64,000 nucleotides of DNA from Desulfobulbaceae bacterium (GTDB lineage Bacteria > Bacteroidota > Ignavibacteria > Kapaibacteriales > UBA2268), in contig JAGXRP010000034.1 of assembly GCA_018335795.1 (NCBI GenBank), forward strand, positions 62,001 through 126,000. Direction: 5' to 3'. The stretch's first letter is position 1. Each line of letters opens with the position of its first letter. The translations under genes were made by a program, and so were the position numbers. The notes under the pieces were generated by a model. It was given only the letters and a program-made list of their open reading frames with translations. It made no database searches and was not told the origin of the DNA. Shown here piece by piece: positions 1-64,000 of the stretch.

Positions 1-162
1 GCTACGCATCGAAAGTTTGAATGCTTCGTATGCACTTTCGTTAGCCAAATCTATCGAAACGACTACACCAACTCCCAGCGCCACACCGACTATTGACAAA
101 ATCAATTGCATAGGGTTTTTGAGATAGTAGCGTAAAGAAGATAAATTTACGGTGAACCCCAT
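1..162 (-). CDS. ABC transporter permease, FtsX/MacB type (N-terminus only)
   Basis: Only the first 54 residues are inside the window; the gene continues beyond position 1. They read as a short cytoplasmic lead (MGFTVNLSSLRYYLKNPMQ) followed by a hydrophobic segment rich in L, I, V and G and then a polar stretch. This is the usual start of MacB/FtsX-type permeases, with a first transmembrane helix followed by a periplasmic domain. The ATG at 162 overlaps the stop of the upstream ATPase gene by one base (TGATG), so the two are translationally coupled and probably form one transporter. The substrate cannot be read from this fragment. Lipoprotein release (Lol-like) or export of a small molecule or peptide (MacB-like) are both possible. 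Confidence 0.75.
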   Translation of the reverse strand, partial: MGFTVNLSSLRYYLKNPMQLILSIVGVALGVGVVVSIDLANESAYEAFKLSMRS

Positions 163-854
163 CAAATGTCCTCTTTGCTTATGCTTACGAGACCACCGCC
201 CTCGACTGATAAAATATTATCTGCCAAACCGATTAGTTCTTTGCTGTGTGTAGCCATTATCATTGTTTTATTTTTTTGCTTGACAAGTCTGTCCAACAGC
301 TCAATTATACTTGCACCGGTATGTTTATCCAAATTTCCTGTGGGTTCATCTGCCAAAATAATATCGGGATTGTGAATCAATGCTCTTGCAATTGCAACTC
401 GTTGTTGCTCGCCACCTGACAGCATATCGGGGTATTTGGCATCTTTGCCGCCCAATCCAACTTCGACGAGCATTTTCTTGGCGTTTTCGATATCATAACC
501 GGATAATTTGCCCTTTAATTCCATTAGCAAAAGGAGATTTTCGAGCAATGTTAATGTCGGGATAAGATTGAAAAACTGGAAAATGAAGCCAATATGATTT
601 CTGCGAAAAATTGTGCGTTTGTGCTCGTTCAGCTCGGAAATATTTTCATTGTCAATAATTATACTTCCGCTATCGGGAACATCAATACCACTGATTAGAT
701 TGAGCAAGGTTGATTTTCCGCTGCCGCTTCTTCCGAACATGACGGTAATTTCGCCAACTTTGAATTGGTGATTTAGTCCTGAGAAGACTTGATGCTTGCC
801 CGAACCTTCGTCGTAACTTTTACTTAAATTGACTAACTGAATTGACTTTTCCAT
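162..854 (-). CDS. ABC transporter ATP-binding protein, LolD/MacB family
   Basis: A 230-residue nucleotide-binding subunit that powers the adjacent FtsX-type permease at the inner membrane. Walker A is GRSGSGKS at residues 41-48, the Q-loop follows near residue 92, the signature is LSGGEQQR near 145-152, and Walker B is IILADEP near 165-171. The PTGNLD that follows Walker B is typical of the LolD/MacB/FtsE group. The reading frame is open further upstream (to 896), but the ATG at 854 (MEKSIQLVNL) aligns with where this family normally starts. The gene is divergent from the TPP riboswitch and TonB receptor. About 100 bp separate the two start regions and may hold both promoters. The family is certain; the substrate is unknown. 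Confidence 0.88.
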   Translation of the reverse strand: MEKSIQLVNLSKSYDEGSGKHQVFSGLNHQFKVGEITVMFGRSGSGKSTLLNLISGIDVPDSGSIIIDNENISELNEHKRTIFRRNHIGFIFQFFNLIPTLTLLENLLLLMELKGKLSGYDIENAKKMLVEVGLGGKDAKYPDMLSGGEQQRVAIARALIHNPDIILADEPTGNLDKHTGASIIELLDRLVKQKNKTMIMATHSKELIGLADNILSVEGGGLVSISKEDI

Positions 855-970
855 TTTAGCATTTTTATAAATTATTATAAACGTATAATGCACCATTTCC
901 GTAAAGAGGTTCAGAATTCGATATTAACAATAAATTCATTTTTGTATCGTTTGAGCAAAAGAATTAAAGA

Positions 971-1053
971 CCGTTGGAGGTGCTATACCAAAATAGGTAT
1001 GGCTGAGAGAGTCTCCTTGAACCTGATCCGGGTAATACCGGCGGAGGGAAACG
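971..1053 (+). promoter_or_regulatory. TPP riboswitch (THI element) aptamer
   Basis: The conserved TPP aptamer blocks are present in order: GGAGGTGC at 977-984, CTGAGAGAG at 1003-1011, CCTTGAACCTGATC at 1015-1028, and GGTAATACCGGCGGAGGGAA at 1031-1050. A short P1 closing helix can form between CGTT (972-975) and AACG (1050-1053). It lies about 80 bases upstream of the TonB-dependent receptor. This assigns that receptor to thiamin or a thiamin precursor and predicts repression when TPP is abundant. Confidence 0.95.
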
Positions 1054-1097
1054 CGTTGCCGCAAGGACAGCCCAATTATTCAAGTCTCTCATAATCT

Positions 1098-1132
1098 CAA
1101 CGGGGAACTCATTATTAACATTGGAGTTTTCC
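1098..1132 (+). promoter_or_regulatory. Probable riboswitch expression platform: hairpin masking the ribosome binding site
   Basis: GGGGAACTC (1102-1110) can pair over all nine positions, with two G-U pairs, with GAGTTTTCC (1124-1132). The second arm directly abuts the ATG at 1133 and covers most of the GGAG ribosome binding site (1123-1126). CAACGG (1098-1103), overlapping the left arm, is complementary to CCGTTG (971-976), which contains the 5' strand of aptamer P1. This suggests mutually exclusive folds and control of translation initiation. No T-run typical of an intrinsic terminator is present here. Confidence 0.55.
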
Positions 1133-3514
1133 ATGAGAAATATTTTCTTAATCGCATTTGCACTGATTTTTATTGGTGCTTTCACCGTTCATTCCGAAGA
1201 GTTGAACGCAGATTCCACTCGTGTATATAAGATACCGAGTCTAACCGTTACCACTTCTCGTGCCCAAGAGCGAGAATCACCCGTACCCTTTTCCGAAATC
1301 ACAGTTTCGGAAATTGCCCAGCGCCACACAGTAAACGATTTGCCGAAAATCCTGAGCGAGACGCCGTCAATTCTGGCATACTCTGAAAACGGTAATTTTA
1401 TCGGCTATACCAATCTTACGCTTCGCGGATTCGACCAGCGACGAATTTCTATTGTCATCAATGGCATTCCGCAGAATGACCCGGAAGACCATAATTTTTA
1501 TTGGATTAACATGACTGATTTGGCATCTGGGCTCGAAAGCATTCAAGTACAACGCGGAGCGGGAATTGGCAGTTATGGTGCAGCTGCGATTGGTGGCTCG
1601 ATTATCATGACGACCAAAAATTTCGCACGCGAAAGGTCAATCGAATTCAGCACAGGGATTGGCTTTCAGGAAAGCGGCTCATCGCTGTATGATGCCGGGC
1701 AATATGGCTCAAAATTCGGGCTATCGGCTTCAAGCGGATTAATTGATGATAAATATGCTTTTTATACTCGTGTAAATCGCATTAATTCATTCGGTTACCG
1801 CGACCAATCTTGGGCATCATTGAACAGCTATCAATTCGGCTTTGCACGATTCGATGAAAATCTCACAACGCAAATTAATTTTATTGCAGGTTCGCAATAT
1901 GACGGCTTGGCTTATACGGGTTTGCCAAAAGCATATGTAAAAGATGCCGACAAAAGAAGAGCCAATTACAATTATTGGTCATACGACCGCGAAAACGGGG
2001 CTGAAGTAGATTGGGTAACAGTTCGACGCAATCAAGAAGTAGAGCAATTCTCGCAACCACAAATTGAACTATTGAATGATTGGCACATTTCCGAGAATCT
2101 TGAACTGAAATCAGCACTTTTTTTCAAAACCGGACAAGGCTATTTTGATTATGACGGCACAGGATGGACAGATGCCTCATCATTCCGTCTGAATGAGCAA
2201 AATGGCTATCCCAATGCCAATGACCCTACTAATCCGATAATACGTGCCTTCGTGGGTAATAAATATGGTGGATGGATTCCGCGTCTCGTTTTCAATCACG
2301 GAAACGGCATTTTCACAAGCGGAATGGAAATCAGAATGCACCGTTCAGGGCATTGGGGCAAAATCAATTATGCCGAAAATTTGCCTGTTAATTTCGACCC
2401 GGACTTTAAATTTTACAGCTATAATGGTATTCGCAATATTTTTTCTGTATTTTTCAATGAAAAATATTTCCTGAATGAAAGAATAGCACTGAATTTGGAT
2501 GCACAAATAGTTTATCAATCATATGGAATCGAAAACGAGCGAGCCGGAAATGTTTACACGGAGTACTCAACCGTAGATGGAACTACAGTTGGCAATGGCG
2601 AAAGACTTTTTGATGTGAATTACATTTTCTTTAATCCACGAATCGGCGTTAACATCAACCTCACAGATGAAATGAACACATACATTTCGCTTGCACACAC
2701 TTCTCGCGAGCCTCGGATGAAGAACCTCTATGCTGCAAGTGATGCCTTTTGGGGTGCGACTCCATTATTTGCAGTCGATACCGCAGATGGCACTCGGTAC
2801 TATGACTTCAGCAAAGCACTCGTTAAACCCGAAAAGATGCTCAATCTCGAACTTGGTTGGGGATACTTGACTACAGATTTCAGCGTAAATGCGGTCTTTT
2901 ATTGGATGGAATATACTGATGAGCTTGTCAAGAGCGGTCAAACCGATTTATTCGGCTCGCCGATTGACGGCAATGCACCAAATACCCGCCATTACGGGAT
3001 TGAGCTTCAGGCTACGAAAATATTTAATCTCTCAAATTCATTCGATTTGACAATCAGTGGCAACGCAACTTATAGCCAAAATAAAATTATCGAATACAAT
3101 TTCCAAACCGATGAAGGTCAAATCTCTCTTGCGGATAATAATATTGCCGGATTCCCCGATTTTATGGCAAATTTACGAGTCGGCTTAAGCACCAAAGATT
3201 TGTACTTTGGAGTAGCATTAAAGCATGTCGGCACCTACAAAACGGACAATTTCGGTGATATGCTGACAAGTGATGAGCGAATCAGAAGTCATCTCGGAGG
3301 TGGATATTACGCCGATAACAACTTTGACGCATATACAGTGCTGGATGCAAGCCTGATTTACACATTCAAGCAATTACCGTTTTTCGAAGAAATGAAAATT
3401 CATGCCGTAGTGAACAATCTGACGAATTTGTACTATGCTTCGGGCGCCATCGGACCGGAATTTTTCCCTGCCGCCGAACGAAATTATTGGGTGAACTTCG
3501 TATTTGGGATGTAA
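1133..3514 (+). CDS. TonB-dependent outer membrane receptor, probably for thiamin or a precursor
   Basis: A 793-residue outer membrane transporter. A signal peptide (about residues 1-21) is followed by a TonB-box-like stretch (IPSLTVTTSR), a plug domain with conserved blocks such as LTLRGFDQRRISIVINGIPQ and VQRGAGIGSYGAAAIGGSI, and a long beta-barrel ending in an aromatic-rich strand with terminal methionine after FVFG. The ATG at 1133 is preferred over an in-frame TTG at 1121 because GGAG sits six bases upstream and a good signal peptide follows. The TPP riboswitch in its leader indicates uptake of thiamin or a related pyrimidine/thiazole. Thiamin-riboswitch-controlled TonB receptors are known in Bacteroidota. 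No other thiamin gene is in the window. The next genes are a restriction-modification pair and are probably not co-regulated. Confidence 0.92.
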   Translation: MRNIFLIAFALIFIGAFTVHSEELNADSTRVYKIPSLTVTTSRAQERESPVPFSEITVSEIAQRHTVNDLPKILSETPSILAYSENGNFIGYTNLTLRGFDQRRISIVINGIPQNDPEDHNFYWINMTDLASGLESIQVQRGAGIGSYGAAAIGGSIIMTTKNFARERSIEFSTGIGFQESGSSLYDAGQYGSKFGLSASSGLIDDKYAFYTRVNRINSFGYRDQSWASLNSYQFGFARFDENLTTQINFIAGSQYDGLAYTGLPKAYVKDADKRRANYNYWSYDRENGAEVDWVTVRRNQEVEQFSQPQIELLNDWHISENLELKSALFFKTGQGYFDYDGTGWTDASSFRLNEQNGYPNANDPTNPIIRAFVGNKYGGWIPRLVFNHGNGIFTSGMEIRMHRSGHWGKINYAENLPVNFDPDFKFYSYNGIRNIFSVFFNEKYFLNERIALNLDAQIVYQSYGIENERAGNVYTEYSTVDGTTVGNGERLFDVNYIFFNPRIGVNINLTDEMNTYISLAHTSREPRMKNLYAASDAFWGATPLFAVDTADGTRYYDFSKALVKPEKMLNLELGWGYLTTDFSVNAVFYWMEYTDELVKSGQTDLFGSPIDGNAPNTRHYGIELQATKIFNLSNSFDLTISGNATYSQNKIIEYNFQTDEGQISLADNNIAGFPDFMANLRVGLSTKDLYFGVALKHVGTYKTDNFGDMLTSDERIRSHLGGGYYADNNFDAYTVLDASLIYTFKQLPFFEEMKIHAVVNNLTNLYYASGAIGPEFFPAAERNYWVNFVFGM

Positions 3515-3550
3515 AGGGAAATGCACTGAATTGGTGAATTTTACGTTTAA

Positions 3551-3587
3551 ATTAAAGCTATCAAACTTTAAACTTGATAGCTTTAAT
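3551..3587. repeat. Perfect 14-bp inverted repeat upstream of the methyltransferase
   Basis: ATTAAAGCTATCAA (3551-3564) and TTGATAGCTTTAAT (3574-3587) are exact reverse complements around the nine-base loop ACTTTAAAC. It lies 36 bp after the TonB receptor stop and 48 bp before the methyltransferase ATG. The stem is A+T-rich and no clear T-run follows, so it makes a poor intrinsic terminator. It could equally be an operator for autoregulation of the restriction-modification genes. Confidence 0.7.
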
Positions 3588-3635
3588 TGTATTAATTGTG
3601 TTAAATTTGTATCAACTTTTTTGAGAGAATATGAA

Positions 3636-4484
3636 ATGCATGTAAAAACAGATATTAGATTAGGCGATTGTACTGATATTTTGAAACAATTACCGGATAA
3701 TTCTGTTGATTTGGTCTTCACATCACCTCCATATGCTGACCAAAGGATAAACACTTATGGCGGTATCCCTGTGGAACAATATGTAGATTGGTTTTTACCG
3801 ATAGCATTTGAGCTATTCAGAGTTTTAAAACCAACAGGCACATTCGTTTTAAATATTAAGGAAAAAGTATCTAATGGCGAAAGAAGCACCTATGTGTTAG
3901 AGTTAATTTTGGAAATGCGTAAGCAAGGTTGGCTTTGGACTGAGGAATTTATTTGGCATAAAAAGAATAGTTATCCCGGTAAATGGCCCAATCGTTTTCG
4001 CGATTCTTGGGAAAGACTTATTCAATTTAACAAAGATAAAAAATTCAATATGTACCAAGAAGCTGTGATGGTACCAATGGGAGATTGGAAAAAGTCAAGG
4101 ATGAAAAATCTTAGCGAAAGAGATAAAGTTAGAGATGAATCAAAAGTTGGGAGCGGATTTGGTAAAAACATATCGAATTGGATAGATAGAGATTTAGCAT
4201 ATCCGACAAATGTTATTCACTTAGCAACAGAATGTAATAATAAGAATCACAGTGCAGCATTTCCCGAGGGTTTGCCTGAATGGTTCATAAAACTATTCAC
4301 AAAGCCCGGTGATACAGTACTTGACCCGTTTATGGGTTCAGGTACAACTAACTTTGTTGCTAAAAGAATGAATCGTAATTCAATAGGCATTGAACTGCTA
4401 CCGGAATATTTTGACTTAGTAGCCACGGAGATCTACAAAGAAGAATTTGTATTATTTGAAAAAGAGGAAAAATATGCAAAGTAG
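3636..4484 (+). CDS. Type II DNA methyltransferase, beta class (likely N4-cytosine or N6-adenine)
   Basis: A 282-residue DNA methyltransferase. The catalytic motif IV, TSPPY, is at residues 29-33, and the S-adenosylmethionine-binding motif I, DPFMGSGTT, is near the C-terminus. That order defines the beta class; the segment between them would carry the target recognition domain. The serine in TSPPY favours N4-cytosine methylation, although some adenine enzymes also have it. The frame is open from 3504, but the ATG at 3636 has GAGAG eight bases upstream and gives a normal N-terminus (MHVKTDIRLGDCTDIL). It overlaps the nuclease gene by 11 bp. The pair is A+T-rich compared with the flanking receptor and sdh genes, which fits horizontal acquisition. 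Confidence 0.9.
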   Translation: MHVKTDIRLGDCTDILKQLPDNSVDLVFTSPPYADQRINTYGGIPVEQYVDWFLPIAFELFRVLKPTGTFVLNIKEKVSNGERSTYVLELILEMRKQGWLWTEEFIWHKKNSYPGKWPNRFRDSWERLIQFNKDKKFNMYQEAVMVPMGDWKKSRMKNLSERDKVRDESKVGSGFGKNISNWIDRDLAYPTNVIHLATECNNKNHSAAFPEGLPEWFIKLFTKPGDTVLDPFMGSGTTNFVAKRMNRNSIGIELLPEYFDLVATEIYKEEFVLFEKEEKYAK

Positions 4485-5229
4485 CCTAATTGATGACGTC
4501 CATCAATATGTGATAGAAAATATCGGTACGTTTCATAAAAAAAGAATTGAAAGACTCAATAAGCTGAAATTAAAGACAGTATTATTAAAGAAAAATCCTT
4601 ATCTATTCAAAGCTAAATATTTACTTACTTCAGAGCAAATCATAAAAAGTTTAACAGATGCTTTCATCTCTTCAAACGAAGAAACTATATTTGGCGAATG
4701 GCTTGAAGGATTAGCGATACATATTAATAATGCAGTATATGGTGGTCGAAAATCAGGAATTCCAGGCATTGACTTAGAGTTTGACCGTGAAAATGTTAGA
4801 TATATAGTAGCTATAAAGTCAGGGCCCAATTGGGGAAACAGTAGCCAAGTATCTAAATTGATAAGTGATTTCAAAACAGCAAGTATAACTTTGAGAACTA
4901 GTAATTCTAAATTAATTATCACGGCTGTCAATGGTTGTTGTTATGGAAAAGAGAACACACCTGACAAGGGTACATATTTCAAGTATTGTGGTCAAGAGTT
5001 CTGGTCATTCATTTCGGGAGTAGATTCACTATATACAGATTTGATTGAACCAATTGGTTTTAATGCTAAGGAAAAGAATGATGAATTTATGGAAGCGTAT
5101 GCAATGATGATAAATAAATTCACAAAAGAATTTGCAAATGAGTTTTGTGATAATAAGGGTAATATTGACTGGGCAAAACTTGTTATTTTCAACTCGAGCT
5201 TTAAAAACAAAAATCAGATTGAAAAGTAG
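4474..5229 (+). CDS. PmeII-like type II restriction endonuclease
   Basis: A 251-residue protein translated from an ATG inside the methyltransferase 3' end, with GAGG just upstream at 4464-4467. The central block GIPGIDLEFDR...YIVAIKSGPNWGN (residues 95-121) and the later VNGCCYGKE resemble the PmeII family of restriction endonucleases as I recall it. Asp100 and Lys115 fit a PD-(D/E)XK core, but the acidic residue normally two before the lysine is Ala113. The acidic ligand may instead come from Glu102, Asp104 or the helix around Glu75. Its partner is the overlapping methyltransferase; together they would cleave unmethylated incoming DNA. The recognition sequence cannot be read from the gene. 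The family assignment is from memory of the motif pattern. Confidence 0.75.
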   Translation: MQSSLIDDVHQYVIENIGTFHKKRIERLNKLKLKTVLLKKNPYLFKAKYLLTSEQIIKSLTDAFISSNEETIFGEWLEGLAIHINNAVYGGRKSGIPGIDLEFDRENVRYIVAIKSGPNWGNSSQVSKLISDFKTASITLRTSNSKLIITAVNGCCYGKENTPDKGTYFKYCGQEFWSFISGVDSLYTDLIEPIGFNAKEKNDEFMEAYAMMINKFTKEFANEFCDNKGNIDWAKLVIFNSSFKNKNQIEK

Positions 5230-5501
5230 AATACAGAATCTTCACCTTCCCCAAAAAATTTATTATCAATAAATTCACTTAAAACATTGATTTTATGTTT
5301 CGGAGAATGACATTATATCATTTTCTTTCTCAATACCTACGCAAATAAAAATTTCATTCAAAAAAATACTACATAAACTTTGAAAATACGCTCACATTTT
5401 GTATTTTGAACTTTATATTTGACGAATTTTTGGAAATCATGAAATAAATATGTTAAAATTGACAACTAACAATTTTTTATTAATTAATACATAAAGATGC
5501 C
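5230..5501 (+). other. A+T-rich intergenic region with the presumed sdh promoter
   Basis: About 270 bp without a credible gene. TATATTTG (5414-5421) matches the Bacteroidota -7 consensus TAnnTTTG, but no TTG lies at the usual distance upstream. TTTG (5379-5382) followed after 19 bases by TATTTTG is a near match with a one-base-short -7 box. Neither is strong enough to call. No terminator hairpin was seen after the nuclease gene. Confidence 0.35.
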
Positions 5502-6269
5502 ATGAGCAGTTACAACCCGTTCAACTCTACCATTTTTAATAAGGTCATTATGGCTGGGACAGGTGTGATACTTGTTCTTTTCGTAATTGGTCATATGGTC
5601 GGAAATTTGCAGGTTTTCTTGGGCGCAGATGTATTCAATACTTACGCACATTTTCTGAAAAGCACGGGCGAATTGCTTTGGATTATGCGTTTAGTGTTGC
5701 TTCTTTGCGTAGTGCTTCATGTTTATACTTCTCTCAAATTGAAGTTTCTGAACATGAAAGCCCGACCGGAAGGATATAGTGTCACAAGCTATGTCAAATC
5801 CACTCTTTATTCCCGTACTATGATTTATTCGGGAATAGTGATTTTTCTATTCGTTGTATATCACTTATTGCATTTCACCGCTTTCGTAACCAACCCCGAA
5901 TATGCTGACTATAGCGAAAACTATGGTCCGGTGTTGCAATCATCCGGAATGATTGACCACAGTGGCAACATTATTCAGGTTACCGAAGGTGAAGGAATTT
6001 TTGACAGACATGATGCTTACAAGATGGTGATTACAGGATTCAACAAGCCAATTGTAGCTATTGTCTATATTTTAGCAGTGCTGTTTTTGGCATTGCATTT
6101 ATCTCATGCTATTCAATCAATGTTCCAAACATTGGGATGGAGCGGTCCGAAAACGACTCCCCGATTGATGCTCGTTAGCAAGCTTATCGGGTGGGGATTA
6201 TTCGTAGGGTTTGCTTCAATTCCCGTTTCGGTGTTAATTTTCGGATTAGGTAAAGGAGTAATAGGATAA
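5502..6269 (+). CDS. sdhC: Succinate dehydrogenase cytochrome b subunit
   Basis: A 255-residue integral membrane anchor of respiratory complex II. Five hydrophobic segments are visible, starting with [25 protein letters not shown]. Histidines in or near them (GHMVGN, VVLHVY, VYHLLHF, LHLSHAI) are candidates for ligating two b hemes, and one large subunit with this pattern fits the single-subunit di-heme anchor of Bacteroidota, Chlorobi and Campylobacterota enzymes. It transfers electrons between the iron-sulfur subunit and quinone. It is the first gene of an sdhC-sdhA-sdhB operon and its stop overlaps the sdhA start (TAATG). Direction (succinate oxidation or fumarate reduction) cannot be decided from sequence. 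Confidence 0.93.
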
Positions 6270-8185
6270 TGAAATTAGATTCAAAAATACCATCCGGACC
6301 AATTGCACAATCATGGGACAAATATCGCTTTGATATGAAGCTGATTAATCCCGCTAACAAGCGCAAATTCAAGATTTTAGTCGTCGGTACCGGACTTGCA
6401 GGTGGCGCTGCTGCTGCCACTTTTGGCGAACTTGGCTACAATGTTGAAACATTTACCTATAACGATAGCCCGAGACGCGCTCATAGCATCGCTGCACAAG
6501 GCGGAATTAATGCTGCGAAAAATTACCAAAATGACGGTGATTCCATTTGGAGACTATTTTACGATACAGTCAAAGGTGGCGATTACCGTGCTCGCGAAGC
6601 TAATGTTTATCGCTTAGCACAAGTTAGCGCCAATATTATTGACCAATGCGTAGCTCAGGGCGTCCCTTTTGCACGAGAATACGGCGGAACCTTGGCTAAC
6701 CGTTCATTCGGTGGGGCGCAGGTCTCGCGAACATTTTATGCTCGGGGACAAACGGGGCAACAACTTCTACTTGGGGCATATTCGGCACTTAATCGCCAAA
6801 TTGCTGCAGGAAAAGTAAAATCGCACACTCGCAAAGAGATGTTGGATGTAGTCTTAGTTGATGGCTATGCCAGAGGAATTGTCACTCGCGACCTCGTTAC
6901 GGGCAAAATCGAATCCCACGTTGGCGATGCAGTCGTGCTTGCTACAGGCGGTTACGGCAATGTATTTTTCCTCTCGACAAATGCTCAGGCTTGCAACGTT
7001 ACTGCAACTTATCGTGCTTACAAAAAGGGGGCATTATTTGCAAATCCATGCTTTACACAAATTCACCCGACTTGCATTCCTGTTAGTGGCGACCACCAAT
7101 CCAAGCTAACGTTAATGTCGGAATCGCTCAGAAATGATGGCAGAATTTGGGTTCCAAAGAACAAAGGCGATAATCGTGCACCTCAGGATATTCCCGAACA
7201 AGACCGCGATTACTACTTAGAACGCAAATACCCGAGTTTTGGCAATCTTTCACCTCGCGATATTTCATCACGTGCAGCTAAACAAGTTTGCGACGAAGGT
7301 CGTGGCGTTGGCAGCACAGGTTATGGTGTTTATCTTGATTTCGCAGATGCAATCGGACGCTTAGGCAAACATGCCATCGAAGAACGCTACGGAAATCTTT
7401 TCGAAATGTACGAACGCATTACGGGCGAAGACCCATATACAACGCCGATGCGCATTTATCCTGCATCGCATTATACAATGGGTGGCTTATGGGTTGATTA
7501 TAATTTGATGAGCAATGTTCCCGGATTGCACGTTATCGGCGAAGCTAATTTCTCCGACCATGGAGCAAATCGTCTCGGCGCAAGTGCATTGATGCAAGGT
7601 TTGGCAGACGGCTATTTTGTAATTCCATACACAATCGGTCATTTCTTTGCCAACAATCCGGTTGATAAAAGTGTCACAACTTCGCATCCCGAATTCCAAA
7701 AAGCAGAGCAAGAAGCTAAAGAAAAAATCAACTTATTGCTTTCGATTAACGGTAAACGAACTCCTACATCATTTCACAAAGAATTGGGTACCTTAATTTG
7801 GGATAAAGTTGGAATGGCGAGAAATGAAGCCGGTTTGAAAGAAGCAATCGCAAGAATTCCTCAAATTAGAGAAGAATTTTGGGCGAATTTGAACGTCACA
7901 GGCGAACCCGACTCGCTCAATATGGCACTCGAAAAAGCTTTGCGAGTAGCCGATTTCCTCGAATTTGCCGAAGTCATGGCATGGGACGCACTCGAACGAG
8001 ATGAATCCTGTGGTGGTCATTTCCGCGAAGAACACCAAACTCCCGATGGCGAAGCAGTTCGTAATGACGAAAAATTTGCACACGTCGCAGCTTGGGAATA
8101 CACCGGAGTGGGCACTAAGCCAAACAGACACAAAGAAGAATTAACTTTCGAAAATGTACCCTTATCTGTCAGGAGTTATAAATAA
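6269..8185 (+). CDS. sdhA: Succinate dehydrogenase/fumarate reductase flavoprotein subunit
   Basis: A 638-residue catalytic subunit that interconverts succinate and fumarate with covalently bound FAD. The Rossmann motif [13 protein letters not shown] is near residues 38-50. The FAD-attachment region reads [13 protein letters not shown], with its histidine as the likely covalent site. Substrate-site blocks [12 protein letters not shown] and [16 protein letters not shown] follow, and then [39 protein letters not shown]-like FAD-binding sequence (this run is given in short blocks in the gene: [23 protein letters not shown]). Length fits the Bacteroidota/Chlorobi type. Both flanking gene junctions overlap by one base, which suggests coupled translation with sdhC and sdhB. 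Confidence 0.96.
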
Positions 8186-8928
8186 TGAAACTAACACTTA
8201 ATATATGGAGACAAAAGGACAAGAACTCCAAAGGGCAGTTTGAAAACTATAATTTGAACGAAGTATCGCCCGATATGTCATTTTTGGAAATGCTCGACGT
8301 GCTGAACGAAGATTTGCTCCACAAGGGCGATGAACCCGTTGCATTCGACCACGATTGCCGCGAAGGTATTTGCGGAGCCTGCTCGATGACAATTAACGGT
8401 CGCCCGCACGGTCCCGAGAAGCAAACTACCACGTGCCAGCTTCATATGCGCAAATTCAACGACGGCGAAACAATCACGATAGAGCCTTTCAGAGCGAAAC
8501 CTTTCCCGGTAATCCGAGATTTAATAGTTGACCGCACATCGTTTGACCGAATTCAACAAGCGGGAGGCTTCGTATCGGTCAACACCGGCAGTTCGCCCGA
8601 TTCCAACGCAGTGCCTATCGCAAAAGTTGCAGCCGACAAAGCATTCGATGCTGCAGCATGTATTGGTTGCGGTGCATGTGTAGCGGCTTGCCCCAACGGT
8701 GCAGCGATGCTCTTCACATCCGCTAAAATTGGGCAATTTGCTTTACTTCCGCAAGGACAGCCCGAACGCAAAGAACGCGTTATAGCAATGGTGAAGCAAA
8801 TGGATTCCGAAGGATTTGGCGCTTGCACAAACCACTACGAATGTGAAGCAGCTTGCCCCAAAGGCATTTCCGTCGAATTCATAGCAATGATGAACCGCGA
8901 CTTTATGAAAGCATCTTTTTCCAGATAA
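8185..8928 (+). CDS. sdhB: Succinate dehydrogenase/fumarate reductase iron-sulfur subunit
   Basis: A 247-residue electron-transfer subunit linking the flavoprotein to the cytochrome b anchor. The N-terminal ferredoxin-like domain has the [2Fe-2S] ligands in CREGICGAC (Cys58, Cys63, Cys66) and Cys84. The C-terminal domain carries [14 protein letters not shown] and [14 protein letters not shown] for the [4Fe-4S] and [3Fe-4S] clusters. All expected cysteines are present. It is the last gene of sdhCAB, starts on the last base of the sdhA stop, and is followed 22 bp later by a strong intrinsic terminator. Confidence 0.96.
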
Positions 8929-8949
8929 ATCACAGAATTAAATAATTAA

Positions 8950-8984
8950 ATCCCTGCTCCTTCGGAAGCGGGGATTTTTTTTTT
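8950..8984 (+). terminator. Intrinsic terminator of sdhCAB
   Basis: A G+C-rich stem closed by a TTCG tetraloop (arms around 8950-8960 and 8965-8975, containing TCCCTGCTCC and GAAGCGGGGA) is followed directly by a run of ten T residues. This is a textbook rho-independent terminator. Confidence 0.9.
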
Positions 8985-8989
8985 GTTTG

Positions 8990-9025
8990 GAACAGGATTA
9001 TCACGAAATCTTGATAATCCTGTTC
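8990..9025. repeat. Perfect 13-bp inverted repeat
   Basis: GAACAGGATTATC (8990-9002) and GATAATCCTGTTC (9013-9025) are exact reverse complements around a ten-base loop. It has no downstream T-run on either strand and sits next to a dispersed repeat copy (9057-9108), so it looks like part of an intergenic repeat element and not a second terminator. Confidence 0.75.
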
Positions 9026-9056
9026 AAGAATGACATGTCTTTGAATTGTTTTAGTT

Positions 9057-9108
9057 CGTCCTAAAATAATTTCGTAACACTCCCTAATCCACTCTTGCAA
9101 GAGGGGGA
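9057..9108 (-). repeat. Dispersed intergenic repeat, copy A
   Basis: On the minus strand this reads CCCCCTCTTGCAAGAGTGG, then ATTAGGGAGTGTT and, after a short spacer, ATTTTAGGAC. The same order of modules recurs on the plus strand at 52537-52595, and the palindromic first part recurs at 54061-54094. All three are intergenic. Confidence 0.6.
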
Positions 9109-9113
9109 TAACC

Positions 9114-9950
9114 CTACCCCAACTCGAACGAGGTTACGCCGAATATTTTGGGTAAGTCTATGAGCGGTTCTTCGCCGGTGTACATTCGGGCGGTCTCGAA
9201 GACTTTTTTCATTTCGTATTTGTGGGCTAAGTCAACGGCAAAGAGGTTTGCTTCGGGCGTATCGAAATAAATTAGCTCATCGGCGGCTTTGTTTGCTAAA
9301 GCTTTGTAAATTTGCTCGGCAATGTGGATATCATCGGCAAATAGAGGTCCGATTTTGTAGCCTTTGCGGCAGGAACGGATAACTCCATAGCCTTTGACGC
9401 GGTTTTCGTCGTAAAACACGTATGAGTGCGAATTTATCATTTCGAGCCAACCCTTCAAGAACTTTTCGCGTCTGACCGGAAAACATCTCGAATCGTAATC
9501 GGCGATTTCCTGAAAATCAATAATTTTAGCAGGGACGACTTCCGGGTCAAGAATATATTTATCGCCAATACCTTCGAAACGAATATTTTTGTAAGCCTCT
9601 TTGAATCCCAAGCGTTTGTAATTTTCGACTCTTGCGACTACTCCGTCTATGCCGATATTCAGGTCTTTTAGGTAGTTTAGCGCTGCCATCCCTAATTGAG
9701 TGCCGACAACAGTTCCGCGATAATCACTATCCACAATGTAAAAGCCGATAAATCCGAATCCGTCGCCATAATTGACTGCTGAAATTGTCCCGACTACTCT
9801 GCCTTTGTATTCAGCTAACAAAAACCCTTGTGGGTCGGTATTAAAAAAAGTAATTCCGTCGTTCAATCCGGGATTCCAGCCTTCTTTATATGCAAGATGC
9901 ATGGCTATTTCGATTTCGGCCAATTCCATTTTGCGAACAATGCAATTCAT
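9114..9950 (-). CDS. GNAT-family N-acetyltransferase, two-domain
   Basis: A 278-residue protein. The N-terminal half (about residues 1-125) has the GNAT fold pattern: an N-terminal strand with MELAEIEIAMHLAYKEGWNPG, then VVGTISAVNYGDGFGFIGFYIVDSDYRGTVVGTQ-type core (acetyl-CoA loop near DYRGTVVG) and NYKRLGFKEAYKN at its end. The C-terminal half (about 135-278) resembles the Acetyltransf_18 extension seen in a family of uncharacterised acetyltransferases. The YKEGWNPG motif recurs in that family. The substrate is unknown; a small amine is plausible. It is downstream of the fetAB genes on the same strand, ten bases after fetB, so it may be in their operon. Confidence 0.85.
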   Translation of the reverse strand: MNCIVRKMELAEIEIAMHLAYKEGWNPGLNDGITFFNTDPQGFLLAEYKGRVVGTISAVNYGDGFGFIGFYIVDSDYRGTVVGTQLGMAALNYLKDLNIGIDGVVARVENYKRLGFKEAYKNIRFEGIGDKYILDPEVVPAKIIDFQEIADYDSRCFPVRREKFLKGWLEMINSHSYVFYDENRVKGYGVIRSCRKGYKIGPLFADDIHIAEQIYKALANKAADELIYFDTPEANLFAVDLAHKYEMKKVFETARMYTGEEPLIDLPKIFGVTSFELG

Positions 9951-9960
9951 ATTGATACCT

Positions 9961-10752
9961 TTACTTTTTGTTAAAAATTTCAGTTTTTAAGTTGTCACAC
10001 TCATTAAAAGCAAACTTTTTCGATAAAGCTAAAGTTGTAAATATCGTGATTACCGACCCTGCAAAGATAGTAATAATTATTATAACTTGGTACTTAATTG
10101 CAGTCATAGGGTTGCTTCCGCTCAAAATTTGCCCCGTCATCATCCCGGGCAACCAAATTAAACCAATCACCGCTGTCGAAGCAATTACTGGATTAAAAGC
10201 CTCGCGATAGGCTCGGGTATTGAATTTCATAAGCGCTTCGTGTAGCGATGCACCGCAAAGCAAATCATATTTAAGTTTTTCATATTCGGAATTGATTTGA
10301 TTGAAATATGTTCTGATGCCGATAATTGCCGCATTCAAAGTATTACCGATTATCATGCCCATTATTGGGATTAAATATCGTGCTTCGAAAATATGCTCGG
10401 TACCGATAACTGCAAAACCATATACACAGCCGTTAATTACAACATTTGTCGCAATTGCAGCTAAAATAGGTACGAAAATGAATTTCAGTTTCAAATCACT
10501 TCGTTTGCTGACTGAAAGCGATGCTGCTACAATCATCACAAGCACCCAAGCCAAATTGATTAGTGGTGAATCAATTTCGAATATCACTTCTAAATATAGT
10601 CCAACAAGCATCAACTGAACAACCATTCTGCCAAATGCAATCAGAGTATCTTTTACGAGACCGGTTTTGTAGTAGTAAAAGACATAAATTGGCACGAGTA
10701 AAATGAGCGAGCCGACAAAAAGCGATGTCCAGGAAATGTCGTAGCCGTTCAT
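9961..10752 (-). CDS. fetB: FetB/YbbM-family ABC transporter permease
   Basis: A 263-residue inner membrane protein of the UPF0014/FetB family. It has about six to seven hydrophobic segments and the family block IPIMGMIIGNTLNAAIIG in the middle, followed by YKLKYDLL-like and ALMKFNTRAYREAFNP, VIGLIWLPGMMTGQILSG and QVIIIITIFAGSVI. In E. coli FetAB exports iron and raises oxidative-stress resistance; the substrate here is inferred only from family. The frame is open to 10782, but the ATG at 10752 overlaps the fetA stop by four bases (ATGA), which fixes the start. The GNAT gene follows after ten bases. Confidence 0.88.
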   Translation of the reverse strand: MNGYDISWTSLFVGSLILLVPIYVFYYYKTGLVKDTLIAFGRMVVQLMLVGLYLEVIFEIDSPLINLAWVLVMIVAASLSVSKRSDLKLKFIFVPILAAIATNVVINGCVYGFAVIGTEHIFEARYLIPIMGMIIGNTLNAAIIGIRTYFNQINSEYEKLKYDLLCGASLHEALMKFNTRAYREAFNPVIASTAVIGLIWLPGMMTGQILSGSNPMTAIKYQVIIIITIFAGSVITIFTTLALSKKFAFNECDNLKTEIFNKK

Positions 10753-11384
10753 TTTTGTTCCAAATTTGTGATACTTGTGCAAATTCCTTTCAAGACAAGG
10801 TCATGCGTCGAGATAATGATGATTTTGTCTCTGAGATTGCTTATGTACGTAGCTACGATTTCTTTCGAGCGGTCGTCCAAACCAGAACTTGGCTCATCGA
10901 ATATCATAATTTGTTTGTCGAGCAAAGTTGCAATTGCGATAGCAATTCTTTGCTTTTCGCCGCCCGAAGTACTTTTGAATTCGGATTCGAGGATGCTTTC
11001 TTCAAGTGCGAGATGTTTTATCACCGAGAGAATTTGTTTTCTATTTGGACGTTTTAACTTGTTGGTTTTAAAATCAAATCTGCTTTGGATTGTATCCCAC
11101 ACTTTGCCCGAACCGATTATATTTACATTTTGAGGCACATATGCGGTGCAAGCGCGGAGCATTTTGAAATCTTGCGCTTCGGCAATTTTCCCATCGAATA
11201 GAATATAACCTTTATCAGGAAAATCAAAACCCAAAACCATGTTAATAATGGTAGATTTTCCACTGCCGGATTTTCCAATCAAACCATGAATTTCGCCGAC
11301 TTTGAAATTAATATCAAGTCCCGCGAAAAGTTCACGCTCGGTAAAATTTTTATAAACTTCTTGCAATTCGATTGATTTAAACAT
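10749..11384 (-). CDS. fetA: FetA/YbbL-family ABC transporter ATP-binding protein
   Basis: A 211-residue ATPase subunit paired with the FetB-type permease. Walker A is GKSGSGKS near residues 37-44, the signature is SGGEKQRIAIA, and Walker B is IMIFDEPSSGLD, with the D-loop next to it. It is short, as is usual for FetA. The ATG at 11384 is chosen over an in-frame TTG at 11390. The four-base overlap with fetB argues for coupled synthesis of the two subunits. The roughly 120 bp to the divergent ATP-grasp gene should contain its promoter; no clear operator was recognised. Confidence 0.86.
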   Translation of the reverse strand: MFKSIELQEVYKNFTERELFAGLDINFKVGEIHGLIGKSGSGKSTIINMVLGFDFPDKGYILFDGKIAEAQDFKMLRACTAYVPQNVNIIGSGKVWDTIQSRFDFKTNKLKRPNRKQILSVIKHLALEESILESEFKSTSGGEKQRIAIAIATLLDKQIMIFDEPSSGLDDRSKEIVATYISNLRDKIIIISTHDLVLKGICTSITNLEQK

Positions 11385-11507
11385 CAACAAATTTAACGAT
11401 AAATTCGCTGAGTATTAATTACGTAATAATATAAATTTTGCTTATATTTAAAGTCATTCTATTTGCAAATTTTTGAATTATATGAATAAGAGCCGGGAGA
11501 AAAAAAA

Positions 11508-12557
11508 ATGAAAAAGATTGGAATCGTTTACGGGAACGAATTGTCATTCCCACAAGAATTAGTCGAACGCATCAACTCTAAAACAGACAAATTCACAGCA
11601 GTATCACTTACGATTGACGCAATAAAAAACACTGAGATAATAGACTACAGCGTAATTTTCGACAGAATATCATACAGAGTACCATTTTATAATTCATTTT
11701 TGAAATTGGCTTTGTTGAACGGCACTAAGGTAGTAAACAATCCTTTTTGGAATTGTGCGGATAATAATATATTCCAATCTGCATTGGCTGCAAAAATCGG
11801 ATTCCCGACTCTAAAGACCGTGTTGTTGCCAAGCAAAGAATTGCCGGACGATACGAACACTGATACTTTTCACAATTTGAAATACCCTCTGAATTGGGAT
11901 GAAGTGTTTTCTTATGTCAAATTCCCTGCATATTTGAAGCCGAATTACGGTCATACATCAGCGAATGCCTACAAAGTTTACAATCGCAAGGAATTCTTCT
12001 CTGCTTACGAACTTACAGGGAAAAACCCGATGGTAATTCAAGAATCTATTGATTTTGATGCATATTACAGATGTTTTGTGATTGCACGCAATCGTATTTT
12101 GATTGTAAAATACGAACCGGGCAAGCCATTGCATATGCGTTATGAAAAGACTAACGAAGGCATTGATGAATCGGTCGTGAATTTGTTGACTCCAATTTGT
12201 AATGAAATATCAAATCTTTTGGGATTTGAATTTAATTCGATTGATTTCGGTTTACTGAACGGCATTGCTTATGCGATAGATTTAGTGAATCCCACTCCGC
12301 TTGCAGATAAAGAATATCTTGGCGACAATCATTTTGAGTGGTTAATCGAAAATACTGCCGATTATCTGCTCGAATTAGCATCCGCTCATAAGAGTCCAAC
12401 AAATGACTTAACTTTTAAAGGGCTGATTTTCGGTGAATCAGATAATTCAGCTACGTCAAAGCCGGTAAAAAAAGCTCGTGCAACAAAAGAAGTCGCTCCC
12501 AAAACAGAAACGGGCGATGCTCCCAAAAAGAGAGGACGCCCGCGTAAGGAATCGTAA
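11508..12557 (+). CDS. ATP-grasp-like protein with a basic AT-hook-like C-terminal tail
   Basis: A 349-residue protein. The N-terminal part (MKKIGIVYGNELSFP) resembles the pre-ATP-grasp domain. The middle has VKFPAYLKPNYGHTS (an ATP-grasp lysine strand), MVIQESIDFDAYYRCFVIARNRI, and near residue 245 FNSIDFGLLNGIAYAIDLVNPTP, where D and N match the usual magnesium ligands. It therefore looks like a RimK-like ligase that joins a carboxylate to an amine. The tail from about residue 312 is Lys/Ala/Pro-rich and ends KKRGRPRKES, which has the GRP core of an AT-hook that binds the DNA minor groove. Substrate and role are unknown. AAAAAAAATG precedes the start, with GGGAG about 12 bases upstream. It converges with moxR with only seven bases between stops. 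Confidence 0.75.
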   Translation: MKKIGIVYGNELSFPQELVERINSKTDKFTAVSLTIDAIKNTEIIDYSVIFDRISYRVPFYNSFLKLALLNGTKVVNNPFWNCADNNIFQSALAAKIGFPTLKTVLLPSKELPDDTNTDTFHNLKYPLNWDEVFSYVKFPAYLKPNYGHTSANAYKVYNRKEFFSAYELTGKNPMVIQESIDFDAYYRCFVIARNRILIVKYEPGKPLHMRYEKTNEGIDESVVNLLTPICNEISNLLGFEFNSIDFGLLNGIAYAIDLVNPTPLADKEYLGDNHFEWLIENTADYLLELASAHKSPTNDLTFKGLIFGESDNSATSKPVKKARATKEVAPKTETGDAPKKRGRPRKES

Positions 12558-12564
12558 TTGATTT

Positions 12565-13554
12565 TTAATTTATTTTTTCGAGCATACGTCTAACAATTTC
12601 ATTTGCTGAAACGCTTTCGGATTCGGCATTGAAATTTGTTACTATTCTATGGCGCAAAACGGGCAATGCTACAGCCTTAACGTCATCAATATCGGGAGTA
12701 AATTTACCCAAGATTGCTGCACGTGATTTGGCGCCTAATATTAAATATTGCGATGCTCGTGGACCCGCTCCATAGCTTATATAATCTTTGATGAAATCAA
12801 GTTCGGTCTCTACGGGACGAGTTGCTGTTACAAGTTTCACTGCATATTTGATTACATTATCCGCAACGGGAATTTTTCTGACTAAATCTTGGAATTCGAG
12901 TATTTGCTCTCCATTCAAAATTTTATTAACAACAGGTTTGTGCTCGGTTGTCGTGGCTCGGACGATTTCAATCTCTTCGTCGAAACTCGGATAATCAAGC
13001 CAAATATTGAACATGAAACGGTCTAATTGGGCTTCCGGCAATGGGTATGTACCTTCCTGCTCAATTGGGTTTTGTGTAGCCAAAACGAAAAAAGGCTCGT
13101 CTAATTTATAAGTCGTGCCGGCAGCAGTAACAGCGTGCTCTTCCATAGCTTCGAGCAATGCAGCTTGAGTTTTGGGAGGAGTTCTGTTGATTTCATCAGC
13201 TAAAACGATATTAGCAAAAATTGGACCTTTGACGAAACGAAAATGTTTGTGTCCTGTGCTCAAATCATCTTCGATGATTTCAGTTCCGCTTATATCGCCT
13301 GGCATCAAGTCAGGTGTGAATTGCACACGGCTGAAATTCAAATCCATCGCACGTGATAAGGTACGGATAAGTAAAGTTTTTGCAAGACCCGGCACACCGA
13401 TTAAAAGCACGTGCCCCCGTGCAAACATAGCGATAATTAGTTGCTCTACAATTGCATTTTGACCAATGATAACTTTGCCGATTTCACCCTTTACGTCTTT
13501 TATCGTTTTCGAAAGTCTATCGAGCAATTCTTTGTCTGAAATATTAGAAGCCAT
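12565..13554 (-). CDS. MoxR-family AAA+ ATPase
   Basis: A 329-residue MoxR-type ATPase (AAA_3 plus C-terminal lid). Walker A is GVPGLAKT at residues 53-60, Walker B reads IVLADEINR, and the sensor region reads FVLATQNPIEQEGTYPLPEAQLDRF, all typical of the family. MoxR proteins act as chaperones that help assemble or activate partner proteins, often von Willebrand factor A proteins encoded next to them. Here no DUF58 or VWA/Bat genes follow: the gene downstream is the convergent ATP-grasp gene. It is divergent from the bi-domain oxidoreductase at 13698. The target is therefore unknown. Confidence 0.93.
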   Translation of the reverse strand: MASNISDKELLDRLSKTIKDVKGEIGKVIIGQNAIVEQLIIAMFARGHVLLIGVPGLAKTLLIRTLSRAMDLNFSRVQFTPDLMPGDISGTEIIEDDLSTGHKHFRFVKGPIFANIVLADEINRTPPKTQAALLEAMEEHAVTAAGTTYKLDEPFFVLATQNPIEQEGTYPLPEAQLDRFMFNIWLDYPSFDEEIEIVRATTTEHKPVVNKILNGEQILEFQDLVRKIPVADNVIKYAVKLVTATRPVETELDFIKDYISYGAGPRASQYLILGAKSRAAILGKFTPDIDDVKAVALPVLRHRIVTNFNAESESVSANEIVRRMLEKIN

Positions 13555-13697
13555 GTTTCCCTTAGTTGATAATATGCAAAAATACTAAGACGAACGAACT
13601 TTATGTTCATTTACAACGATAAGATATTAAAGTTTCACCTGATTTTATTTCTAAAAGTGTTAATTTTGTTGTTTATATAAAAGCAAAAAAGAAAATC

Positions 13698-15863
13698 ATG
13701 CTTCAAGTTATTCAATATCAGAAAAGTGGAAAGATTTCAGTCGAGCAAGTTCCGGCTCCGGAATGCCCTCCAAACGGCATCTTGGTGCGTAATCACTATT
13801 CGTTGATTAGCGCCGGAACCGAGAAAACGACTGTTACCAAGGCAAAGAGTTCGCTTTTTCAGCGTGCTCGCCGCCAACCCGAAGATTTGAAATTAGTACT
13901 TGATTTTATTAAAAAAGAGGGAATTCTCTCTACATTCAAGCGAATAAAAAACACACTTGATTCTTACAAGCCCTTGGGATATAGCTCAGCAGGGGAAGTT
14001 ATCGTGAGTAAATCCGATAAGTTCCAACCCGGAGATTTGGTCGCATGTGCCGGTGCCGGAATCGCTAATCATGCTGAAATTATCGCAGTACCGGAAAATC
14101 TTGCAGTGAAAATTCCCGATGGTGTGAGTGCAAAGCAAGCCTCATTCGCTACTTTGGGAGCGATTGCAATGCAGGGAGTCAGACAAGCTCAACCTCGAAT
14201 CGGCGAATCAGTAGCCGTAATCGGACTTGGGCTTATCGGCAATATTACAGTTCAGCTATTAAAAGCATCAGGTTGCAGAGTCGCAGGCTTGGATATTGAC
14301 TCATCATTATTTGAAAATGCCAAACTATGCGGATGTGATGAAACATTCTTATCAGATTCCGCCGCTGTTCCAAAATTAAACGAATTCACTCGTGGCGCAG
14401 GTTTTGACTCAGTCATTCTTACTGCAGGGACATCTTCAAACGTGCCGGTTGAATTGGCTATGGAAATAGTTCGTAAAAAAGGGACCGTCGTCGTTGTGGG
14501 CGCTGTTGGGATGAATATTCCTCGCACTCATTTTTATTTAAAAGAAGTTGATTTCAAAATTTCTTCAAGCTATGGTCCCGGGCGATACGACCCGGATTAC
14601 GAATCCAAAGGAATTGACTATCCGATTGCATATGTACGATGGACTGAAAATCGAAATATGCAATCAATCCTGGATTTGATTGCGATGGGCAAACTTAATA
14701 CCGATATTATTACTTCTCATACTTTCGATTTGAATGATGCTAATAAAGCATATTCAATGATAACAGGTGAAGTAGATGATAAATACACGGGAATTGTACT
14801 AAAATATGACAATACGAAAAATGAAATTGTCAAATCAATATCAAGCGCCAAAGTTGAAAAAAATCCAAATCCCGGAATCGGCTTTATCGGGCTTGGTACA
14901 TTTGCTCAAAATTATCTGATTCCGCCTCTCAAATCTGCAAATGCAAATTTGGTTGCCGTGGCATCCAATACGCCAATCAACGCAAAAACAGCTGCCGAAC
15001 GCAATGGATTTGCAGTTTGCACGACTGACGGTTTGGAAGTTATCAATAAAGCTGACGTGAGTGTAGTTTTTTGTGCTACAAGGCACGATAGCCATGCACA
15101 ATTTGTAACTGCATCGCTCAAAGCAGGGAAGCCAATATTTGTCGAAAAGCCTCTTGCTATTAACTACGAGGAACTTGAGCAAATCATAGAAACCTACCAA
15201 GCAACTAAAACACCACTCATGGTTGGGTTTAACCGAAGATTTTCAAGAGCATTTACAGAAATCAAGAAGCAAATTGCCGGCAGAACATATCCGATTGTTA
15301 TGACTTATCGCGTAAATGCAGGTTTTATTCCCAAAACTCATTGGGTGCAATCGCCCGAACAAGGCGGCAGAATTATCGGCGAAGTATGTCATTTCGTAGA
15401 TTGCATGGTCTATCTGACGGGTTCATTGCCAAAAACTGTTTTTGCAACTAGTGTTTCAAGCGATAATATCGCTGATACAGACAGCGATAATATATCAATT
15501 AATCTTACTTTTGCTGATGGTAGTATTGGGAATATTATCTATACAGCAAAAGGTGGTGCGATGATGCCAAAAGAATATTGCGAAGTTTTTGCATCTAATG
15601 TAAGTTATATTATGGATAATTTCAATAAAATGACTATATTCGATAAAAGTGGAACGAAAATTATCGAAACAGGTGGAATGAAAGGAATCAATGAAGAAGT
15701 CGCAAAATTTATGAATTCGATTACAAATGGATTGCCAATGCCGATTACTCCGCAGGAAATTTTCGCTGTTACTGAAGCGACTTTCGTGGCTGTCGAATCT
15801 CTCAAGACCGGATTACCGGGCACTCTTAAATATACATGGAATAAAACTACTGAGGTCTCATGA
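13698..15863 (+). CDS. Bi-domain oxidoreductase: Zn-type alcohol dehydrogenase fused to Gfo/Idh/MocA
   Basis: A 721-residue fusion. Residues 1-370 form a medium-chain dehydrogenase/reductase with the N-terminal GroES-like domain (RNHYSLISAGTEKTTV, GYSSAGEVI) and a Rossmann motif AVIGLGLIGN near residues 173-182. Residues about 390-721 are a Gfo/Idh/MocA oxidoreductase, with a second Rossmann motif GFIGLGTFAQNYL from residue 394 and the EKPLA lysine motif near 481. Such fusions occur in many bacterial cell-surface polysaccharide or sialic-acid-like sugar loci, and the likely substrate is a nucleotide sugar or glycan-derived sugar. The stop overlaps the next gene by four bases (ATGA), which ties it to the membrane GH2-like protein. 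Confidence 0.9.
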   Translation: MLQVIQYQKSGKISVEQVPAPECPPNGILVRNHYSLISAGTEKTTVTKAKSSLFQRARRQPEDLKLVLDFIKKEGILSTFKRIKNTLDSYKPLGYSSAGEVIVSKSDKFQPGDLVACAGAGIANHAEIIAVPENLAVKIPDGVSAKQASFATLGAIAMQGVRQAQPRIGESVAVIGLGLIGNITVQLLKASGCRVAGLDIDSSLFENAKLCGCDETFLSDSAAVPKLNEFTRGAGFDSVILTAGTSSNVPVELAMEIVRKKGTVVVVGAVGMNIPRTHFYLKEVDFKISSSYGPGRYDPDYESKGIDYPIAYVRWTENRNMQSILDLIAMGKLNTDIITSHTFDLNDANKAYSMITGEVDDKYTGIVLKYDNTKNEIVKSISSAKVEKNPNPGIGFIGLGTFAQNYLIPPLKSANANLVAVASNTPINAKTAAERNGFAVCTTDGLEVINKADVSVVFCATRHDSHAQFVTASLKAGKPIFVEKPLAINYEELEQIIETYQATKTPLMVGFNRRFSRAFTEIKKQIAGRTYPIVMTYRVNAGFIPKTHWVQSPEQGGRIIGEVCHFVDCMVYLTGSLPKTVFATSVSSDNIADTDSDNISINLTFADGSIGNIIYTAKGGAMMPKEYCEVFASNVSYIMDNFNKMTIFDKSGTKIIETGGMKGINEEVAKFMNSITNGLPMPITPQEIFAVTEATFVAVESLKTGLPGTLKYTWNKTTEVS

Positions 15864-18454
15864 AAAGAATAGCACTTATAATTCTGACACTTTTAATTGT
15901 GATTGTTGTACAATCTTTCGGGTACACTCCTTTAAGCAAATCAAATATCGAAGAAATTGTTCCTTCGACAACAAGGTTAGTGACCGATTTGTCTGGCAAT
16001 TGGGAGCATTCTTACAACGAAGTTGATTGGCGCGCAGTCAAATTGCCATATTCAGAAGAATCAAACCGCCAAAGTATTTACAAACGTGCGGTGGTGCTTC
16101 CTGAAAAACTTTCAGAATCTTATTCGTGGCAATTATTTTTTCTTGGGATTGACCACCAAATCGAAGTCTATTGGAATGACCAATTCATAGGTCGTTACTT
16201 TGGTGGTTTGGTACCTTTTGAAGTTAAAATTCCAGATAGAGTTATCAGGGGCGGAACAAATTCAGTCAAACTTGTCATTTCGCCTGCCCGTAGCAGCACT
16301 AAGATGATTCGGACTCAACATCTTTTGGCGAGGAAAATCTATACAGGCGTCATACGCGAGATACTTTTATGTGGCACACCTCATGTTTGGATTTCGGATA
16401 TTGGACTTAAGACTACTTTCAACGATAATATGAGTTTGGCGAATATCGCTACAAAAATCAATGTTAGTGCCGGGAACTTGAAATATCTCGCTGTAAAAAA
16501 ACCCGAAAATGATTCAATAGGCATCATTTCTACAAATAAAGAAGAATATTCGGTAGATGTGAAAGTCAAATCTGCTGATGAAGCTTTGCTTTTGAATTCT
16601 GAACGAAAAGTATTTACTATCGAAAGTGAAAGAACCGCCATAGTTCCTATTTCTTTTTCTTTATCGAATCCTAATCTTTGGAGCCCGGATAATCCTTATC
16701 TTTATATAGCCGAAATTACAGTCTATAAAGGTGGAATCAAAATTGATGATTACACACTTAATTTTGGTGTCAAAGAACTCGTCATAGTCAAAGATGACAA
16801 TAAACCTCAAATTTTACTGAACCGACAACCGTTTAAGATAAAGGGTGTAGGCTATATAGAAGATATTGCTAATGGTGGGCAAACTTTGTTTTTCAAGAGC
16901 ATGGTCGAAGATATTGAGATGATAAAAATCTTGGGAGCGAATTTTATACGCACAAAATACTCTCCTCCACACCCGCTATTTGTAAATTTATGCGACCGCA
17001 ATGGGATTTTGCTCGGAATAGATTTGCCCATTTATGATACTCCGATTCCGCTTTTGAATATGGACGAAATCCAAATTTATACCCTTAATATAGCCAAACA
17101 ATTCATAAGCGTTTATGATAATCATGCGAGTGTCTTTTCCTGGATTATATCTGACGGCGTTCCGGAATCCGATAATTCTAACAAAAGTTTTTATGATAAA
17201 ATAATCGAGGTATTCAGAAAAAATTCAAATAAGCTGTTGGCTAAAATCATTCCTTTTGGATTTTCAAATGTCCAAACGGAAGGATTTGATTTGATTGGTT
17301 TGCGAGATGCAAGGATGGATAACAATTTGTCCGAAGTAGTTGAAGAATTCGCGAAGCTCAAGAAATCCGCCGGAGGGCTGCCTGTGTTTATGAGCTATGG
17401 TTCTTTGATACAGCCCTTCAATCATAACGGATATAGCGACCCACTTTCAATCGAATCGCAATCATATAAGATTTTGAATACTTTTAAAATCGTAAATAAC
17501 AATAACGGCTCCGGTAGCTTAATTTCAAATTTCAATGACTATCTCCAACATAATCCGCTCTTAATAATAAATGGAGATGACCCCTATCTCAATACTGCCG
17601 GATTGGTGGACAGAGATAGGAACCAAAGGTTGACTTATTCTACGGTTCAAGCTATTTTCAATGATGAAAAAGACCCATTGTTGAACGCAGGAAGCCACAG
17701 AGAATCCACTCCAATTTCATTTATTGCAGTTGGACTTGTTCTCGGCATCTTGTTAATTTTACTTGTTAACAGATTCCGTCGTTTTCGCGAATATTTGCTC
17801 CGTTCATTGCTTCGCCCATATAATTTTTATTCCGATATTCGCGACCAACGGATTATTTCATCATTACAAACAATATTGCTTGGAGTCCTGATTTCACTTA
17901 CAGTAGGAATTTACCTTGCATCTATTTTTTATTTTTACAAAGATAGTTTCGTTTTTCAATACGTTTTGATGTTAATAATTCCAAGCAAGGCACTGCAAAT
18001 AGCCTTCTACAAATTAATTTGGATGCCTGAAGTTACATTCGTCATAATATCTATAATCAGTTTGGGTTTAGCTTTTTTGACCGCTGCCTTAATCAAGGGA
18101 TTATCATTAGTATTTAGAGCCAGAGTGTATTTTAACGATTGTAACGTTTTGTCTTTTTGGGCAGCTTTACCGGCGATTTTATTGTTGCCGATTTCGATTA
18201 TTTTGATTAGAATATTGGCGATGTCACCTGCAACAATTTGGATTTTCATCCTGTTGTATCTATTTACAAGTACATGGACAATTGCAAGATTATTACGCTC
18301 TACGTCAATTTTATTTGATGTTCAAACACACCGAGTCTATTTTGCAGGGTTGATTTTGTTCGTTTTAATAATTGGAGTACCTCTTGTATTTTACCAAATT
18401 AACAATTCGATATTGGCTTATGCTCAGTATTTTATACAAATATTCTTGAGTTAA
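15860..18454 (+). CDS. GH2-like sandwich/barrel protein with C-terminal membrane domain, catalytic glutamates absent
   Basis: An 864-residue protein. After a signal peptide or anchor (residues 1-20) comes a GH2-type sugar-binding domain (SGNWEHSYNEVDWRAVKLP, and YTGVIREILL near 161-170). An immunoglobulin-like domain follows (NPNLWSPDNPYLYIAEITVY), then a barrel-like domain (FKIKGVGYIED, DIEMIKILGANFIRTKYSPPHP, ILLGIDLP). In active GH2 enzymes the acid/base lies in a W-x-x-x-N-E motif and the nucleophile in P-V-x-x-x-E-Y/F-G. Here they read SWIISDGVPE (427-436) and PVFMSYG (508-514), so both glutamates are missing at the aligned places. Residues 617-848 contain about six hydrophobic helices, absent from ordinary GH2 enzymes. 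It overlaps the upstream bi-domain oxidoreductase gene and precedes purC by four bases. A sugar-binding or sensing role is more likely than hydrolysis, but this is inference. Confidence 0.7.
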   Translation: MKRIALIILTLLIVIVVQSFGYTPLSKSNIEEIVPSTTRLVTDLSGNWEHSYNEVDWRAVKLPYSEESNRQSIYKRAVVLPEKLSESYSWQLFFLGIDHQIEVYWNDQFIGRYFGGLVPFEVKIPDRVIRGGTNSVKLVISPARSSTKMIRTQHLLARKIYTGVIREILLCGTPHVWISDIGLKTTFNDNMSLANIATKINVSAGNLKYLAVKKPENDSIGIISTNKEEYSVDVKVKSADEALLLNSERKVFTIESERTAIVPISFSLSNPNLWSPDNPYLYIAEITVYKGGIKIDDYTLNFGVKELVIVKDDNKPQILLNRQPFKIKGVGYIEDIANGGQTLFFKSMVEDIEMIKILGANFIRTKYSPPHPLFVNLCDRNGILLGIDLPIYDTPIPLLNMDEIQIYTLNIAKQFISVYDNHASVFSWIISDGVPESDNSNKSFYDKIIEVFRKNSNKLLAKIIPFGFSNVQTEGFDLIGLRDARMDNNLSEVVEEFAKLKKSAGGLPVFMSYGSLIQPFNHNGYSDPLSIESQSYKILNTFKIVNNNNGSGSLISNFNDYLQHNPLLIINGDDPYLNTAGLVDRDRNQRLTYSTVQAIFNDEKDPLLNAGSHRESTPISFIAVGLVLGILLILLVNRFRRFREYLLRSLLRPYNFYSDIRDQRIISSLQTILLGVLISLTVGIYLASIFYFYKDSFVFQYVLMLIIPSKALQIAFYKLIWMPEVTFVIISIISLGLAFLTAALIKGLSLVFRARVYFNDCNVLSFWAALPAILLLPISIILIRILAMSPATIWIFILLYLFTSTWTIARLLRSTSILFDVQTHRVYFAGLILFVLIIGVPLVFYQINNSILAYAQYFIQIFLS

Positions 18455-18458
18455 ATTT

Positions 18459-19355
18459 ATGAAAGCACTATACGAAACTGATTTGCAGGGTTTCAACCTT
18501 GTTCGCAAAGGCAAAGTTCGCGATGTTTATGACCTCGGAGAAAATCTGCTATTTGTCGCAACTGATAGGATTTCGGCTTTTGATGTAATTATGCGGCAAC
18601 CTGTCCCTCAAAAAGGTGCAATTTTGAGCCGAATTTCAGCTTTTTGGTTCGCTCAAACAGGGCATCTAATCAAGAATCATTTCCAAACTATGGAAGTGAC
18701 GGAATATCCCGAAAAATTAGCAGTCTATAGGAAAATACTCAAAGACCGCTCAATGATTGTTGCAAAAGCAACGCCGTTTCCGATTGAATGTGTTGTTAGG
18801 GGATATTTGGCAGGTTCGGGATGGAAGGAATACCAATCAAATCGTGCGGTTTGCGGAATTGATTTGCCCGAAGGATTAGTACAATACGGGCAATTACCCG
18901 AGCCAATATACACTCCCGCCACAAAAGCTGAATCGGGTCACGACGAAAATATATCTTTCGAACAATCAACCGCCATCATCGGTGAAAAAGATGCTTCTTT
19001 CCTGAGAGATATTTCATTGAAAATATACAAATTCGCTCATGAATTCATGTTGCAACGAGGCATTATACTTGCGGACACAAAATTTGAATTCGGCAAAAAT
19101 TCGGATGGCGAAATAATTTTGATTGATGAAGTACTAACGCCCGATTCATCTCGTTTTTGGCTCAAGGAAACATACAAACCCGGTGAAGAACAATACAATT
19201 TCGACAAACAAATTTTGCGTGACTATTTGGAAACCATTGCTTGGAATAAACAAGCACCAGCTCCCGAACTTCCCGATGAAATCTTGTATTTCACATTGGA
19301 AAAATATAAAAAAGCATACGAACTAATAACCGGCGATACTTGGGAATCGGAATAA
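18459..19355 (+). CDS. purC: Phosphoribosylaminoimidazole-succinocarboxamide synthase
   Basis: A 298-residue SAICAR synthetase of purine biosynthesis. It joins CAIR and aspartate with ATP hydrolysis. Family blocks are present: RKGKVRDVYDLGENLLFVATDRISAFD at the N-terminus, ECVVRGYLAGSGWKEY in the middle, and GIILADTKFEFGKN followed by IDEVLTPDSSRFW. The length matches the yeast Ade1/long bacterial form. It starts four bases after the GH2-like gene and ends four bases before rodA, so it is embedded in a longer transcription unit. A second purine gene (purN) lies 42 kb away in this window, so the pathway genes are scattered. Confidence 0.97.
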   Translation: MKALYETDLQGFNLVRKGKVRDVYDLGENLLFVATDRISAFDVIMRQPVPQKGAILSRISAFWFAQTGHLIKNHFQTMEVTEYPEKLAVYRKILKDRSMIVAKATPFPIECVVRGYLAGSGWKEYQSNRAVCGIDLPEGLVQYGQLPEPIYTPATKAESGHDENISFEQSTAIIGEKDASFLRDISLKIYKFAHEFMLQRGIILADTKFEFGKNSDGEIILIDEVLTPDSSRFWLKETYKPGEEQYNFDKQILRDYLETIAWNKQAPAPELPDEILYFTLEKYKKAYELITGDTWESE

Positions 19356-19359
19356 TTAT

Positions 19360-20604
19360 ATGAAGCCAAAGCCTTTGTTCGTTAATGACCCAAAAGTTGT
19401 AGCAATTGATTGGTTACTAATGATCCCTGTATTGCTTTTAATTGTTGCCGGCTTAATATCTATTTATAGTTCGACTGCTGACGCCGACGCTTCCTCTTAT
19501 TTTTTCAGACAATTAACTGCCGTAGGACTTGGTCTTGTGGTTATGATTGTCATCGTATTTCTACCGAAAAATTTTGTCAATACTGCTTCACCGTATGTTT
19601 ATAGTGGAAGTGTATTGTTACTACTGATTGTGCTCTTATTTGGTACTGAAATTTACGGAACGAAGGGATGGTTAAGAATTGGTAGTTTTTCATTACAACC
19701 TGCAGAATTGGCAAAATTAGGATTACTTCTCGGATTGGCGAAATATATTTCGTCAAAAGGTGTGGACGTTGGTAATATACGAGGCAGTGGAATTTCATTC
19801 GTTTTAACCATCATTCCTGCTGTGTTGATTTATTTGCAACCTGACCATGGAACTGCAACAGTTATTGCTGCCATACTAGGTGGTGTATTATATTGGGCCG
19901 GTTTCAATCCCTTTATTATATTCTTCGTTTTAGTAATACCTGTCCTAATTTTGCTCGCACTTAAAGGTTTTGTTTTTTATGTCGTTGGTGCGGTTTTATT
20001 TTCAGGAATAGCCGTGTTATTCAAACGTAAAATAGTTTTGACGGCAATTGCAATCGGTATCTTCGTTGCAATTGGCTTCATTGCACCTTTAGTTTACGGT
20101 AGTTTACAAGACCACCAAAAATCAAGAATCGAGACATTTCTCAACCCGGGCAATGACCCTCGCGGAACGGGTTATAATGTGATTCAATCGAAAATGGCAG
20201 TCGGGAGTGGTGGACTGACAGGCAAAGGATTTATGCAAGGAACTCAAACTCAACTCAGGTATATCCCAATGCAAAGGACGGATTTCATTTATTCAGTCCC
20301 TACAGAAGAGTTTGGCTTTCTGGGTGGAGCTTCTGTATTGGTGCTCCTTTGTATAATATTAGTTCGATTAGTATCGCTTGCTTCGATGTTCGATAAATTT
20401 TCTAGTGTAATCGCAGCAGGGACAGCTATTATGTTCCTCTATCATTGTACGATTAATATCGGGATGGTTATAGGTTTGATACCTGTTATGGGGATACCAT
20501 TGCCATTTATGAGCTATGGCGGAACTTCAATGTTGGTTAATTTAGCTGTTATAGGGATTATACTTAACAGCTACCGCAATCACAAAATCAAGCGAAATGT
20601 CTAA
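19360..20604 (+). CDS. rodA: Rod-shape determining SEDS glycosyltransferase
   Basis: A 414-residue polytopic membrane protein of the SEDS (FtsW/RodA/SpoVE) family, which polymerises lipid II into peptidoglycan together with a class B penicillin-binding protein. Visible family signatures are LQPAELAKLGLLLGLAKY, YLQPDHGTATV (with the conserved aspartate), a ten-helix pattern, and VIGLIPVMGIPLPFMSYGGTSML near the C-terminus. RodA is preferred over FtsW because of the sequence flavour and the absence of cell-division genes around it. The usual rodA neighbours (mreBCD, mrdA) are not in the window. Spacing of four bases from purC suggests co-transcription. Confidence 0.92.
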   Translation: MKPKPLFVNDPKVVAIDWLLMIPVLLLIVAGLISIYSSTADADASSYFFRQLTAVGLGLVVMIVIVFLPKNFVNTASPYVYSGSVLLLLIVLLFGTEIYGTKGWLRIGSFSLQPAELAKLGLLLGLAKYISSKGVDVGNIRGSGISFVLTIIPAVLIYLQPDHGTATVIAAILGGVLYWAGFNPFIIFFVLVIPVLILLALKGFVFYVVGAVLFSGIAVLFKRKIVLTAIAIGIFVAIGFIAPLVYGSLQDHQKSRIETFLNPGNDPRGTGYNVIQSKMAVGSGGLTGKGFMQGTQTQLRYIPMQRTDFIYSVPTEEFGFLGGASVLVLLCIILVRLVSLASMFDKFSSVIAAGTAIMFLYHCTINIGMVIGLIPVMGIPLPFMSYGGTSMLVNLAVIGIILNSYRNHKIKRNV

Positions 20605-20679
20605 TATTATTATCATAAATTAATTGATTATACGTGTTATCTCAAAGATTATTAAATTACTCTTATTATAGGAAATTTT

Positions 20680-21027
20680 ATGGGAAAAATTAATGTCGAA
20701 GTTTTTGATAACTTCGCAATTATAAGTCCAAGTGGTCATTTTACAGGCGGAGAAGAAACAGATGAATTGGTTGAAGTAATTGATAAGAACGGTATCGCCG
20801 CTAATTCCAATTTGATTATCAATCTCAAAGATGTCCAATACCTAAGTTCTATTGTCATTGGTATTATTGTCAAAATGCACGTTAAGTTCAGCGAATCATC
20901 ATACAAAATTATATTTTGCAATCTGAATAAAACCTTGATGGATGTTTTGAATATGACAAAAGTATCATCATACTTGATGATTACCGATGATATCGAATCA
21001 GCAAAAAGCAAGTTCACAAAAGCATAA
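20680..21027 (+). CDS. STAS-domain protein, anti-sigma factor antagonist type
   Basis: A 115-residue stand-alone STAS domain. The order of strands and helices is clear: VEVFDNFAIISPSGHFTGGEETDEL, NLIINLKDVQYLSSIVIGIIVKMHVKF, YKIIFCNLNKTLMDVLNMTKV. The serine pair in QYLSS is at the place phosphorylated in SpoIIAA/RsbV-type antagonists, but the residues that follow (IVIG in place of AGL) differ. No anti-sigma kinase or phosphatase gene lies next to it, so its partner is elsewhere. It has its own leader (75 bp after rodA, GGAAATTTTATG start region) and ends at an intrinsic terminator. Confidence 0.85.
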   Translation: MGKINVEVFDNFAIISPSGHFTGGEETDELVEVIDKNGIAANSNLIINLKDVQYLSSIVIGIIVKMHVKFSESSYKIIFCNLNKTLMDVLNMTKVSSYLMITDDIESAKSKFTKA

Positions 21028-21054
21028 TTCCGTTATCACATGAAAAAAAATACC

Positions 21055-21082
21055 AACCGATAAAATAAATTATCGGTTTTTG
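21055..21082 (+). terminator. Intrinsic terminator after the STAS gene
   Basis: AACCGATAA (21055-21063) pairs exactly with TTATCGGTT (21070-21078) across a short A/T loop and is followed by a T-run (21077-21081). It separates the purC-rodA-STAS stretch from the yciO-like gene. Confidence 0.75.
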
Positions 21083-21159
21083 TATTTATTATTTTAGTAT
21101 TTGCAAACTTTTTTATACATTACTTTTTGTATTTGTACATTTCATAATCAGGAGTTTAT

Positions 21160-21792
21160 ATGTCAGCATTACAATTGAATATCCACCGCAAGAACCCCGA
21201 GGCAAACAAGATTCTCAAAGTTGTAGATGCATTGAGAGACGGTGCAGTCATCCTTTATCCGACTGATACTCAATTTACTCTCGGATGTGCATTATCCAAC
21301 AAAGAAGCTATTTCAAGGCTGAGGGCTATTCGTAAGCTACCTGAATCGCAATCGCTTACTTTCTTGTGCGATTCGCTTTCTAACGTTTCTGAATTTGCTA
21401 AAGTTTCTGACGATGCGTATAAATTAATCAAAAGATTAGTGCCGGGACCCTTTACCTTTATTCTGCCCGCTTCAAAATTAGTCCCAAGATTTGCGCAAAA
21501 TCCCAAAAGACTAACTGCCGGGATTAGAGTCCCTGAAAATATTCTTTCCCAAGCATTGCTCAAATCGCTTGAAGCTCCAATAATATCAATTTCTGCCAAA
21601 TTACCGGACAGAGCTGTTATGTCTGACCCGAACGAAATATTAGAAGCATTTTCTAAACTTGTAGATATCGCTGTTAGTTCCGATGAATACGAATTTGCCG
21701 GCGAATCAACAATCGTTGATTTGACAGGAGATACTTACGAAATTATTCGCGAAGGAGCCGGAATGCAGAAACTCAAAGATTTCTTACTGTAA
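21160..21792 (+). CDS. Sua5/YciO/YrdC-family protein, YciO branch
   Basis: A 210-residue protein of the fold that binds ATP and a carbamoyl acceptor. Key blocks are ILYPTDTQFTLGCALSN, RAIRKLPESQSLTFLC, KRLVPGPFTFILPAS, TAGIRVPEN and STIVDLTGDTYEIIREGAG. These align better with YciO (for example RQLP, TIGLRVP, VREG) than with the t6A enzyme YrdC/TsaC. The YrdC S-x-A-N motif reads SISAKLPD here. YrdC/Sua5 make threonylcarbamoyl-AMP for tRNA t6A modification; the role of YciO is less settled. AGGAG lies nine bases before the ATG. It is followed by the ybaK-like gene 33 bp later. Confidence 0.85.
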   Translation: MSALQLNIHRKNPEANKILKVVDALRDGAVILYPTDTQFTLGCALSNKEAISRLRAIRKLPESQSLTFLCDSLSNVSEFAKVSDDAYKLIKRLVPGPFTFILPASKLVPRFAQNPKRLTAGIRVPENILSQALLKSLEAPIISISAKLPDRAVMSDPNEILEAFSKLVDIAVSSDEYEFAGESTIVDLTGDTYEIIREGAGMQKLKDFLL

Positions 21793-21825
21793 TTTATCAA
21801 AATGTCGAACTATTTGAGATAGCTA

Positions 21826-22305
21826 TTGAGTAAAGATAAAATTACGGTCACACCTGCTATCAGGTTACTGAGGAACTTCAACGTTGATTTTATTCCTTAT
21901 GAGTACGATTACGAAGAAAAAGGCGGTACAAAGCAAACAGCTGATGAATTGAATGTTGAAGAGCATAATGTAATCAAAACATTAATTCTTGACGCTGACG
22001 GCGAAATTATCTGCATGCTCATGCATGGCGATAAAGAGGTCTCGCTTAAAGAGCTTGCAAGAATCATGGGTGTCAAAAAGGTCGAACCTTGCGATGCTAA
22101 AATCGCAATGAATGCAACGGGTTATATGTTCGGTGGGACGAGCCCTTTTGGCACAAAAAAGAATTTACCTGTCTATGTACAAGTAACCATTTTTGATTTG
22201 GAACGTATTTATATTAATGGCGGAAAACGGGGCTTAATTTTGCAATTAAGCCCCGATATTATTAAGACAGTTCTGAATCCGGAACTTGTAGATGTTGCAA
22301 TTTAA
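21826..22305 (+). CDS. ybaK: YbaK/EbsC-family aminoacyl-tRNA deacylase (Cys-tRNA(Pro)-type)
   Basis: A 159-residue YbaK-type trans-editing enzyme, which hydrolyses Cys-tRNA(Pro) made by prolyl-tRNA synthetase. Family blocks are KGGTKQTADELNVEEHNVIKTLIL, MHGDKEVSLKELARIMG, GYMFGGTSPFGTKK, and YINGGKRGLILQLSP. The lysine of HNVIKTL corresponds to the conserved YbaK lysine. Translation must start at TTG (21826): an ATG upstream (21812) runs into a stop after five codons, and no ATG gives the conserved N-terminus. Its neighbour upstream is also a translation-related family member (YciO). Confidence 0.9.
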   Translation: MSKDKITVTPAIRLLRNFNVDFIPYEYDYEEKGGTKQTADELNVEEHNVIKTLILDADGEIICMLMHGDKEVSLKELARIMGVKKVEPCDAKIAMNATGYMFGGTSPFGTKKNLPVYVQVTIFDLERIYINGGKRGLILQLSPDIIKTVLNPELVDVAI

Positions 22306-22318
22306 TTATCGGAAATAT

Positions 22319-23392
22319 ATGAAATTCTTCATTTTATTGGCTATGCTGACTATCACTATAGCTATTTCGGCAAAAGCCGAACAAACACCCTTAGCCGCAT
22401 TTCGCATTGACAGCTTGTGGTACGTGATAGACCAAGAAGGCAATCAACTATTTTCACCCTTAAATGTGAACTATATCAATGACTATTCGGAAGGATTTTA
22501 CACCGTATTTCTAAAATACGAAGGTAAATCTCGATGGGCATTTATGAATGACGAAGGAAATATTGCAATTCCTGATTGCAATGTGGTTAGAAATTTTTCC
22601 AATGGCAGAGCGATGTTGATTCATATACTAGATACTTCAAATCAACTGAGTATGTATGGATTCATAGATAAAAATGGTAAAGAAGTTGTTCCATCAATTT
22701 ATCTTGATGCGCTGAATTTCAGCGAAAACAAAGCTTGGGTCATGAACAGAAACGAGCGTGGATTCATTGATACGACCGGAAAATTTGTGATAAAATTCTA
22801 TGACGAAACTTTCGGATATGCCTTTAGTGAGGGTTATGCCGCAGTGGTAAACGAAAACTCTCTTTTTGGATATGTAGATTCGACCGGCAAAGTTGTAATT
22901 GAATACAAATATGATGATGCAGCCGAATTCAAGGAAGGCTTGGCTCGAGTTAATGTGCTCGGTCTGTGGGGTTTTATTGATAAACAAGGTGTAATGCGAA
23001 TTCCGACTCATTACGATTTTGCACTTGATTTCAGCTATGGTCATGCCTTTATTGGAAGAGCCGTTGACACTTACGAACAAGCCATTTGGGGCGTTGTCAA
23101 CACATCAAACATTATGACTGTTGACTTTCAATACTCAGATGTACGTAATTTCTCCGAAGGCATGGGAGCTGTCAAATTAAACGATAAATGGCGATTTGTA
23201 AATTACATCGGTCAAAAGTTAATCGAACGCGAATTTGATTCTGCAGATAGATTCAAAAATGGTTTAGCATGGGCAGTTGACAATGAAACCAATGAACAAG
23301 GCTGGATTACTCCCGAAGGGAGATTCCTGATTCATATCCCCGAAGAAGCAGACACAGTAATTGATTTGCGATTCAACAATAAAGTCAAATAG
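22319..23392 (+). CDS. Secreted WG-repeat protein
   Basis: A 357-residue protein with a signal peptide (MKFFILLAMLTITIAISAKA) followed by about eight WG/KWG repeats of 40-50 residues each. Units such as YGFIDKNGKEVVPSIYLDAL, WGFIDKQGVMRIPTHYDFAL and WGVVNTSNIMTVDFQYSDV show the pattern of an aromatic-G-F-I-D, a G-K and a Y-D pair. WG-repeat proteins are common in Bacteroidota and probably form a beta-propeller-like surface; no catalytic site is recognised. The frame is open to 22292 but the ATG at 22319, with GGA at 22311, gives the signal peptide. It converges on yidC, and the two stop codons abut at 23392/23393. Confidence 0.88.
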   Translation: MKFFILLAMLTITIAISAKAEQTPLAAFRIDSLWYVIDQEGNQLFSPLNVNYINDYSEGFYTVFLKYEGKSRWAFMNDEGNIAIPDCNVVRNFSNGRAMLIHILDTSNQLSMYGFIDKNGKEVVPSIYLDALNFSENKAWVMNRNERGFIDTTGKFVIKFYDETFGYAFSEGYAAVVNENSLFGYVDSTGKVVIEYKYDDAAEFKEGLARVNVLGLWGFIDKQGVMRIPTHYDFALDFSYGHAFIGRAVDTYEQAIWGVVNTSNIMTVDFQYSDVRNFSEGMGAVKLNDKWRFVNYIGQKLIEREFDSADRFKNGLAWAVDNETNEQGWITPEGRFLIHIPEEADTVIDLRFNNKVK

Positions 23393-25297
23393 TTATTTGC
23401 GTTTCTTTCCGCCTTGATTAGGACGCTTTTTCTGATTTCCGCTTTGGTCACGGTCTTGATTTTTTGCACCAGGCAATGTTCTGCCTTGTGATTCTGCTAA
23501 TTCCTGAGCTTCACGCATTTTCTTTTGCAACCACGAATCTTTCTTAGGTGCTTTCTTAAGCATCTCAAGTGTTGGACGATTCTTGGAAAATTTGTTCAGA
23601 TAAACTTGTTGAGCAATACTCAATAAATTGAACATGAAATAGTACAAATTCAAACCAGCCGGGAAGTACGAAAACATGAAAGTAAACATCACAGGCATTA
23701 TATAAATCATGCTTTTTTGACGTGGGTCGGTAATAGTTAGCTTTTGTTGGAAGAACATTGTAATACCCATCAACAAAGCCAATCCCGAAATATGCGATAA
23801 ACCGAGCACAGGGTATCCCCAGTCAATTATTTTATCATATACCGACAAATCTGTTATCCATAATGCAAAATGCGCTTGACGTAAATCTAATGAAGCTCGT
23901 AATAATTGCCATAATGCAAACAAAATCGGCATTTGGAGTAACATCGGCAAGCATCCACCAACGGGATTAACCCCATATTCGGAGTATAGCTTCATTATCT
24001 CCTGCTGCTGCTTTGTGTTGTCATCCTTGTACTTTTCACGGATTCTTGTCATCTCCGGAGCCAACAACTGCATTTTTTGTGCTGACTTCATTTGAGTGAT
24101 TGACAATGGATGCAATAGCAGTTTCATAATGAAAGCAAATATGATAATTGCGATACCGTAATTGGGAACAAATCTATGGATGAATTTGAAAATTGGCAAC
24201 ATGAAATACTCGCTTATTTGGCGGATACCATATTTCCAACCCAAATTTACCATTGCTTGGAGATTACTTTCACGCAGAGCATCGTAATCAAGAGGACCAA
24301 TGAAATATTTGAAGCTACGGCTTGTATTTTTGCCATCAAAAGGCACCCTGAGCGAGATTGTATAACGCTCAACTATACCTTCGTCTTTAATCTTTTTCAT
24401 TCTGCCGCTCAAATCAGCTGTACCATCGAAACTTTGCCAAGGTTCGGGTACAATTGCGACACCGAAATACTTTGTTTTCAAAGCGATAAAATCAACTATT
24501 CCGGTCTCTTTTGATTCCGCTACTTCATTTTCTTTGTCTGCATTGACTTCGGCAACGTCGCCATTCATTTGTGCTAAGGCATGAGCTTCAGTTGATTCAT
24601 CAACCGAGCTATATTCTTGATATCTTATACCGTCTTCCCATACAAGGTTATAGCCTCTGTTGGGAGGAATAATATCGTCCATTCCGAGCATTTCAATGTC
24701 TTGCTCAAATATATATTTATCGCCGTAAAATTTGTAGGTTCTGATGATTTTCTTAGTACTCGAAATAGCCAACTCAAAGCTGAATTCTGCCGAATCGGTA
24801 CCCGTAATCTTCAAATTAAAGTTTTGGATATTGTTTGGAGTAAAATACAAATCACGAGAGTCAATTCTAATACCCTCAAAAGTCACAAAAGTCATGAACA
24901 GTTCGCCACGCTCAGTCCAAATCAATTGCGTTGGCACGCCGTCCCATTTTTTGAAATTTTTCAATCTCCAATTTCTTATAGCACCGCCTTTGCTAGATAT
25001 TTGAGCAACTAACAAATCATTTTCGATGGTTACAAATTGCTCTGTGCCTTCGGTAAAAGGCGCAAAGACATTGCCGAATTTCTTAACTGAAGCAAGCGAA
25101 TCGTCAAGTGGAACTATTTCCGTACTATCAGATTTGACAATTGGAGGCAAATCGTCTTCAATAACATTCGGACTAATTTGAGTTGTATCTGCTTTGGGTT
25201 TCTTTGGTGGTTCTTCATAATTTGCTTGTTGCCATAATGTCCATCCAACAACAACTATAAACATCATTACAAAACCTAATATCGTATTCCTATCCAT
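23393..25297 (-). CDS. yidC: Membrane protein insertase
   Basis: A 634-residue insertase that places proteins into the inner membrane alone or with SecYEG. An N-terminal helix (MVVGWTLWQQ region) is followed by a low-complexity linker and a periplasmic beta-sandwich domain (about residues 80-340). The conserved five-helix core comes next, with IIIFAFIMKLLLHPLSITQMKSAQKMQ, the cytoplasmic coiled hairpin, and NPVGGCLPMLLQMPILFALW. The C-terminal tail from about residue 570 is strongly basic, ending KKRPNQGGKKRK, which may aid ribosome binding. Its start overlaps the yidD end by eight bases. It is the last gene of rpmH-rnpA-yidD-yidC. Confidence 0.96.
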   Translation of the reverse strand: MDRNTILGFVMMFIVVVGWTLWQQANYEEPPKKPKADTTQISPNVIEDDLPPIVKSDSTEIVPLDDSLASVKKFGNVFAPFTEGTEQFVTIENDLLVAQISSKGGAIRNWRLKNFKKWDGVPTQLIWTERGELFMTFVTFEGIRIDSRDLYFTPNNIQNFNLKITGTDSAEFSFELAISSTKKIIRTYKFYGDKYIFEQDIEMLGMDDIIPPNRGYNLVWEDGIRYQEYSSVDESTEAHALAQMNGDVAEVNADKENEVAESKETGIVDFIALKTKYFGVAIVPEPWQSFDGTADLSGRMKKIKDEGIVERYTISLRVPFDGKNTSRSFKYFIGPLDYDALRESNLQAMVNLGWKYGIRQISEYFMLPIFKFIHRFVPNYGIAIIIFAFIMKLLLHPLSITQMKSAQKMQLLAPEMTRIREKYKDDNTKQQQEIMKLYSEYGVNPVGGCLPMLLQMPILFALWQLLRASLDLRQAHFALWITDLSVYDKIIDWGYPVLGLSHISGLALLMGITMFFQQKLTITDPRQKSMIYIMPVMFTFMFSYFPAGLNLYYFMFNLLSIAQQVYLNKFSKNRPTLEMLKKAPKKDSWLQKKMREAQELAESQGRTLPGAKNQDRDQSGNQKKRPNQGGKKRK

Positions 25298-25565
25298 GAT
25301 TTCTTTGATTTGAATTTACAACAGAATGATTATGATTGCATCTTTCGGGAACAGGGTCAAAACCACCGCGATGCAAGGGGTGGCATTTAGAAATGCGTTT
25401 GATTGATAGCCAAGTACCACGTACTATGCCCCAGGTTTCGACCGATTCAATGGTGTATTGGGAGCAAGTTGGGTAAAATCTGCACGAAGGAGGCAACATA
25501 GGAGATATAAATTTTTTGTAAAATTTAATCGGTAGTATGATGAGATATTTTAAATAGTTGCCCAA
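25290..25565 (-). CDS. yidD: Membrane protein insertion efficiency factor
   Basis: A 91-residue protein with the full YidD signature: PIKFYKKFISPMLPPSCRFYPTCSQYTIESVE, ISKCHPLHRGGFDPVP. Three conserved cysteines are present (in SCRFYPTCS and SKCHP). YidD is membrane-associated and assists YidC-dependent insertion. It begins directly after the rnpA stop (no gap) and overlaps yidC by eight bases, in the usual conserved order. Confidence 0.95.
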   Translation of the reverse strand: MGNYLKYLIILPIKFYKKFISPMLPPSCRFYPTCSQYTIESVETWGIVRGTWLSIKRISKCHPLHRGGFDPVPERCNHNHSVVNSNQRNHG

Positions 25566-25976
25566 TTAAGTTCCTCTCGGTACATTTTGTATAATTTTGT
25601 TCAGTAATTGATGAACTCTTGGTTCAATGTCCTTAAGCCTTATCATCGAACTTGAATCAACTCTCACGCGCCAACTTATCGTCAAATATTTCAGTCCTAT
25701 ATGACTATGATTCGAGAAAAAGCTTCTGACACTGACTCGTAATAGTCTTTTGACTCTATTTCGAACCACAGCCTTCTTACAGATTTTTTTTGAGACACTA
25801 ACTCCGACATAACTATATTCGTTACTGTCGTCCTCGCGAATTTTGAAATCTTCAAACTTAGATAGACTGTAGATTACAACTGCCATTATATCACGTTCAA
25901 CAAACTTTTTGCCCTTGCCGAAAACCCTGTTGAAGGCATTGAAGCCTTTGAGTGGCTTAATTTTGTAGTCGGACAT
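25566..25976 (-). CDS. rnpA: Ribonuclease P protein component
   Basis: A 136-residue basic protein that binds the RNase P RNA and helps remove 5' leaders from tRNA precursors. It shows the FNRVFGKGKKF beginning and the RNR motif in KKICKKAVVRNRVKRLLRVSVR, which is the most conserved part of the family. It lies between rpmH (103 bp upstream) and yidD, as in most bacteria. The C-terminus is somewhat longer than average. Confidence 0.93.
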   Translation of the reverse strand: MSDYKIKPLKGFNAFNRVFGKGKKFVERDIMAVVIYSLSKFEDFKIREDDSNEYSYVGVSVSKKICKKAVVRNRVKRLLRVSVRSFFSNHSHIGLKYLTISWRVRVDSSSMIRLKDIEPRVHQLLNKIIQNVPRGT

Positions 25977-26079
25977 TTTGGCAAACCGAAATAGTAGTCA
26001 AAAAATAAGGCTCTACTCAAAATCGCAGCCATTAAGCTACAGCTTTAAGAAAAGCCCACTAAAGTCCGTCGGCTTAATG

Positions 26080-26223
26080 CTATTCATCGCTGACGGTAAG
26101 TCTCAAACGTCCTTTTGCACGACGGCGAGCCAATACCTTTCTGCCATTCTTAGTTGCCATACGCGCTCTGAAGCCGTGCTTATTGGCACGTTTACGTCTG
26201 CTCGGTTGATAAGTTCTTTTCAT
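26080..26223 (-). CDS. rpmH: 50S ribosomal protein L34
   Basis: A 47-residue ribosomal protein. The minus-strand translation begins [18 protein letters not shown] and continues [20 protein letters not shown], the near-invariant L34 sequence, ending TVSDE before a TAG at 26080-26082. It lies just upstream of rnpA, as expected. dnaA, which is often next to rpmH, is not here: the neighbour on the other side is an outer membrane protein gene transcribed in the opposite direction, with about 200 bp between. Confidence 0.97.
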
Positions 26224-26427
26224 CTTAATACCTGAATAAAATAAAAAATTTTTTGTTTACAAATTTAGAACTACAAAGATAATAAATATTTCAGAAACCT
26301 ACACTAAGAATTTAAGATCTCAAAAAAAAATCTTCCTCTTTGATGATTATCTTTGATTATTACAGTAATTTTTTATATTTTGGAGGTCTGAATTAAAACA
26401 TCTTTTTCATTTTGTGGGAGATTTAGC

Positions 26428-27108
26428 ATGAATAAAGTAATTTGCATTTTCACATTTTTAGTTTTTATTTCATCATTATCATTCGCCCAAAATTACGGCG
26501 ATGACGGTTATAGTATGAATAAGAATGACCCGATGGGTGCAGGGCTGTATTTGGGGTATAAATTTGGCGTGAACGCTGCCAAAGTTCCAAGTGGTATCGA
26601 GAACGGAATGGGTTTGGCAAAGATGATTGACATCGGTTTAGAAGGATATCTTCCTTTCGACCCGACTTCGCGTATGGGAATGTTGTTCCAAATTGCATAT
26701 GCCAACTATCCCTATGAACTGTCCAACGTTTCCGGTGGCGACCCGCAGGAATACAACTATACAAATATTGATATTGCTGCACAATTTTACGTTAGTGGTT
26801 TCACTGTTGGATTAATTGCAGGATTTCCTACGGGTGGAACTATTGATATTGCCGACTTTTCAGACGATTTTACTTCAGATGGCTTAGGAACTATGTTATC
26901 CCTCGCTCTCGGTGGACATTTCAACCTTTTCAAAAATGATTTGGGACGCATGATACTAAAAATTCAAGGGACATACGCCATCACAGGGCAATGGGCAGAT
27001 GATTATGCACCACAAGGACAAACAGGCAACTTCAACTACCATCCGGCATCGTTGATGTTTGGTTTGGGTTGGATATTTGATTTAGATGGCAAAAAAGGTC
27101 CAAGATAA
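26428..27108 (+). CDS. Outer membrane beta-barrel protein, unknown role
   Basis: A 226-residue protein with a clear signal peptide (MNKVICIFTFLVFISSLSFAQ) and a body of alternating short amphipathic strands rich in Gly and aromatic residues (GLYLGYKFGVNAAK, SRMGMLFQIAYANYPYEL, FYVSGFTVGLIAGFPTGG, ASLMFGLGWIFDLDG). This pattern fits a small OmpA/porin-like barrel. No specific family motif was recognised. It starts after GTGGGAG and is followed 15 bp later by the carbonic anhydrase gene, so they probably share a transcript. Confidence 0.7.
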   Translation: MNKVICIFTFLVFISSLSFAQNYGDDGYSMNKNDPMGAGLYLGYKFGVNAAKVPSGIENGMGLAKMIDIGLEGYLPFDPTSRMGMLFQIAYANYPYELSNVSGGDPQEYNYTNIDIAAQFYVSGFTVGLIAGFPTGGTIDIADFSDDFTSDGLGTMLSLALGGHFNLFKNDLGRMILKIQGTYAITGQWADDYAPQGQTGNFNYHPASLMFGLGWIFDLDGKKGPR

Positions 27109-27123
27109 ATGAGGAGAGTGTAA

Positions 27124-27750
27124 TTGGAAAATCTATTCGAAGGCGCACTTAAATTTAGGAGCGAAGATTTTGAATCTCATCGTTCATTGTTCGAATCCTT
27201 AGAAAAGTTGCAAAAACCACATACTCTATTCATAGGTTGTTCGGATTCTCGTTTAGTTCCAAACATGATAACTAAATCCCAACCCGGTGAATTATTCATT
27301 GTGCGGAATATCGCCAATATCGTACCGATGTATAGGCAATCTGAAGAGTATTTAGCAACTACATCGGCTATTGAATTTGCTATTCAAACATTGGGAATAA
27401 AAAATATTGTAATATGCGGTCATTCTAATTGCGGTGGATGTGCCGCACTTTACTATCCGGCTGAAAAATTAGCTAAAACACCCCATACTTCAAAGTGGCT
27501 CGAACTTGCGCATCCGGTGAAAACTGAAGTTTTGGCTTTGATGGGAGATAGTCATGATGAATCTGCACGCGAATGGATGACCGAGCAACTCAATATAGTG
27601 CTTCAACTCAAGCACTTAATGACATACCCATTTGTTGAATCGGGTGTCAAATCGGGCGAAATCACAATACACGGATGGCATTATATCATCCAAACAGGCG
27701 AGGTCTTTAATTACAACTTCGACCAGAAAGTTTTCGAACTTATTGATTGA
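27124..27750 (+). CDS. Beta-class carbonic anhydrase
   Basis: A 208-residue zinc enzyme interconverting CO2 and bicarbonate. The metal and active-site residues are all present: Cys39, Asp41 and Arg43 in CSDSRLVPN, His100 and Cys103 in GHSNCGGC. The length is typical. The start is a TTG (27124) preceded by a strong GAGGAG; no better ATG exists upstream in frame. It lies 15 bp after the outer membrane protein gene. It could supply bicarbonate for carboxylations or aid pH balance. Confidence 0.95.
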   Translation: MENLFEGALKFRSEDFESHRSLFESLEKLQKPHTLFIGCSDSRLVPNMITKSQPGELFIVRNIANIVPMYRQSEEYLATTSAIEFAIQTLGIKNIVICGHSNCGGCAALYYPAEKLAKTPHTSKWLELAHPVKTEVLALMGDSHDESAREWMTEQLNIVLQLKHLMTYPFVESGVKSGEITIHGWHYIIQTGEVFNYNFDQKVFELID

Positions 27751-27825
27751 GTTAATTTCTAAGTTTTCAATGCGAATTACTGGTTATAATTATAAATTTG
27801 ATGTTTAATTTAATTGAGGTGAATT

Positions 27826-28203
27826 ATGGATACTCCGAACTCAGTAACTGATACAACATTTTTATTCAGACGTGATATTATCAAGAAGATGAATACCGAC
27901 ATGCGTTTTGTGGGAATTTTTTCTATCATTTACGGCGCTCTCACCTGCATTGGTATAGTAACTGCTATTATCGGCATACCTTATATCATTATGGGCATTA
28001 GACTGAGGGAATCAGCCGACCACTTTGCCAGATACATTGAGTTAGGCGACGAGATGGATTTGAATATGGCGCTGGAAAAACAGCAAAGGTATTATTTCAT
28101 CAGCAAAGTGCTTGTTATTATTGCTCTTGTTTTTATATTGTTGTATTTGATATTCATTTTCGTTCTCTTAAGCTTTATGAACTTCTCTGATTTTGTATCA
28201 TAA
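27826..28203 (+). CDS. Small membrane protein, DUF5362-like
   Basis: A 125-residue protein with two hydrophobic hairpins: MRFVGIFSIIYGALTCIGIVTAIIGIPYIIMGIRL (about residues 26-60) and VLVIIALVFILLYLIFIFVLLSF (about 97-119). The connecting stretch has LRESADHFARYIELGD and the residues MALEKQQRYYF. This layout resembles the uncharacterised DUF5362 family as I remember it. AGGTG precedes the ATG. No function is known. It converges on the T9SS gene at 28282, with a two-way terminator between. Confidence 0.65.
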   Translation: MDTPNSVTDTTFLFRRDIIKKMNTDMRFVGIFSIIYGALTCIGIVTAIIGIPYIIMGIRLRESADHFARYIELGDEMDLNMALEKQQRYYFISKVLVIIALVFILLYLIFIFVLLSFMNFSDFVS

Positions 28204-28230
28204 GAAACATTGGTTTATGAAAAATGAAAA

Positions 28231-28263
28231 AGGCTGACTCGATTTATCAAGTCAGCCTCTTTG
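28231..28263. terminator. Bidirectional intrinsic terminator
   Basis: AGGCTGACT (28231-28239) and AGTCAGCCT (28250-28258) are exact reverse complements, flanked by A-rich sequence on the left and TCTTTGTT on the right. It lies between two convergent genes ending at 28203 and 28282 and can serve both. Confidence 0.8.
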
Positions 28264-28281
28264 TTATTAAAACAAGAGTGA

Positions 28282-30447
28282 TTATTTCAAAATCATCAAC
28301 GGCATACGAGTTACATTGCCATTAATCTTTCCAATCACATAATAAACACCTGACGCAACTTCTTCGCCATCGAATGAAGTATGAAATTCGCCTTCGTTTA
28401 CAAAACCTTGGAACAACTGCTTAATCATCTTACCTTGCGAATCAACAACCATCAAATCAAGCCAACCCGATTTCCCTACATTATAAGTTAAGCGTGTGTT
28501 TCCTTCGACCGGATTTGGTGAAGCTTTGATTGATAATTGAGAGTTACCCGAAGCTCCCGGTTTGACGGTTGATGGGTCAAAACCTGCTCCCATAAATGGT
28601 ATTGATGCGTTACCGTCAACTGGGTCATTAGATACGATTTTCAGATTAACACTATAACTCTTTGCAAGCAAAGGTGTAAATCTGATTTTCATTTCATGAA
28701 CATTGCCGGGCTCCAAAGTCGGTACAACTTCAGAACCATCAATAAATTTGAATTGAGCTTTGTTTTCGGGGTCACCTTCCCATTTAGTTTGGAAAATATT
28801 TAGGTTGTTATTGCCTGAATTCGTGATGTACAATGATTCATCTGCATTAGAGCCCATTGCAACAGGACCGAAATCAAACTCCTTAGTTGAAAAAGAAATG
28901 CCGGAAGTTGCATCTCTCGGAGCGCCTCTCGCTTTGATTACTACAGATGCTTCACCTTTATTATTTAAGGCATTTGAAGTAATATCAATTCTGCCTTCGT
29001 AGGATCCGCCTGCTTCATTAGATGGTGTGAATTTAACTTTTATGTAAACAGTCGTACCGGCTTGAACTGTAATTGGTACTTTCACAGTTTCTGTCCAAGT
29101 AAAGTGACCATCACCGTCGTCTGCAATACTTAGTGTTTCTATAACCATAGCAATATTGCCGGTATTTGTAATAGCAATATTTCTTGAAAGTGATTGTCCA
29201 AATGGAACTACTCCATAATCAACGGGTAGGTCAGTGACCTGAATTTTGGGACCATGAAATACTTGGTCGCCACCTTCGCCGTAAAGTTCGATAGTGATGT
29301 TTCCATTTATAGCATCAGAGAATATATCAAGACTTTCACTATACGATGTTGGTTCTTTTGGTGAGAACTTCAAATTTATGTAATGAACATCAAAAGGCTC
29401 TAAGACTACATGTCCACCGCCTTCCGATATGAAGAATATATCGGGGTTGAAAAAGTTTGCAATTTCTGATTTGGTGATGGTTAGTTTCTTACGACCATAA
29501 TTTTGGACAGCTGCGGCAAGATAACCATGTTGGTTTGGTTCAATTTTGCCAAAGTCATAACTTTCATTCTCAGCTACGATTTTTTGTTCCGGATGTGGTT
29601 GGTCACTAACACACCAATTGATACCATTAATCAGAGCGACATTGAAGTGCCAAGTGTGCCAAGTGTTTGCTATGTCAAAATTGACTGACCACAGAGCGCA
29701 ACGAGCTTTCCCATTTTCACGTCTGACACCTGTAAACATGGAATCAGTCACAGGTGTACCGAATGCTTCCGTAATCCTGTCGAATTGTCTCGCAGGCGAA
29801 CCTTGCTTGATTTTGAAAACGTCAACACTTGAGTACCATCTAATTGGGTCGCGGAAACCACCATTATTGTGGTTATATTTCATATTGCAGGCTTTATCAA
29901 ATCCGGCAGATACAGGGTCACCTTCATATCCCCAAATTTTAAATCCATGGAAAGTGTTATTTTGGAGCAATTGTAATCTTCCCAAATAATCTATCCCCAT
30001 GAAATCCTCTAAGAACTTTCGAGATTGAATATCACCACCCGGTCTGAATGCCTCGTATAATACAGCATTGCCAATGATAAGAACTCCCTTTTGGGCGTCG
30101 AGCATTTGCTTAATTTTTGTCAACACTTTAATTCCGTCAACCGATGCATCAAGTCCTTTGGTTACTCCCATCGGGAAAACTGCCACATCGTAGTCAGTGA
30201 TGTCTTTCTCTGCGAAAGTCGCTGCACCGAATGGACGGCGGACGATATATTTACGCAATCCGACATCTTCCGTTAATTTATCCCAATAGCAAAGGTCAAA
30301 CAGGTTTGTAATTTCAACATCACCAGCCATTTGGTCTTCGAAATTGTCGAAAACTATGTAATATTTTTCGTCAGATGACTGTGAATAGCTGACATTGACA
30401 GAAAAAATCAGAGACAAAAAAACGAAAATTCTGAAAAAACGTATCAT
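28282..30447 (-). CDS. T9SS-secreted protein with choice-of-anchor D repeats
   Basis: A 721-residue exported protein. After a signal peptide (residues 1-22) comes an N-terminal alpha/beta domain of about 260 residues (YYIVFDNFEDQMAGDVEI, VGLRKYIVRRPFGAATF, GVLIIGNAVLYEAFRPGG) that I cannot assign. Three HYDIN/choice-of-anchor-D-type immunoglobulin-like repeats follow, each beginning with a YDFG/VDYG/FDFG strand near residues 298, 405 and 525. The last 80 residues (SIKASPNPVEGNTRLTY, GVYYVIGKINGN, MPLMILK) are a type A T9SS sorting domain, so it should cross the outer membrane and be attached or released. AGGAG lies before the ATG. The gene is downstream of a second T9SS cargo gene with a terminator between, so it is probably separately transcribed. 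Confidence 0.85.
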   Translation of the reverse strand: MIRFFRIFVFLSLIFSVNVSYSQSSDEKYYIVFDNFEDQMAGDVEITNLFDLCYWDKLTEDVGLRKYIVRRPFGAATFAEKDITDYDVAVFPMGVTKGLDASVDGIKVLTKIKQMLDAQKGVLIIGNAVLYEAFRPGGDIQSRKFLEDFMGIDYLGRLQLLQNNTFHGFKIWGYEGDPVSAGFDKACNMKYNHNNGGFRDPIRWYSSVDVFKIKQGSPARQFDRITEAFGTPVTDSMFTGVRRENGKARCALWSVNFDIANTWHTWHFNVALINGINWCVSDQPHPEQKIVAENESYDFGKIEPNQHGYLAAAVQNYGRKKLTITKSEIANFFNPDIFFISEGGGHVVLEPFDVHYINLKFSPKEPTSYSESLDIFSDAINGNITIELYGEGGDQVFHGPKIQVTDLPVDYGVVPFGQSLSRNIAITNTGNIAMVIETLSIADDGDGHFTWTETVKVPITVQAGTTVYIKVKFTPSNEAGGSYEGRIDITSNALNNKGEASVVIKARGAPRDATSGISFSTKEFDFGPVAMGSNADESLYITNSGNNNLNIFQTKWEGDPENKAQFKFIDGSEVVPTLEPGNVHEMKIRFTPLLAKSYSVNLKIVSNDPVDGNASIPFMGAGFDPSTVKPGASGNSQLSIKASPNPVEGNTRLTYNVGKSGWLDLMVVDSQGKMIKQLFQGFVNEGEFHTSFDGEEVASGVYYVIGKINGNVTRMPLMILK

Positions 30448-30486
30448 TATAGATAACTCCTAAAATTATTTAAACTATATTTCATA

Positions 30487-30523
30487 TTTATAAAACAGCC
30501 GAAAGCTCAACACTTCCGGCTGT
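30487..30523 (-). terminator. Terminator of the Omp28-like gene
   Basis: ACAGCCGAAAG (30495-30505) pairs with CTTCCGGCTGT (30513-30523) with one mismatch. On the minus strand the hairpin is followed by TTTTATAAAT. It lies just beyond the stop at 30548. Confidence 0.7.
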
Positions 30524-30547
30524 AAAATAAGCAAAAAAGAACAAATA

Positions 30548-33103
30548 TTACTTAACTACAACAACGGGCATTTGTGTTGTAACGCCGTTGATTTCAGCCA
30601 TTATATAATAAGTTCCGGAAGTTAAGTTACCTGCATTAATCTCAGCATTATAAGTACCGGGTGCAAGGTTATCTTTTACTATTTGTTGGATTGTTCTGCC
30701 ACTTGCGTCAATCATTTTGACGTTAACAAGCTGAGCAGAAGTTCCGTTAATTGTATAGTTAAATGTAGAAATTGTATTTACCGGATTTGGTCCAACGCTC
30801 ATCATAAAGATTCCGTCAACTGATACAATTTCATCAACAGAAGCAGGATTGACACCAATACCTTCAATTGTAATTGTCGCTTTTGGATTGTTAGGGTCAT
30901 TTGATTGAATCACCAAATTAGCTGTGTAATTTGTAGTATTTTCAACATTGTCAGGAGAGAATTTCACTTCGATAGTACGTAAACCGCCTTCGCCTAAAGA
31001 TGTTAAGCTGCTACCTTCGGTAATAGTGAATGTGCCGGCTTCGTTATTTTCAAGTTCAATTTTTGTGAAAGTCAATGGTGCATTACCTACATTTCTCAAT
31101 GTAAATGATTTTGTTTCGTATTCGCCTTTGTTAACAGTACCAAATACTAGTTCTTGGGTACTCAAAGTCATAGCAGGAGCAGTAGTTGAAGGTTCGCCAA
31201 ATAACCAATCCATGATTTCACCTGCAAGTTTGGATTTAATTTGGTCATCTGCTGCTTCGAAATTGAAACCGAGATAAACAATACGTGATTTCCCTACTTG
31301 AGATTTTATACCGGCAATTCCGGCAGGAGTGGCATAATTCAAAATTTGTGAAGCAGGACCGCTTGCTGTTAAACTTTCTGCGAAGTATAATCTCTTGTTT
31401 GCAGCTGTAGCGGCACTTTTATTAATTGAGAAATTCATACCATCACCAATTGGGTCACCACTTACACCTTGTATGTCGGCATAGAAATAACCTGTTATTT
31501 GACCTTGAGCATTTGTTTGAACTAATTGCAAAGGGTTTTGAGTTGAACCAATACCAAGTGTATTACCGAAAAATGCTTTTGCATCTGCCGAACCATCAGT
31601 GGAGTTGAAAGTTAAAAGCATGTCAAGTTCTGATGAAAGTAAAATTTTCTTACCTGCATTTACTGCATCTTTCAAATAGTTACGAATCAATGTTGCTTCA
31701 GTCCAATTTGTAGCAAATAGACCACGAGTTCCATAACTTGATGAGAAATAAACAAAATCAAAGTTGCCCGCTTGGTATGCATTTAAAATAGCTTCAATAT
31801 TAGAAGTAGGCAATGGGATATATACAATCTTTTGTCCATATTCCGGATTCATTGCCAATGCCGATTGGAATAGTACTGAGTTTGGATTCAATCCAAAAAT
31901 AATATGTTTAGTATTATCAGTTAAAACATTGAATTCTGTACTTGTAGAAGATACAGCCATACCATTTTTAGAAACAGGGTCTGCTTTAATAGTGAAAGAT
32001 CCGAATGTAGGTCTGCCTGTAGGAGCGTTAAGACTGAACAAGACTTCAGTTTCGCCTTTTGCAGGAAGAATAACTTTTGTTTTGTTCAAAGTTGGTGACC
32101 AACCACTTGGGTAATTAGATTCCGAGGCATCAATCGAGAGATTAACTTCAATTTCGAAGTCTTGAGGATTGCTAACCATAACTGTTTGTGAGAAATTCTG
32201 CCCTAATGTCATCATGGTGTAAGGAAGAGGAGTTTCAATTTTTGCAAAAGCAGGCATTGTTTTGCCAACTTGAATTGCATTTACAACTGAACCGTCAGTC
32301 ATAGTTTGACCATTTACAACAAACGCTTGAACTAAACCAACAACATACATATCTTGTGGTTTCCAATCAGCAGCTTTTTTAATTGTGAAGGTTTGAGTAT
32401 ATTCTTCACCGACTTTGACGCCTTTTTGGAATTTTTGTGTATCACCAAAAGCGCCACCAAAAGCGTGACGAACTACAGACATATGTTCGTATCCGACTAT
32501 TACTGCAGGTTGTTTGTAATATGGATTGTCTTCGAATCCGGGACGGTTAGATAAATAATTTTGTTGATTCCATTGATTGTTATTAGGACCGGAACACTTA
32601 TCTTCCATTACATACACATTGAAAGCAAATTGACGTGGGTCGTTAGTTAATACTTCAGCTCTTATTGTAGCTGTAATCATTTCTGTTGTTGCATTGTAAG
32701 AATAATCTAATTCTAATTCGAAAATGGGTGGAGCGTTAAGTCTTGCTATAGCAGCAGCTCTCCAAGAACCACGATTCAAACCCACAGCACCGCCATATGG
32801 TGAGCGGTCAACGTGTGCGCCTGGATACCCAGGTAAACCAAAGGTTTGAGCTAATTGCCCTTGCAAAGGTGATAAAGTCATGGCATCTCCGTTGTGCCAT
32901 TTTACACCGATGACTTGGTCAGGGAATTCTTTCAAAACTTTATCAACTACGACTGAACCATCCGGGCACCAACCGCACCATGCACCTGTATGTTGTTCGA
33001 TAAGGACTCTTTTTTGTGCTTCAAGAGGCGCTGTTGCCGCAATCAATATGACCAAACTGAGAATTGTTGCCATCCTCAATATTTTTGTAAAACGTGAACT
33101 CAT
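30548..33103 (-). CDS. Omp28-related T9SS-secreted protein with thioredoxin-like N-terminus
   Basis: An 851-residue exported protein. The signal peptide (to about residue 30) is followed by an Omp28-type domain beginning KRVLIEQHTGAWCGWCPDG, whose CGWC (Cys43, Cys46) resembles a thioredoxin active site. FGLPGYPGAHVDR supplies the cis-proline-like region. A beta-rich middle section follows, then an alpha/beta domain near 430-650, one choice-of-anchor-D repeat (LVFGTVNKGEYETKSFTLRNVG) and a type A T9SS sorting domain at the C-terminus (VGPNPVNTISTFNY, SGTYYIMAEINGV, PVVVVK). It may have redox or peptide-binding activity at the cell surface. Minus-strand AGGAG (33108-33114 region) precedes the ATG. 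Confidence 0.87.
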   Translation of the reverse strand: MSSRFTKILRMATILSLVILIAATAPLEAQKRVLIEQHTGAWCGWCPDGSVVVDKVLKEFPDQVIGVKWHNGDAMTLSPLQGQLAQTFGLPGYPGAHVDRSPYGGAVGLNRGSWRAAAIARLNAPPIFELELDYSYNATTEMITATIRAEVLTNDPRQFAFNVYVMEDKCSGPNNNQWNQQNYLSNRPGFEDNPYYKQPAVIVGYEHMSVVRHAFGGAFGDTQKFQKGVKVGEEYTQTFTIKKAADWKPQDMYVVGLVQAFVVNGQTMTDGSVVNAIQVGKTMPAFAKIETPLPYTMMTLGQNFSQTVMVSNPQDFEIEVNLSIDASESNYPSGWSPTLNKTKVILPAKGETEVLFSLNAPTGRPTFGSFTIKADPVSKNGMAVSSTSTEFNVLTDNTKHIIFGLNPNSVLFQSALAMNPEYGQKIVYIPLPTSNIEAILNAYQAGNFDFVYFSSSYGTRGLFATNWTEATLIRNYLKDAVNAGKKILLSSELDMLLTFNSTDGSADAKAFFGNTLGIGSTQNPLQLVQTNAQGQITGYFYADIQGVSGDPIGDGMNFSINKSAATAANKRLYFAESLTASGPASQILNYATPAGIAGIKSQVGKSRIVYLGFNFEAADDQIKSKLAGEIMDWLFGEPSTTAPAMTLSTQELVFGTVNKGEYETKSFTLRNVGNAPLTFTKIELENNEAGTFTITEGSSLTSLGEGGLRTIEVKFSPDNVENTTNYTANLVIQSNDPNNPKATITIEGIGVNPASVDEIVSVDGIFMMSVGPNPVNTISTFNYTINGTSAQLVNVKMIDASGRTIQQIVKDNLAPGTYNAEINAGNLTSGTYYIMAEINGVTTQMPVVVVK

Positions 33104-33455
33104 AATATCTCCTAAAATTTATTTAATTTGACACTTTATTGTGTACTTACTTTGTCTATTATTACAATAACAATCTCAAATACGAAAAAGTTACAAAATT
33201 TTGAAAATTTCTTTAAAAAATTAACATTTTTTTAAAACTTCCAATCCTAACTTATAAAATTAAAAAAAAAATCAATATTAACAATATAAATTTCAAAAAA
33301 AACACAATCTTTTTAATAATTTTTATATACAGACCTCTGCCATCTATTTTAATTAACACTTATGTTCAATAAAAGTTGCAATCAATTACATTTTTTTGTA
33401 GTTAAATTTTTTATCTTGTAAGTGTCCGAAAATATGTGTATTTTTGTAAATCTAT
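33104..33455. other. A+T-rich intergenic region between Omp28-like gene and tRNA-His
   Basis: About 350 bp with long A and T runs and no plausible gene. It must carry the promoter of the minus-strand Omp28-like gene and that of the plus-strand tRNA. Promoter boxes could not be set apart from the A+T-rich background. Confidence 0.5.
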
Positions 33456-33529
33456 GGCGGCTGTAGCTCAGCAGGTAGAGTGCCAGATTGTGGCTCTGGT
33501 TGTCGCGGGTTCGAGCCCCGTCAGTCGCC
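33456..33529 (+). tRNA. tRNA-His (GTG anticodon)
   Basis: A full cloverleaf folds by eye. G-1 at 33456 and discriminator C73 at 33529 pair, which is the histidine identity signature. The acceptor stem is GCGGCTG/CAGTCGC with one G-U pair, the D arm GCTC...GAGT, the anticodon stem CCAGA/TCTGG around TTGTGGC (anticodon GTG), and the T arm GCGGG-TTCGAGC-CCCGT. CCA is not encoded. It stands alone with no other tRNA nearby. Confidence 0.95.
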
Positions 33530-33864
33530 CTTCATACCGATTATTTAACGGAATGTTTCATAAACCACTCTATTGTTTTATAAAAAGACACAAATGGAGA
33601 TTTCGAATTATTTAAGAATACTGATTGACGGAATAGTCCTTATTCAAGAGCCTGCTTTATGAAACAGTCCCAAAGGTTTTTGGTGTAATCAGAATGCTTT
33701 TTATGAGTTTATTTCCTTCTGATGTGGGTTTCGCTACTCACTAATAAAATCTAAATCTTCTCGCTTGAATCCACTAAAATATCGAATATGCTGAAACGAC
33801 TTTTTATAAGCTAATTTTCATTTATTGATAAATTTTATTTCTAATCTGGCAAAACGGCAATCTT
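33530..33864 (+). other. Intergenic region before the RND operon
   Basis: About 335 bp without a gene. TGTTTCATAAA (33554-33564) and TTTATGAAACA (33656-33666) are exact inverted repeats 91 bp apart. They could be the arms of a small element or an operator pair, or chance in A+T-rich DNA. The efflux operon promoter should lie here. Confidence 0.45.
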
Positions 33865-35001
33865 ATGAGACAAAAGATATTCAATGTTTTAGGATTTTTG
33901 GTAATTATAGTTGTAGCATTCATAGCTTTCAAAGCCATGACCTCGAAAAAGCCTAAGACACCAGATGTCAAGGCATTCTCAACCACAAAATATGCGACCG
34001 CAATTAAAGCAGAATACGCCGACCACGTTCCAATACTCGAAGCATACGGAAGACTACGCTCAATGAATTCGATTGAAGTTTTTTCCGAAGTTGGCGGCAA
34101 GATGACACTCGCTTCATCAAGATTCAAAGTGGGCAACTCATTTCCGAAAGGAAGCGTGATGCTCGAAATCGAATCTGACGAAGCCGAAATCAATCTACTA
34201 TCTTTGCGTAGCGAATTTCTAAACTTACTCTCCGGAATCATGTCGGATATCAAAACTGACTTCCCAAGCGAATACAGCAAATGGTCAGGATACCTCGAGC
34301 GATACGACTTGAAAAAAAATATCGAAGAATTGCCGCAATACTCAAGCTCTAAAGAAAAATATTTCTTAGCATCGCGGAAAGTATTCCAAACATTTTATAA
34401 CGTCAAAAATGCTGAATTGAGAATGGATAAGCATATCTTGCGAGCTCCATTTGATGGAATCGTCACCGAAAGCATGGTAGAAGCCGGTTCATTGGTAAGA
34501 ATAGGGCAAAAACTCGGAAAATTATCCGGAACGGGACAATTTGAACTCGAACTTACGTTCACTTCGGATAATGCAAAATTATTAGTAGATGGCTCTGCCG
34601 TAGAAATCACAACTCCCGATAACGATATGAAATGGCAGGGCAAAGTTGCACGGATAGCGCGCAATATAGACCCGGGAACTCAATCTGTTAAAGTATTTGT
34701 TTATCTTTCCGGTCAAGGTTTGAAAGAAGGAATGTATTTGAAAGCAAGCACAAAAGGCACCAAAATAGCCGAAAGTCTTGAACTACCTCGTGCAGCATTG
34801 ATAAACAATCGCTTTGTATATATTTCAGCTGAAGGCAAATTAGCTAAAATTGAAGTAGAGGTAATCCAAATTGGAGACAATACTGTTTATATAAAAGGTG
34901 TCAATCCCGATACTGTAATTATCACCGAACCTTTGGCAAATGCTGAAATTGGAATGAGTATCGAACCATTATTCAACAATGGTAAAATGGGTGACCAATG
35001 A
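33865..35001 (+). CDS. RND efflux periplasmic adaptor (membrane fusion protein)
   Basis: A 378-residue HlyD/AcrA-like adaptor. An N-terminal membrane helix (VLGFLVIIVVAFIAFKAM) anchors it. It has the barrel-sandwich halves SIEVFSEVGGKM and LRAPFDGIVTESMVEAGSLVRIGQKLGKLSG, separated by a rather short alpha-helical hairpin region, then a beta-barrel domain (FTSDNAKLLVDGSAVEIT) and a membrane-proximal end. It bridges the inner membrane RND pump and the outer membrane TolC-like channel. The stop overlaps the RND gene by four bases, giving the order adaptor-pump-channel. Confidence 0.93.
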   Translation: MRQKIFNVLGFLVIIVVAFIAFKAMTSKKPKTPDVKAFSTTKYATAIKAEYADHVPILEAYGRLRSMNSIEVFSEVGGKMTLASSRFKVGNSFPKGSVMLEIESDEAEINLLSLRSEFLNLLSGIMSDIKTDFPSEYSKWSGYLERYDLKKNIEELPQYSSSKEKYFLASRKVFQTFYNVKNAELRMDKHILRAPFDGIVTESMVEAGSLVRIGQKLGKLSGTGQFELELTFTSDNAKLLVDGSAVEITTPDNDMKWQGKVARIARNIDPGTQSVKVFVYLSGQGLKEGMYLKASTKGTKIAESLELPRAALINNRFVYISAEGKLAKIEVEVIQIGDNTVYIKGVNPDTVIITEPLANAEIGMSIEPLFNNGKMGDQ

Positions 35002-38000
35002 GAGGGTTACTAACTTGGTTTATTAAATATCCTGCTTGGGCAAATGTAATCAAAATTCTTATTATGATTTTTGGTCTATTGGCTTTGCTCAACATGAAAA
35101 GTTCCTTCTTTACCGAACTTGATTCAAACATGATTTCCATTACAGTTGTTTATCCCGGCGCTTCACCTGAAGAAATCGAACAAGGTGTTGTGCAGAAAAT
35201 TGAAGACAATCTGAAAGGAATTCAAGGAATAGACAGATACACATCTACATCACAGGAAAATTTTGCCAGTATAATGGTTGAAGTATTTCGCAGTTATGAT
35301 ATTGGTGAAGTACTTATGGATGTCAAAAATGCAGTTGAGCGAATAAATTCATTTCCACAGGGAATCGAACCGCCCGTAGTAGCCAAAACTCCAGCTTCGG
35401 AATTTGCTATCAGTTTCGGTATCACCGGACCTGATGATTTGAATTCACTCAAAGCTACCGCAAAGATGATTGAATACGATTTGAGGGCTATCTCGGGAAT
35501 TTCGCAAATTGCAATAAGCGGATACCCTGAAGAAGAAATTGTGGCATATGTCCGAGATAATGACTTACGCACTTATGGCATCACAATTGACGATGTGACG
35601 AGAGCTTTGAGGATGTCAAATGTCGAACTTACTGCCGGTACAATCAAAACTGAGAACGAAGAAATCATCATCAGGCTCAACCAAAAGCATTATTTTGCAG
35701 AAAGTTTGACAGATATTCCCGTACTTGCAATGCCTGACGGCAGAGTTGTAAGGTTACGGGATATTGCTGAAATAAAAAATACTTGGGAAGATAATCCTCA
35801 AAGAACTTATATAAATGGTAAAAGAGCAGTTGTATTTACCATCAACAAAATTGTTGGCGAAAATATCTTAGAAATAACTGATAATGTCAGGCTCTATATT
35901 GAAGAATTCGATGCGAAGAATACGAATTTCCAAGCAATGATATTGAACGATTTCACGGACTCGCTCCGTAAAAGAATTGATACTTTGCTGAAAAACGGTA
36001 CTCAAGGTGCCATGTTGGTATTGCTTGCACTTGCATTATTTTTAAATTTCAGATTAGCATTTTGGGTCTCGCTTGCAATCCCATTATCATTTCTTGGAAT
36101 GTTTTTAGTTGGGTTTATATTTGGTATGACAATTAATGCAATATCATTATTCGGTTGCATTGTAGTCGTCGGGATTCTGGTAGATGATGGGATAGTCATA
36201 GCCGAACAAATTTATCAATATTACGAACAAGGCAAAAAGCCATTTGTGGCTGCAATCGAAGGAGCACTTGCTGTTTTGCCATCTGTTGTTTTCGCTGTTC
36301 TGACCACAGTAGTAATGTTCCTACCATTCTTATTCTTGGATGGTCGTTCGGGAGCTGCAATGCGAGATATGGGATTTGTTGTAATTTTTGCATTGATATT
36401 CTCTCTAATCGAAGCTGCAATAATTTTACCCTCACATTTAGCACATTCAAAAGCTTTACACAGCGCAAAATCAACACATAAAGTCAGACTATTTCTTGAT
36501 AAGTTGTTAGCGTATCCGCGAGATGTCTTTTATCGCAAGTCCTTAGATTTTTTCCTTCGCTTCAGACTTATTGCAATCGGAATTTTGATTTTAATCACCC
36601 TCCTTACATTCGGCGGTATATCAGGTGGACATATCAAATTCACTTTCTTTCCATACATTGATACCGACGCTTTCGATATAACTTTAGCGATGCCTTCAGG
36701 CACACGTGATAATCTGACCGAAGAAGTAATGAACAGAATCGAGAAAGCGGCATGGGAAGTCAATGATGAGTTTAAATCCCAACGTGAAGACGGCAAAAAT
36801 GTAATCAAATATGTAATCAAAAAAGTTGCAGCAGGTGCAAGTTTTAGCGGTGGAATGGGACTTGCGTTTTCTTCGGTTGCCACAGGAAGCGACGGCATAA
36901 TCCAAATTGTGCTAATGAATGGCGAAGAACGAAATCTGGAAAGTTTCAAAATAGCAAATGCTATCCGCGATAAAGTGGGACCTGTTTACGAGGCGGATAA
37001 ATTGCTTTTTGCGGGTGGTTCTATTTTCGGGAAACCAATTTCATTTTCACTTGTTTCACCCAATCTCGAATATATCGAAAAAGCGAAAGAAGAGCTCAAA
37101 GCAGCTATGCAAAATATGTCCGAAATTGACGACGTTTCGGATAATGACCCTCAAGGACTTCGGGAGGTAAGAGTCAAGCTCAAGGAAAAGGCTTTCCTAC
37201 TCGGTTTGACTAATGCCGACATTGCTCGTAGAATTAGACAAGGCTTCTTTGGAGATGAGGTACAAAGGTTGCAAAGAGGAGATGACGAAATCAAAGTTTG
37301 GGTTCGGTACTCCGATTCAGACAGATCGAATCTCGGTAAATTTGAAAATATTAGATTAAGATTGCCAAACGGAAACGAATATCCATTGGGAGAATTGATT
37401 GACTATGAGATTGTTCGCGGCAAAACAGTAATCAATCACATAGACGGGAAGCGTGAAGTAACTGTTAGTGCTGATATTGTGGACCAAAATGCAGAAGTTC
37501 CTCCAATTTTAGAACGAATCACAAAAGAAGTATTAGAGCCGATTTTCGAGAAATATCCCGGCGTTACAACCGTAGAATCCGGACAACGACGCGAAGTACT
37601 CAAAATGGCAAATACAGGCAAAACAGGGCTATCTATCGCATTTGTCATAATGTTTTTTCTCGTTGTGCTTAGTTTCCGTTCATTCACTCAAGCGGCAGTA
37701 GTTTTTGCATTGTTGCCATTTGGACTAATCGGAGCATTTTGGGGGCACTTCACGCAAGCTACCCCTGTTAATATTATGTCAGTCTATGGCTTGATTGCTT
37801 TAGTGGGAATTTTAGTCAATAATTCAATTGTTTATACCAATACATTTAACGGCTATCTCAAGGACGGAATGAATGTTCACGATGCACTGTTAGCCGCCGG
37901 CGTCAACAGATTTCGCCCGATTCTGCTCACGACTACGACGACTGTTTTGGGCCTATTTCCATTACTCGCAGAACGGAGTTTACAGGCTAAATTTCTCATA

Positions 38001-38195
38001 CCAATGGCTATTTCAGTTGCATACGGCTTACTCGTCGGTTCAGCTTTCGTACTGATTTATCTTCCGGTGTTTTTGAGCCTTTTGAACGATACACGTAGAA
38101 TTATACGCCGAATTATCACTGGTAATAAAGTCAGCCCTGAAGAAGTCGAACCCTCTATTATCGAGGAAAAGAAAATCAATTTGTATATGAACTAA
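34998..38195 (+). CDS. RND efflux pump permease (AcrB-like)
   Basis: A 1065-residue inner membrane pump driven by proton influx. The usual plan is visible: N-terminal helix, a large periplasmic porter domain (VVYPGASPEEIEQGVVQKIEDNLKGI), a helix cluster with VVVGILVDDGIVIAEQI that contains the proton-relay aspartates, a second porter domain, and the second helix cluster (LIALVGILVNNSIVYTN, FRPILLTTTTTVLGLFPLL). The substrate is unknown. It resembles RND proteins of broad envelope-stress or drug-efflux type and not the heavy-metal CusA type. It starts inside the adaptor gene's stop and the channel gene follows after 13 bp. Confidence 0.94.
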   Translation: MRGLLTWFIKYPAWANVIKILIMIFGLLALLNMKSSFFTELDSNMISITVVYPGASPEEIEQGVVQKIEDNLKGIQGIDRYTSTSQENFASIMVEVFRSYDIGEVLMDVKNAVERINSFPQGIEPPVVAKTPASEFAISFGITGPDDLNSLKATAKMIEYDLRAISGISQIAISGYPEEEIVAYVRDNDLRTYGITIDDVTRALRMSNVELTAGTIKTENEEIIIRLNQKHYFAESLTDIPVLAMPDGRVVRLRDIAEIKNTWEDNPQRTYINGKRAVVFTINKIVGENILEITDNVRLYIEEFDAKNTNFQAMILNDFTDSLRKRIDTLLKNGTQGAMLVLLALALFLNFRLAFWVSLAIPLSFLGMFLVGFIFGMTINAISLFGCIVVVGILVDDGIVIAEQIYQYYEQGKKPFVAAIEGALAVLPSVVFAVLTTVVMFLPFLFLDGRSGAAMRDMGFVVIFALIFSLIEAAIILPSHLAHSKALHSAKSTHKVRLFLDKLLAYPRDVFYRKSLDFFLRFRLIAIGILILITLLTFGGISGGHIKFTFFPYIDTDAFDITLAMPSGTRDNLTEEVMNRIEKAAWEVNDEFKSQREDGKNVIKYVIKKVAAGASFSGGMGLAFSSVATGSDGIIQIVLMNGEERNLESFKIANAIRDKVGPVYEADKLLFAGGSIFGKPISFSLVSPNLEYIEKAKEELKAAMQNMSEIDDVSDNDPQGLREVRVKLKEKAFLLGLTNADIARRIRQGFFGDEVQRLQRGDDEIKVWVRYSDSDRSNLGKFENIRLRLPNGNEYPLGELIDYEIVRGKTVINHIDGKREVTVSADIVDQNAEVPPILERITKEVLEPIFEKYPGVTTVESGQRREVLKMANTGKTGLSIAFVIMFFLVVLSFRSFTQAAVVFALLPFGLIGAFWGHFTQATPVNIMSVYGLIALVGILVNNSIVYTNTFNGYLKDGMNVHDALLAAGVNRFRPILLTTTTTVLGLFPLLAERSLQAKFLIPMAISVAYGLLVGSAFVLIYLPVFLSLLNDTRRIIRRIITGNKVSPEEVEPSIIEEKKINLYMN

Positions 38196-38208
38196 AGAAA
38201 TTGTTTAC

Positions 38209-39513
38209 ATGAAAAGAATCATTTTTGCCATAATATTATTGTTCCCTATCATAGTCCACTCGCAGCAAATGTATAAACTCGAAGATTTGGTTCGTGAGTC
38301 ACTACTGAACAATTATTCTATAAAAATAGGGAAAGTGAGCGAACAAATTGCCGATAAAAATGTAAATATCGGCAATGCCGGAATGTTACCACGAATAGAT
38401 ATTACTCGCTCGTTCCAATATTCTTTGACCGACATTCAGTTACAATTTGCTACAGGCGAACGGATTGGCAGTTTGGATAATATCACCACAAGTAATAATG
38501 CCGCTCTGCAAGTTGGGTTAACTTTGTTTGATGGACTTGCGATGTTTGCAAATTTTGATAAGTTGAAAGATTTACGCGAAAAAAGCAAAATCGAGCTTAA
38601 AATAATGATTGAGACAATGACCCGCGAGCTTGCTTTGAATTACTTCAATGCTTTGAAACAAGAATCGAATATGAGGATATTATCCGAGAGTCTGCAATTG
38701 AATGATAAGAGAATCGAAAGAATCAAGAATAGGATTGAATACGGAGCAGCATTGAATTTAGAATTGTTACGTGCTCAAGTGGATAAAAACACAGATAGCT
38801 CTGCATATCTACAATCCGAATTGGCATTCACAAATTTCTTACGTGCCTTGAATTACTTGAGCGGAGCAAATATTATCCGCCAATTCCAACCTGATACTGT
38901 TATTAATTTTGCAAGTTTGCCGAGTATTGAAGCGCTCAAAGAATCAATGTTTGCAAATAATGCAACTTTGATGCGTGCCGTGATAAATAAAGAAATTTCC
39001 GAAAAGGACAGAAAACTCGTGTTGGCTCAGTTTTATCCGCGTATAACAGCCACAGCAGGTTATAATTACTCACGCTCGGAAGCAGATGCCGGATTTTTCC
39101 TTGTCAATCAATCAGAAGGTTTGGCTGCAGGAATTAATCTGCAATGGAATCTGATGGATGGTTCAAGACATATTATCAATGCACAAAATTCTAAGTTGAT
39201 GATTGAAATTCAAGAAATCAATATCGAAATGGTCAAAGCAAATTTGGAAATGCTCCTAAATAACATGTATGAAAATTATTCACGACGATTGGCTATTTAT
39301 GAACTCGAACAATCCAACATCGCGATAGCCAAAAGTAACTTCGACCGCACACGTGAAGAATATGACTTAGGAAGAGCAACTTCGGTAGAACTCCGAGAAG
39401 CACAACTCAATCTCATGAGAAGCAATGAGCGAATCAATAATGCAAAATTTGATGCAAAATATGCCGAAATCGAATTGCTAATTTTGACAGGGACATTTCA
39501 AATTGCCCAATAA
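38209..39513 (+). CDS. TolC-family outer membrane efflux channel
   Basis: A 434-residue outer membrane channel subunit. The signal peptide ends near HSQQ (about residue 19). Two repeated long helical regions follow, each ending in a paired-strand segment, as in OEP/TolC proteins. Conserved-type sequences are LEDLVRESLLNNYSIKIGK, GAALNLELLRAQVDKNT, FDRTREEYDLGRATSVELREAQLNL. It completes the adaptor-pump-channel operon. It ends 206 bp before the flagellar operon; no clear terminator was seen. Confidence 0.93.
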   Translation: MKRIIFAIILLFPIIVHSQQMYKLEDLVRESLLNNYSIKIGKVSEQIADKNVNIGNAGMLPRIDITRSFQYSLTDIQLQFATGERIGSLDNITTSNNAALQVGLTLFDGLAMFANFDKLKDLREKSKIELKIMIETMTRELALNYFNALKQESNMRILSESLQLNDKRIERIKNRIEYGAALNLELLRAQVDKNTDSSAYLQSELAFTNFLRALNYLSGANIIRQFQPDTVINFASLPSIEALKESMFANNATLMRAVINKEISEKDRKLVLAQFYPRITATAGYNYSRSEADAGFFLVNQSEGLAAGINLQWNLMDGSRHIINAQNSKLMIEIQEINIEMVKANLEMLLNNMYENYSRRLAIYELEQSNIAIAKSNFDRTREEYDLGRATSVELREAQLNLMRSNERINNAKFDAKYAEIELLILTGTFQIAQ

Positions 39514-39669
39514 GATGGCGAATTTAAGCCAAAGTATAATATTCATCAAAATATTAATATGTTTCGTGAAATATTTTATACTTGTACTACATTCCTAAAA
39601 ACTTTTCCACTACGATTGATTAGCATCAAACATACTAACACAATTTTCTGACGATAAATTCAAATCCTT

Positions 39670-39686
39670 TGGCATTTAATTTGTTA
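39670..39686 (+). promoter_or_regulatory. Possible sigma-54-like promoter for the flagellar operon
   Basis: TGGCAT (39670-39675) and TTGTT (39681-39685) lie with the -24/-12 spacing of sigma-54 promoters, but the -12 element has GT where GC is nearly invariant. It sits about 35 bp upstream of flgB. Sigma-54 often controls flagellar genes, yet this match is imperfect and no activator site was seen. Confidence 0.25.
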
Positions 39687-39719
39687 CTTACGATTTGTAA
39701 TTTATAAAAAGTGAGTGCT

Positions 39720-40148
39720 ATGATATTACGATTTCACATGTTTAAAAATAGATTGCCACTCATGAATTCGGCATTGGATGCGTATTCGGAGCGGCAAAAG
39801 GTTCATGCGAAGAACATTGCTAATGTAAATTCACCTCATTACCGTCCGCAACAGGTCAAATTTGAGGAGTTTTTTCATGAGCAAAAAATCGCTTTAGGTG
39901 GCAGTGAATCTCAATCTCGGCATATACCTCTAGGGGCTTCGAGTGGCGAATTTGCGACACCCGAACGAGAAAATGCACCTATTCCTTCTCCGGAAGTTTA
40001 TTTTTCGGGCGAAACACATGTGAACGTGGACAAAGAGATGTCCGAAATGGCTCAAAACCAAATCAAATTTAGATTTGCATCACAAATGATTAGCAAATAT
40101 TTCAGGGGTTTAACTCAGGTGATTTCCGGTAATATTAGCAATCAGTAA
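39720..40148 (+). CDS. flgB: Flagellar basal-body rod protein FlgB
   Basis: A 142-residue proximal rod protein. N-terminal LMNSALDAYSERQKVHAKNIANVNSPHYRPQQVKFEEFF and the C-terminal helix (VNVDKEMSEMAQNQIKFRFASQMISKYF) are the two conserved rod-protein ends that form a coiled-coil. ATG at 39720 is chosen over the in-frame GTG at 39711; a GTGAG lies just before it. It is the first gene of a 12.6 kb flagellar operon running to flgE, with flgC 53 bp downstream. Confidence 0.93.
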   Translation: MILRFHMFKNRLPLMNSALDAYSERQKVHAKNIANVNSPHYRPQQVKFEEFFHEQKIALGGSESQSRHIPLGASSGEFATPERENAPIPSPEVYFSGETHVNVDKEMSEMAQNQIKFRFASQMISKYFRGLTQVISGNISNQ

Positions 40149-40201
40149 TTTTACTGTTTGCATTTTTTGTGCAAATGTTTAGTTTTGTTTAAGGAATAAT
40201 A

Positions 40202-40687
40202 ATGGCAAGTAACATATTTTCTTCATTCGATATAAGCGGTCAAGGAATGACAGTCCAACGGATGCGGCTGTCGGCAGTGGCTAATAATATAGCCAATGCT
40301 AATACAACCAAAGGTCCAGACGGCAAGCCTTACCAAAGAGAAGTTGTCGTAGTCAGAGCCGTTGCCGATAATCCTTTCGAAAGAGAACTCGAATCTCAGA
40401 TTCAGATTGTGAAATCGAACGAAACTCATGGTCCGAATATTAAAGACACTCTTGCTCCTGATGAACCAAAGGTATTGCAAGCAAAAACAGTGAAGGATAT
40501 CACACCTCCGCGACTTGTTTATGACCCGCATCACCCCGAAGCTGATGAACAGGGATATGTCCAAATGCCTAATATAAATATTGTTACTGAAATGGTCGAA
40601 ATGATTACTGCTCAAAGAGCCTTTGATGCTAACACTCAAGTAGTAGATGCCGCAAAGAATGTGGCACGATATTCACTTGAAATTTGA
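40202..40687 (+). CDS. flgC: Flagellar basal-body rod protein FlgC
   Basis: A 161-residue rod protein. The N-terminal helix (FDISGQGMTVQRMRLSAVANNIANANTTKGPDGKPYQRE) and C-terminal helix (NINIVTEMVEMITAQRAFDANTQVVDAAKNVARYSLEI) are diagnostic of FlgC. The central DPHHPEADEQGYVQMPN is also typical. It joins FlgB, FlgF and FlgG in the axial rod. Neighbours are flgB upstream and an unnamed small gene downstream. Confidence 0.95.
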   Translation: MASNIFSSFDISGQGMTVQRMRLSAVANNIANANTTKGPDGKPYQREVVVVRAVADNPFERELESQIQIVKSNETHGPNIKDTLAPDEPKVLQAKTVKDITPPRLVYDPHHPEADEQGYVQMPNINIVTEMVEMITAQRAFDANTQVVDAAKNVARYSLEI

Positions 40688-40705
40688 CGGAAATAGGACA
40701 TACAT

Positions 40706-41041
40706 ATGAAAATACCAATACTAAATTCTTACAATACATATTCAAACAATAACGCAGACAATAGTCTCGACATCGCAAGCAAAAAGCCTAATGGACTTAA
40801 CGGTTCAACTATAAATGAGTCAATAGCGAAAGTCAAGGACGAGATTGTCTTATCTAAAGAAAGTTTAATCGGGAATAAAATCAATCCCGAGAAAATTATC
40901 ACAAAGCAAGAAAGAAAATTCTTTATAAAAATGTTTCCCGAAAGTTCTGCAGTTATTGAGAATCATATTCTCTTCAACAGAAACGGGAAAGTTACAAATC
41001 CACAAATCAGCAAGGGCATGATAGTGGACGGAAAAGTTTAG
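40706..41041 (+). CDS. Unnamed small protein of the flagellar operon
   Basis: A 111-residue soluble protein with no signal peptide or membrane segment. The first 60 residues are Asn/Ser/Lys-rich and look disordered. Residues 65-96 (ITKQERKFFIKMFPESSAV then IENHILFNRNGKV) look like a compact folded motif. It lies between flgC and fliE, 18 bp after flgC and 43 bp before fliE, where most operons have no gene. It resembles neither FlgM (anti-sigma) nor FlgN (chaperone) in any clear way. It could be a rod or FliE partner, or an operon regulator; I do not recognise it. Confidence 0.75.
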   Translation: MKIPILNSYNTYSNNNADNSLDIASKKPNGLNGSTINESIAKVKDEIVLSKESLIGNKINPEKIITKQERKFFIKMFPESSAVIENHILFNRNGKVTNPQISKGMIVDGKV

Positions 41042-41084
41042 ATTTAAAAGAACAACGGAAGTTCATAAAATTGAAGGATTCACT

Positions 41085-41390
41085 ATGATTATCAACGAAA
41101 TCAAAAAAGATGGCGAATTTTTGCCATTGACGTGGCAGAAAGAGGTTGCACAGCCGGCTCCTGCATCCGGAACCAAATTTAGCGACACTCTGAAAGAAAT
41201 GATTACTGACGTAAATCATCTCCAGAAAGAATCCGGGGAAATGACTGAAAGGTTAATCAAAGGCGAACCGGTAGAAATTCACGACGTTATGATTGCTTCG
41301 CAAAAAGCAAGAACTGCATTCCAATTGTTGCTCGAACTTCGCAACAAAGGGCTTGATTTGTATCGTGAAGTTAACCGTATGCAAGTTTAA
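41085..41390 (+). CDS. fliE: Flagellar hook-basal body protein FliE
   Basis: A 101-residue protein that links the MS-ring to the rod. The second half has the FliE pattern: FSDTLKEMITDVNHLQKESGEMTERLIKGEPVEIHDVMIASQKARTAFQLLLELRNKGLDLYREVNRMQV (seen here in pieces such as EPVEIHDVMIASQKA and RTAFQLLLELRNK). Its last helix resembles that of rod proteins. It is followed by fliF after 19 bp, the usual order. Confidence 0.93.
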   Translation: MIINEIKKDGEFLPLTWQKEVAQPAPASGTKFSDTLKEMITDVNHLQKESGEMTERLIKGEPVEIHDVMIASQKARTAFQLLLELRNKGLDLYREVNRMQV

Positions 41391-41409
41391 TTAATCCTGA
41401 GAAATCATA

Positions 41410-43167
41410 ATGGCTGACGCAAATTTCTTTCAACAAACGAAAAGTTTTTTCTCTAACCTTGCACTTTGGCAAAAAGTGATGATTATAGCATCGCCGGTTG
41501 TCATTATTGCAACATTAGTCTTACTTATTGCATCCGGCTCAGAAAAAGAATATAGCGTTTTATACTCTAGTTTGGAGCAGCAAGATGCTTCAAAAATCGT
41601 TGAGAGTTTGAAATCACAACAAATCAAATACAAAATCGCCGACGGCGGTTCGACAATATTAGTAGAAAAGGACAAGATGCTGGAAGCCAGAATCAATCTG
41701 GCAGGCGAAGGATTGCCCGAATCCGGCATCGTTGGTTATGAATTATTCGATAAAACTAATTTGGGGATGTCCGAATTTGTTCAGAAGTTAAATTATCGCC
41801 GTGCTTTGGAAGGCGAACTTTCCAAAACGATTTCATCTATAGATGAAGTCCAAAAAGCACGAGTGCATTTAGTGATTCCCGATAAAGCCTTATTCCAAAA
41901 AGACCAAAAAAAGCCAACTGCCTCGGTAACTTTAAGATTGAAATCGGGTAAAAGCCTCAATCAAAGAACTGTAAGCGGTATCCAAACTATGGTCGCGAGT
42001 AGCATCGAAGGTATGAACACCGACGATGTTTCAATAGTTGACCAAAAGGGAAAATTACTGTCAGAAGCTCCAAATGATATAACGAGCGTTGCAGGATTGA
42101 CAGCTCAACAATTAGAGCAACAACGAAAAGTTGAGGAGCATCTTACAGCAAAAGTTCAAAGTATGTTAGACAGGGCTATTGGTGTAGATAATTCAAATGT
42201 CAGAGTCACAGCAGAGCTTGATTTCACCCAAATTGAGCAAACAAAAACCGATTACGACCCCGACAGACAAGTTATCCGAAGCGAGCAAACGATTGCCGGA
42301 ACAAATAAATCCTCGGATTCCTTGAGTTATCCGGCGGTCAATATGGACCAGGAAAATTCAAATATAATTTCCAATTACGAAATTGCACAAACTGTAGAAC
42401 ATATCATTCATAGCACCGGCGGAGTCAAAAGATTATCCGTTGCGGCAATGATTAACGGCACTTACACGATTGCAGATTCGAGCGGCACAAGATTTTATGC
42501 TTACATCCCGAGAAGTGATGAAGAAATAAACAAAATGACGGAAATAATCAAAAACGCAATTGGATTTGACCCTTCAAGAAATGACCAAATATCAGTGCTC
42601 GGAGTCCAATTCGATACTATAGCAGATGAATTGGAGCCATTGACAGTCCGTGAAGCATTATGGTATGATGACCCCGACAACAGAAAGCTAATCGTATTGG
42701 CAATTGCGATGATTATAGCCTTTTTGATTATGTATAGATTACTCCAATCCAAACAGGTCAAAGAGCGTATGCGTATAGCGATGGAATTACCGCAAAAATT
42801 TAATATGGAATTGGAAGAAGAAATCGAAGAAGTTCAAGACAGATTGGAAGACCTTGACATTGACGAGAATGACATGCTGTTGCTTCCGGCAGATTTGCCG
42901 GAACAATTCCTATTGGAGGGCGAACGTGATGAAAAAATGCTCGAAAGAGGAGAGCCTGCTGCATTGTTGGACGACAGTTCATTCGACAAAACATCATTAG
43001 CCGAACGTGCTCGAGTGCAAATCAACGAAGCTTTTGCTCCAAAACTGACCGAAGATGCCATGATGAAAATTGAATTGAAAAACAAAGTTGAAGAATATCT
43101 TGACGAACAAACCGAAGATGCTATCAGATTAATCAGATTACTTATTTCTCAAGATAGAAATGCTTAA
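41410..43167 (+). CDS. fliF: Flagellar MS-ring protein FliF
   Basis: A 585-residue protein that forms the MS-ring in the inner membrane, the base on which the motor and export gate assemble. The first membrane helix (about residues 22-43, VMIIASPVVIIATLVLLIA) and second helix (about 427-445, LIVLAIAMIIAFLIMYRLL) frame the large periplasmic ring-building motifs (YSSLEQQDASKIVESLKSQQIKYKI; INLAGEGLPESGIVGYELFD; ELSKTISSIDEVQKARVHLVIP). The C-terminal cytoplasmic tail carries the acidic FliG-binding end. Next is fliG after 61 bp. Confidence 0.95.
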   Translation: MADANFFQQTKSFFSNLALWQKVMIIASPVVIIATLVLLIASGSEKEYSVLYSSLEQQDASKIVESLKSQQIKYKIADGGSTILVEKDKMLEARINLAGEGLPESGIVGYELFDKTNLGMSEFVQKLNYRRALEGELSKTISSIDEVQKARVHLVIPDKALFQKDQKKPTASVTLRLKSGKSLNQRTVSGIQTMVASSIEGMNTDDVSIVDQKGKLLSEAPNDITSVAGLTAQQLEQQRKVEEHLTAKVQSMLDRAIGVDNSNVRVTAELDFTQIEQTKTDYDPDRQVIRSEQTIAGTNKSSDSLSYPAVNMDQENSNIISNYEIAQTVEHIIHSTGGVKRLSVAAMINGTYTIADSSGTRFYAYIPRSDEEINKMTEIIKNAIGFDPSRNDQISVLGVQFDTIADELEPLTVREALWYDDPDNRKLIVLAIAMIIAFLIMYRLLQSKQVKERMRIAMELPQKFNMELEEEIEEVQDRLEDLDIDENDMLLLPADLPEQFLLEGERDEKMLERGEPAALLDDSSFDKTSLAERARVQINEAFAPKLTEDAMMKIELKNKVEEYLDEQTEDAIRLIRLLISQDRNA

Positions 43168-43228
43168 GTTTGCAATAATTTGAATTTTTGCAATTCAATA
43201 AATTAATGAAATATAAAATAGAATATAT

Positions 43229-44251
43229 ATGAAGAAGCAAGTAATACAAGCAAGTGAACTATCAGGCAGACAAAAAGCTGCAGTTCTTCTTATGTCTATG
43301 GATATTGATGTTGCAGCAAAAGTATTCAGAGAACTTGAAATGAAGGAAGTGGAGCAAATAGCTGTCGAAATAAGTCATTTGCGAGATTTGCCACCAAACG
43401 TTGTAGAAGACGTAATTGAAGAATTCTATGAATTGATGACAGCCCAAAGCTTCATGGTCGAAGGCGGCATCGAGTATGCTCAAATATTACTCGAAAAAAC
43501 TTATGGCGTTGAACGTGCTCGCGAAATAATAGAAAAAATACGTGTTCTGACAACTGTTCGTGGCTTCAATATACTCAAAAAAGCTGACCCCCAGCAATTA
43601 GCAAGTTTTCTATCCAAAGAGCATCCACAAACTATTGCGCTCATATTATCTCATTTGCCACCTGACCAATCGGCTGAAGTTTTGGCAGAATTCAAGGATG
43701 ATATTCGGACTGAAACTATAATGAGAATAGCCACAATCGGAAAAGTTTCACCTCAACTTGTTTCCGAAATTGAATTTGTTGTTGATGAAATCGCCGAAGC
43801 CACTTTGTCGCAAAATTTAGCTCAAGCAGGCGGTGCCCAACTTGTTGCAAATATATTGAACAAAAGCGTTACTGCTATTGCCAAATCCATGCTCGAGAAT
43901 ATCGAAGAAAAACGACCCGATATGGCTATCGAAATCAAACGGCTTATGTTCTTGTTCGAAGATATTATTCTCATTGATGATAAGAGCATTCAGAGGATTT
44001 TGCGAGATGTGGACAAGAAAGATTTGGCTCTATCGCTCAAAGTCGCTGATGAAAAAATCAGGACAAAAATATTCAAAAATATGTCCGAACGTGCCGCAGC
44101 AGTTGTCAAAGAAGAACTCGAATTCATGGGTCCTGTCAAGCTCAAAGACGTGGAAGGCGCCCAAATGCGAATTGTGGACGTTATTAAAGAATTGGAAGAA
44201 AGTGAAGAAATCACTGTCGGTGGCAGAGGTAAAGAGGATGTGTTTGTTTAA
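43229..44251 (+). CDS. fliG: Flagellar motor switch protein FliG
   Basis: A 340-residue C-ring protein that contacts the stator MotA and couples ion flow to rotation. The N-terminal domain (LSGRQKAAVLLMSMDIDVAAKVF), the EHPQTIALILSHLPPDQSAEVL armadillo motif and the C-terminal domain with MFLFEDIILIDDKSIQRILRDVDKKDLALSLK are clear. The charged residues that face the stator are present in that last stretch. It is encoded between fliF and fliH. Confidence 0.96.
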   Translation: MKKQVIQASELSGRQKAAVLLMSMDIDVAAKVFRELEMKEVEQIAVEISHLRDLPPNVVEDVIEEFYELMTAQSFMVEGGIEYAQILLEKTYGVERAREIIEKIRVLTTVRGFNILKKADPQQLASFLSKEHPQTIALILSHLPPDQSAEVLAEFKDDIRTETIMRIATIGKVSPQLVSEIEFVVDEIAEATLSQNLAQAGGAQLVANILNKSVTAIAKSMLENIEEKRPDMAIEIKRLMFLFEDIILIDDKSIQRILRDVDKKDLALSLKVADEKIRTKIFKNMSERAAAVVKEELEFMGPVKLKDVEGAQMRIVDVIKELEESEEITVGGRGKEDVFV

Positions 44252-44277
44252 TCATTGATTAAAAAATAACTAAGACT

Positions 44278-45105
44278 ATGGGCGAAATAATAATAAAAAT
44301 ACCGCGACACAAAAGTCATGTCAAAATCATTCGCTCAGAAAGGGCTTTCGAACAGCAAATTAAAGAACACAAGTTCAAAGATTTGTCCTACAATAAAGCA
44401 AAAGAAGCAGCTAAAGCGAATAAAGAAATTGATGAATCAAAATCTCCTAAAACACTTGAGAAACCGGTCTTTATAGAGAAATTTACTTTTTCGGAATCCA
44501 ATCAGCCAATCAGTATTTCACTCAATAATGTCAGTCGCGGCTTAATTACACTCGATGAAGCAAAAGTCGAAGTACAAAATGCCTATGACAAAGGATTCCA
44601 AGACGGGCAAGAATCTTCAGGCGCTGCTTACGAAAAAGAATTAAACGACCATCGAACATGGATAAAAAGCGTTCATACAATTCTCGAAAAAATGCGTTCG
44701 GAATTTTCAGACGAAATCCTGCTTCTCGAAAAATCTTCAATAAAAGTCGCAATTATAATTACAGAACATTTGATACAACGTGAAATTGAAAGAGACAATA
44801 ATATCATTTTTCAATTAGTTCGTAAAGCGATTAATTCGATTGATGAGGAATCTATAATGAAACTTTCCGTGAATCCCGAAGATTATGAAATTCTAAATAC
44901 TCAGCGACCAAAATTATTCAATAACAAAAATTTGGCTCGCACTATTGAAATATCCCCTGATGAAGATGTTGACCGTGGTGGATGTATTCTGCATACAGAT
45001 GCAGGAATTGTAGATGCCAGAATCTCGACTCAATTAGAGAGCATCAGTATGATTATCGAAGAAGAGACTGACAAAGATACCGGAATTGATGAGTTTTTTG
45101 ATTAA
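44278..45105 (+). CDS. fliH: Flagellar export ATPase regulator FliH
   Basis: A 275-residue protein. The N-terminal part is Lys/Glu-rich and probably extended, with a central helix (AYDKGFQDGQESSGAAYEKEL) and the FliH/HrpE C-terminal domain (ILLLEKSSIKVAIIITEHLIQREIERDNN; VDRGGCILHTDAGIVDARISTQLESI). FliH dimers bind and restrain the ATPase FliI and dock it at the export gate. It is a little longer at the N-terminus than in E. coli. fliI follows after 27 bp. Confidence 0.9.
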   Translation: MGEIIIKIPRHKSHVKIIRSERAFEQQIKEHKFKDLSYNKAKEAAKANKEIDESKSPKTLEKPVFIEKFTFSESNQPISISLNNVSRGLITLDEAKVEVQNAYDKGFQDGQESSGAAYEKELNDHRTWIKSVHTILEKMRSEFSDEILLLEKSSIKVAIIITEHLIQREIERDNNIIFQLVRKAINSIDEESIMKLSVNPEDYEILNTQRPKLFNNKNLARTIEISPDEDVDRGGCILHTDAGIVDARISTQLESISMIIEEETDKDTGIDEFFD

Positions 45106-45132
45106 GATTATCGCAAAAAAAGACACAATGAA

Positions 45133-46482
45133 ATGCTTATAGCAGAAAAAATAGAAAACGGATTGATAAAAGCTTTGACTCGTCCGCAAAATTACGTTTT
45201 GAAAGGAAAAGTCAATAAAGTTGTGGGCTTGGTATTGGAAAGCGATGGACCAAAAGCTCCCATCGGCGAAATTTGTATATTGAAAGACAGAAACGGCAAG
45301 GAAGTAACAAAAACTGAAATTGTCGGTTTCAAAGACGGCAGAAAAATCCTATCCATGGTTCTTGGTGATTTGAGTAGCATATCCCCCGGAATGGAAATTG
45401 AAGCAACAGGAAAGACTCTCAGCATAAGCGTCGGCGACGGCTTATTGGGGCGAATTGTGGACGGGCTTTGCAATCCGATTGACGGCAAAGGACTCATAAG
45501 AAGCCGTGAAACTCGCTCAATATATGCTCTACCGCCAAACCCATTGCAAAGAAGTCGTATCACAGAGCCGATTTATACGCGGATTAGAGCCATTGACGGC
45601 ATGCTTACAATTGGCAAAGGACAAAGGGTAGGAATTTTTTCAGGCTCAGGTGTCGGCAAATCCACATTGCTTGGTATGATTGCCAGAAACACTTCTGCCG
45701 ATATCAATGTTATCGCACTAATCGGCGAACGCGGCAGAGAAGTAAAGGAATTTATCGAAAGAGACCTTGGCGAAGAAGGGCTAAAACGCTCAATTGTAGT
45801 AGTTGCTACAAGTGATGCTCCGGCATTGGTCAGGGTGAAAGCAGCACTCGTTGCGACCACTATCGCCGAATCATTTCGCGATAGAGGCTTAGACGTGATG
45901 CTAATGATGGATTCGGTGACCAGATTGGCAATGGCTCAGCGCGAAGTCGGGCTTACTATTGGCGAACCCCCAACAACCAAAGGTTATACTCCTTCGGTTT
46001 TTAGTACCTTGCAAAAAACTATGGAACGAGCAGGTACTTCAACTATAGGCTCAATTACCGGGCTTTATACAGTACTTGTAGAAGGCGATGATATGAACGA
46101 GCCAATCGCTGATGCCGCAAGAGGCATTCTGGATGGTCATATAGTATTATCCAGAAAATTGGCTTCATTGGGACATTATCCTGCTATTGATATTTTGGAG
46201 AGTATAAGCCGAGTCCGAAATGATATTATTACACCTAAGCACAAAGATTCGGCTTCGATTTTGGCAGAATTGCTCGCTACATACAAAATTGCCGAGGACT
46301 TAATCAGCGTCGGTGCATATCAAAAAGGGATTAATCTCAAAACCGACAAAGCGGTTGCTTTCAATGATATTATCAATATGTTTTTGATGCAAAAATCGGA
46401 CGAAGTAAGCGAGTTTGAAGAAACTACCGAGTCTATTTGGAGTATTAAAGAAATGATTGACCAAGCTTCTCTAAAAAAATAA
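45133..46482 (+). CDS. fliI: Flagellar protein export ATPase FliI
   Basis: A 449-residue F1-ATPase-like enzyme that powers unfolding and export of flagellar subunits. Walker A GIFSGSGVGKSTLL is near residues 168-181, Walker B is LDVMLMMDSVTR, and the F/V-type motif GEPPTTKGYTPSVFSTLQKTMER is present. ALIGERGREV carries the catalytic glutamate region. The length is normal. The ATG at 45133 is fixed by a stop in the other frame at an ATG five bases upstream. It is followed by fliJ after 51 bp. Confidence 0.96.
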   Translation: MLIAEKIENGLIKALTRPQNYVLKGKVNKVVGLVLESDGPKAPIGEICILKDRNGKEVTKTEIVGFKDGRKILSMVLGDLSSISPGMEIEATGKTLSISVGDGLLGRIVDGLCNPIDGKGLIRSRETRSIYALPPNPLQRSRITEPIYTRIRAIDGMLTIGKGQRVGIFSGSGVGKSTLLGMIARNTSADINVIALIGERGREVKEFIERDLGEEGLKRSIVVVATSDAPALVRVKAALVATTIAESFRDRGLDVMLMMDSVTRLAMAQREVGLTIGEPPTTKGYTPSVFSTLQKTMERAGTSTIGSITGLYTVLVEGDDMNEPIADAARGILDGHIVLSRKLASLGHYPAIDILESISRVRNDIITPKHKDSASILAELLATYKIAEDLISVGAYQKGINLKTDKAVAFNDIINMFLMQKSDEVSEFEETTESIWSIKEMIDQASLKK

Positions 46483-46533
46483 TTCTATATTTGTATTTAG
46501 TTTTAAACATGAAAATCAACAGAGTGATAAACA

Positions 46534-46962
46534 ATGGCTAAAAAATTCAATTTCAGACTCGAATCCGTGTTAAAATTACGTTCTGAAAAAGTACTTCAGG
46601 CTCAAGACTCATTGTACCAAGCCCAAAGAATCCGACTCGAAAAAGAAAAAATCATTGATAATTATCACCAATTAAAAAAAGAACTCAATTACGAAGACAA
46701 GAAATTTTTGAAAGCGGCTAATTTGCAGGCGATTTCTAACCACAAAGAGCATTTGAACCAAGAAATTGAAAGATTGGGCAAAGAAAAACAGCAAATTCTC
46801 GAAATCGAAGAGTTCCGAAGACAAAAACTAAGAAAGGCAATGGTGGACGAAAGAGCTTTGGAAAAACTGAAGGAAAGAAGATTGAACGACCATGCTGATG
46901 CAATCAAAAGCGAAGAGTCGAAGTTTTTCGATGAAGTTGCCCGCAACCTAAACAAGGAATAG
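46534..46962 (+). CDS. fliJ: Flagellar export chaperone FliJ
   Basis: A 142-residue, almost entirely helical and charged protein that matches FliJ. It begins AKKFNFRLESVLKLRSEKVLQAQDSLYQAQ, and heptad-like repeats run through most of the length, so it should form an antiparallel coiled coil inside the FliI hexamer. Sequence conservation in this family is low, so the call rests on the N-terminus, coiled-coil character, size and position after fliI. The motE-like gene follows after three bases. Confidence 0.88.
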   Translation: MAKKFNFRLESVLKLRSEKVLQAQDSLYQAQRIRLEKEKIIDNYHQLKKELNYEDKKFLKAANLQAISNHKEHLNQEIERLGKEKQQILEIEEFRRQKLRKAMVDERALEKLKERRLNDHADAIKSEESKFFDEVARNLNKE

Positions 46963-46965
46963 CAA

Positions 46966-47670
46966 ATGAATGCGAAGCAGGTAGTCATAGGCATTATGGT
47001 ATTAGCAGCAAGTTTTCTAATCTTGGTGCTCGTAGCCGTTTCTGTGATTAGCTACTATCCCTCAATAGTCGGATTGGATAATTTATTCCCAAACGATTCT
47101 ATTAGCGAAGAAAACGATAAAATTATCCGTAAACAAAAACCCGTCACCATAACAACTGAAGAATTTGAAAATTACGAGAAATCAATAAGCGAGAAAGAAA
47201 GAATCAAACGAGAGCGAGATTCTTTGAATAAATCAGTCACTCAAATGATGGATTCAATCAGGCTTGTTTATGAACGAACTGCAGATATTAGGGATTCGAT
47301 AAGCAAAGTTACAGGACTATCAGGTTTATTAATGAACGAAAACAAAACTTTGCGTGATTCTTTGGATAGAATTGCCCAAAATTTGAACGATTCGCTCAAT
47401 AAATTGAATCAGACTCGCAATCAATTGAATCTTACAGAAGAATCTTTAACATTAAAACTTGATTCATTAGAACTCAAAAATTATCAAGAATTTGCAAAAA
47501 TTTATAATAATTCAAATCCCGCCGATGTGGCACGGATTTTGGAGAAAATTGAGCATAAAGAAGCGGCGCAGATTTTGAAGTTGATGCAAGCCAGGAAGGC
47601 AGGAAAAGTCATCGAACAAATGAAGCCTGAAAATGCCGCGATGATGTTGCTCCTCGGGGCAAGTAAATAA
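46966..47670 (+). CDS. MotE-like protein (MgtE-N-type domain)
   Basis: A 234-residue protein with an N-terminal membrane helix (residues 7-29, VIGIMVLAASFLILVLVAVSV), a long coiled-coil linker, and a C-terminal domain (FAKIYNNSNPADVARILEKIEHKEAAQILKLMQARKAGKVIEQMKPENAAMMLLLGASK; the key block is NPADVARILEKI) resembling the MgtE intracellular N domain. Related proteins encoded next to fliJ in other phyla have been named MotE and act as motor or stator-linked chaperones. It is three bases after fliJ and 30 bases before fliK. Confidence 0.8.
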   Translation: MNAKQVVIGIMVLAASFLILVLVAVSVISYYPSIVGLDNLFPNDSISEENDKIIRKQKPVTITTEEFENYEKSISEKERIKRERDSLNKSVTQMMDSIRLVYERTADIRDSISKVTGLSGLLMNENKTLRDSLDRIAQNLNDSLNKLNQTRNQLNLTEESLTLKLDSLELKNYQEFAKIYNNSNPADVARILEKIEHKEAAQILKLMQARKAGKVIEQMKPENAAMMLLLGASK

Positions 47671-47700
47671 CTAAGGAACTCATTATTTGCAGGATGCACA

Positions 47701-49773
47701 ATGATTGCCTTTAATGTCGGAATACCCGAGCAATTAGTTGTTTTGGGTGATAGCAAAATATATGCTTCAAGTGATTTGCTCGGCTCTGATTTCAGTGCCG
47801 AATTTGCAAGTGCATTGGCGACTACTGAACTCAAAGCGGATTCCGACAAATCCGGCAACAGCTTGGTTGTTGTCGAAGGCAATATTGCAATTGCCGAACT
47901 TGCATCAATTCCCGAAAAATCGGAATTGAGCGATGTCAATATTAGCCCCGAAGGTCAAATTTCTTCACCAATTTCGATTGGCATTGCCCTAATTGATGGC
48001 GAACATACAACAACCGATCATGTAGATTCGAATTTTATACTTGAAAATAATGATTCAGAAATAAAAATCGCACAAGTTAATAAGCAAATTTCCGTGCAAA
48101 TTAGCGATTCAATTTCACCAAATCTCGGTAAAATAGCAAATCTTAATGTTCCTGAAACTATCACAGCTAATCCCCTTTCGGAAGTAACTGAAGATATTAA
48201 ATTTGAAGAATCGAACATCAATACTATTGATGATAATTCGCCAAAAATCGCCTCAAAGTTAGATCCTAATAGCTCAAGTGTGTTGGCTGAACAACCTTTG
48301 GCGATTAATCCACATGCGGTTACAATTGACAATCCGGAGAATCATAATCCATCAAAAGAAATTAAAGCAAATGAATCTGCAAAGAACCCGGTTATTGAAC
48401 TCGGAAACGGATTAGTAAATGATATCAAATCGGCTCATATTCCGCAAGATTTTAAAATTTCACCAGAGATAAAATCGTCGCACAAAGTTAAACTCAATTC
48501 AACAGAAAGCATTGAAAACAAGACTATTCAATCAGATTCCGAAATAAAACCACCCACTACCGAAGCCGAATCTGAAAAAAAAGTAATTGAGAGTATTAGC
48601 CAAATACTAGTTCAAATAAATAAAAATCAAACAACACAATTAGCATCTGCTATCGTTACCAAAAATCTTGTTGATATTCCCCAATTGAATGATGATGTTA
48701 ATCTCAAAATTACTCTTGACCAAATCATAAATAATTTGGCGAAATCTAATCAAGTGGCGCCAAAAATTGAACAAAATAATCAAGCTCAGCAAAATCTTGA
48801 ACATTTGACATTATTATCAAAAGGCATTTTTGACAAAAATCTTGATTTTGTGCCTCAGAAATCTAACAAAACCCAAAATGTCAACGAAGCGACTATAAAC
48901 ATCTCCCAAAATTCCGAAGCAGTGATAATTAATTCAAATCAGGCAAAAAATGATCAACAAATCGGTTTATTGCACAAAATTGTTCAAAATCCTGAACAAA
49001 TTGCCATAAATATAGATTCGCAAAGCACTGAATCTGATAAAAATTCTCCAAATGAAAATAAGTCTAATTCTCAATCAAACGAGAAAAACACAACTACTAA
49101 AGAACATGATTTTGTAAGACAAGCCAAAAGCGAGAGCGGAAAAGCCGATGTACTAAAAGAAACCAATGATAATAAGGATTCTTCTGTGCAATTGCCCAAG
49201 CAAAGCGATAATGCTGAAATAAGTGAATTATATAACAAAATTTCGCCATTTGCGCAAAAATCAAACAATATGTTGGTTAAAAATCAAACACTTACTGATT
49301 TAGAAACACCGACAAAAGAATTTGCAGGAGTTAAACTAAGCGACATACCACGTCGAATCATGCAGTTAGCAACGACTCAGGCTTCAGATGGGATTGCATC
49401 CGCCAAATTAGTGATGCACCCTAAATCGCTCGGCACGATAGTTGTGCACCTTGAAATAGTGAAGAATGTGGTTAAATTACATTTGACCGGTGAAAAAAGG
49501 GAAGCTCTGTCGGCAGTAGAATCATCTATCGGAATGTTGAAAGAAAGATTTCAAAGCAAGGGATTGGAACTAGACAACGTGGAGTACAACTTGAATGATT
49601 CGAATGAGCAAGCTAATTCGAGCAAACACAATCAAACAGAAAAAGAACAAAAGCAGATTAAACGTACTTACAATAATGAAAAATTATCAGAAAGCAGCGA
49701 AGGAAACGACAAATTTAATGAAAACAAGAATTTACGACACGATAACGGCACAATCATTGAAAAATATATCTAA
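47701..49773 (+). CDS. fliK: Flagellar hook-length control protein FliK
   Basis: A 690-residue protein. Residues 1-540 are Asn/Ser/Lys/Gln-rich, low in complexity and predicted to be disordered, as in the ruler part of FliK. The C-terminal 100-residue domain with SDIPRRIMQLATTQASDGIASAKLVMHPKSLGTIVVHLEI (key block MHPKSLGTIVVHLE) is the Flg_hook domain that switches export specificity from hook to filament. It is longer than E. coli FliK (about 400 residues); a longer ruler usually means a longer hook or a compressed spring-like ruler. A charged tail (about 70 residues) follows the domain. Confidence 0.88.
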   Translation: MIAFNVGIPEQLVVLGDSKIYASSDLLGSDFSAEFASALATTELKADSDKSGNSLVVVEGNIAIAELASIPEKSELSDVNISPEGQISSPISIGIALIDGEHTTTDHVDSNFILENNDSEIKIAQVNKQISVQISDSISPNLGKIANLNVPETITANPLSEVTEDIKFEESNINTIDDNSPKIASKLDPNSSSVLAEQPLAINPHAVTIDNPENHNPSKEIKANESAKNPVIELGNGLVNDIKSAHIPQDFKISPEIKSSHKVKLNSTESIENKTIQSDSEIKPPTTEAESEKKVIESISQILVQINKNQTTQLASAIVTKNLVDIPQLNDDVNLKITLDQIINNLAKSNQVAPKIEQNNQAQQNLEHLTLLSKGIFDKNLDFVPQKSNKTQNVNEATINISQNSEAVIINSNQAKNDQQIGLLHKIVQNPEQIAINIDSQSTESDKNSPNENKSNSQSNEKNTTTKEHDFVRQAKSESGKADVLKETNDNKDSSVQLPKQSDNAEISELYNKISPFAQKSNNMLVKNQTLTDLETPTKEFAGVKLSDIPRRIMQLATTQASDGIASAKLVMHPKSLGTIVVHLEIVKNVVKLHLTGEKREALSAVESSIGMLKERFQSKGLELDNVEYNLNDSNEQANSSKHNQTEKEQKQIKRTYNNEKLSESSEGNDKFNENKNLRHDNGTIIEKYI

Positions 49774-49794
49774 TAAAAGCAGCAGGAGCATGCG

Positions 49795-50484
49795 ATGATA
49801 AATGAAATAACAGGTGCAAGCGCCGGTACAAATTCGGCAAATCAGCCGAATAGCTCAGAGAAATCTGTCTTAGGACGAGACGAGTTTCTGAAGTTGCTGA
49901 CTTTCCAATTGAGAGCTCAAAACCCGATGAAACCATATGACAATCAGGAATTTGCTTCACAATTGGCGCAATTTTCTCAACTTGAACAATTAATTGACAT
50001 TCGCTCATTACTCGAAGAACAAATGCTTACTAATGCGATTTTGACACAAACAATGTCTAATTCCGCATTACCGGGTATGCTCGGTAAAACAGCGAAGGCT
50101 TTTACTAAGCAAATTCAAGTGAGTGGAGTCAATGACAACATTCTTGGGTTTGACACACCTTACAACGTTTCCTCCGGGAAGATGACAATTACTGATTCCG
50201 GCGTCGGAATTGTAAATATAATCGAATTGAGTGGGAACATGTTAAACAAAGGTACACATACAATTAACTGGGACGGCACAGATTTGAATGGTGACAAAGT
50301 GCCGGATGGGAACTATAACTTTACAGTAGAACTTTTGGAATCAAATGGTAACGGATTTTCCGCCGATACTTTTACAAAAGGTAAAATTGACGCCGTTAGA
50401 TTCAAAAGTGATGGCACGAAACTTGTTATCAATGGAATGGAATTGCCTTTGAATGCGATTTCGGATATCACAACAGACAATTAA
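49795..50484 (+). CDS. flgD: Flagellar hook capping protein FlgD
   Basis: A 229-residue protein that caps the growing hook. The N-terminal motif LGRDEFLKLLTFQLRAQNPMKPYDNQEFASQLAQFSQLEQL is diagnostic. The C-terminal half has an FnIII/FlgD immunoglobulin-like fold with GTHTINWDGTDLNGDKVPDGNYNF. The usual order flgD - flg_new - flgE is kept. Twenty-one bases separate it from fliK and it is followed by the flg_new gene after 12 bases. Confidence 0.95.
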   Translation: MINEITGASAGTNSANQPNSSEKSVLGRDEFLKLLTFQLRAQNPMKPYDNQEFASQLAQFSQLEQLIDIRSLLEEQMLTNAILTQTMSNSALPGMLGKTAKAFTKQIQVSGVNDNILGFDTPYNVSSGKMTITDSGVGIVNIIELSGNMLNKGTHTINWDGTDLNGDKVPDGNYNFTVELLESNGNGFSADTFTKGKIDAVRFKSDGTKLVINGMELPLNAISDITTDN

Positions 50485-50496
50485 AATTGACATGGA

Positions 50497-50889
50497 GTGC
50501 TAATGACGGAAATTAACGGTATCAATATTCCTTTTATTCCTGCCGGAGGAGTAGAAAGACTCAAATCCGACAGGGCAATGCCTTTAAACGGCATCGAAAA
50601 AAATGCTTTTAATGAAGTATTGACCGAGGAAATCAGTAAACTCAAATTTTCGGGTCATGCTGTAAAGCGTATAAATGGAAGAGATATTGAGCTTAGCGAA
50701 ATTGATATGTTGCGATTAGAACACGCTGTTGATAAAGCAGAATCCAAAAAATCGAAGGACTCGCTTGTAATTTTGGATGAAACAGCTTTTATTGTCAATG
50801 TTCCAAATAGAACTATTGTGACTTTGATAAACAAGAATCAACTGAATGACAATGTAATTACGCAAATTGATTCTGCCGTATTTGCATAA
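50497..50889 (+). CDS. Flagellar operon protein of the flg_new (TIGR02530) type
   Basis: A 130-residue small protein found between flgD and flgE in many phyla. The block LKFSGHAVKRINGRDIELSEIDMLRLEHAVDKAESKKSKDSLVILDETAFIVNVPNRTIVT is typical, with KFSGHA and LDETAFIVNVPNRTI as the clearest parts. Its job is not settled; its constant place beside hook genes suggests hook assembly. A 120 bp gap with two hairpins separates it from flgE. Confidence 0.85.
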   Translation: MLMTEINGINIPFIPAGGVERLKSDRAMPLNGIEKNAFNEVLTEEISKLKFSGHAVKRINGRDIELSEIDMLRLEHAVDKAESKKSKDSLVILDETAFIVNVPNRTIVTLINKNQLNDNVITQIDSAVFA

Positions 50890-50890
50890 G

Positions 50891-50949
50891 GGGTTGGACT
50901 GAACCGAATGGTTAGAGACCCACGATATCCCGAACGACTGACGGATATC
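50891..50949 (+). promoter_or_regulatory. Structured leader upstream of flgE
   Basis: Two hairpins lie in the gap. GGGT (50891-50894) and ACCC (50918-50921) enclose AACC-GAAT-GGTT (50902-50913). GATATCC (50924-50930) pairs with GGATATC (50943-50949) around a 12-base loop. Neither is followed by a T-run. It could be an operator, an RNA-processing or stability site that raises flgE output, or a weak attenuator. Confidence 0.5.
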
Positions 50950-51010
50950 AAGCAGAATTAAAAAATATAGAAACAAAAGGATTGATTAATAACCAAGGAG
51001 GGTTTTTTTA

Positions 51011-52333
51011 ATGGGTCTCACAAGGTCACTTTCTAATGGAGCCACATCGCTTAGGGCTCATCAGCAAAGATTCGATGTAATATCGAATAATCTAGCTAAT
51101 CTTAATACTATCGGATATAAATCCAATAGAGCGAATTTTCAGGAACAATTTAACCAAGTCATAAATCACGGACGCAACCCCGATGTTGCGGGTGCAGTTG
51201 GCAACGGCGGTATAAATCCGCTACAGTTTGGGCTTGGTGTCAAAATGGGTTCCATCACTCAAGATATGAATCAAGGTAATCTACAGATAACTAATCGCCC
51301 GTTAGATTTGGCGATTCAAGGCAGTGGTTTTTTCGCTTATCAGATGAATGGCGAAATGCTCTATTCTCGTGCAGGAAACGTTTCTCGAGATAGAGATGGT
51401 TTTCTGATTGATACAGGAACAGGAGCATATTTGCAAGGTTATAATGTAGAGAACGACGCTAACGGCAACCCTATTAGAGATGTCAACGGCGTAAACCAAC
51501 TTACAGGGACAAGAGCTAATTTACTCATCCCGGAAAATATCCAATCAGCTCCGAAGCAAACACAAACAATCACTATGACCGGAAATCTTAATTCCGGCAA
51601 TGCCGAAGGAATTGAAAAGAAAACTTCAATTTCTATTATTGATAATGTTGGTGGTACTCATGAATTGAAATTTACTTTCACCAAAACTGCCAATCCAAAT
51701 GAATATGATTTAATTGCCGAATTAAATGGTAATTCAATTCCAATTTCTGCGGCTCAAGTTCTATTTAATAACGACGGTACACTAAATAGTCCACTTTCTA
51801 TTGATATTCTGGCGTCAGACCTAAATGTTGCAATTGGTAATCAGGTCTTCGACGAGACTACCCCCAAAGACATTAGTGTAGTTCTTGCTGACCCAAATCA
51901 ACTGTCTAATGGAATCACAGGATATGCAGCAGCGAACTCCGTTACTTTCATTGAACAAGACGGTCACAAATCAGGTTCGCTTGTGGATTTGAGTGTGGAC
52001 ACGCGTGGGCAAATATGGGGGGCATTTACAAATGGGAAATCGGAAAAATTAGGACAAGTTTTGCTTGCTAAATTTACTAACGATGAAGGATTGATTCGTA
52101 AGGGTGGCAATTTCTATTCCGAATCGCCAAATAGTGGTAACGCAAATATCGGTACAGCCGGAGATATTTTCCCATCATCGCAAATTGCCGGCAATTCATT
52201 GGAAATGTCAAACGTTGATATGACAGAACAATTCACGGATATGATTTCAACCCAACGTGCTTATGAAGCTTCGGCAAGAGTCATAACGGTCAGCGACCAA
52301 TTATTGCAAGAAACAACAATTTTAAAGCGCTAA
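51011..52333 (+). CDS. flgE: Flagellar hook protein FlgE
   Basis: A 440-residue hook subunit. The N-terminal helix motif (LTRSLSNGATSLRAHQQRFDVISNNLANLNTIGYKSNRANFQEQF) and the C-terminal one (NVDMTEQFTDMISTQRAYEASARVITVSDQLLQETTILKR) are the conserved FlgE/FlgG ends; the middle carries hook-specific domains. It has the best ribosome binding site of the operon (AAGGAGGG, seven to eight bases before ATG), consistent with the high copy number of hook subunits. It is the last gene of the operon and a perfect terminator follows. Confidence 0.96.
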   Translation: MGLTRSLSNGATSLRAHQQRFDVISNNLANLNTIGYKSNRANFQEQFNQVINHGRNPDVAGAVGNGGINPLQFGLGVKMGSITQDMNQGNLQITNRPLDLAIQGSGFFAYQMNGEMLYSRAGNVSRDRDGFLIDTGTGAYLQGYNVENDANGNPIRDVNGVNQLTGTRANLLIPENIQSAPKQTQTITMTGNLNSGNAEGIEKKTSISIIDNVGGTHELKFTFTKTANPNEYDLIAELNGNSIPISAAQVLFNNDGTLNSPLSIDILASDLNVAIGNQVFDETTPKDISVVLADPNQLSNGITGYAAANSVTFIEQDGHKSGSLVDLSVDTRGQIWGAFTNGKSEKLGQVLLAKFTNDEGLIRKGGNFYSESPNSGNANIGTAGDIFPSSQIAGNSLEMSNVDMTEQFTDMISTQRAYEASARVITVSDQLLQETTILKR

Positions 52334-52370
52334 GCTAACGACACCCCAAACAACTCTTTAGCTAAGCCAA

Positions 52371-52403
52371 AACCGCAACATGATGAATGTTGCGGTTTTT
52401 TTA
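52371..52403 (+). terminator. Intrinsic terminator of the flagellar operon
   Basis: AACCGCAACAT (52371-52381) pairs exactly with ATGTTGCGGTT (52387-52397) around a five-base loop, followed by a T-run (52396-52402). It ends the unit that begins at flgB. Confidence 0.92.
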
Positions 52404-52673
52404 ATTATAATTAAGTCGTTTCAATTTTGTTGGGGTTGACTAATAAAGGCTTTTTCTTTTTTAGGACGAGATACCTCACCCAGACACTCTCCAAAGGAGA
52501 GGGAGAAAGACAAACAAAAAAATACCCCAGAAGCCGTTCCCACTCTTGTAAGAGGGGGTTAAGGGGTGTTCCGTTTTGTCAATATATTTTAGGACTTTGC
52601 AAAGTTTTAGAATATGAGACCACTTTTGTTATAGCCCCAGACAGCTAAATGTATTTCGTTCGGACGAATAACA
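52404..52673 (+). other. Intergenic region with dispersed repeat copy B and a second palindrome
   Basis: No gene. CTCTCC-AAA-GGAGAG (52487-52501) is a perfect palindrome after TTTTTTAGGACGAG. Copy B of the dispersed repeat follows at 52537-52595 (CCCACTCTTGTAAGAGGGGG, GTTAAGGGGTGTT, then ATTTTAGGAC). The module order matches copy A at 9057-9108. The block resembles a short non-coding intergenic element. Confidence 0.6.
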
Positions 52674-53189
52674 TTACCAAGCATAGCCCAAATTCACTCC
52701 TAATCCGAATGGACGGTAGTTGAGACCTTCAAGGGAAAGTATATTAAATGCAAGATTTACTGTTGGTTCGACCACAAATCCACCTTCAAAAATCCACTTA
52801 TAAGAAACCTCTCCGCCTAATGCTAATGAAGTGCCGCCACCCCAAGTAGAATTTTCGAAACTCCAAAAACCTAAAGATACTATCGGTCCAAAGCTCAAAC
52901 CTCGTACAGCTTTGTCACTTTCTTGGAACAAATACCATCTGTATGAGCCACCCACGCCAAAGGCAGACCAGCCCGCAAAACCCCAGTAAATAGCATCGGC
53001 TGTGAATGAATTTTCAGCTGACACTTGCTGTTCGTATTTGGCATTGAAAATTCCGAAAGCTAATCCGATTGGGTTTACACCTATGGATTGGTTATAATTC
53101 TTCACTATACGCTGCGCGAACAAATCTTGAACGCTTGCCGTCATCAAGATTATCGTCATTGCAAAAATAAATATGTACAATTTCTTCAT
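52674..53189 (-). CDS. Small outer membrane protein, unknown role
   Basis: A 171-residue protein with a signal peptide (MKKLYIFIFAMTIILMTASVQDLFAQ) and short strands such as INPIGLAFGIFNAKYEQ, AFGVGGSYRWYLF, IVSLGFWSFEN, EPTVNLAFNILSLEG, PFGLGVNLGYAW. The C-terminal aromatic residue and spaced glycines fit an eight-strand outer membrane barrel. I do not recognise a named family. It is divergent from the 53392 gene with about 200 bp between starts. No operon partner. Confidence 0.7.
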   Translation of the reverse strand: MKKLYIFIFAMTIILMTASVQDLFAQRIVKNYNQSIGVNPIGLAFGIFNAKYEQQVSAENSFTADAIYWGFAGWSAFGVGGSYRWYLFQESDKAVRGLSFGPIVSLGFWSFENSTWGGGTSLALGGEVSYKWIFEGGFVVEPTVNLAFNILSLEGLNYRPFGLGVNLGYAW

Positions 53190-53391
53190 AGAATCTCCAT
53201 AAACTATTATATAACATCTTTCAATCTTTCAATTACAAATTAAAGTGAAACTTTTGAATTAAACAAGTTCTATTTACAATTTTGTTAAGTTTATTTTTTA
53301 AGCATTACCAAAATAATTTGTTATTCTCATATATAGTTATTACTTTTACGTACTGTAATTCATTTATTTTCAAATTTTGGGAGAGAATTTT

Positions 53392-53943
53392 ATGAAGAGA
53401 TTTTTCGCTATTTTCGCAGTATTGGCAATAACTTTTATTTCGATTAATGAAGCAAAAGCCAATAATATTTCAATTGGTGGAGATGTAGGATTAGCACTCC
53501 CTGTCGGTGACTTCAGTGATGGTGCCGGAATGGGTTTTGGCATAGAAGGAAAAGCAATTTTCCCCATGAATCCGGATATCGCTATCGGAGCAAGTTTGGG
53601 TTATTATTCATGGGGAGAAAAAGTTGATGGATTCGGATTCAGTAATATTCCTATAACAGGTACTTTTATGTATTTTGTTTCTCCAAGTCCAACTCGATTT
53701 TATGTTGGTGCAGACCTGTCTATAAACATGTTTACCGCAACTGTTGACTTAGGTGGATTTTTCGGTGGTTCAGCTTCAGCTACTGAAACCTATGTAGGCT
53801 TTGCTCCACTTGTTGGTATAGTAGCTCCAATTGGAGACAACATGAATATAACAGGCACTTTGAAGTACAACTTAATCTTTTCATCAGGTTCAAGTACCGG
53901 ATTTATTTCTTTACGCGGCGGCATAATGTTTTTGTTGAAATAA
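53392..53943 (+). CDS. Small outer membrane beta-barrel protein
   Basis: A 183-residue protein with a signal peptide (MKRFFAIFAVLAITFISINEAKA) and a Gly-rich beta body (ISIGGDVGLALPVGDFSDGAGMGFGIEGKAIFPM). The ending ISLRGGIMFLLK resembles outer-membrane barrel proteins of the OmpW/OMP_b-brl type. The ATG at 53392 is preferred to an in-frame TTG at 53377 because GGGAGAG (53379-53385) lies at the right distance and a normal signal peptide follows. Function unknown; it is followed by an intrinsic terminator. Confidence 0.72.
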   Translation: MKRFFAIFAVLAITFISINEAKANNISIGGDVGLALPVGDFSDGAGMGFGIEGKAIFPMNPDIAIGASLGYYSWGEKVDGFGFSNIPITGTFMYFVSPSPTRFYVGADLSINMFTATVDLGGFFGGSASATETYVGFAPLVGIVAPIGDNMNITGTLKYNLIFSSGSSTGFISLRGGIMFLLK

Positions 53944-53966
53944 TTCAAATAGAAATTAAAAAAAGC

Positions 53967-53999
53967 GTGGCTGTTATTTAAAGTAGCAGCCATTTTTTT
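53967..53999 (+). terminator. Intrinsic terminator after the small barrel gene
   Basis: TGGCTG (53968-53973) pairs with CAGCCA (53987-53992), with a short imperfect inner helix, and is followed by TTTTTTT. An A-run on the left would let it also work on the other strand. Confidence 0.7.
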
Positions 54000-54036
54000 A
54001 TAACTTAGTCCTAATATTTATTGACAACCCGAATAC

Positions 54037-54094
54037 AAATCCCCCTGCTCGCACGCTCGCTTTCCCCCTTTTAAAGGTGGATTAAGGGGGATTT
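54037..54094 (+). repeat. Dispersed intergenic repeat, copy C
   Basis: The stretch runs from AAATCCCCC (54037-54045) to GGGGGATTT (54086-54094), which are exact reverse complements. Its right part TTTCCCCCTTTTAAAGG (54061-54077) followed by TGGATTAAGGGGG aligns with copies A and B. It lies between the barrel protein and mscS genes. Confidence 0.55.
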
Positions 54095-54104
54095 ACTTGT
54101 TTAT

Positions 54105-54929
54105 TTACTCCTCAATCGCCTTCTTCAAATTCACATCCATTTGCGGGAATGGAATTGTCAGCCCTTTCTTGGGGAAAGTATTGTAAACTTTCTCGTGCAT
54201 GTCGAAATTGACACCCCAATAATCTTCTATTTTGCACCACACTCTGACTGTGAAATCAACCGAACTATTATTTAACTTCGATAATGCTATCAATGGTGCG
54301 GGTTCGTGAAGGATTCTTTCATCTTCAGCAATTAGGGTCTGAAGAGTTTCGCGAGCGACTTCTGCACTATCACCGTACGAAATCGAAAAGAGCATATCTA
54401 CTCTGCGCTCAGTCTGATGTGTGTAATTAATCAGTGATGAATTAGCTAAATTTCCGTTTGGTAAGAACACTACGCGATTATCAAAAGTTTTTAGTAATGT
54501 GTTGAAAATCTGAATTTCGTAAACAGTGCCAATGTAACCTTGAGTTTCGATTACGTCGCCGACCTTGAATGGTTTGAACATGAGTATCATTACACCACCG
54601 GAAAAATTCTGCAAAGTGCCGGATAGTGACATACCAATTGCCAACCCCGCTGCACCCAATAATGCGATGAATGAAGTCATCTCGAATCCGAGCATTGAAG
54701 CTACCGAAATAATCAGTAATACTCTGAGTAAGATATTTAATAGTGTTCGTAGAAATGGGCGCAATGAGGGGTCTATATGCTTTGCTTCCAAAATTCTGCC
54801 TAAGGCTTTGCCTACAAACTTGATGAGCCACAATCCAATTATTAAGGTCGGAATAGCTACCAGGAGCTTCAATCCGTAGATAACTGCAATCTCTGATACG
54901 TAAGTGACTAAATTATTAATGTTGTCCAT
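54105..54929 (-). CDS. mscS: Small-conductance mechanosensitive channel
   Basis: A 274-residue MscS channel that opens under membrane tension to release solutes. Two N-terminal helices and the pore helix with GAAGLAIGMSLSGTLQNFSGGVMIL are seen, followed by the beta domain (FKPFKVGDVIETQGYIGTVYEIQIFNTLLKTFDNRVVFLPNGNL, key blocks FKVGDVIE and LPNGNL) and the C-terminal alpha/beta domain. The Gly-rich pore helix and the length match E. coli MscS (286 residues). No operon partner. Confidence 0.93.
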   Translation of the reverse strand: MDNINNLVTYVSEIAVIYGLKLLVAIPTLIIGLWLIKFVGKALGRILEAKHIDPSLRPFLRTLLNILLRVLLIISVASMLGFEMTSFIALLGAAGLAIGMSLSGTLQNFSGGVMILMFKPFKVGDVIETQGYIGTVYEIQIFNTLLKTFDNRVVFLPNGNLANSSLINYTHQTERRVDMLFSISYGDSAEVARETLQTLIAEDERILHEPAPLIALSKLNNSSVDFTVRVWCKIEDYWGVNFDMHEKVYNTFPKKGLTIPFPQMDVNLKKAIEE

Positions 54930-55444
54930 TTTCTTCTCTCTTATTCTAAATCAATTTTATTAAATGATGCCTGTACAATGTTGCAATATATAGTATGTAA
55001 ATTGAAATGCCAAATCAATTTCAACGTTCGCTTTTATGTTTGTTTAATCCTGAAAAACTTTTCAACATTTGGGTTTATTATTATACATGAAAATTGGCTA
55101 TATGTATTCAAATGTCCAATCGTAACCATGAAAATCTCAGTTTTTTGCTGAGTCAAATCAATCACTTTTGGCAAGTTTAAAACCATCTTTCCTCGCTTCC
55201 AATGTGCTTTATGAGGAATACTGAATTTCACGAATCATGATTATTTTTTGCCCGATATATAATTGGCTCAGATTTTACATCTGTCATTATGCATTAATAT
55301 TTTGAACTTCGGTTCATAGGTATTTGTTTTAGAATAAAATTAAGATTTATGTTTTTTTGAAATAGAACAGTATTTTTTAAAGTAAAATTTTGTTATGAAA
55401 ATTAATAAAACCCCCATTATTTAATATTCACACGGAGGTGAATC
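54930..55444 (+). other. Intergenic region upstream of the flagellins
   Basis: About 515 bp with no gene I can support. It should hold the promoter of the flagellin genes and that of mscS. The best flagellin-like signal is GCCCGATA (55250-55257), near the sigma-28 -10 box GCCGATAA, but it lies about 190 bp upstream and lacks a -35 partner. CGGAGG (55434-55439) before the first flagellin ATG is a strong ribosome binding site. Confidence 0.4.
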
Positions 55445-56380
55445 ATGGCATTTGCAATAGGAGGAAACGCGAGAATCAGGACTAATAGTCCGGCAGAAAA
55501 TGCCTATAATGCGTTAGATACTTCAAGCAGGAGCATTTCACTAAGACAGTTGCGTCTTTCGACGGGACGCAGAATAAACAATGCAGCCGACGACGTTGCC
55601 GGTTACATTACATCGCGTGCCTTACAAGCAAGGAATACTTCTTTGAAAGCCGCTTTGAATGCAGTTGGTGACGCTTCAAACGTATCGTACATCATCATGG
55701 ATGCACTCGAAAATATCGGTGATTTGATGCAAAAAATCAAAGATGCTGCATCGAATGCAGCGTCCGGAGCTTCCGGCACTGACGAGAAAGTCGCACTCGC
55801 AAAAGCTGCTTATCGAATGGCACAACAAATCAAGACAGTCGTTGATACTACTGTGTTTGGTGGTCGCCAATTGATAGATGGTACTTTTTCTGCCAATTTT
55901 GTAATTGGAACTAACGGCACAAATAGTTTGTTGACTCTTGATGTCAACATGACTGCTGCTAATGTTGATTTCAATGTCGAGAGCGGTTATTTTGACCTTA
56001 ATTCTATGCTTACCGGAGATTTTGCAGGCATTACAGGATTAGACTTGAGACTGCTCAATGAAGTAGGTTCTATAGACCAAGGTATTTTCGATAATGAAAA
56101 TATTGGGCTTACATTAACCAGCTTATCAGACGCACTCAACAATGTCAACAAAGTCGCATCTTACGTCGGCGGTATCGTCAACAGATTGACTTCGCAGGAA
56201 GATTTGCTCAAAGGGCAAATAGTAAATTACAACGCTGCAATTTCGAGAATAGAAGATGCTGACGTTGCAAAGGAACAACTTGAGTTAATCAAAGCACAGT
56301 TCCTGCAACAAGCTTCGTTAATTTCGTTAGCTCAGGCAAACGCTAATCCGCAAGCATTCTTACAGTTAATTCAAGCATAA
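55445..56380 (+). CDS. Flagellin, copy 1
   Basis: A 311-residue flagellin. The N-terminal D0/D1 helix SLRQLRLSTGRRINNAADDVAGYITSRALQARN (key block LSTGRRINNAADD) and the C-terminal helix with AAISRIEDADVAKEQLELIKAQFLQQ are present, with a short variable middle. It begins with an unusual MAFAIGGNARIRTNSPAENA, longer than the standard MALRINTN start. The strong CGGAGG ribosome binding site fits a highly expressed gene. A second flagellin of the same length follows 20 bp later. It lies apart from the rod/hook operon, next to polA. Confidence 0.93.
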   Translation: MAFAIGGNARIRTNSPAENAYNALDTSSRSISLRQLRLSTGRRINNAADDVAGYITSRALQARNTSLKAALNAVGDASNVSYIIMDALENIGDLMQKIKDAASNAASGASGTDEKVALAKAAYRMAQQIKTVVDTTVFGGRQLIDGTFSANFVIGTNGTNSLLTLDVNMTAANVDFNVESGYFDLNSMLTGDFAGITGLDLRLLNEVGSIDQGIFDNENIGLTLTSLSDALNNVNKVASYVGGIVNRLTSQEDLLKGQIVNYNAAISRIEDADVAKEQLELIKAQFLQQASLISLAQANANPQAFLQLIQA

Positions 56381-56400
56381 TAATTTAATAGAGGTATAAT

Positions 56401-57336
56401 ATGCCATTTGCAATTGGAGGAAATGGAAGAATCAGGACTAATATTTCAGCAGAGAATGCATATAATTCTCTGGAAGTATCAAGTCGCGATATTTCACTAA
56501 GACAACTAAGGTTATCCACCGGATTGAGAATTAACAGTGCAGCCGATGACGTTGCAGGTTATATTACTTCGCGTGCTTTACAAGCCAGAAACGGTGCTTT
56601 GAAAGCAGCTATCAATACGGTTGGTGATGCTCAAAACGTAACGAATATTGTTATGGATTCGTTGGATAATATCAACCAACTCGTCACTCAAATGAAGGAT
56701 GCTACTTCTCAAGCGGCGTCAGGTGCTTTGGGTACAGACGAGAAGGTTGCTTTAGCAAAAGCTGCATATAGGCTGGCTCAACAAATCCAAACTGTAGTTG
56801 ATTCTACAGTTTTCAGTGGCTCACAATTATTGAGCGGTAGCTTTACAGCTAACTTTATTGTTGGCGTAAACACTAAAAACGAACTTTTGAATATCGAAAT
56901 TGATATGAGCACAAGCAATATTGATTTCAATGTTTCCAGCAATAATTTTGATGTCCATTCATTAAGTTCATCTAGTTTTGCAGGGATTACCGGATTGGAT
57001 ATGACAGCATTTAATGATGTTTCTTCTGATAATCTGGGAATATTCTCTATTGAAAATATTTCTAGTACTTTGATAAGCTTGTCCGGTGCTTTGAACAATA
57101 CAAATAAAGTTGCTTCATATCTCGGTGGTATTACTAATCGTTTGACTTCGCAAGAAGAATTACTGAAAAATCAAATTGTAAATTACAATGCTGCAATTTC
57201 GAGAATCGAAGATGCTGACGTTGCGAAAGAACAATTGTCATTGATTAAATCGCAGTTCTTGCAACAAACTTCATTGATTTCGCTTTCTCAAGCAAATCAA
57301 AATCCGAGCAACTTCTTACAATTAATCAGAGGATAA
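56401..57336 (+). CDS. Flagellin, copy 2
   Basis: A 311-residue flagellin, a tandem paralogue of copy 1. The N-terminus (MPFAIGGNGRIRTNISAENA, RLSTGLRINSAADDVAGY) and C-terminus (AAISRIEDADVAKEQLSLIKSQFLQQ) are nearly the same, while the central part has drifted. The ribosome binding site is weak (GAGG, 56390-56393), so it may depend on transcript read-through from copy 1 and be made in smaller amounts. A terminator shared with polA follows. Confidence 0.92.
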   Translation: MPFAIGGNGRIRTNISAENAYNSLEVSSRDISLRQLRLSTGLRINSAADDVAGYITSRALQARNGALKAAINTVGDAQNVTNIVMDSLDNINQLVTQMKDATSQAASGALGTDEKVALAKAAYRLAQQIQTVVDSTVFSGSQLLSGSFTANFIVGVNTKNELLNIEIDMSTSNIDFNVSSNNFDVHSLSSSSFAGITGLDMTAFNDVSSDNLGIFSIENISSTLISLSGALNNTNKVASYLGGITNRLTSQEELLKNQIVNYNAAISRIEDADVAKEQLSLIKSQFLQQTSLISLSQANQNPSNFLQLIRG

Positions 57337-57372
57337 AAAGCACTTTTGTATATTAATTACAAAAATGCTTTT
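57336..57372. terminator. Bidirectional intrinsic terminator
   Basis: AAAAGCA (57336-57342) pairs with TGCTTTT (57366-57372), and TTTTGTA with TACAAAA continues the stem after one mismatch. It lies between the convergent flagellin and polA genes and is flanked by runs that serve both directions. Confidence 0.78.
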
Positions 57373-57385
57373 CCTCTGTATTTTT

Positions 57386-60187
57386 TTAATGTGCTTCGAG
57401 CCAATTTGAGCCGATTCCTGTTTCCACAATTACAGGGACTTCGCCCAATGATAGAGCCGAGCTCATTTTATCAATCACAAGTGATTTGATTTCATCAATT
57501 TCACTTTTCTGCACTTCGAAGACAAGTTCGTCATGGACTTGGAGCAACATCTTCGAATTATATTTATTTTTGGCAAATTCATTGTGAATCGTAATCATTG
57601 CGATTTTGAGCATATCGCTTGCCGTGCCTTGAATCGGCAAATTAATTGCAGCACGTTCTGCAGCGTTTCGCAAATTGAAATTTTTGTTATCAATATCCTG
57701 AAAATATCGTCTGCGACCGCATAATGTCTCTGCATAGCCGTGTTTGCGAGTAAATTCTACCGTTAAATCCATATACTTTTTAATTCCGGAATATTTAGCA
57801 AAATAATTATCAATTATTTCCTTAGCTTCGGAGCGTGACAAACGCAAGCGCTGAGCTAAACCGAAACTTCCAAGCCCGTACATAATTCCGAAATTCACCG
57901 TTTTTGCAATTCGGCGCATATCTTGATTAACTTCTTCTAAGGGTTTACCAAACAGCACTGAAGCCGTTGCAGAGTGAATATCATGATTTTGGCGGAAGCT
58001 ATCAATCATTTGCTCGTCGCCACAAATATGAGCCATTATTCGTAATTCAATCTGAGAATAATCCGCTGACATAATTACGTAATCATCGTTTTTAGCTATA
58101 AATGCTTTTCGGATTTCCTTGCCTTTATCCGTTCTGATGGGAATATTCTGCAAATTTGGGTCTGTTGACGATAGTCGTCCGGTGCTCGCCACAGTTTGGT
58201 TGTACGTAGTGTGAATTCTGCCCGTAGTTTTATTTATCAACCTTGGGAGCGAATCAACATAAGTTGATTTCAATTTCTGGATTTGCCGATATTCGACAAT
58301 ATACGATGCAATCGGATATGATATCGAAAGTTCGTTCAACACCTGAACATCTGTACTATATCCTGTTTTGTTTTTTTTGATTGGCGGAATTTGCATTTTT
58401 TCAAATAATATTTCAGCCAATTGTTTAGGCGAATCAATATTGAATTCAATTCCGGCTTCCGCAAAAATCAACCTTTGTAAATCGGTGGCTTCAATTTCGA
58501 TTTGCTTCGAAACTTCGAGCAATGCACTTGTATCAATGCATATGCCGTTTGCTTCCATTTGCGTCAGTACTTCAATCAGCGGAAATTCGATATTATGCGC
58601 CAAATCGAAGAGCTTTTTGTCCTTCGCTAATGCTTCGTCCAATTTTGCATAAAGCCGCAAAGCCAAATCAGCATCTTCGGAAGCGTAATCTTTGATGATT
58701 TCCGGGTCCACATCGCTCATGGAAATTTGCTCAGATTTTTTCTCGCCGATTAACGAACTGATCGGAATCGGTTCATAATTCAACCATTTTTTAGACAAAT
58801 CATTCAGATTGTGCTTTTCGTCGGGGTCTAAGACATAAGATGCCACCATAGAATCAAACGCAATTGGCGATAAATCAACACCGTGCCTTTTCATGATACT
58901 CATGTCAAATTTGATATTTTGACCGCATTTTTTAATATTTGGATTTGTCAAAATTGGAGCGAGTTTGGAAATAGCGAGGTTTACGGGGATTTGATTGTCG
59001 CGTCTTGGTGCGGGCTTTTTCTCGGAGAAGAGATTAGAACTGTATTCCGGCAAATTTTCCTCATCATAATAAACCGGAATATAGCAGCCGGTAAATTCGG
59101 CAATGGAAATCGCAATGCCTACAATGTTGCAAGTCGCACGGTCTAATCCGGTTGTTTCGAGGTCGAAAGATAGTGTATGAGCCTTGGATAATTCCCCAAT
59201 CAAAGCATCTAATTTCTCGATTGAATCAATCAAGCGGTAATCTTTGTCAATACTGCCGAAATTATCATGCTGCTTTTGTTCAACCTCGGGAGTGACATTG
59301 AGCCAAATTTCGGGGTTACTTTTTCTACGCCATTTTTCACGAATAGTATTGAAACCTGCTTCGGCGAATAATTTGTCTAATTCGATGAATTGCGTTTCGC
59401 CCAATTTCAAATCTTCCAAACTTGGCTCGAGTTGCATATTTGTATCAATCGTGACAAGCTCTTTGGAAAGCATTGCCATATCCCTTTCGCCTTCGAGTTT
59501 GGTTCGGACTGATAATTTTTCGATTTTATCCAAATTTTCGTAAATTGCCTCCACGCTGCCAAACTCGACTACAAGCGGAATTGCAGTTTTTTCGCCAATT
59601 CCTTTCACTCCGGGCACATTATCTGAAGCATCTCCAATCAATGCCAGAACGTCTATCACTTGGTCCGGTCGGACACCAAATTTCTCTTTAACTTCATTAA
59701 TCCCGACGTATTCAAAGTCTTCGCCTTTACGTCCGGGTTTCATTAGTGTAACTTTTTCGTCAACAAGCTGGTAATAGTCTTTGTCCGACGTTACGCATAC
59801 TGCTTGCCACTCATTTGCAGAGGCATTTTTGGCGATGGTTCCGATTATATCATCGGCTTCAAATCGGGGGATTTCGATGCACTTGATACCAGCAAATTCT
59901 AAGAATTGTTTGATTCGTGGCAATTGTGGGATTAGTTCTTCCGGAAATTCTGCACGATTTGCTTTATATGCTTCGTAACGTTCGTGGCGGAAGGTTGGTT
60001 CTTCGCGGTCGAAAGCTACGGAAATGTATTCGGGCTGTTCTCGCTCTAAAAGCGACGAAATCATGTTTGTAAAGCCAAAGAGCGCCCCCGTGGGTTCGCC
60101 CGATGGTGATTTCAAACCGGATTTTATCATGGCATGATGCGCCCTAAAGACTAAGGACATGCCGTCTATCAAAAATAATTTCTTCAA
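57386..60187 (-). CDS. polA: DNA polymerase I
   Basis: A 933-residue polymerase with all three activities apparently intact. The N-terminal 5' nuclease (KKLFLIDGMSLVFRAHHAM, AFDREEPTFRHERYEAYK) is followed by the 3'-5' exonuclease with FDLETTGLD (Exo I), NIKFDMSIMKRHGV (Exo II) and YASEDADLALRLY (Exo III). The polymerase domain has motif A (MSADYSQIELRIMAHICGD), motif B (RRIAKTVNFGIMYGLGSFGLAQRL) and motif C (LLQVHDELVFEV). It serves in Okazaki-fragment maturation and repair. It is transcribed towards the flagellins and stands alone. Confidence 0.97.
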   Translation of the reverse strand: MKKLFLIDGMSLVFRAHHAMIKSGLKSPSGEPTGALFGFTNMISSLLEREQPEYISVAFDREEPTFRHERYEAYKANRAEFPEELIPQLPRIKQFLEFAGIKCIEIPRFEADDIIGTIAKNASANEWQAVCVTSDKDYYQLVDEKVTLMKPGRKGEDFEYVGINEVKEKFGVRPDQVIDVLALIGDASDNVPGVKGIGEKTAIPLVVEFGSVEAIYENLDKIEKLSVRTKLEGERDMAMLSKELVTIDTNMQLEPSLEDLKLGETQFIELDKLFAEAGFNTIREKWRRKSNPEIWLNVTPEVEQKQHDNFGSIDKDYRLIDSIEKLDALIGELSKAHTLSFDLETTGLDRATCNIVGIAISIAEFTGCYIPVYYDEENLPEYSSNLFSEKKPAPRRDNQIPVNLAISKLAPILTNPNIKKCGQNIKFDMSIMKRHGVDLSPIAFDSMVASYVLDPDEKHNLNDLSKKWLNYEPIPISSLIGEKKSEQISMSDVDPEIIKDYASEDADLALRLYAKLDEALAKDKKLFDLAHNIEFPLIEVLTQMEANGICIDTSALLEVSKQIEIEATDLQRLIFAEAGIEFNIDSPKQLAEILFEKMQIPPIKKNKTGYSTDVQVLNELSISYPIASYIVEYRQIQKLKSTYVDSLPRLINKTTGRIHTTYNQTVASTGRLSSTDPNLQNIPIRTDKGKEIRKAFIAKNDDYVIMSADYSQIELRIMAHICGDEQMIDSFRQNHDIHSATASVLFGKPLEEVNQDMRRIAKTVNFGIMYGLGSFGLAQRLRLSRSEAKEIIDNYFAKYSGIKKYMDLTVEFTRKHGYAETLCGRRRYFQDIDNKNFNLRNAAERAAINLPIQGTASDMLKIAMITIHNEFAKNKYNSKMLLQVHDELVFEVQKSEIDEIKSLVIDKMSSALSLGEVPVIVETGIGSNWLEAH

Positions 60188-60287
60188 TTTCGTGTTTACT
60201 CTCTTTATTCAAAATTCGATAGAAAGAAATTACAAAATATTATTGTAATTTTGGGATATATTAGATTAACAATTTACACAAATAAAA

Positions 60288-60884
60288 ATGAGTTTAAGAA
60301 TAGCGTTTTTTGCATCTCATGGCGGAAGCAATATGCAAGCAATTATTGATGCCATAAAATCAGGTGAAATTGATGCAGTTGCTGCATTAGTGATTTCGAA
60401 TAATTCCGAAAGCGGAGCGATTGAAAGAGCCAAAACTGAAGGAATCCCTTTCAGTCACATCAGCTCCAAAACGCATCCCGACGAAAGGGAGCGAATTATG
60501 GCAATGATTGAAAAATTAGATGAATGCAAAATTGATTTGATAATTTTAGCAGGATATATGAAAAAAATCCCAAGCCAAATTATAGAACACGTTGGTGGTA
60601 GAGTTTTGAATATTCACCCTGCTTTGTTGCCCAAATTTGGCGGCGAAGGAATGTACGGAATGAACGTTCACAAGGCTGTCATCGAATCCGGCGAAACGCT
60701 ATCAGGTGCAACTGTTCATCTTGTTGATTCTGAATATGACAGAGGCAGAATTTTGATGCAAAAGGAAGCTCCCGTACTTGCCGATGATACACCCGAAACT
60801 CTTGCTGCAAGGGTTCTTGTGGCTGAACATTCGCTATATAAAGAGACATTGAAAAAAATAATTTCAGGCGAAATAATTATCTGA
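60288..60884 (+). CDS. purN: Phosphoribosylglycinamide formyltransferase
   Basis: A 198-residue folate-dependent GAR transformylase, the third step of purine synthesis. The N-terminal loop is ASHGGSNMQAIIDAI, the catalytic Asn/His appear in VLNIHPALLPKFGG, and the catalytic Asp in HLVDSEYDRG. The length is normal. It is divergent from polA with about 100 bp between. Its stop region overlaps that of the convergent subtilisin gene by eight bases. Confidence 0.95.
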   Translation: MSLRIAFFASHGGSNMQAIIDAIKSGEIDAVAALVISNNSESGAIERAKTEGIPFSHISSKTHPDERERIMAMIEKLDECKIDLIILAGYMKKIPSQIIEHVGGRVLNIHPALLPKFGGEGMYGMNVHKAVIESGETLSGATVHLVDSEYDRGRILMQKEAPVLADDTPETLAARVLVAEHSLYKETLKKIISGEIII

Positions 60885-63800
60885 CAATGATAATTTTCCG
60901 CTTGTAAATTTTGTTGTTGTTTGTAATCACGAGCAAATATACTCCGGTAGAATACAAATTATGGTCAATCCCATGTTCGATATACGAACCATTGGAGCGC
61001 AAAGTAGCACTTTCGATTGAATTGCCGTTCACATCGAAAAATTCTAATTTCGGGCTAATAAACTGAATATTTTCGCTTGTCAAAATCAACTTATTATTAT
61101 CGAATTTGATTGCGAAATCTTTATCCAATTCTGTCGAATATACGCTTGAAGGGTCATATGCTTTGCCCTTAATGTAAAAAGTGTTGTTACCGGCAAGAGT
61201 ATTAATAATTAATTTTGCTGATTTTTCGCCTGAAGTTTTAGGCTCGAATCTCACTTCTGCACTTTCTAATTTGTCGGGTGCAAATGATGATGTAAAATCA
61301 ACTTTCAGATATATTTCGCCTTCAGATGTCCCATTTTCTAATAGAAGTGTTTGTTCATTTTTCTCCAATCTCATATTTCCGTCATTTATCAAAAAAATAT
61401 GAGCAGATTTGGAAGCTTGAATTGCAGTTGTATCGAAATCTAAAGTATCCGGGCTCGCAAACGAAAGTGAATATTTGGCATTTATGGGAATAATGTCGAA
61501 TTCGAGAAAACCAATATCATATGCTTGATTCCAAAGTCGCGATTTGCCCGCACTTGTATATCCTGCACCGGTATTGACTTTTCCGAAGCGATAATCTAAA
61601 GTCAATTCGTGTCGCCAAGTATAGCCCAAATCTTCTGACGAAGTTACTTCGCCGTTTTCGTGCAACACTACGACTGATTTTGTCGAATCAGGACAATATG
61701 CAAAAACCGGAACCCTTTCGATAGTATTGAAATCAAATACATTTTCAGTCCAAGTTTCACCACCATTGACTGTGTTATAAACTTTCCCTGTGTTGGCTGC
61801 TGTTCCCGAGCCGGGTCCGAAGGCTATCGCTGAATCTTGATTGAGCAATGTGATATATTTTATAAAACCGCTCGAAGCCACATCGGAGATTTCCCATGTT
61901 TTGCCTCTGTCGTCCGAATATATGATTCTGCCTGCACTTGTGCCTGCCATGACTTTATCACCACTGAAAGCAAATGCACCACGTATCAATGCTTCGCCAC
62001 TCTTTAAATTGAATGTATTGGCAATTTCAGCCCATTTTCCGGCTTCTTTGCGTGCGATGCCGAAAGATTGGTTGGCTTTGAGCTTTTCGCCAAATGCGAT
62101 TATTGATTCATCTTCATAAGCGATAATTCCATGAATCTTCTTTACAAAGCTCGAAATGTCTTCACTTTGCCAAGTCCTTCCCGAATCCTTAGTAGAAACT
62201 ACTCTTGATTTCAAATTACTGCCCGATAAAGCTCCAAATGCTCGTGAAATTGAAAAAGCCTGAACAGTTTGGACAGTATCATTCGGGAAAAAGCCCAGAG
62301 TTCTGCCCCAATGATAAATCATACCGCCGCCCATATCGTAGTTATAACCGCCCACCCAAAAGTCAAATCTTCCGGCAGATGACGCAGAATTCCAAACTAT
62401 TGCATCGTATTCGGGCGATGTTTCAGCTACTAAATATGTGTTATACGTGGGTAATTCAATTGGCACTTCCACAGTTTCTATATTGAAATATCCTGCATCA
62501 TTACGATATTCGATTATTAAATTTATGTTCCCACTAAACCATGGGTTAAGTTGATTTAGCTGAAAAGTAAGCTCTTTTTCTAAACTTGAATTTCCGGGAA
62601 AATTATCAATTTTGAATTCGAATTCTCTTTGTACGACGTTGTTGCCTCTTGCAATTATTTTCACATCCAAATCACTGGTAGAGGATAGATAATTCCGAAA
62701 TGTAAATTGCACATTTGTAGGATTATACGACGTAATAGCGTCTGAATTCTGAATCAAAATTTGCTCAATAGCAATACCCGGAGAATTTTCACCCACGGAG
62801 AAATTCATCGTTAAAGCTTTTCCGGCATTGAGCGAGCCGTAAAAGAATCGTTCGAACAAGTGAAGTGAGGGATTGAATAGATTAGCCGAACTACGGATTC
62901 TATGTCTTATTTCTTCTGTGCTGATTTCAGGCTTTACAGTCTTCAACAATGCTACAATACCGCTTACAAAAGGCGCTGCCATCGAAGTGCCCGATTTTGT
63001 TTTGTATGTATTTAGAGGCATAGTGGACATAATTCCATCGCCCGGGGCAAAAATATCCACATTAATACCATAATGCGTAAAGCCGGATGGAGAGCCACCT
63101 TTAGTAATCGAACCAACTGAAATTATGCCGGGCAAAGATGCCGGATAAAATGGAAATTCATCATTATTTAAAACAAAATTGCCTGCAGCAGCAACAATTA
63201 CTATGTTTTGTTCTAAAATCGAATTTATCACATCATACATCAATGGGTCGTGATATTCGCTGCTCCAACTGCAATTAATAATATCTGCACCCATCATTGC
63301 AGCATAAAGCATACCCTCATAAGGACGGTAAATGTTGCGAGAGCCTGTTTGAGATGACAAATTATCTGTAGCACATTTGACGGCTATAATTCTTGCTCCC
63401 CAACTTGCTGAAGCAATGCCGATTTCGTTATCCGTCGTGGCAGCCGCAATCCCGCTTACGTGAGTGCCGTGGTCATTATTCGTTAATAGTGGTTTCGGAT
63501 TATTATTCGCTTTCCACTGACGATTTTTTGCCTCACTTTCGGAAATATCGCCTACAAAATCCCATCCAAAAACGTCGTCTATAAAACCGTTGCCGTCATC
63601 ATCAATTCCGTTGCCGGGTATTTCTTCTTTATTTATGAAAATTTGCTCTTTCAAATCATTGTGGTCAATATCAATACCCGAGTCAACTATTCCGATGAGA
63701 ATATCTTCAGAGCTTTTTGCTTTTTCCCAAGCTAACGAAGCCATTATTTGGCTCAAACCCGTTTGGTCTTTGAGAAGAGGGTCATTAGGTGTGTCGTCCA

Positions 63801-64000
63801 ATTGGTAATATGCTTCGGGAACACAATATTCGATATCTTCGTGGGCATTGAGCAGCTTAGCAAGTTTTAGCGAATTTTCGTAATCGGAGTGGATTCTGTA
63901 AATCATTCCGATACGATTTTTGCTCAAAAGCATATCGTTTTTGAAAAATTTCGAGAAAGGTGTTTCAATCTTTTGAATATTTATTTCTTCGCTCACGACA
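60877..64000 (-). CDS. T9SS-secreted subtilisin-family (S8) serine protease, N-terminus beyond the window
   Basis: About 1040 residues are visible and the frame stays open to the window end. A GTG at 63996 could be read as a start, but the visible part has no signal peptide and begins within a propeptide, so the gene almost surely continues. The catalytic triad is complete: Asp in IVDSGIDIDH (about visible residue 105), His in DHGTHVSG (about 176) and Ser in SGTSMAAPFVSG (about 340). A calcium-binding-like run NGIDDDGNGFIDD is nearby. BNR/sortilin-like repeats with Asp-box-like SKDSGRTW, DDRGKTW, NGGETW and EDLGYTW follow at about residues 600-800, and a type A T9SS sorting domain ends the protein. 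It should act at or outside the cell surface. Confidence 0.9.
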   Translation of the reverse strand, partial: VVSEEINIQKIETPFSKFFKNDMLLSKNRIGMIYRIHSDYENSLKLAKLLNAHEDIEYCVPEAYYQLDDTPNDPLLKDQTGLSQIMASLAWEKAKSSEDILIGIVDSGIDIDHNDLKEQIFINKEEIPGNGIDDDGNGFIDDVFGWDFVGDISESEAKNRQWKANNNPKPLLTNNDHGTHVSGIAAATTDNEIGIASASWGARIIAVKCATDNLSSQTGSRNIYRPYEGMLYAAMMGADIINCSWSSEYHDPLMYDVINSILEQNIVIVAAAGNFVLNNDEFPFYPASLPGIISVGSITKGGSPSGFTHYGINVDIFAPGDGIMSTMPLNTYKTKSGTSMAAPFVSGIVALLKTVKPEISTEEIRHRIRSSANLFNPSLHLFERFFYGSLNAGKALTMNFSVGENSPGIAIEQILIQNSDAITSYNPTNVQFTFRNYLSSTSDLDVKIIARGNNVVQREFEFKIDNFPGNSSLEKELTFQLNQLNPWFSGNINLIIEYRNDAGYFNIETVEVPIELPTYNTYLVAETSPEYDAIVWNSASSAGRFDFWVGGYNYDMGGGMIYHWGRTLGFFPNDTVQTVQAFSISRAFGALSGSNLKSRVVSTKDSGRTWQSEDISSFVKKIHGIIAYEDESIIAFGEKLKANQSFGIARKEAGKWAEIANTFNLKSGEALIRGAFAFSGDKVMAGTSAGRIIYSDDRGKTWEISDVASSGFIKYITLLNQDSAIAFGPGSGTAANTGKVYNTVNGGETWTENVFDFNTIERVPVFAYCPDSTKSVVVLHENGEVTSSEDLGYTWRHELTLDYRFGKVNTGAGYTSAGKSRLWNQAYDIGFLEFDIIPINAKYSLSFASPDTLDFDTTAIQASKSAHIFLINDGNMRLEKNEQTLLLENGTSEGEIYLKVDFTSSFAPDKLESAEVRFEPKTSGEKSAKLIINTLAGNNTFYIKGKAYDPSSVYSTELDKDFAIKFDNNKLILTSENIQFISPKLEFFDVNGNSIESATLRSNGSYIEHGIDHNLYSTGVYLLVITNNNKIYKRKIIIVR

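Follow-up and report, generated by a model that had tools for sequence, protein, structure and literature searches.

A class-wide family of membrane proteins with a GH2-type ectodomain that has lost the catalytic glutamate pair

The locus described here raises the question of what a protein with GH2 domains and a membrane domain could be for if both catalytic glutamates are missing. It lies in a stretch of 64,000 nucleotides, analysed as a whole and called the window in the following. Its reading frame is unbroken through 864 residues, as the first-pass annotation had read it from the letters. The start codon overlaps the stop codon of the upstream oxidoreductase gene in the sequence ATGA (15860-15863), and purC and rodA follow downstream (Table 1). 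Because of this overlap and the two 4-bp gaps, oxidoreductase, pseudo-GH2 gene, purC and rodA look like one transcription unit. In a Pfam search of the window's genome, this protein is the only one that matches PF02836.

Table 1. Features of the pseudo-GH2 locus, in window coordinates.
Feature	Position	Strand	Basis
Bi-domain oxidoreductase (Zn-dehydrogenase + Gfo/Idh/MocA), upstream	13698..15863	+	Pfam; stop overlaps CDS start (ATGA)
CDS, pseudo-GH2 ectodomain and Yip1-like membrane domain, 864 aa	15860..18454	+	ORF, Pfam, profile alignment to solved GH2s
N-terminal hydrophobic signal or anchor, aa 1-26	15860..15937	+	hydropathy
GH2_N sugar-binding-type domain, aa 46-174	15995..16381	+	PF02837
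GH2 second domain, immunoglobulin-like, aa 224-304	16529..16771	+	PF00703
Degenerate TIM-barrel part, aa 316-612	16805..17695	+	PF02836 covers 316-431; family profile aligns up to profile position ~600-614 in solved GH2s
Acid/base site SWIISDG, residues 427-433; Gly433 (17156-17158) replaces GH2 Glu	17138..17158	+	alignments
Nucleophile site PVFMSYG, residues 508-514; no Glu between Ser512 (17393-17395) and Tyr513	17381..17401	+	alignments
Membrane domain, aa 618-864: a first helix that leaves the ectodomain, followed by the multi-helix Yip1-like part	17711..18451	+	hydropathy (helix number not settled), Yip1 matches
Juxtamembrane motif RRFREYLLRSLLRPYNFYSDIRDQR, aa 640-664, where conservation in the family peaks	17777..17851	+	alignments; probably cytoplasmic, side suggested by positive charge
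purC, 4 bp downstream of the pseudo-GH2 CDS	18459..19355	+	TIGR00081 over cut-off
rodA, 4 bp after purC	19360..20604	+	TIGR02210 over cut-off

The GH2 fold proposed in the first pass is visible in the domain assignment. All three GH2 domains occur in order and over their Pfam cut-offs, GH2_C with its first part only, and among 54 family members Pfam matches GH2 in 53, GH2_C in 52 and GH2_N in 47. NCBIfam enzyme models (PRK10150 beta-glucuronidase and several beta-galactosidases) match far below their cut-offs, the best with 127.5 of 544 bits. With the GH2 beta-glucuronidases and beta-galactosidases the family shares the domain order and, by sequence, the fold, its profile matching 8dhe with E=1.1e-64 and 5uj6 with E=6.6e-61. 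Unlike them, it is without the catalytic pair, has mostly lost the His and Trp of the pocket and has gained a membrane domain. Judged from sequence, the family belongs to GH2 by descent and domain order, but probably not as an enzyme. Pfam scores it as GH2 even though the catalytic pair is lacking, so that enzyme counts for these bacteria may wrongly include its members.

The helical membrane domain that had been annotated behind the GH2 part is found in the C-terminal ~250 residues, which contain several hydrophobic stretches in a number of helices that hydropathy does not fix firmly. Proteins of the Yip1 domain family have five transmembrane helices. Residues 649-842 of the window protein match Yip1 (PF04893) with 18.0 bits and thus below the cut-off of 28.6 bits; 25/54 members match at E<=0.01, and a stand-alone membrane form (L138) exceeds the Pfam cut-off with 32.8 bits. 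The difference from Yip1 domain proteins, beyond the score of the window protein, lies in the fusion to a GH2-like ectodomain and in a strongly conserved juxtamembrane motif of the family's own. A profile of the membrane domain gave no match in the PDB better than E 0.033, and AlphaFold on the single window sequence reached a mean pLDDT of 36.8 with no residue at 70 or above. The combined architecture, for which the annotation had proposed an HMM search, that is GH2 domains followed by a multi-helix Yip1-like membrane domain, was found throughout the window's order and class.

For the catalytic residues, the profile of the 54 members (A1) was aligned to solved GH2 chains. A profile Gly stands opposite the acid/base Glu, and the nucleophile Glu falls into an insert column, flanked in the profile by Ser and an aromatic residue. 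This is seen in 5/5 alignments shown, of which three concern chains that look near-identical, leaving about three distinct proteins. In the window protein the acid/base motif reads SWIISDG without Glu, as annotated, Gly433 occupying the position in the profile alignment. For PVFMSYG, the first-pass annotation had noted that it looks as if exactly the glutamate codon were missing and had pointed to the codon that we find to be that of Ser512. The insert column makes this a fair reading; MAFFT instead aligns Ser512 to the nucleophile Glu, in a strand that is one residue shorter.

The MAFFT alignment combines 102 members with five ordinary GH2 paralogues (L133-L137), of which two belong to the window's order and three to other orders of its class; these five are the only controls and the only outgroup. 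Before the 102 were counted, identical copies, ORFs no longer than 600 aa, L092 and the broken copy of L069 had been removed; several remaining rows are cut at contig ends, and close relatives among them are not independent. Glu at both catalytic columns occurs in 0/102 members and in 5/5 ordinary GH2 paralogues. A single Glu is kept at the acid/base column only in 9/102 and at the nucleophile column only in 21/102; the latter column further contains Asp in 2 members and is without an acidic residue in 79/102, three of these being gaps. Among L107-L129, many of them from families f12 and f17, many keep the nucleophile-column Glu in an altered motif (SEATY, SEVTY) with Gly or Ser at the acid/base site, perhaps a separate re-use of the pocket. 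Conservation of the Glu loss in homologues had been set as a test beforehand, and the loss is conserved: even if two columns of slack are allowed per site, Glu is present at both in 3/102 (L033, L035, L079).

The remainder of the pocket has eroded as well. The His of the R-x-x-H-Y-P motif is present in 4/5 ordinary GH2s versus 10/102 members, and the Trp before the conserved Asp in 4/5 versus 32/102. Counted over four pocket and catalytic residues, 41 of the 102 members retain none, 50 one and 11 two, and never more than two are kept. FastTree splits the 102 members from the five ordinary GH2s with support 99, and both catalytic sites change state repeatedly on this tree, with minima of 9 and 10 changes. 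Our reading is that the catalytic pair was lost ancestrally and that single sites drifted afterwards, the changes on the tree being compatible with loss and gain alike. Loss of catalysis is strongly supported by the aligned residues, and from it we infer a lack of glycosidase activity. The loss of the catalytic pair is a trait of the family and not a local accident.

Acidic residues do recur near the acid/base site, at column 432 in 51/102 members and at column 436 in another count of 51/102 (Glu 44, Asp 7). They could serve an enzyme that is still active, either because its catalytic acids have moved, for instance to Asp432 or Glu436, or because it uses other chemistry. The three members with Glu within two columns of both sites would fit this, and an excerpt of a review on the action modes of pseudoenzymes (PMC10211241) includes migrated active residues, used by some pseudoenzymes, next to scaffolding. 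However, columns 432 and 436 are both variable and neither is invariantly acidic, the nucleophile column is non-acidic in 79/102, and short forms of the protein lose still more of the ectodomain. We regard such an enzyme as very improbable.

The draft state of the genome (82 contigs) and one homologue broken into three frames (G037) could speak for a sequencing error or a decaying pseudogene. Against this, the gene is 91-92% identical in two sister genomes, where both sites have the residues of the window protein, and dN/dS over the whole gene is 0.040-0.044 for the window gene and the two sister genomes. These two results rule the explanation out, with a probability that we consider negligible. 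Between the same three genomes, the barrel has a dN/dS of 0.023-0.049, the membrane part one of 0.024-0.042 and the beta domains one of 0.051-0.066; dS exceeds 1 for both pairs that include the window, so these ratios are rough, and the third pair (dS 0.49) agrees. A homologue in Ignavibacteriae bacterium HGW-Ignavibacteriae-1 is 90% identical over its full length. The gene is kept under purifying selection. Together with the profile alignment and the count of 0/102, dN/dS supports the annotated GH2-derived, membrane-anchored protein that has lost its catalytic pair. The homologue in three frames (L069, G037:C1:1988827-1999919) lies in a single-contig genome and reflects either base-call errors or a decaying gene.

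With the full-length protein as query, matches are found in 60/60 near relatives, some copies being partial or broken. Searched with a profile restricted to the membrane domain (A2, E<=0.001), 118/395 sampled genomes of the phylum match; counted among the matches listed, these are 96/98 of the window's class and 22 others. What began as a curiosity of one draft genome is a class-wide gene family. The two genomes of the class that are left without a match differ in kind. For G208 a gap in the assembly is likely, since a match to smc is also absent there, and G256 is a true loss, because smc is present and a neighbouring ORF at about 180 bp leaves no room for the gene. In family f28 the membrane domain was not found in 18/18 genomes. 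With these absences in G256 and f28, the gene is dispensable.

Full-length proteins are the rule in the window's class, and shorter forms occur within and beyond it. In G215, which belongs to the same family as G256 (f18), the gene encodes 258 aa, consisting of the membrane part, in which the Arg motif reads RRFREYAGRSLIRPFNFFADIRDGR, and lies 134 bp before smc (L138). Family f18 is a natural deletion series, L138:3944-4717 keeping the membrane domain only and the genome of L190 being without the gene. The class of G140 contains a form of roughly 480-640 aa with a barrel remnant and the membrane domain and without the two beta domains. On six such short forms the full-family profile aligns from its position ~350 to 820-850, with E=6e-18 to 7e-42 in five of the six and in two pieces in the sixth (L184). 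A profile of these six matched 158/195 genomes of the G140 class, weak matches included, and in some short-form families little of the barrel is left. When 99 genomes from a further class were searched with the short-form profile, 7 matched, and the matches were confined to portions of the barrel.

The mean share of the majority residue is 0.70 in the juxtamembrane motif, compared to 0.42 in the first beta domain, 0.33 in the second, 0.43 in the barrel and 0.40 in the remaining membrane part. Since this share is highest in the motif and some lineages have shed or reduced the ectodomain, membrane domain and juxtamembrane motif are the constant element of the family. Another reading would reduce the ectodomain to a mere spacer or folding platform and place all function, related to lipids or membrane shape, in the Yip1-like part. 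It accords with the peak of conservation at the motif, with L138 as a membrane domain on its own and with the reduced ectodomains in another class. We nevertheless hold it to be distinctly unlikely, as the ectodomain evolves with dN/dS of 0.02-0.07 in the window's genus and full-length proteins prevail in the class.

The gene neighbourhood was examined in 40 loci outside the window's order (L093-L132), which were fetched with long flanks and form part of the full-length matches. Genes were called with TIGR02168, TIGR00065 and Pfam for representatives and with phmmer for the rest; curated models confirm ftsZ in four loci and smc in one, the others being phmmer matches to these. In these other orders and classes smc lies directly downstream in 40/40 loci, and the same arrangement is found in L138, L189 and L239. 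The gap to smc is below 20 bp in 27 of 38 measured loci, and some smc ORFs overlap the family gene where an early start codon was taken. Upstream, tpiA is found in 21/40 of the loci.

In the short forms, ftsZ is the next gene upstream on the same strand in 24/47 genomes from six families, a sample composed of six first finds, best-scoring matches and 20 hand-picked regions and thus not a random draw. By family, f42 contributes 18/20 genomes and the rest 6/27, and two of the 23 loci without ftsZ begin at a contig end. In G062 about 965 bp separate ftsZ from the short-form gene. All 10 such loci that are long enough to show them have ftsA and ftsQ before ftsZ. One short-form locus (f31) has smc downstream, and two (f35) have uppP upstream.

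In the window's order, the window itself excluded, purC is adjacent in 11/40 loci and rodA follows in 10/40. With the window included, an hrcA cluster is present in 9/41 loci, and an SprA-type protein is encoded upstream on the opposite strand in likewise 9/41 (L031, L035, L040, L044, L049, L061, L063, L064, L069). The one that was checked, in L044, is SprA, the T9SS translocon. Other neighbours are gatB, hrcA-grpE-dnaJ and, read by eye, a sigma-54-like gene; families f34, f49 and f54 have different neighbours, also read by eye. The translational coupling to the bi-domain oxidoreductase that had been annotated is real in the window, where the ATGA overlap is found, but limited by lineage, the oxidoreductase being adjacent on the same strand in 12/41 loci of the order (40 and the window). 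As a general partner it is ruled out by this count.

These data bear on the function that the first-pass annotation had suggested, a repurposed sensor, scaffold or glycan-export component. Its general part stands, in that catalysis appears lost and the gene is kept by selection. The specific role as sugar sensor or export component, in which the old pocket would bind sugar, is unlikely, although it keeps some weight. GH2 domains remain recognisable in most members, the barrel is under strong purifying selection, and a sugar-type oxidoreductase is linked in the window. Yet the pocket His and Trp survive in 10 and 32 of 102 members, some lineages have shed or reduced the ectodomain, and the oxidoreductase link does not extend past the minority of loci given above. 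The recurrent neighbours that were identified are genes of housekeeping, growth and division, and in the examined loci none of them was recognised as an export gene.

The hydropathy layout consists of a hydrophobic stretch at residues 1-26, a helix at 618-636, an Arg-rich loop at 638-664 and more hydrophobic stretches up to 853. By the positive-inside rule, positively charged loops of membrane proteins tend to stay on the cytoplasmic side. From the layout and this rule we infer that the ectodomain is outside and the Arg-rich loop inside. Our preferred reading, to which we give a tentative and slightly less than even weight, is that of a conserved non-catalytic envelope protein whose ectodomain binds and whose membrane domain works with a partner in growth, division or segregation. 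A secreted GH2-type ectodomain, in which a degenerate TIM barrel follows two beta domains, would be anchored by the Yip1-like domain at the outer surface of the inner membrane. Its ligand, as a guess, might be a precursor of wall glycan or a second protein of the periplasm. The membrane domain might relay this binding to, or position, a partner inside the cell that belongs to the machinery of growth, division or segregation. The Arg-rich loop (RFRE...R..LRPYNFY.DIRDQR), probably cytoplasmic, would be the conserved business end.

The non-catalytic envelope role is supported by the loss of the catalytic pair, by architecture, conservation and purifying selection and by the neighbours smc, ftsZ and rodA. 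The neighbourhood suggests a role in cell growth, division or segregation with moderate to low confidence, and the protein probably serves growth or division as a scaffold or sensor, if its role can be read from gene order. Against such a role, gene order is inherited, so that the 40 smc loci cannot be counted as separate events, and genes may lie side by side without sharing a function. Most of the ftsZ loci come from f42, the gene is dispensable, and tpiA, gatB, purC, sprA and hrcA-grpE-dnaJ are neighbours as well. A more far-reaching version sees an undescribed growth or division component in several classes of the phylum, a Yip1-like protein with a cytoplasmic Arg motif that would cooperate with SMC, the Z-ring or the elongation complex and use a dead glycosidase, shrunk or discarded in some lineages, to sense the wall. 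We consider this version unlikely in its entirety; if the division link were true, the family would contribute a membrane component to the machinery of growth or division. In the open-licence PMC literature, which leaves out most subscription journals, we found no earlier description of the family.

The working principle of the preferred reading, a non-catalytic ectodomain that binds, has an analogy in the Klotho co-receptors, single-pass animal membrane proteins in which a glycosidase-like ectodomain binds a protein rather than cleaving sugar. An excerpt of PMC8465397 describes how the GH1-like pocket of beta-Klotho is engaged by the tail of FGF21, which mimics sugar. In contrast to the family described here, Klothos derive from another GH family (GH1-like), and no homology is claimed.

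Two single genomes deserve mention. An apparent GH2-SMC fusion (open frame 2081, G230) was rejected, as the ORF end and the gap identify two separate genes that share a reading frame and are divided by a stop codon. In G002 two copies of the block are present, L034 (G002:C27) and L003/L052 (G002:C26). L034 lies on the 8.3-kb contig C27 and is 82% identical to the copy of G026 (L036) versus 33% to the other copy of G002, and represents either a second copy or a contaminant contig.
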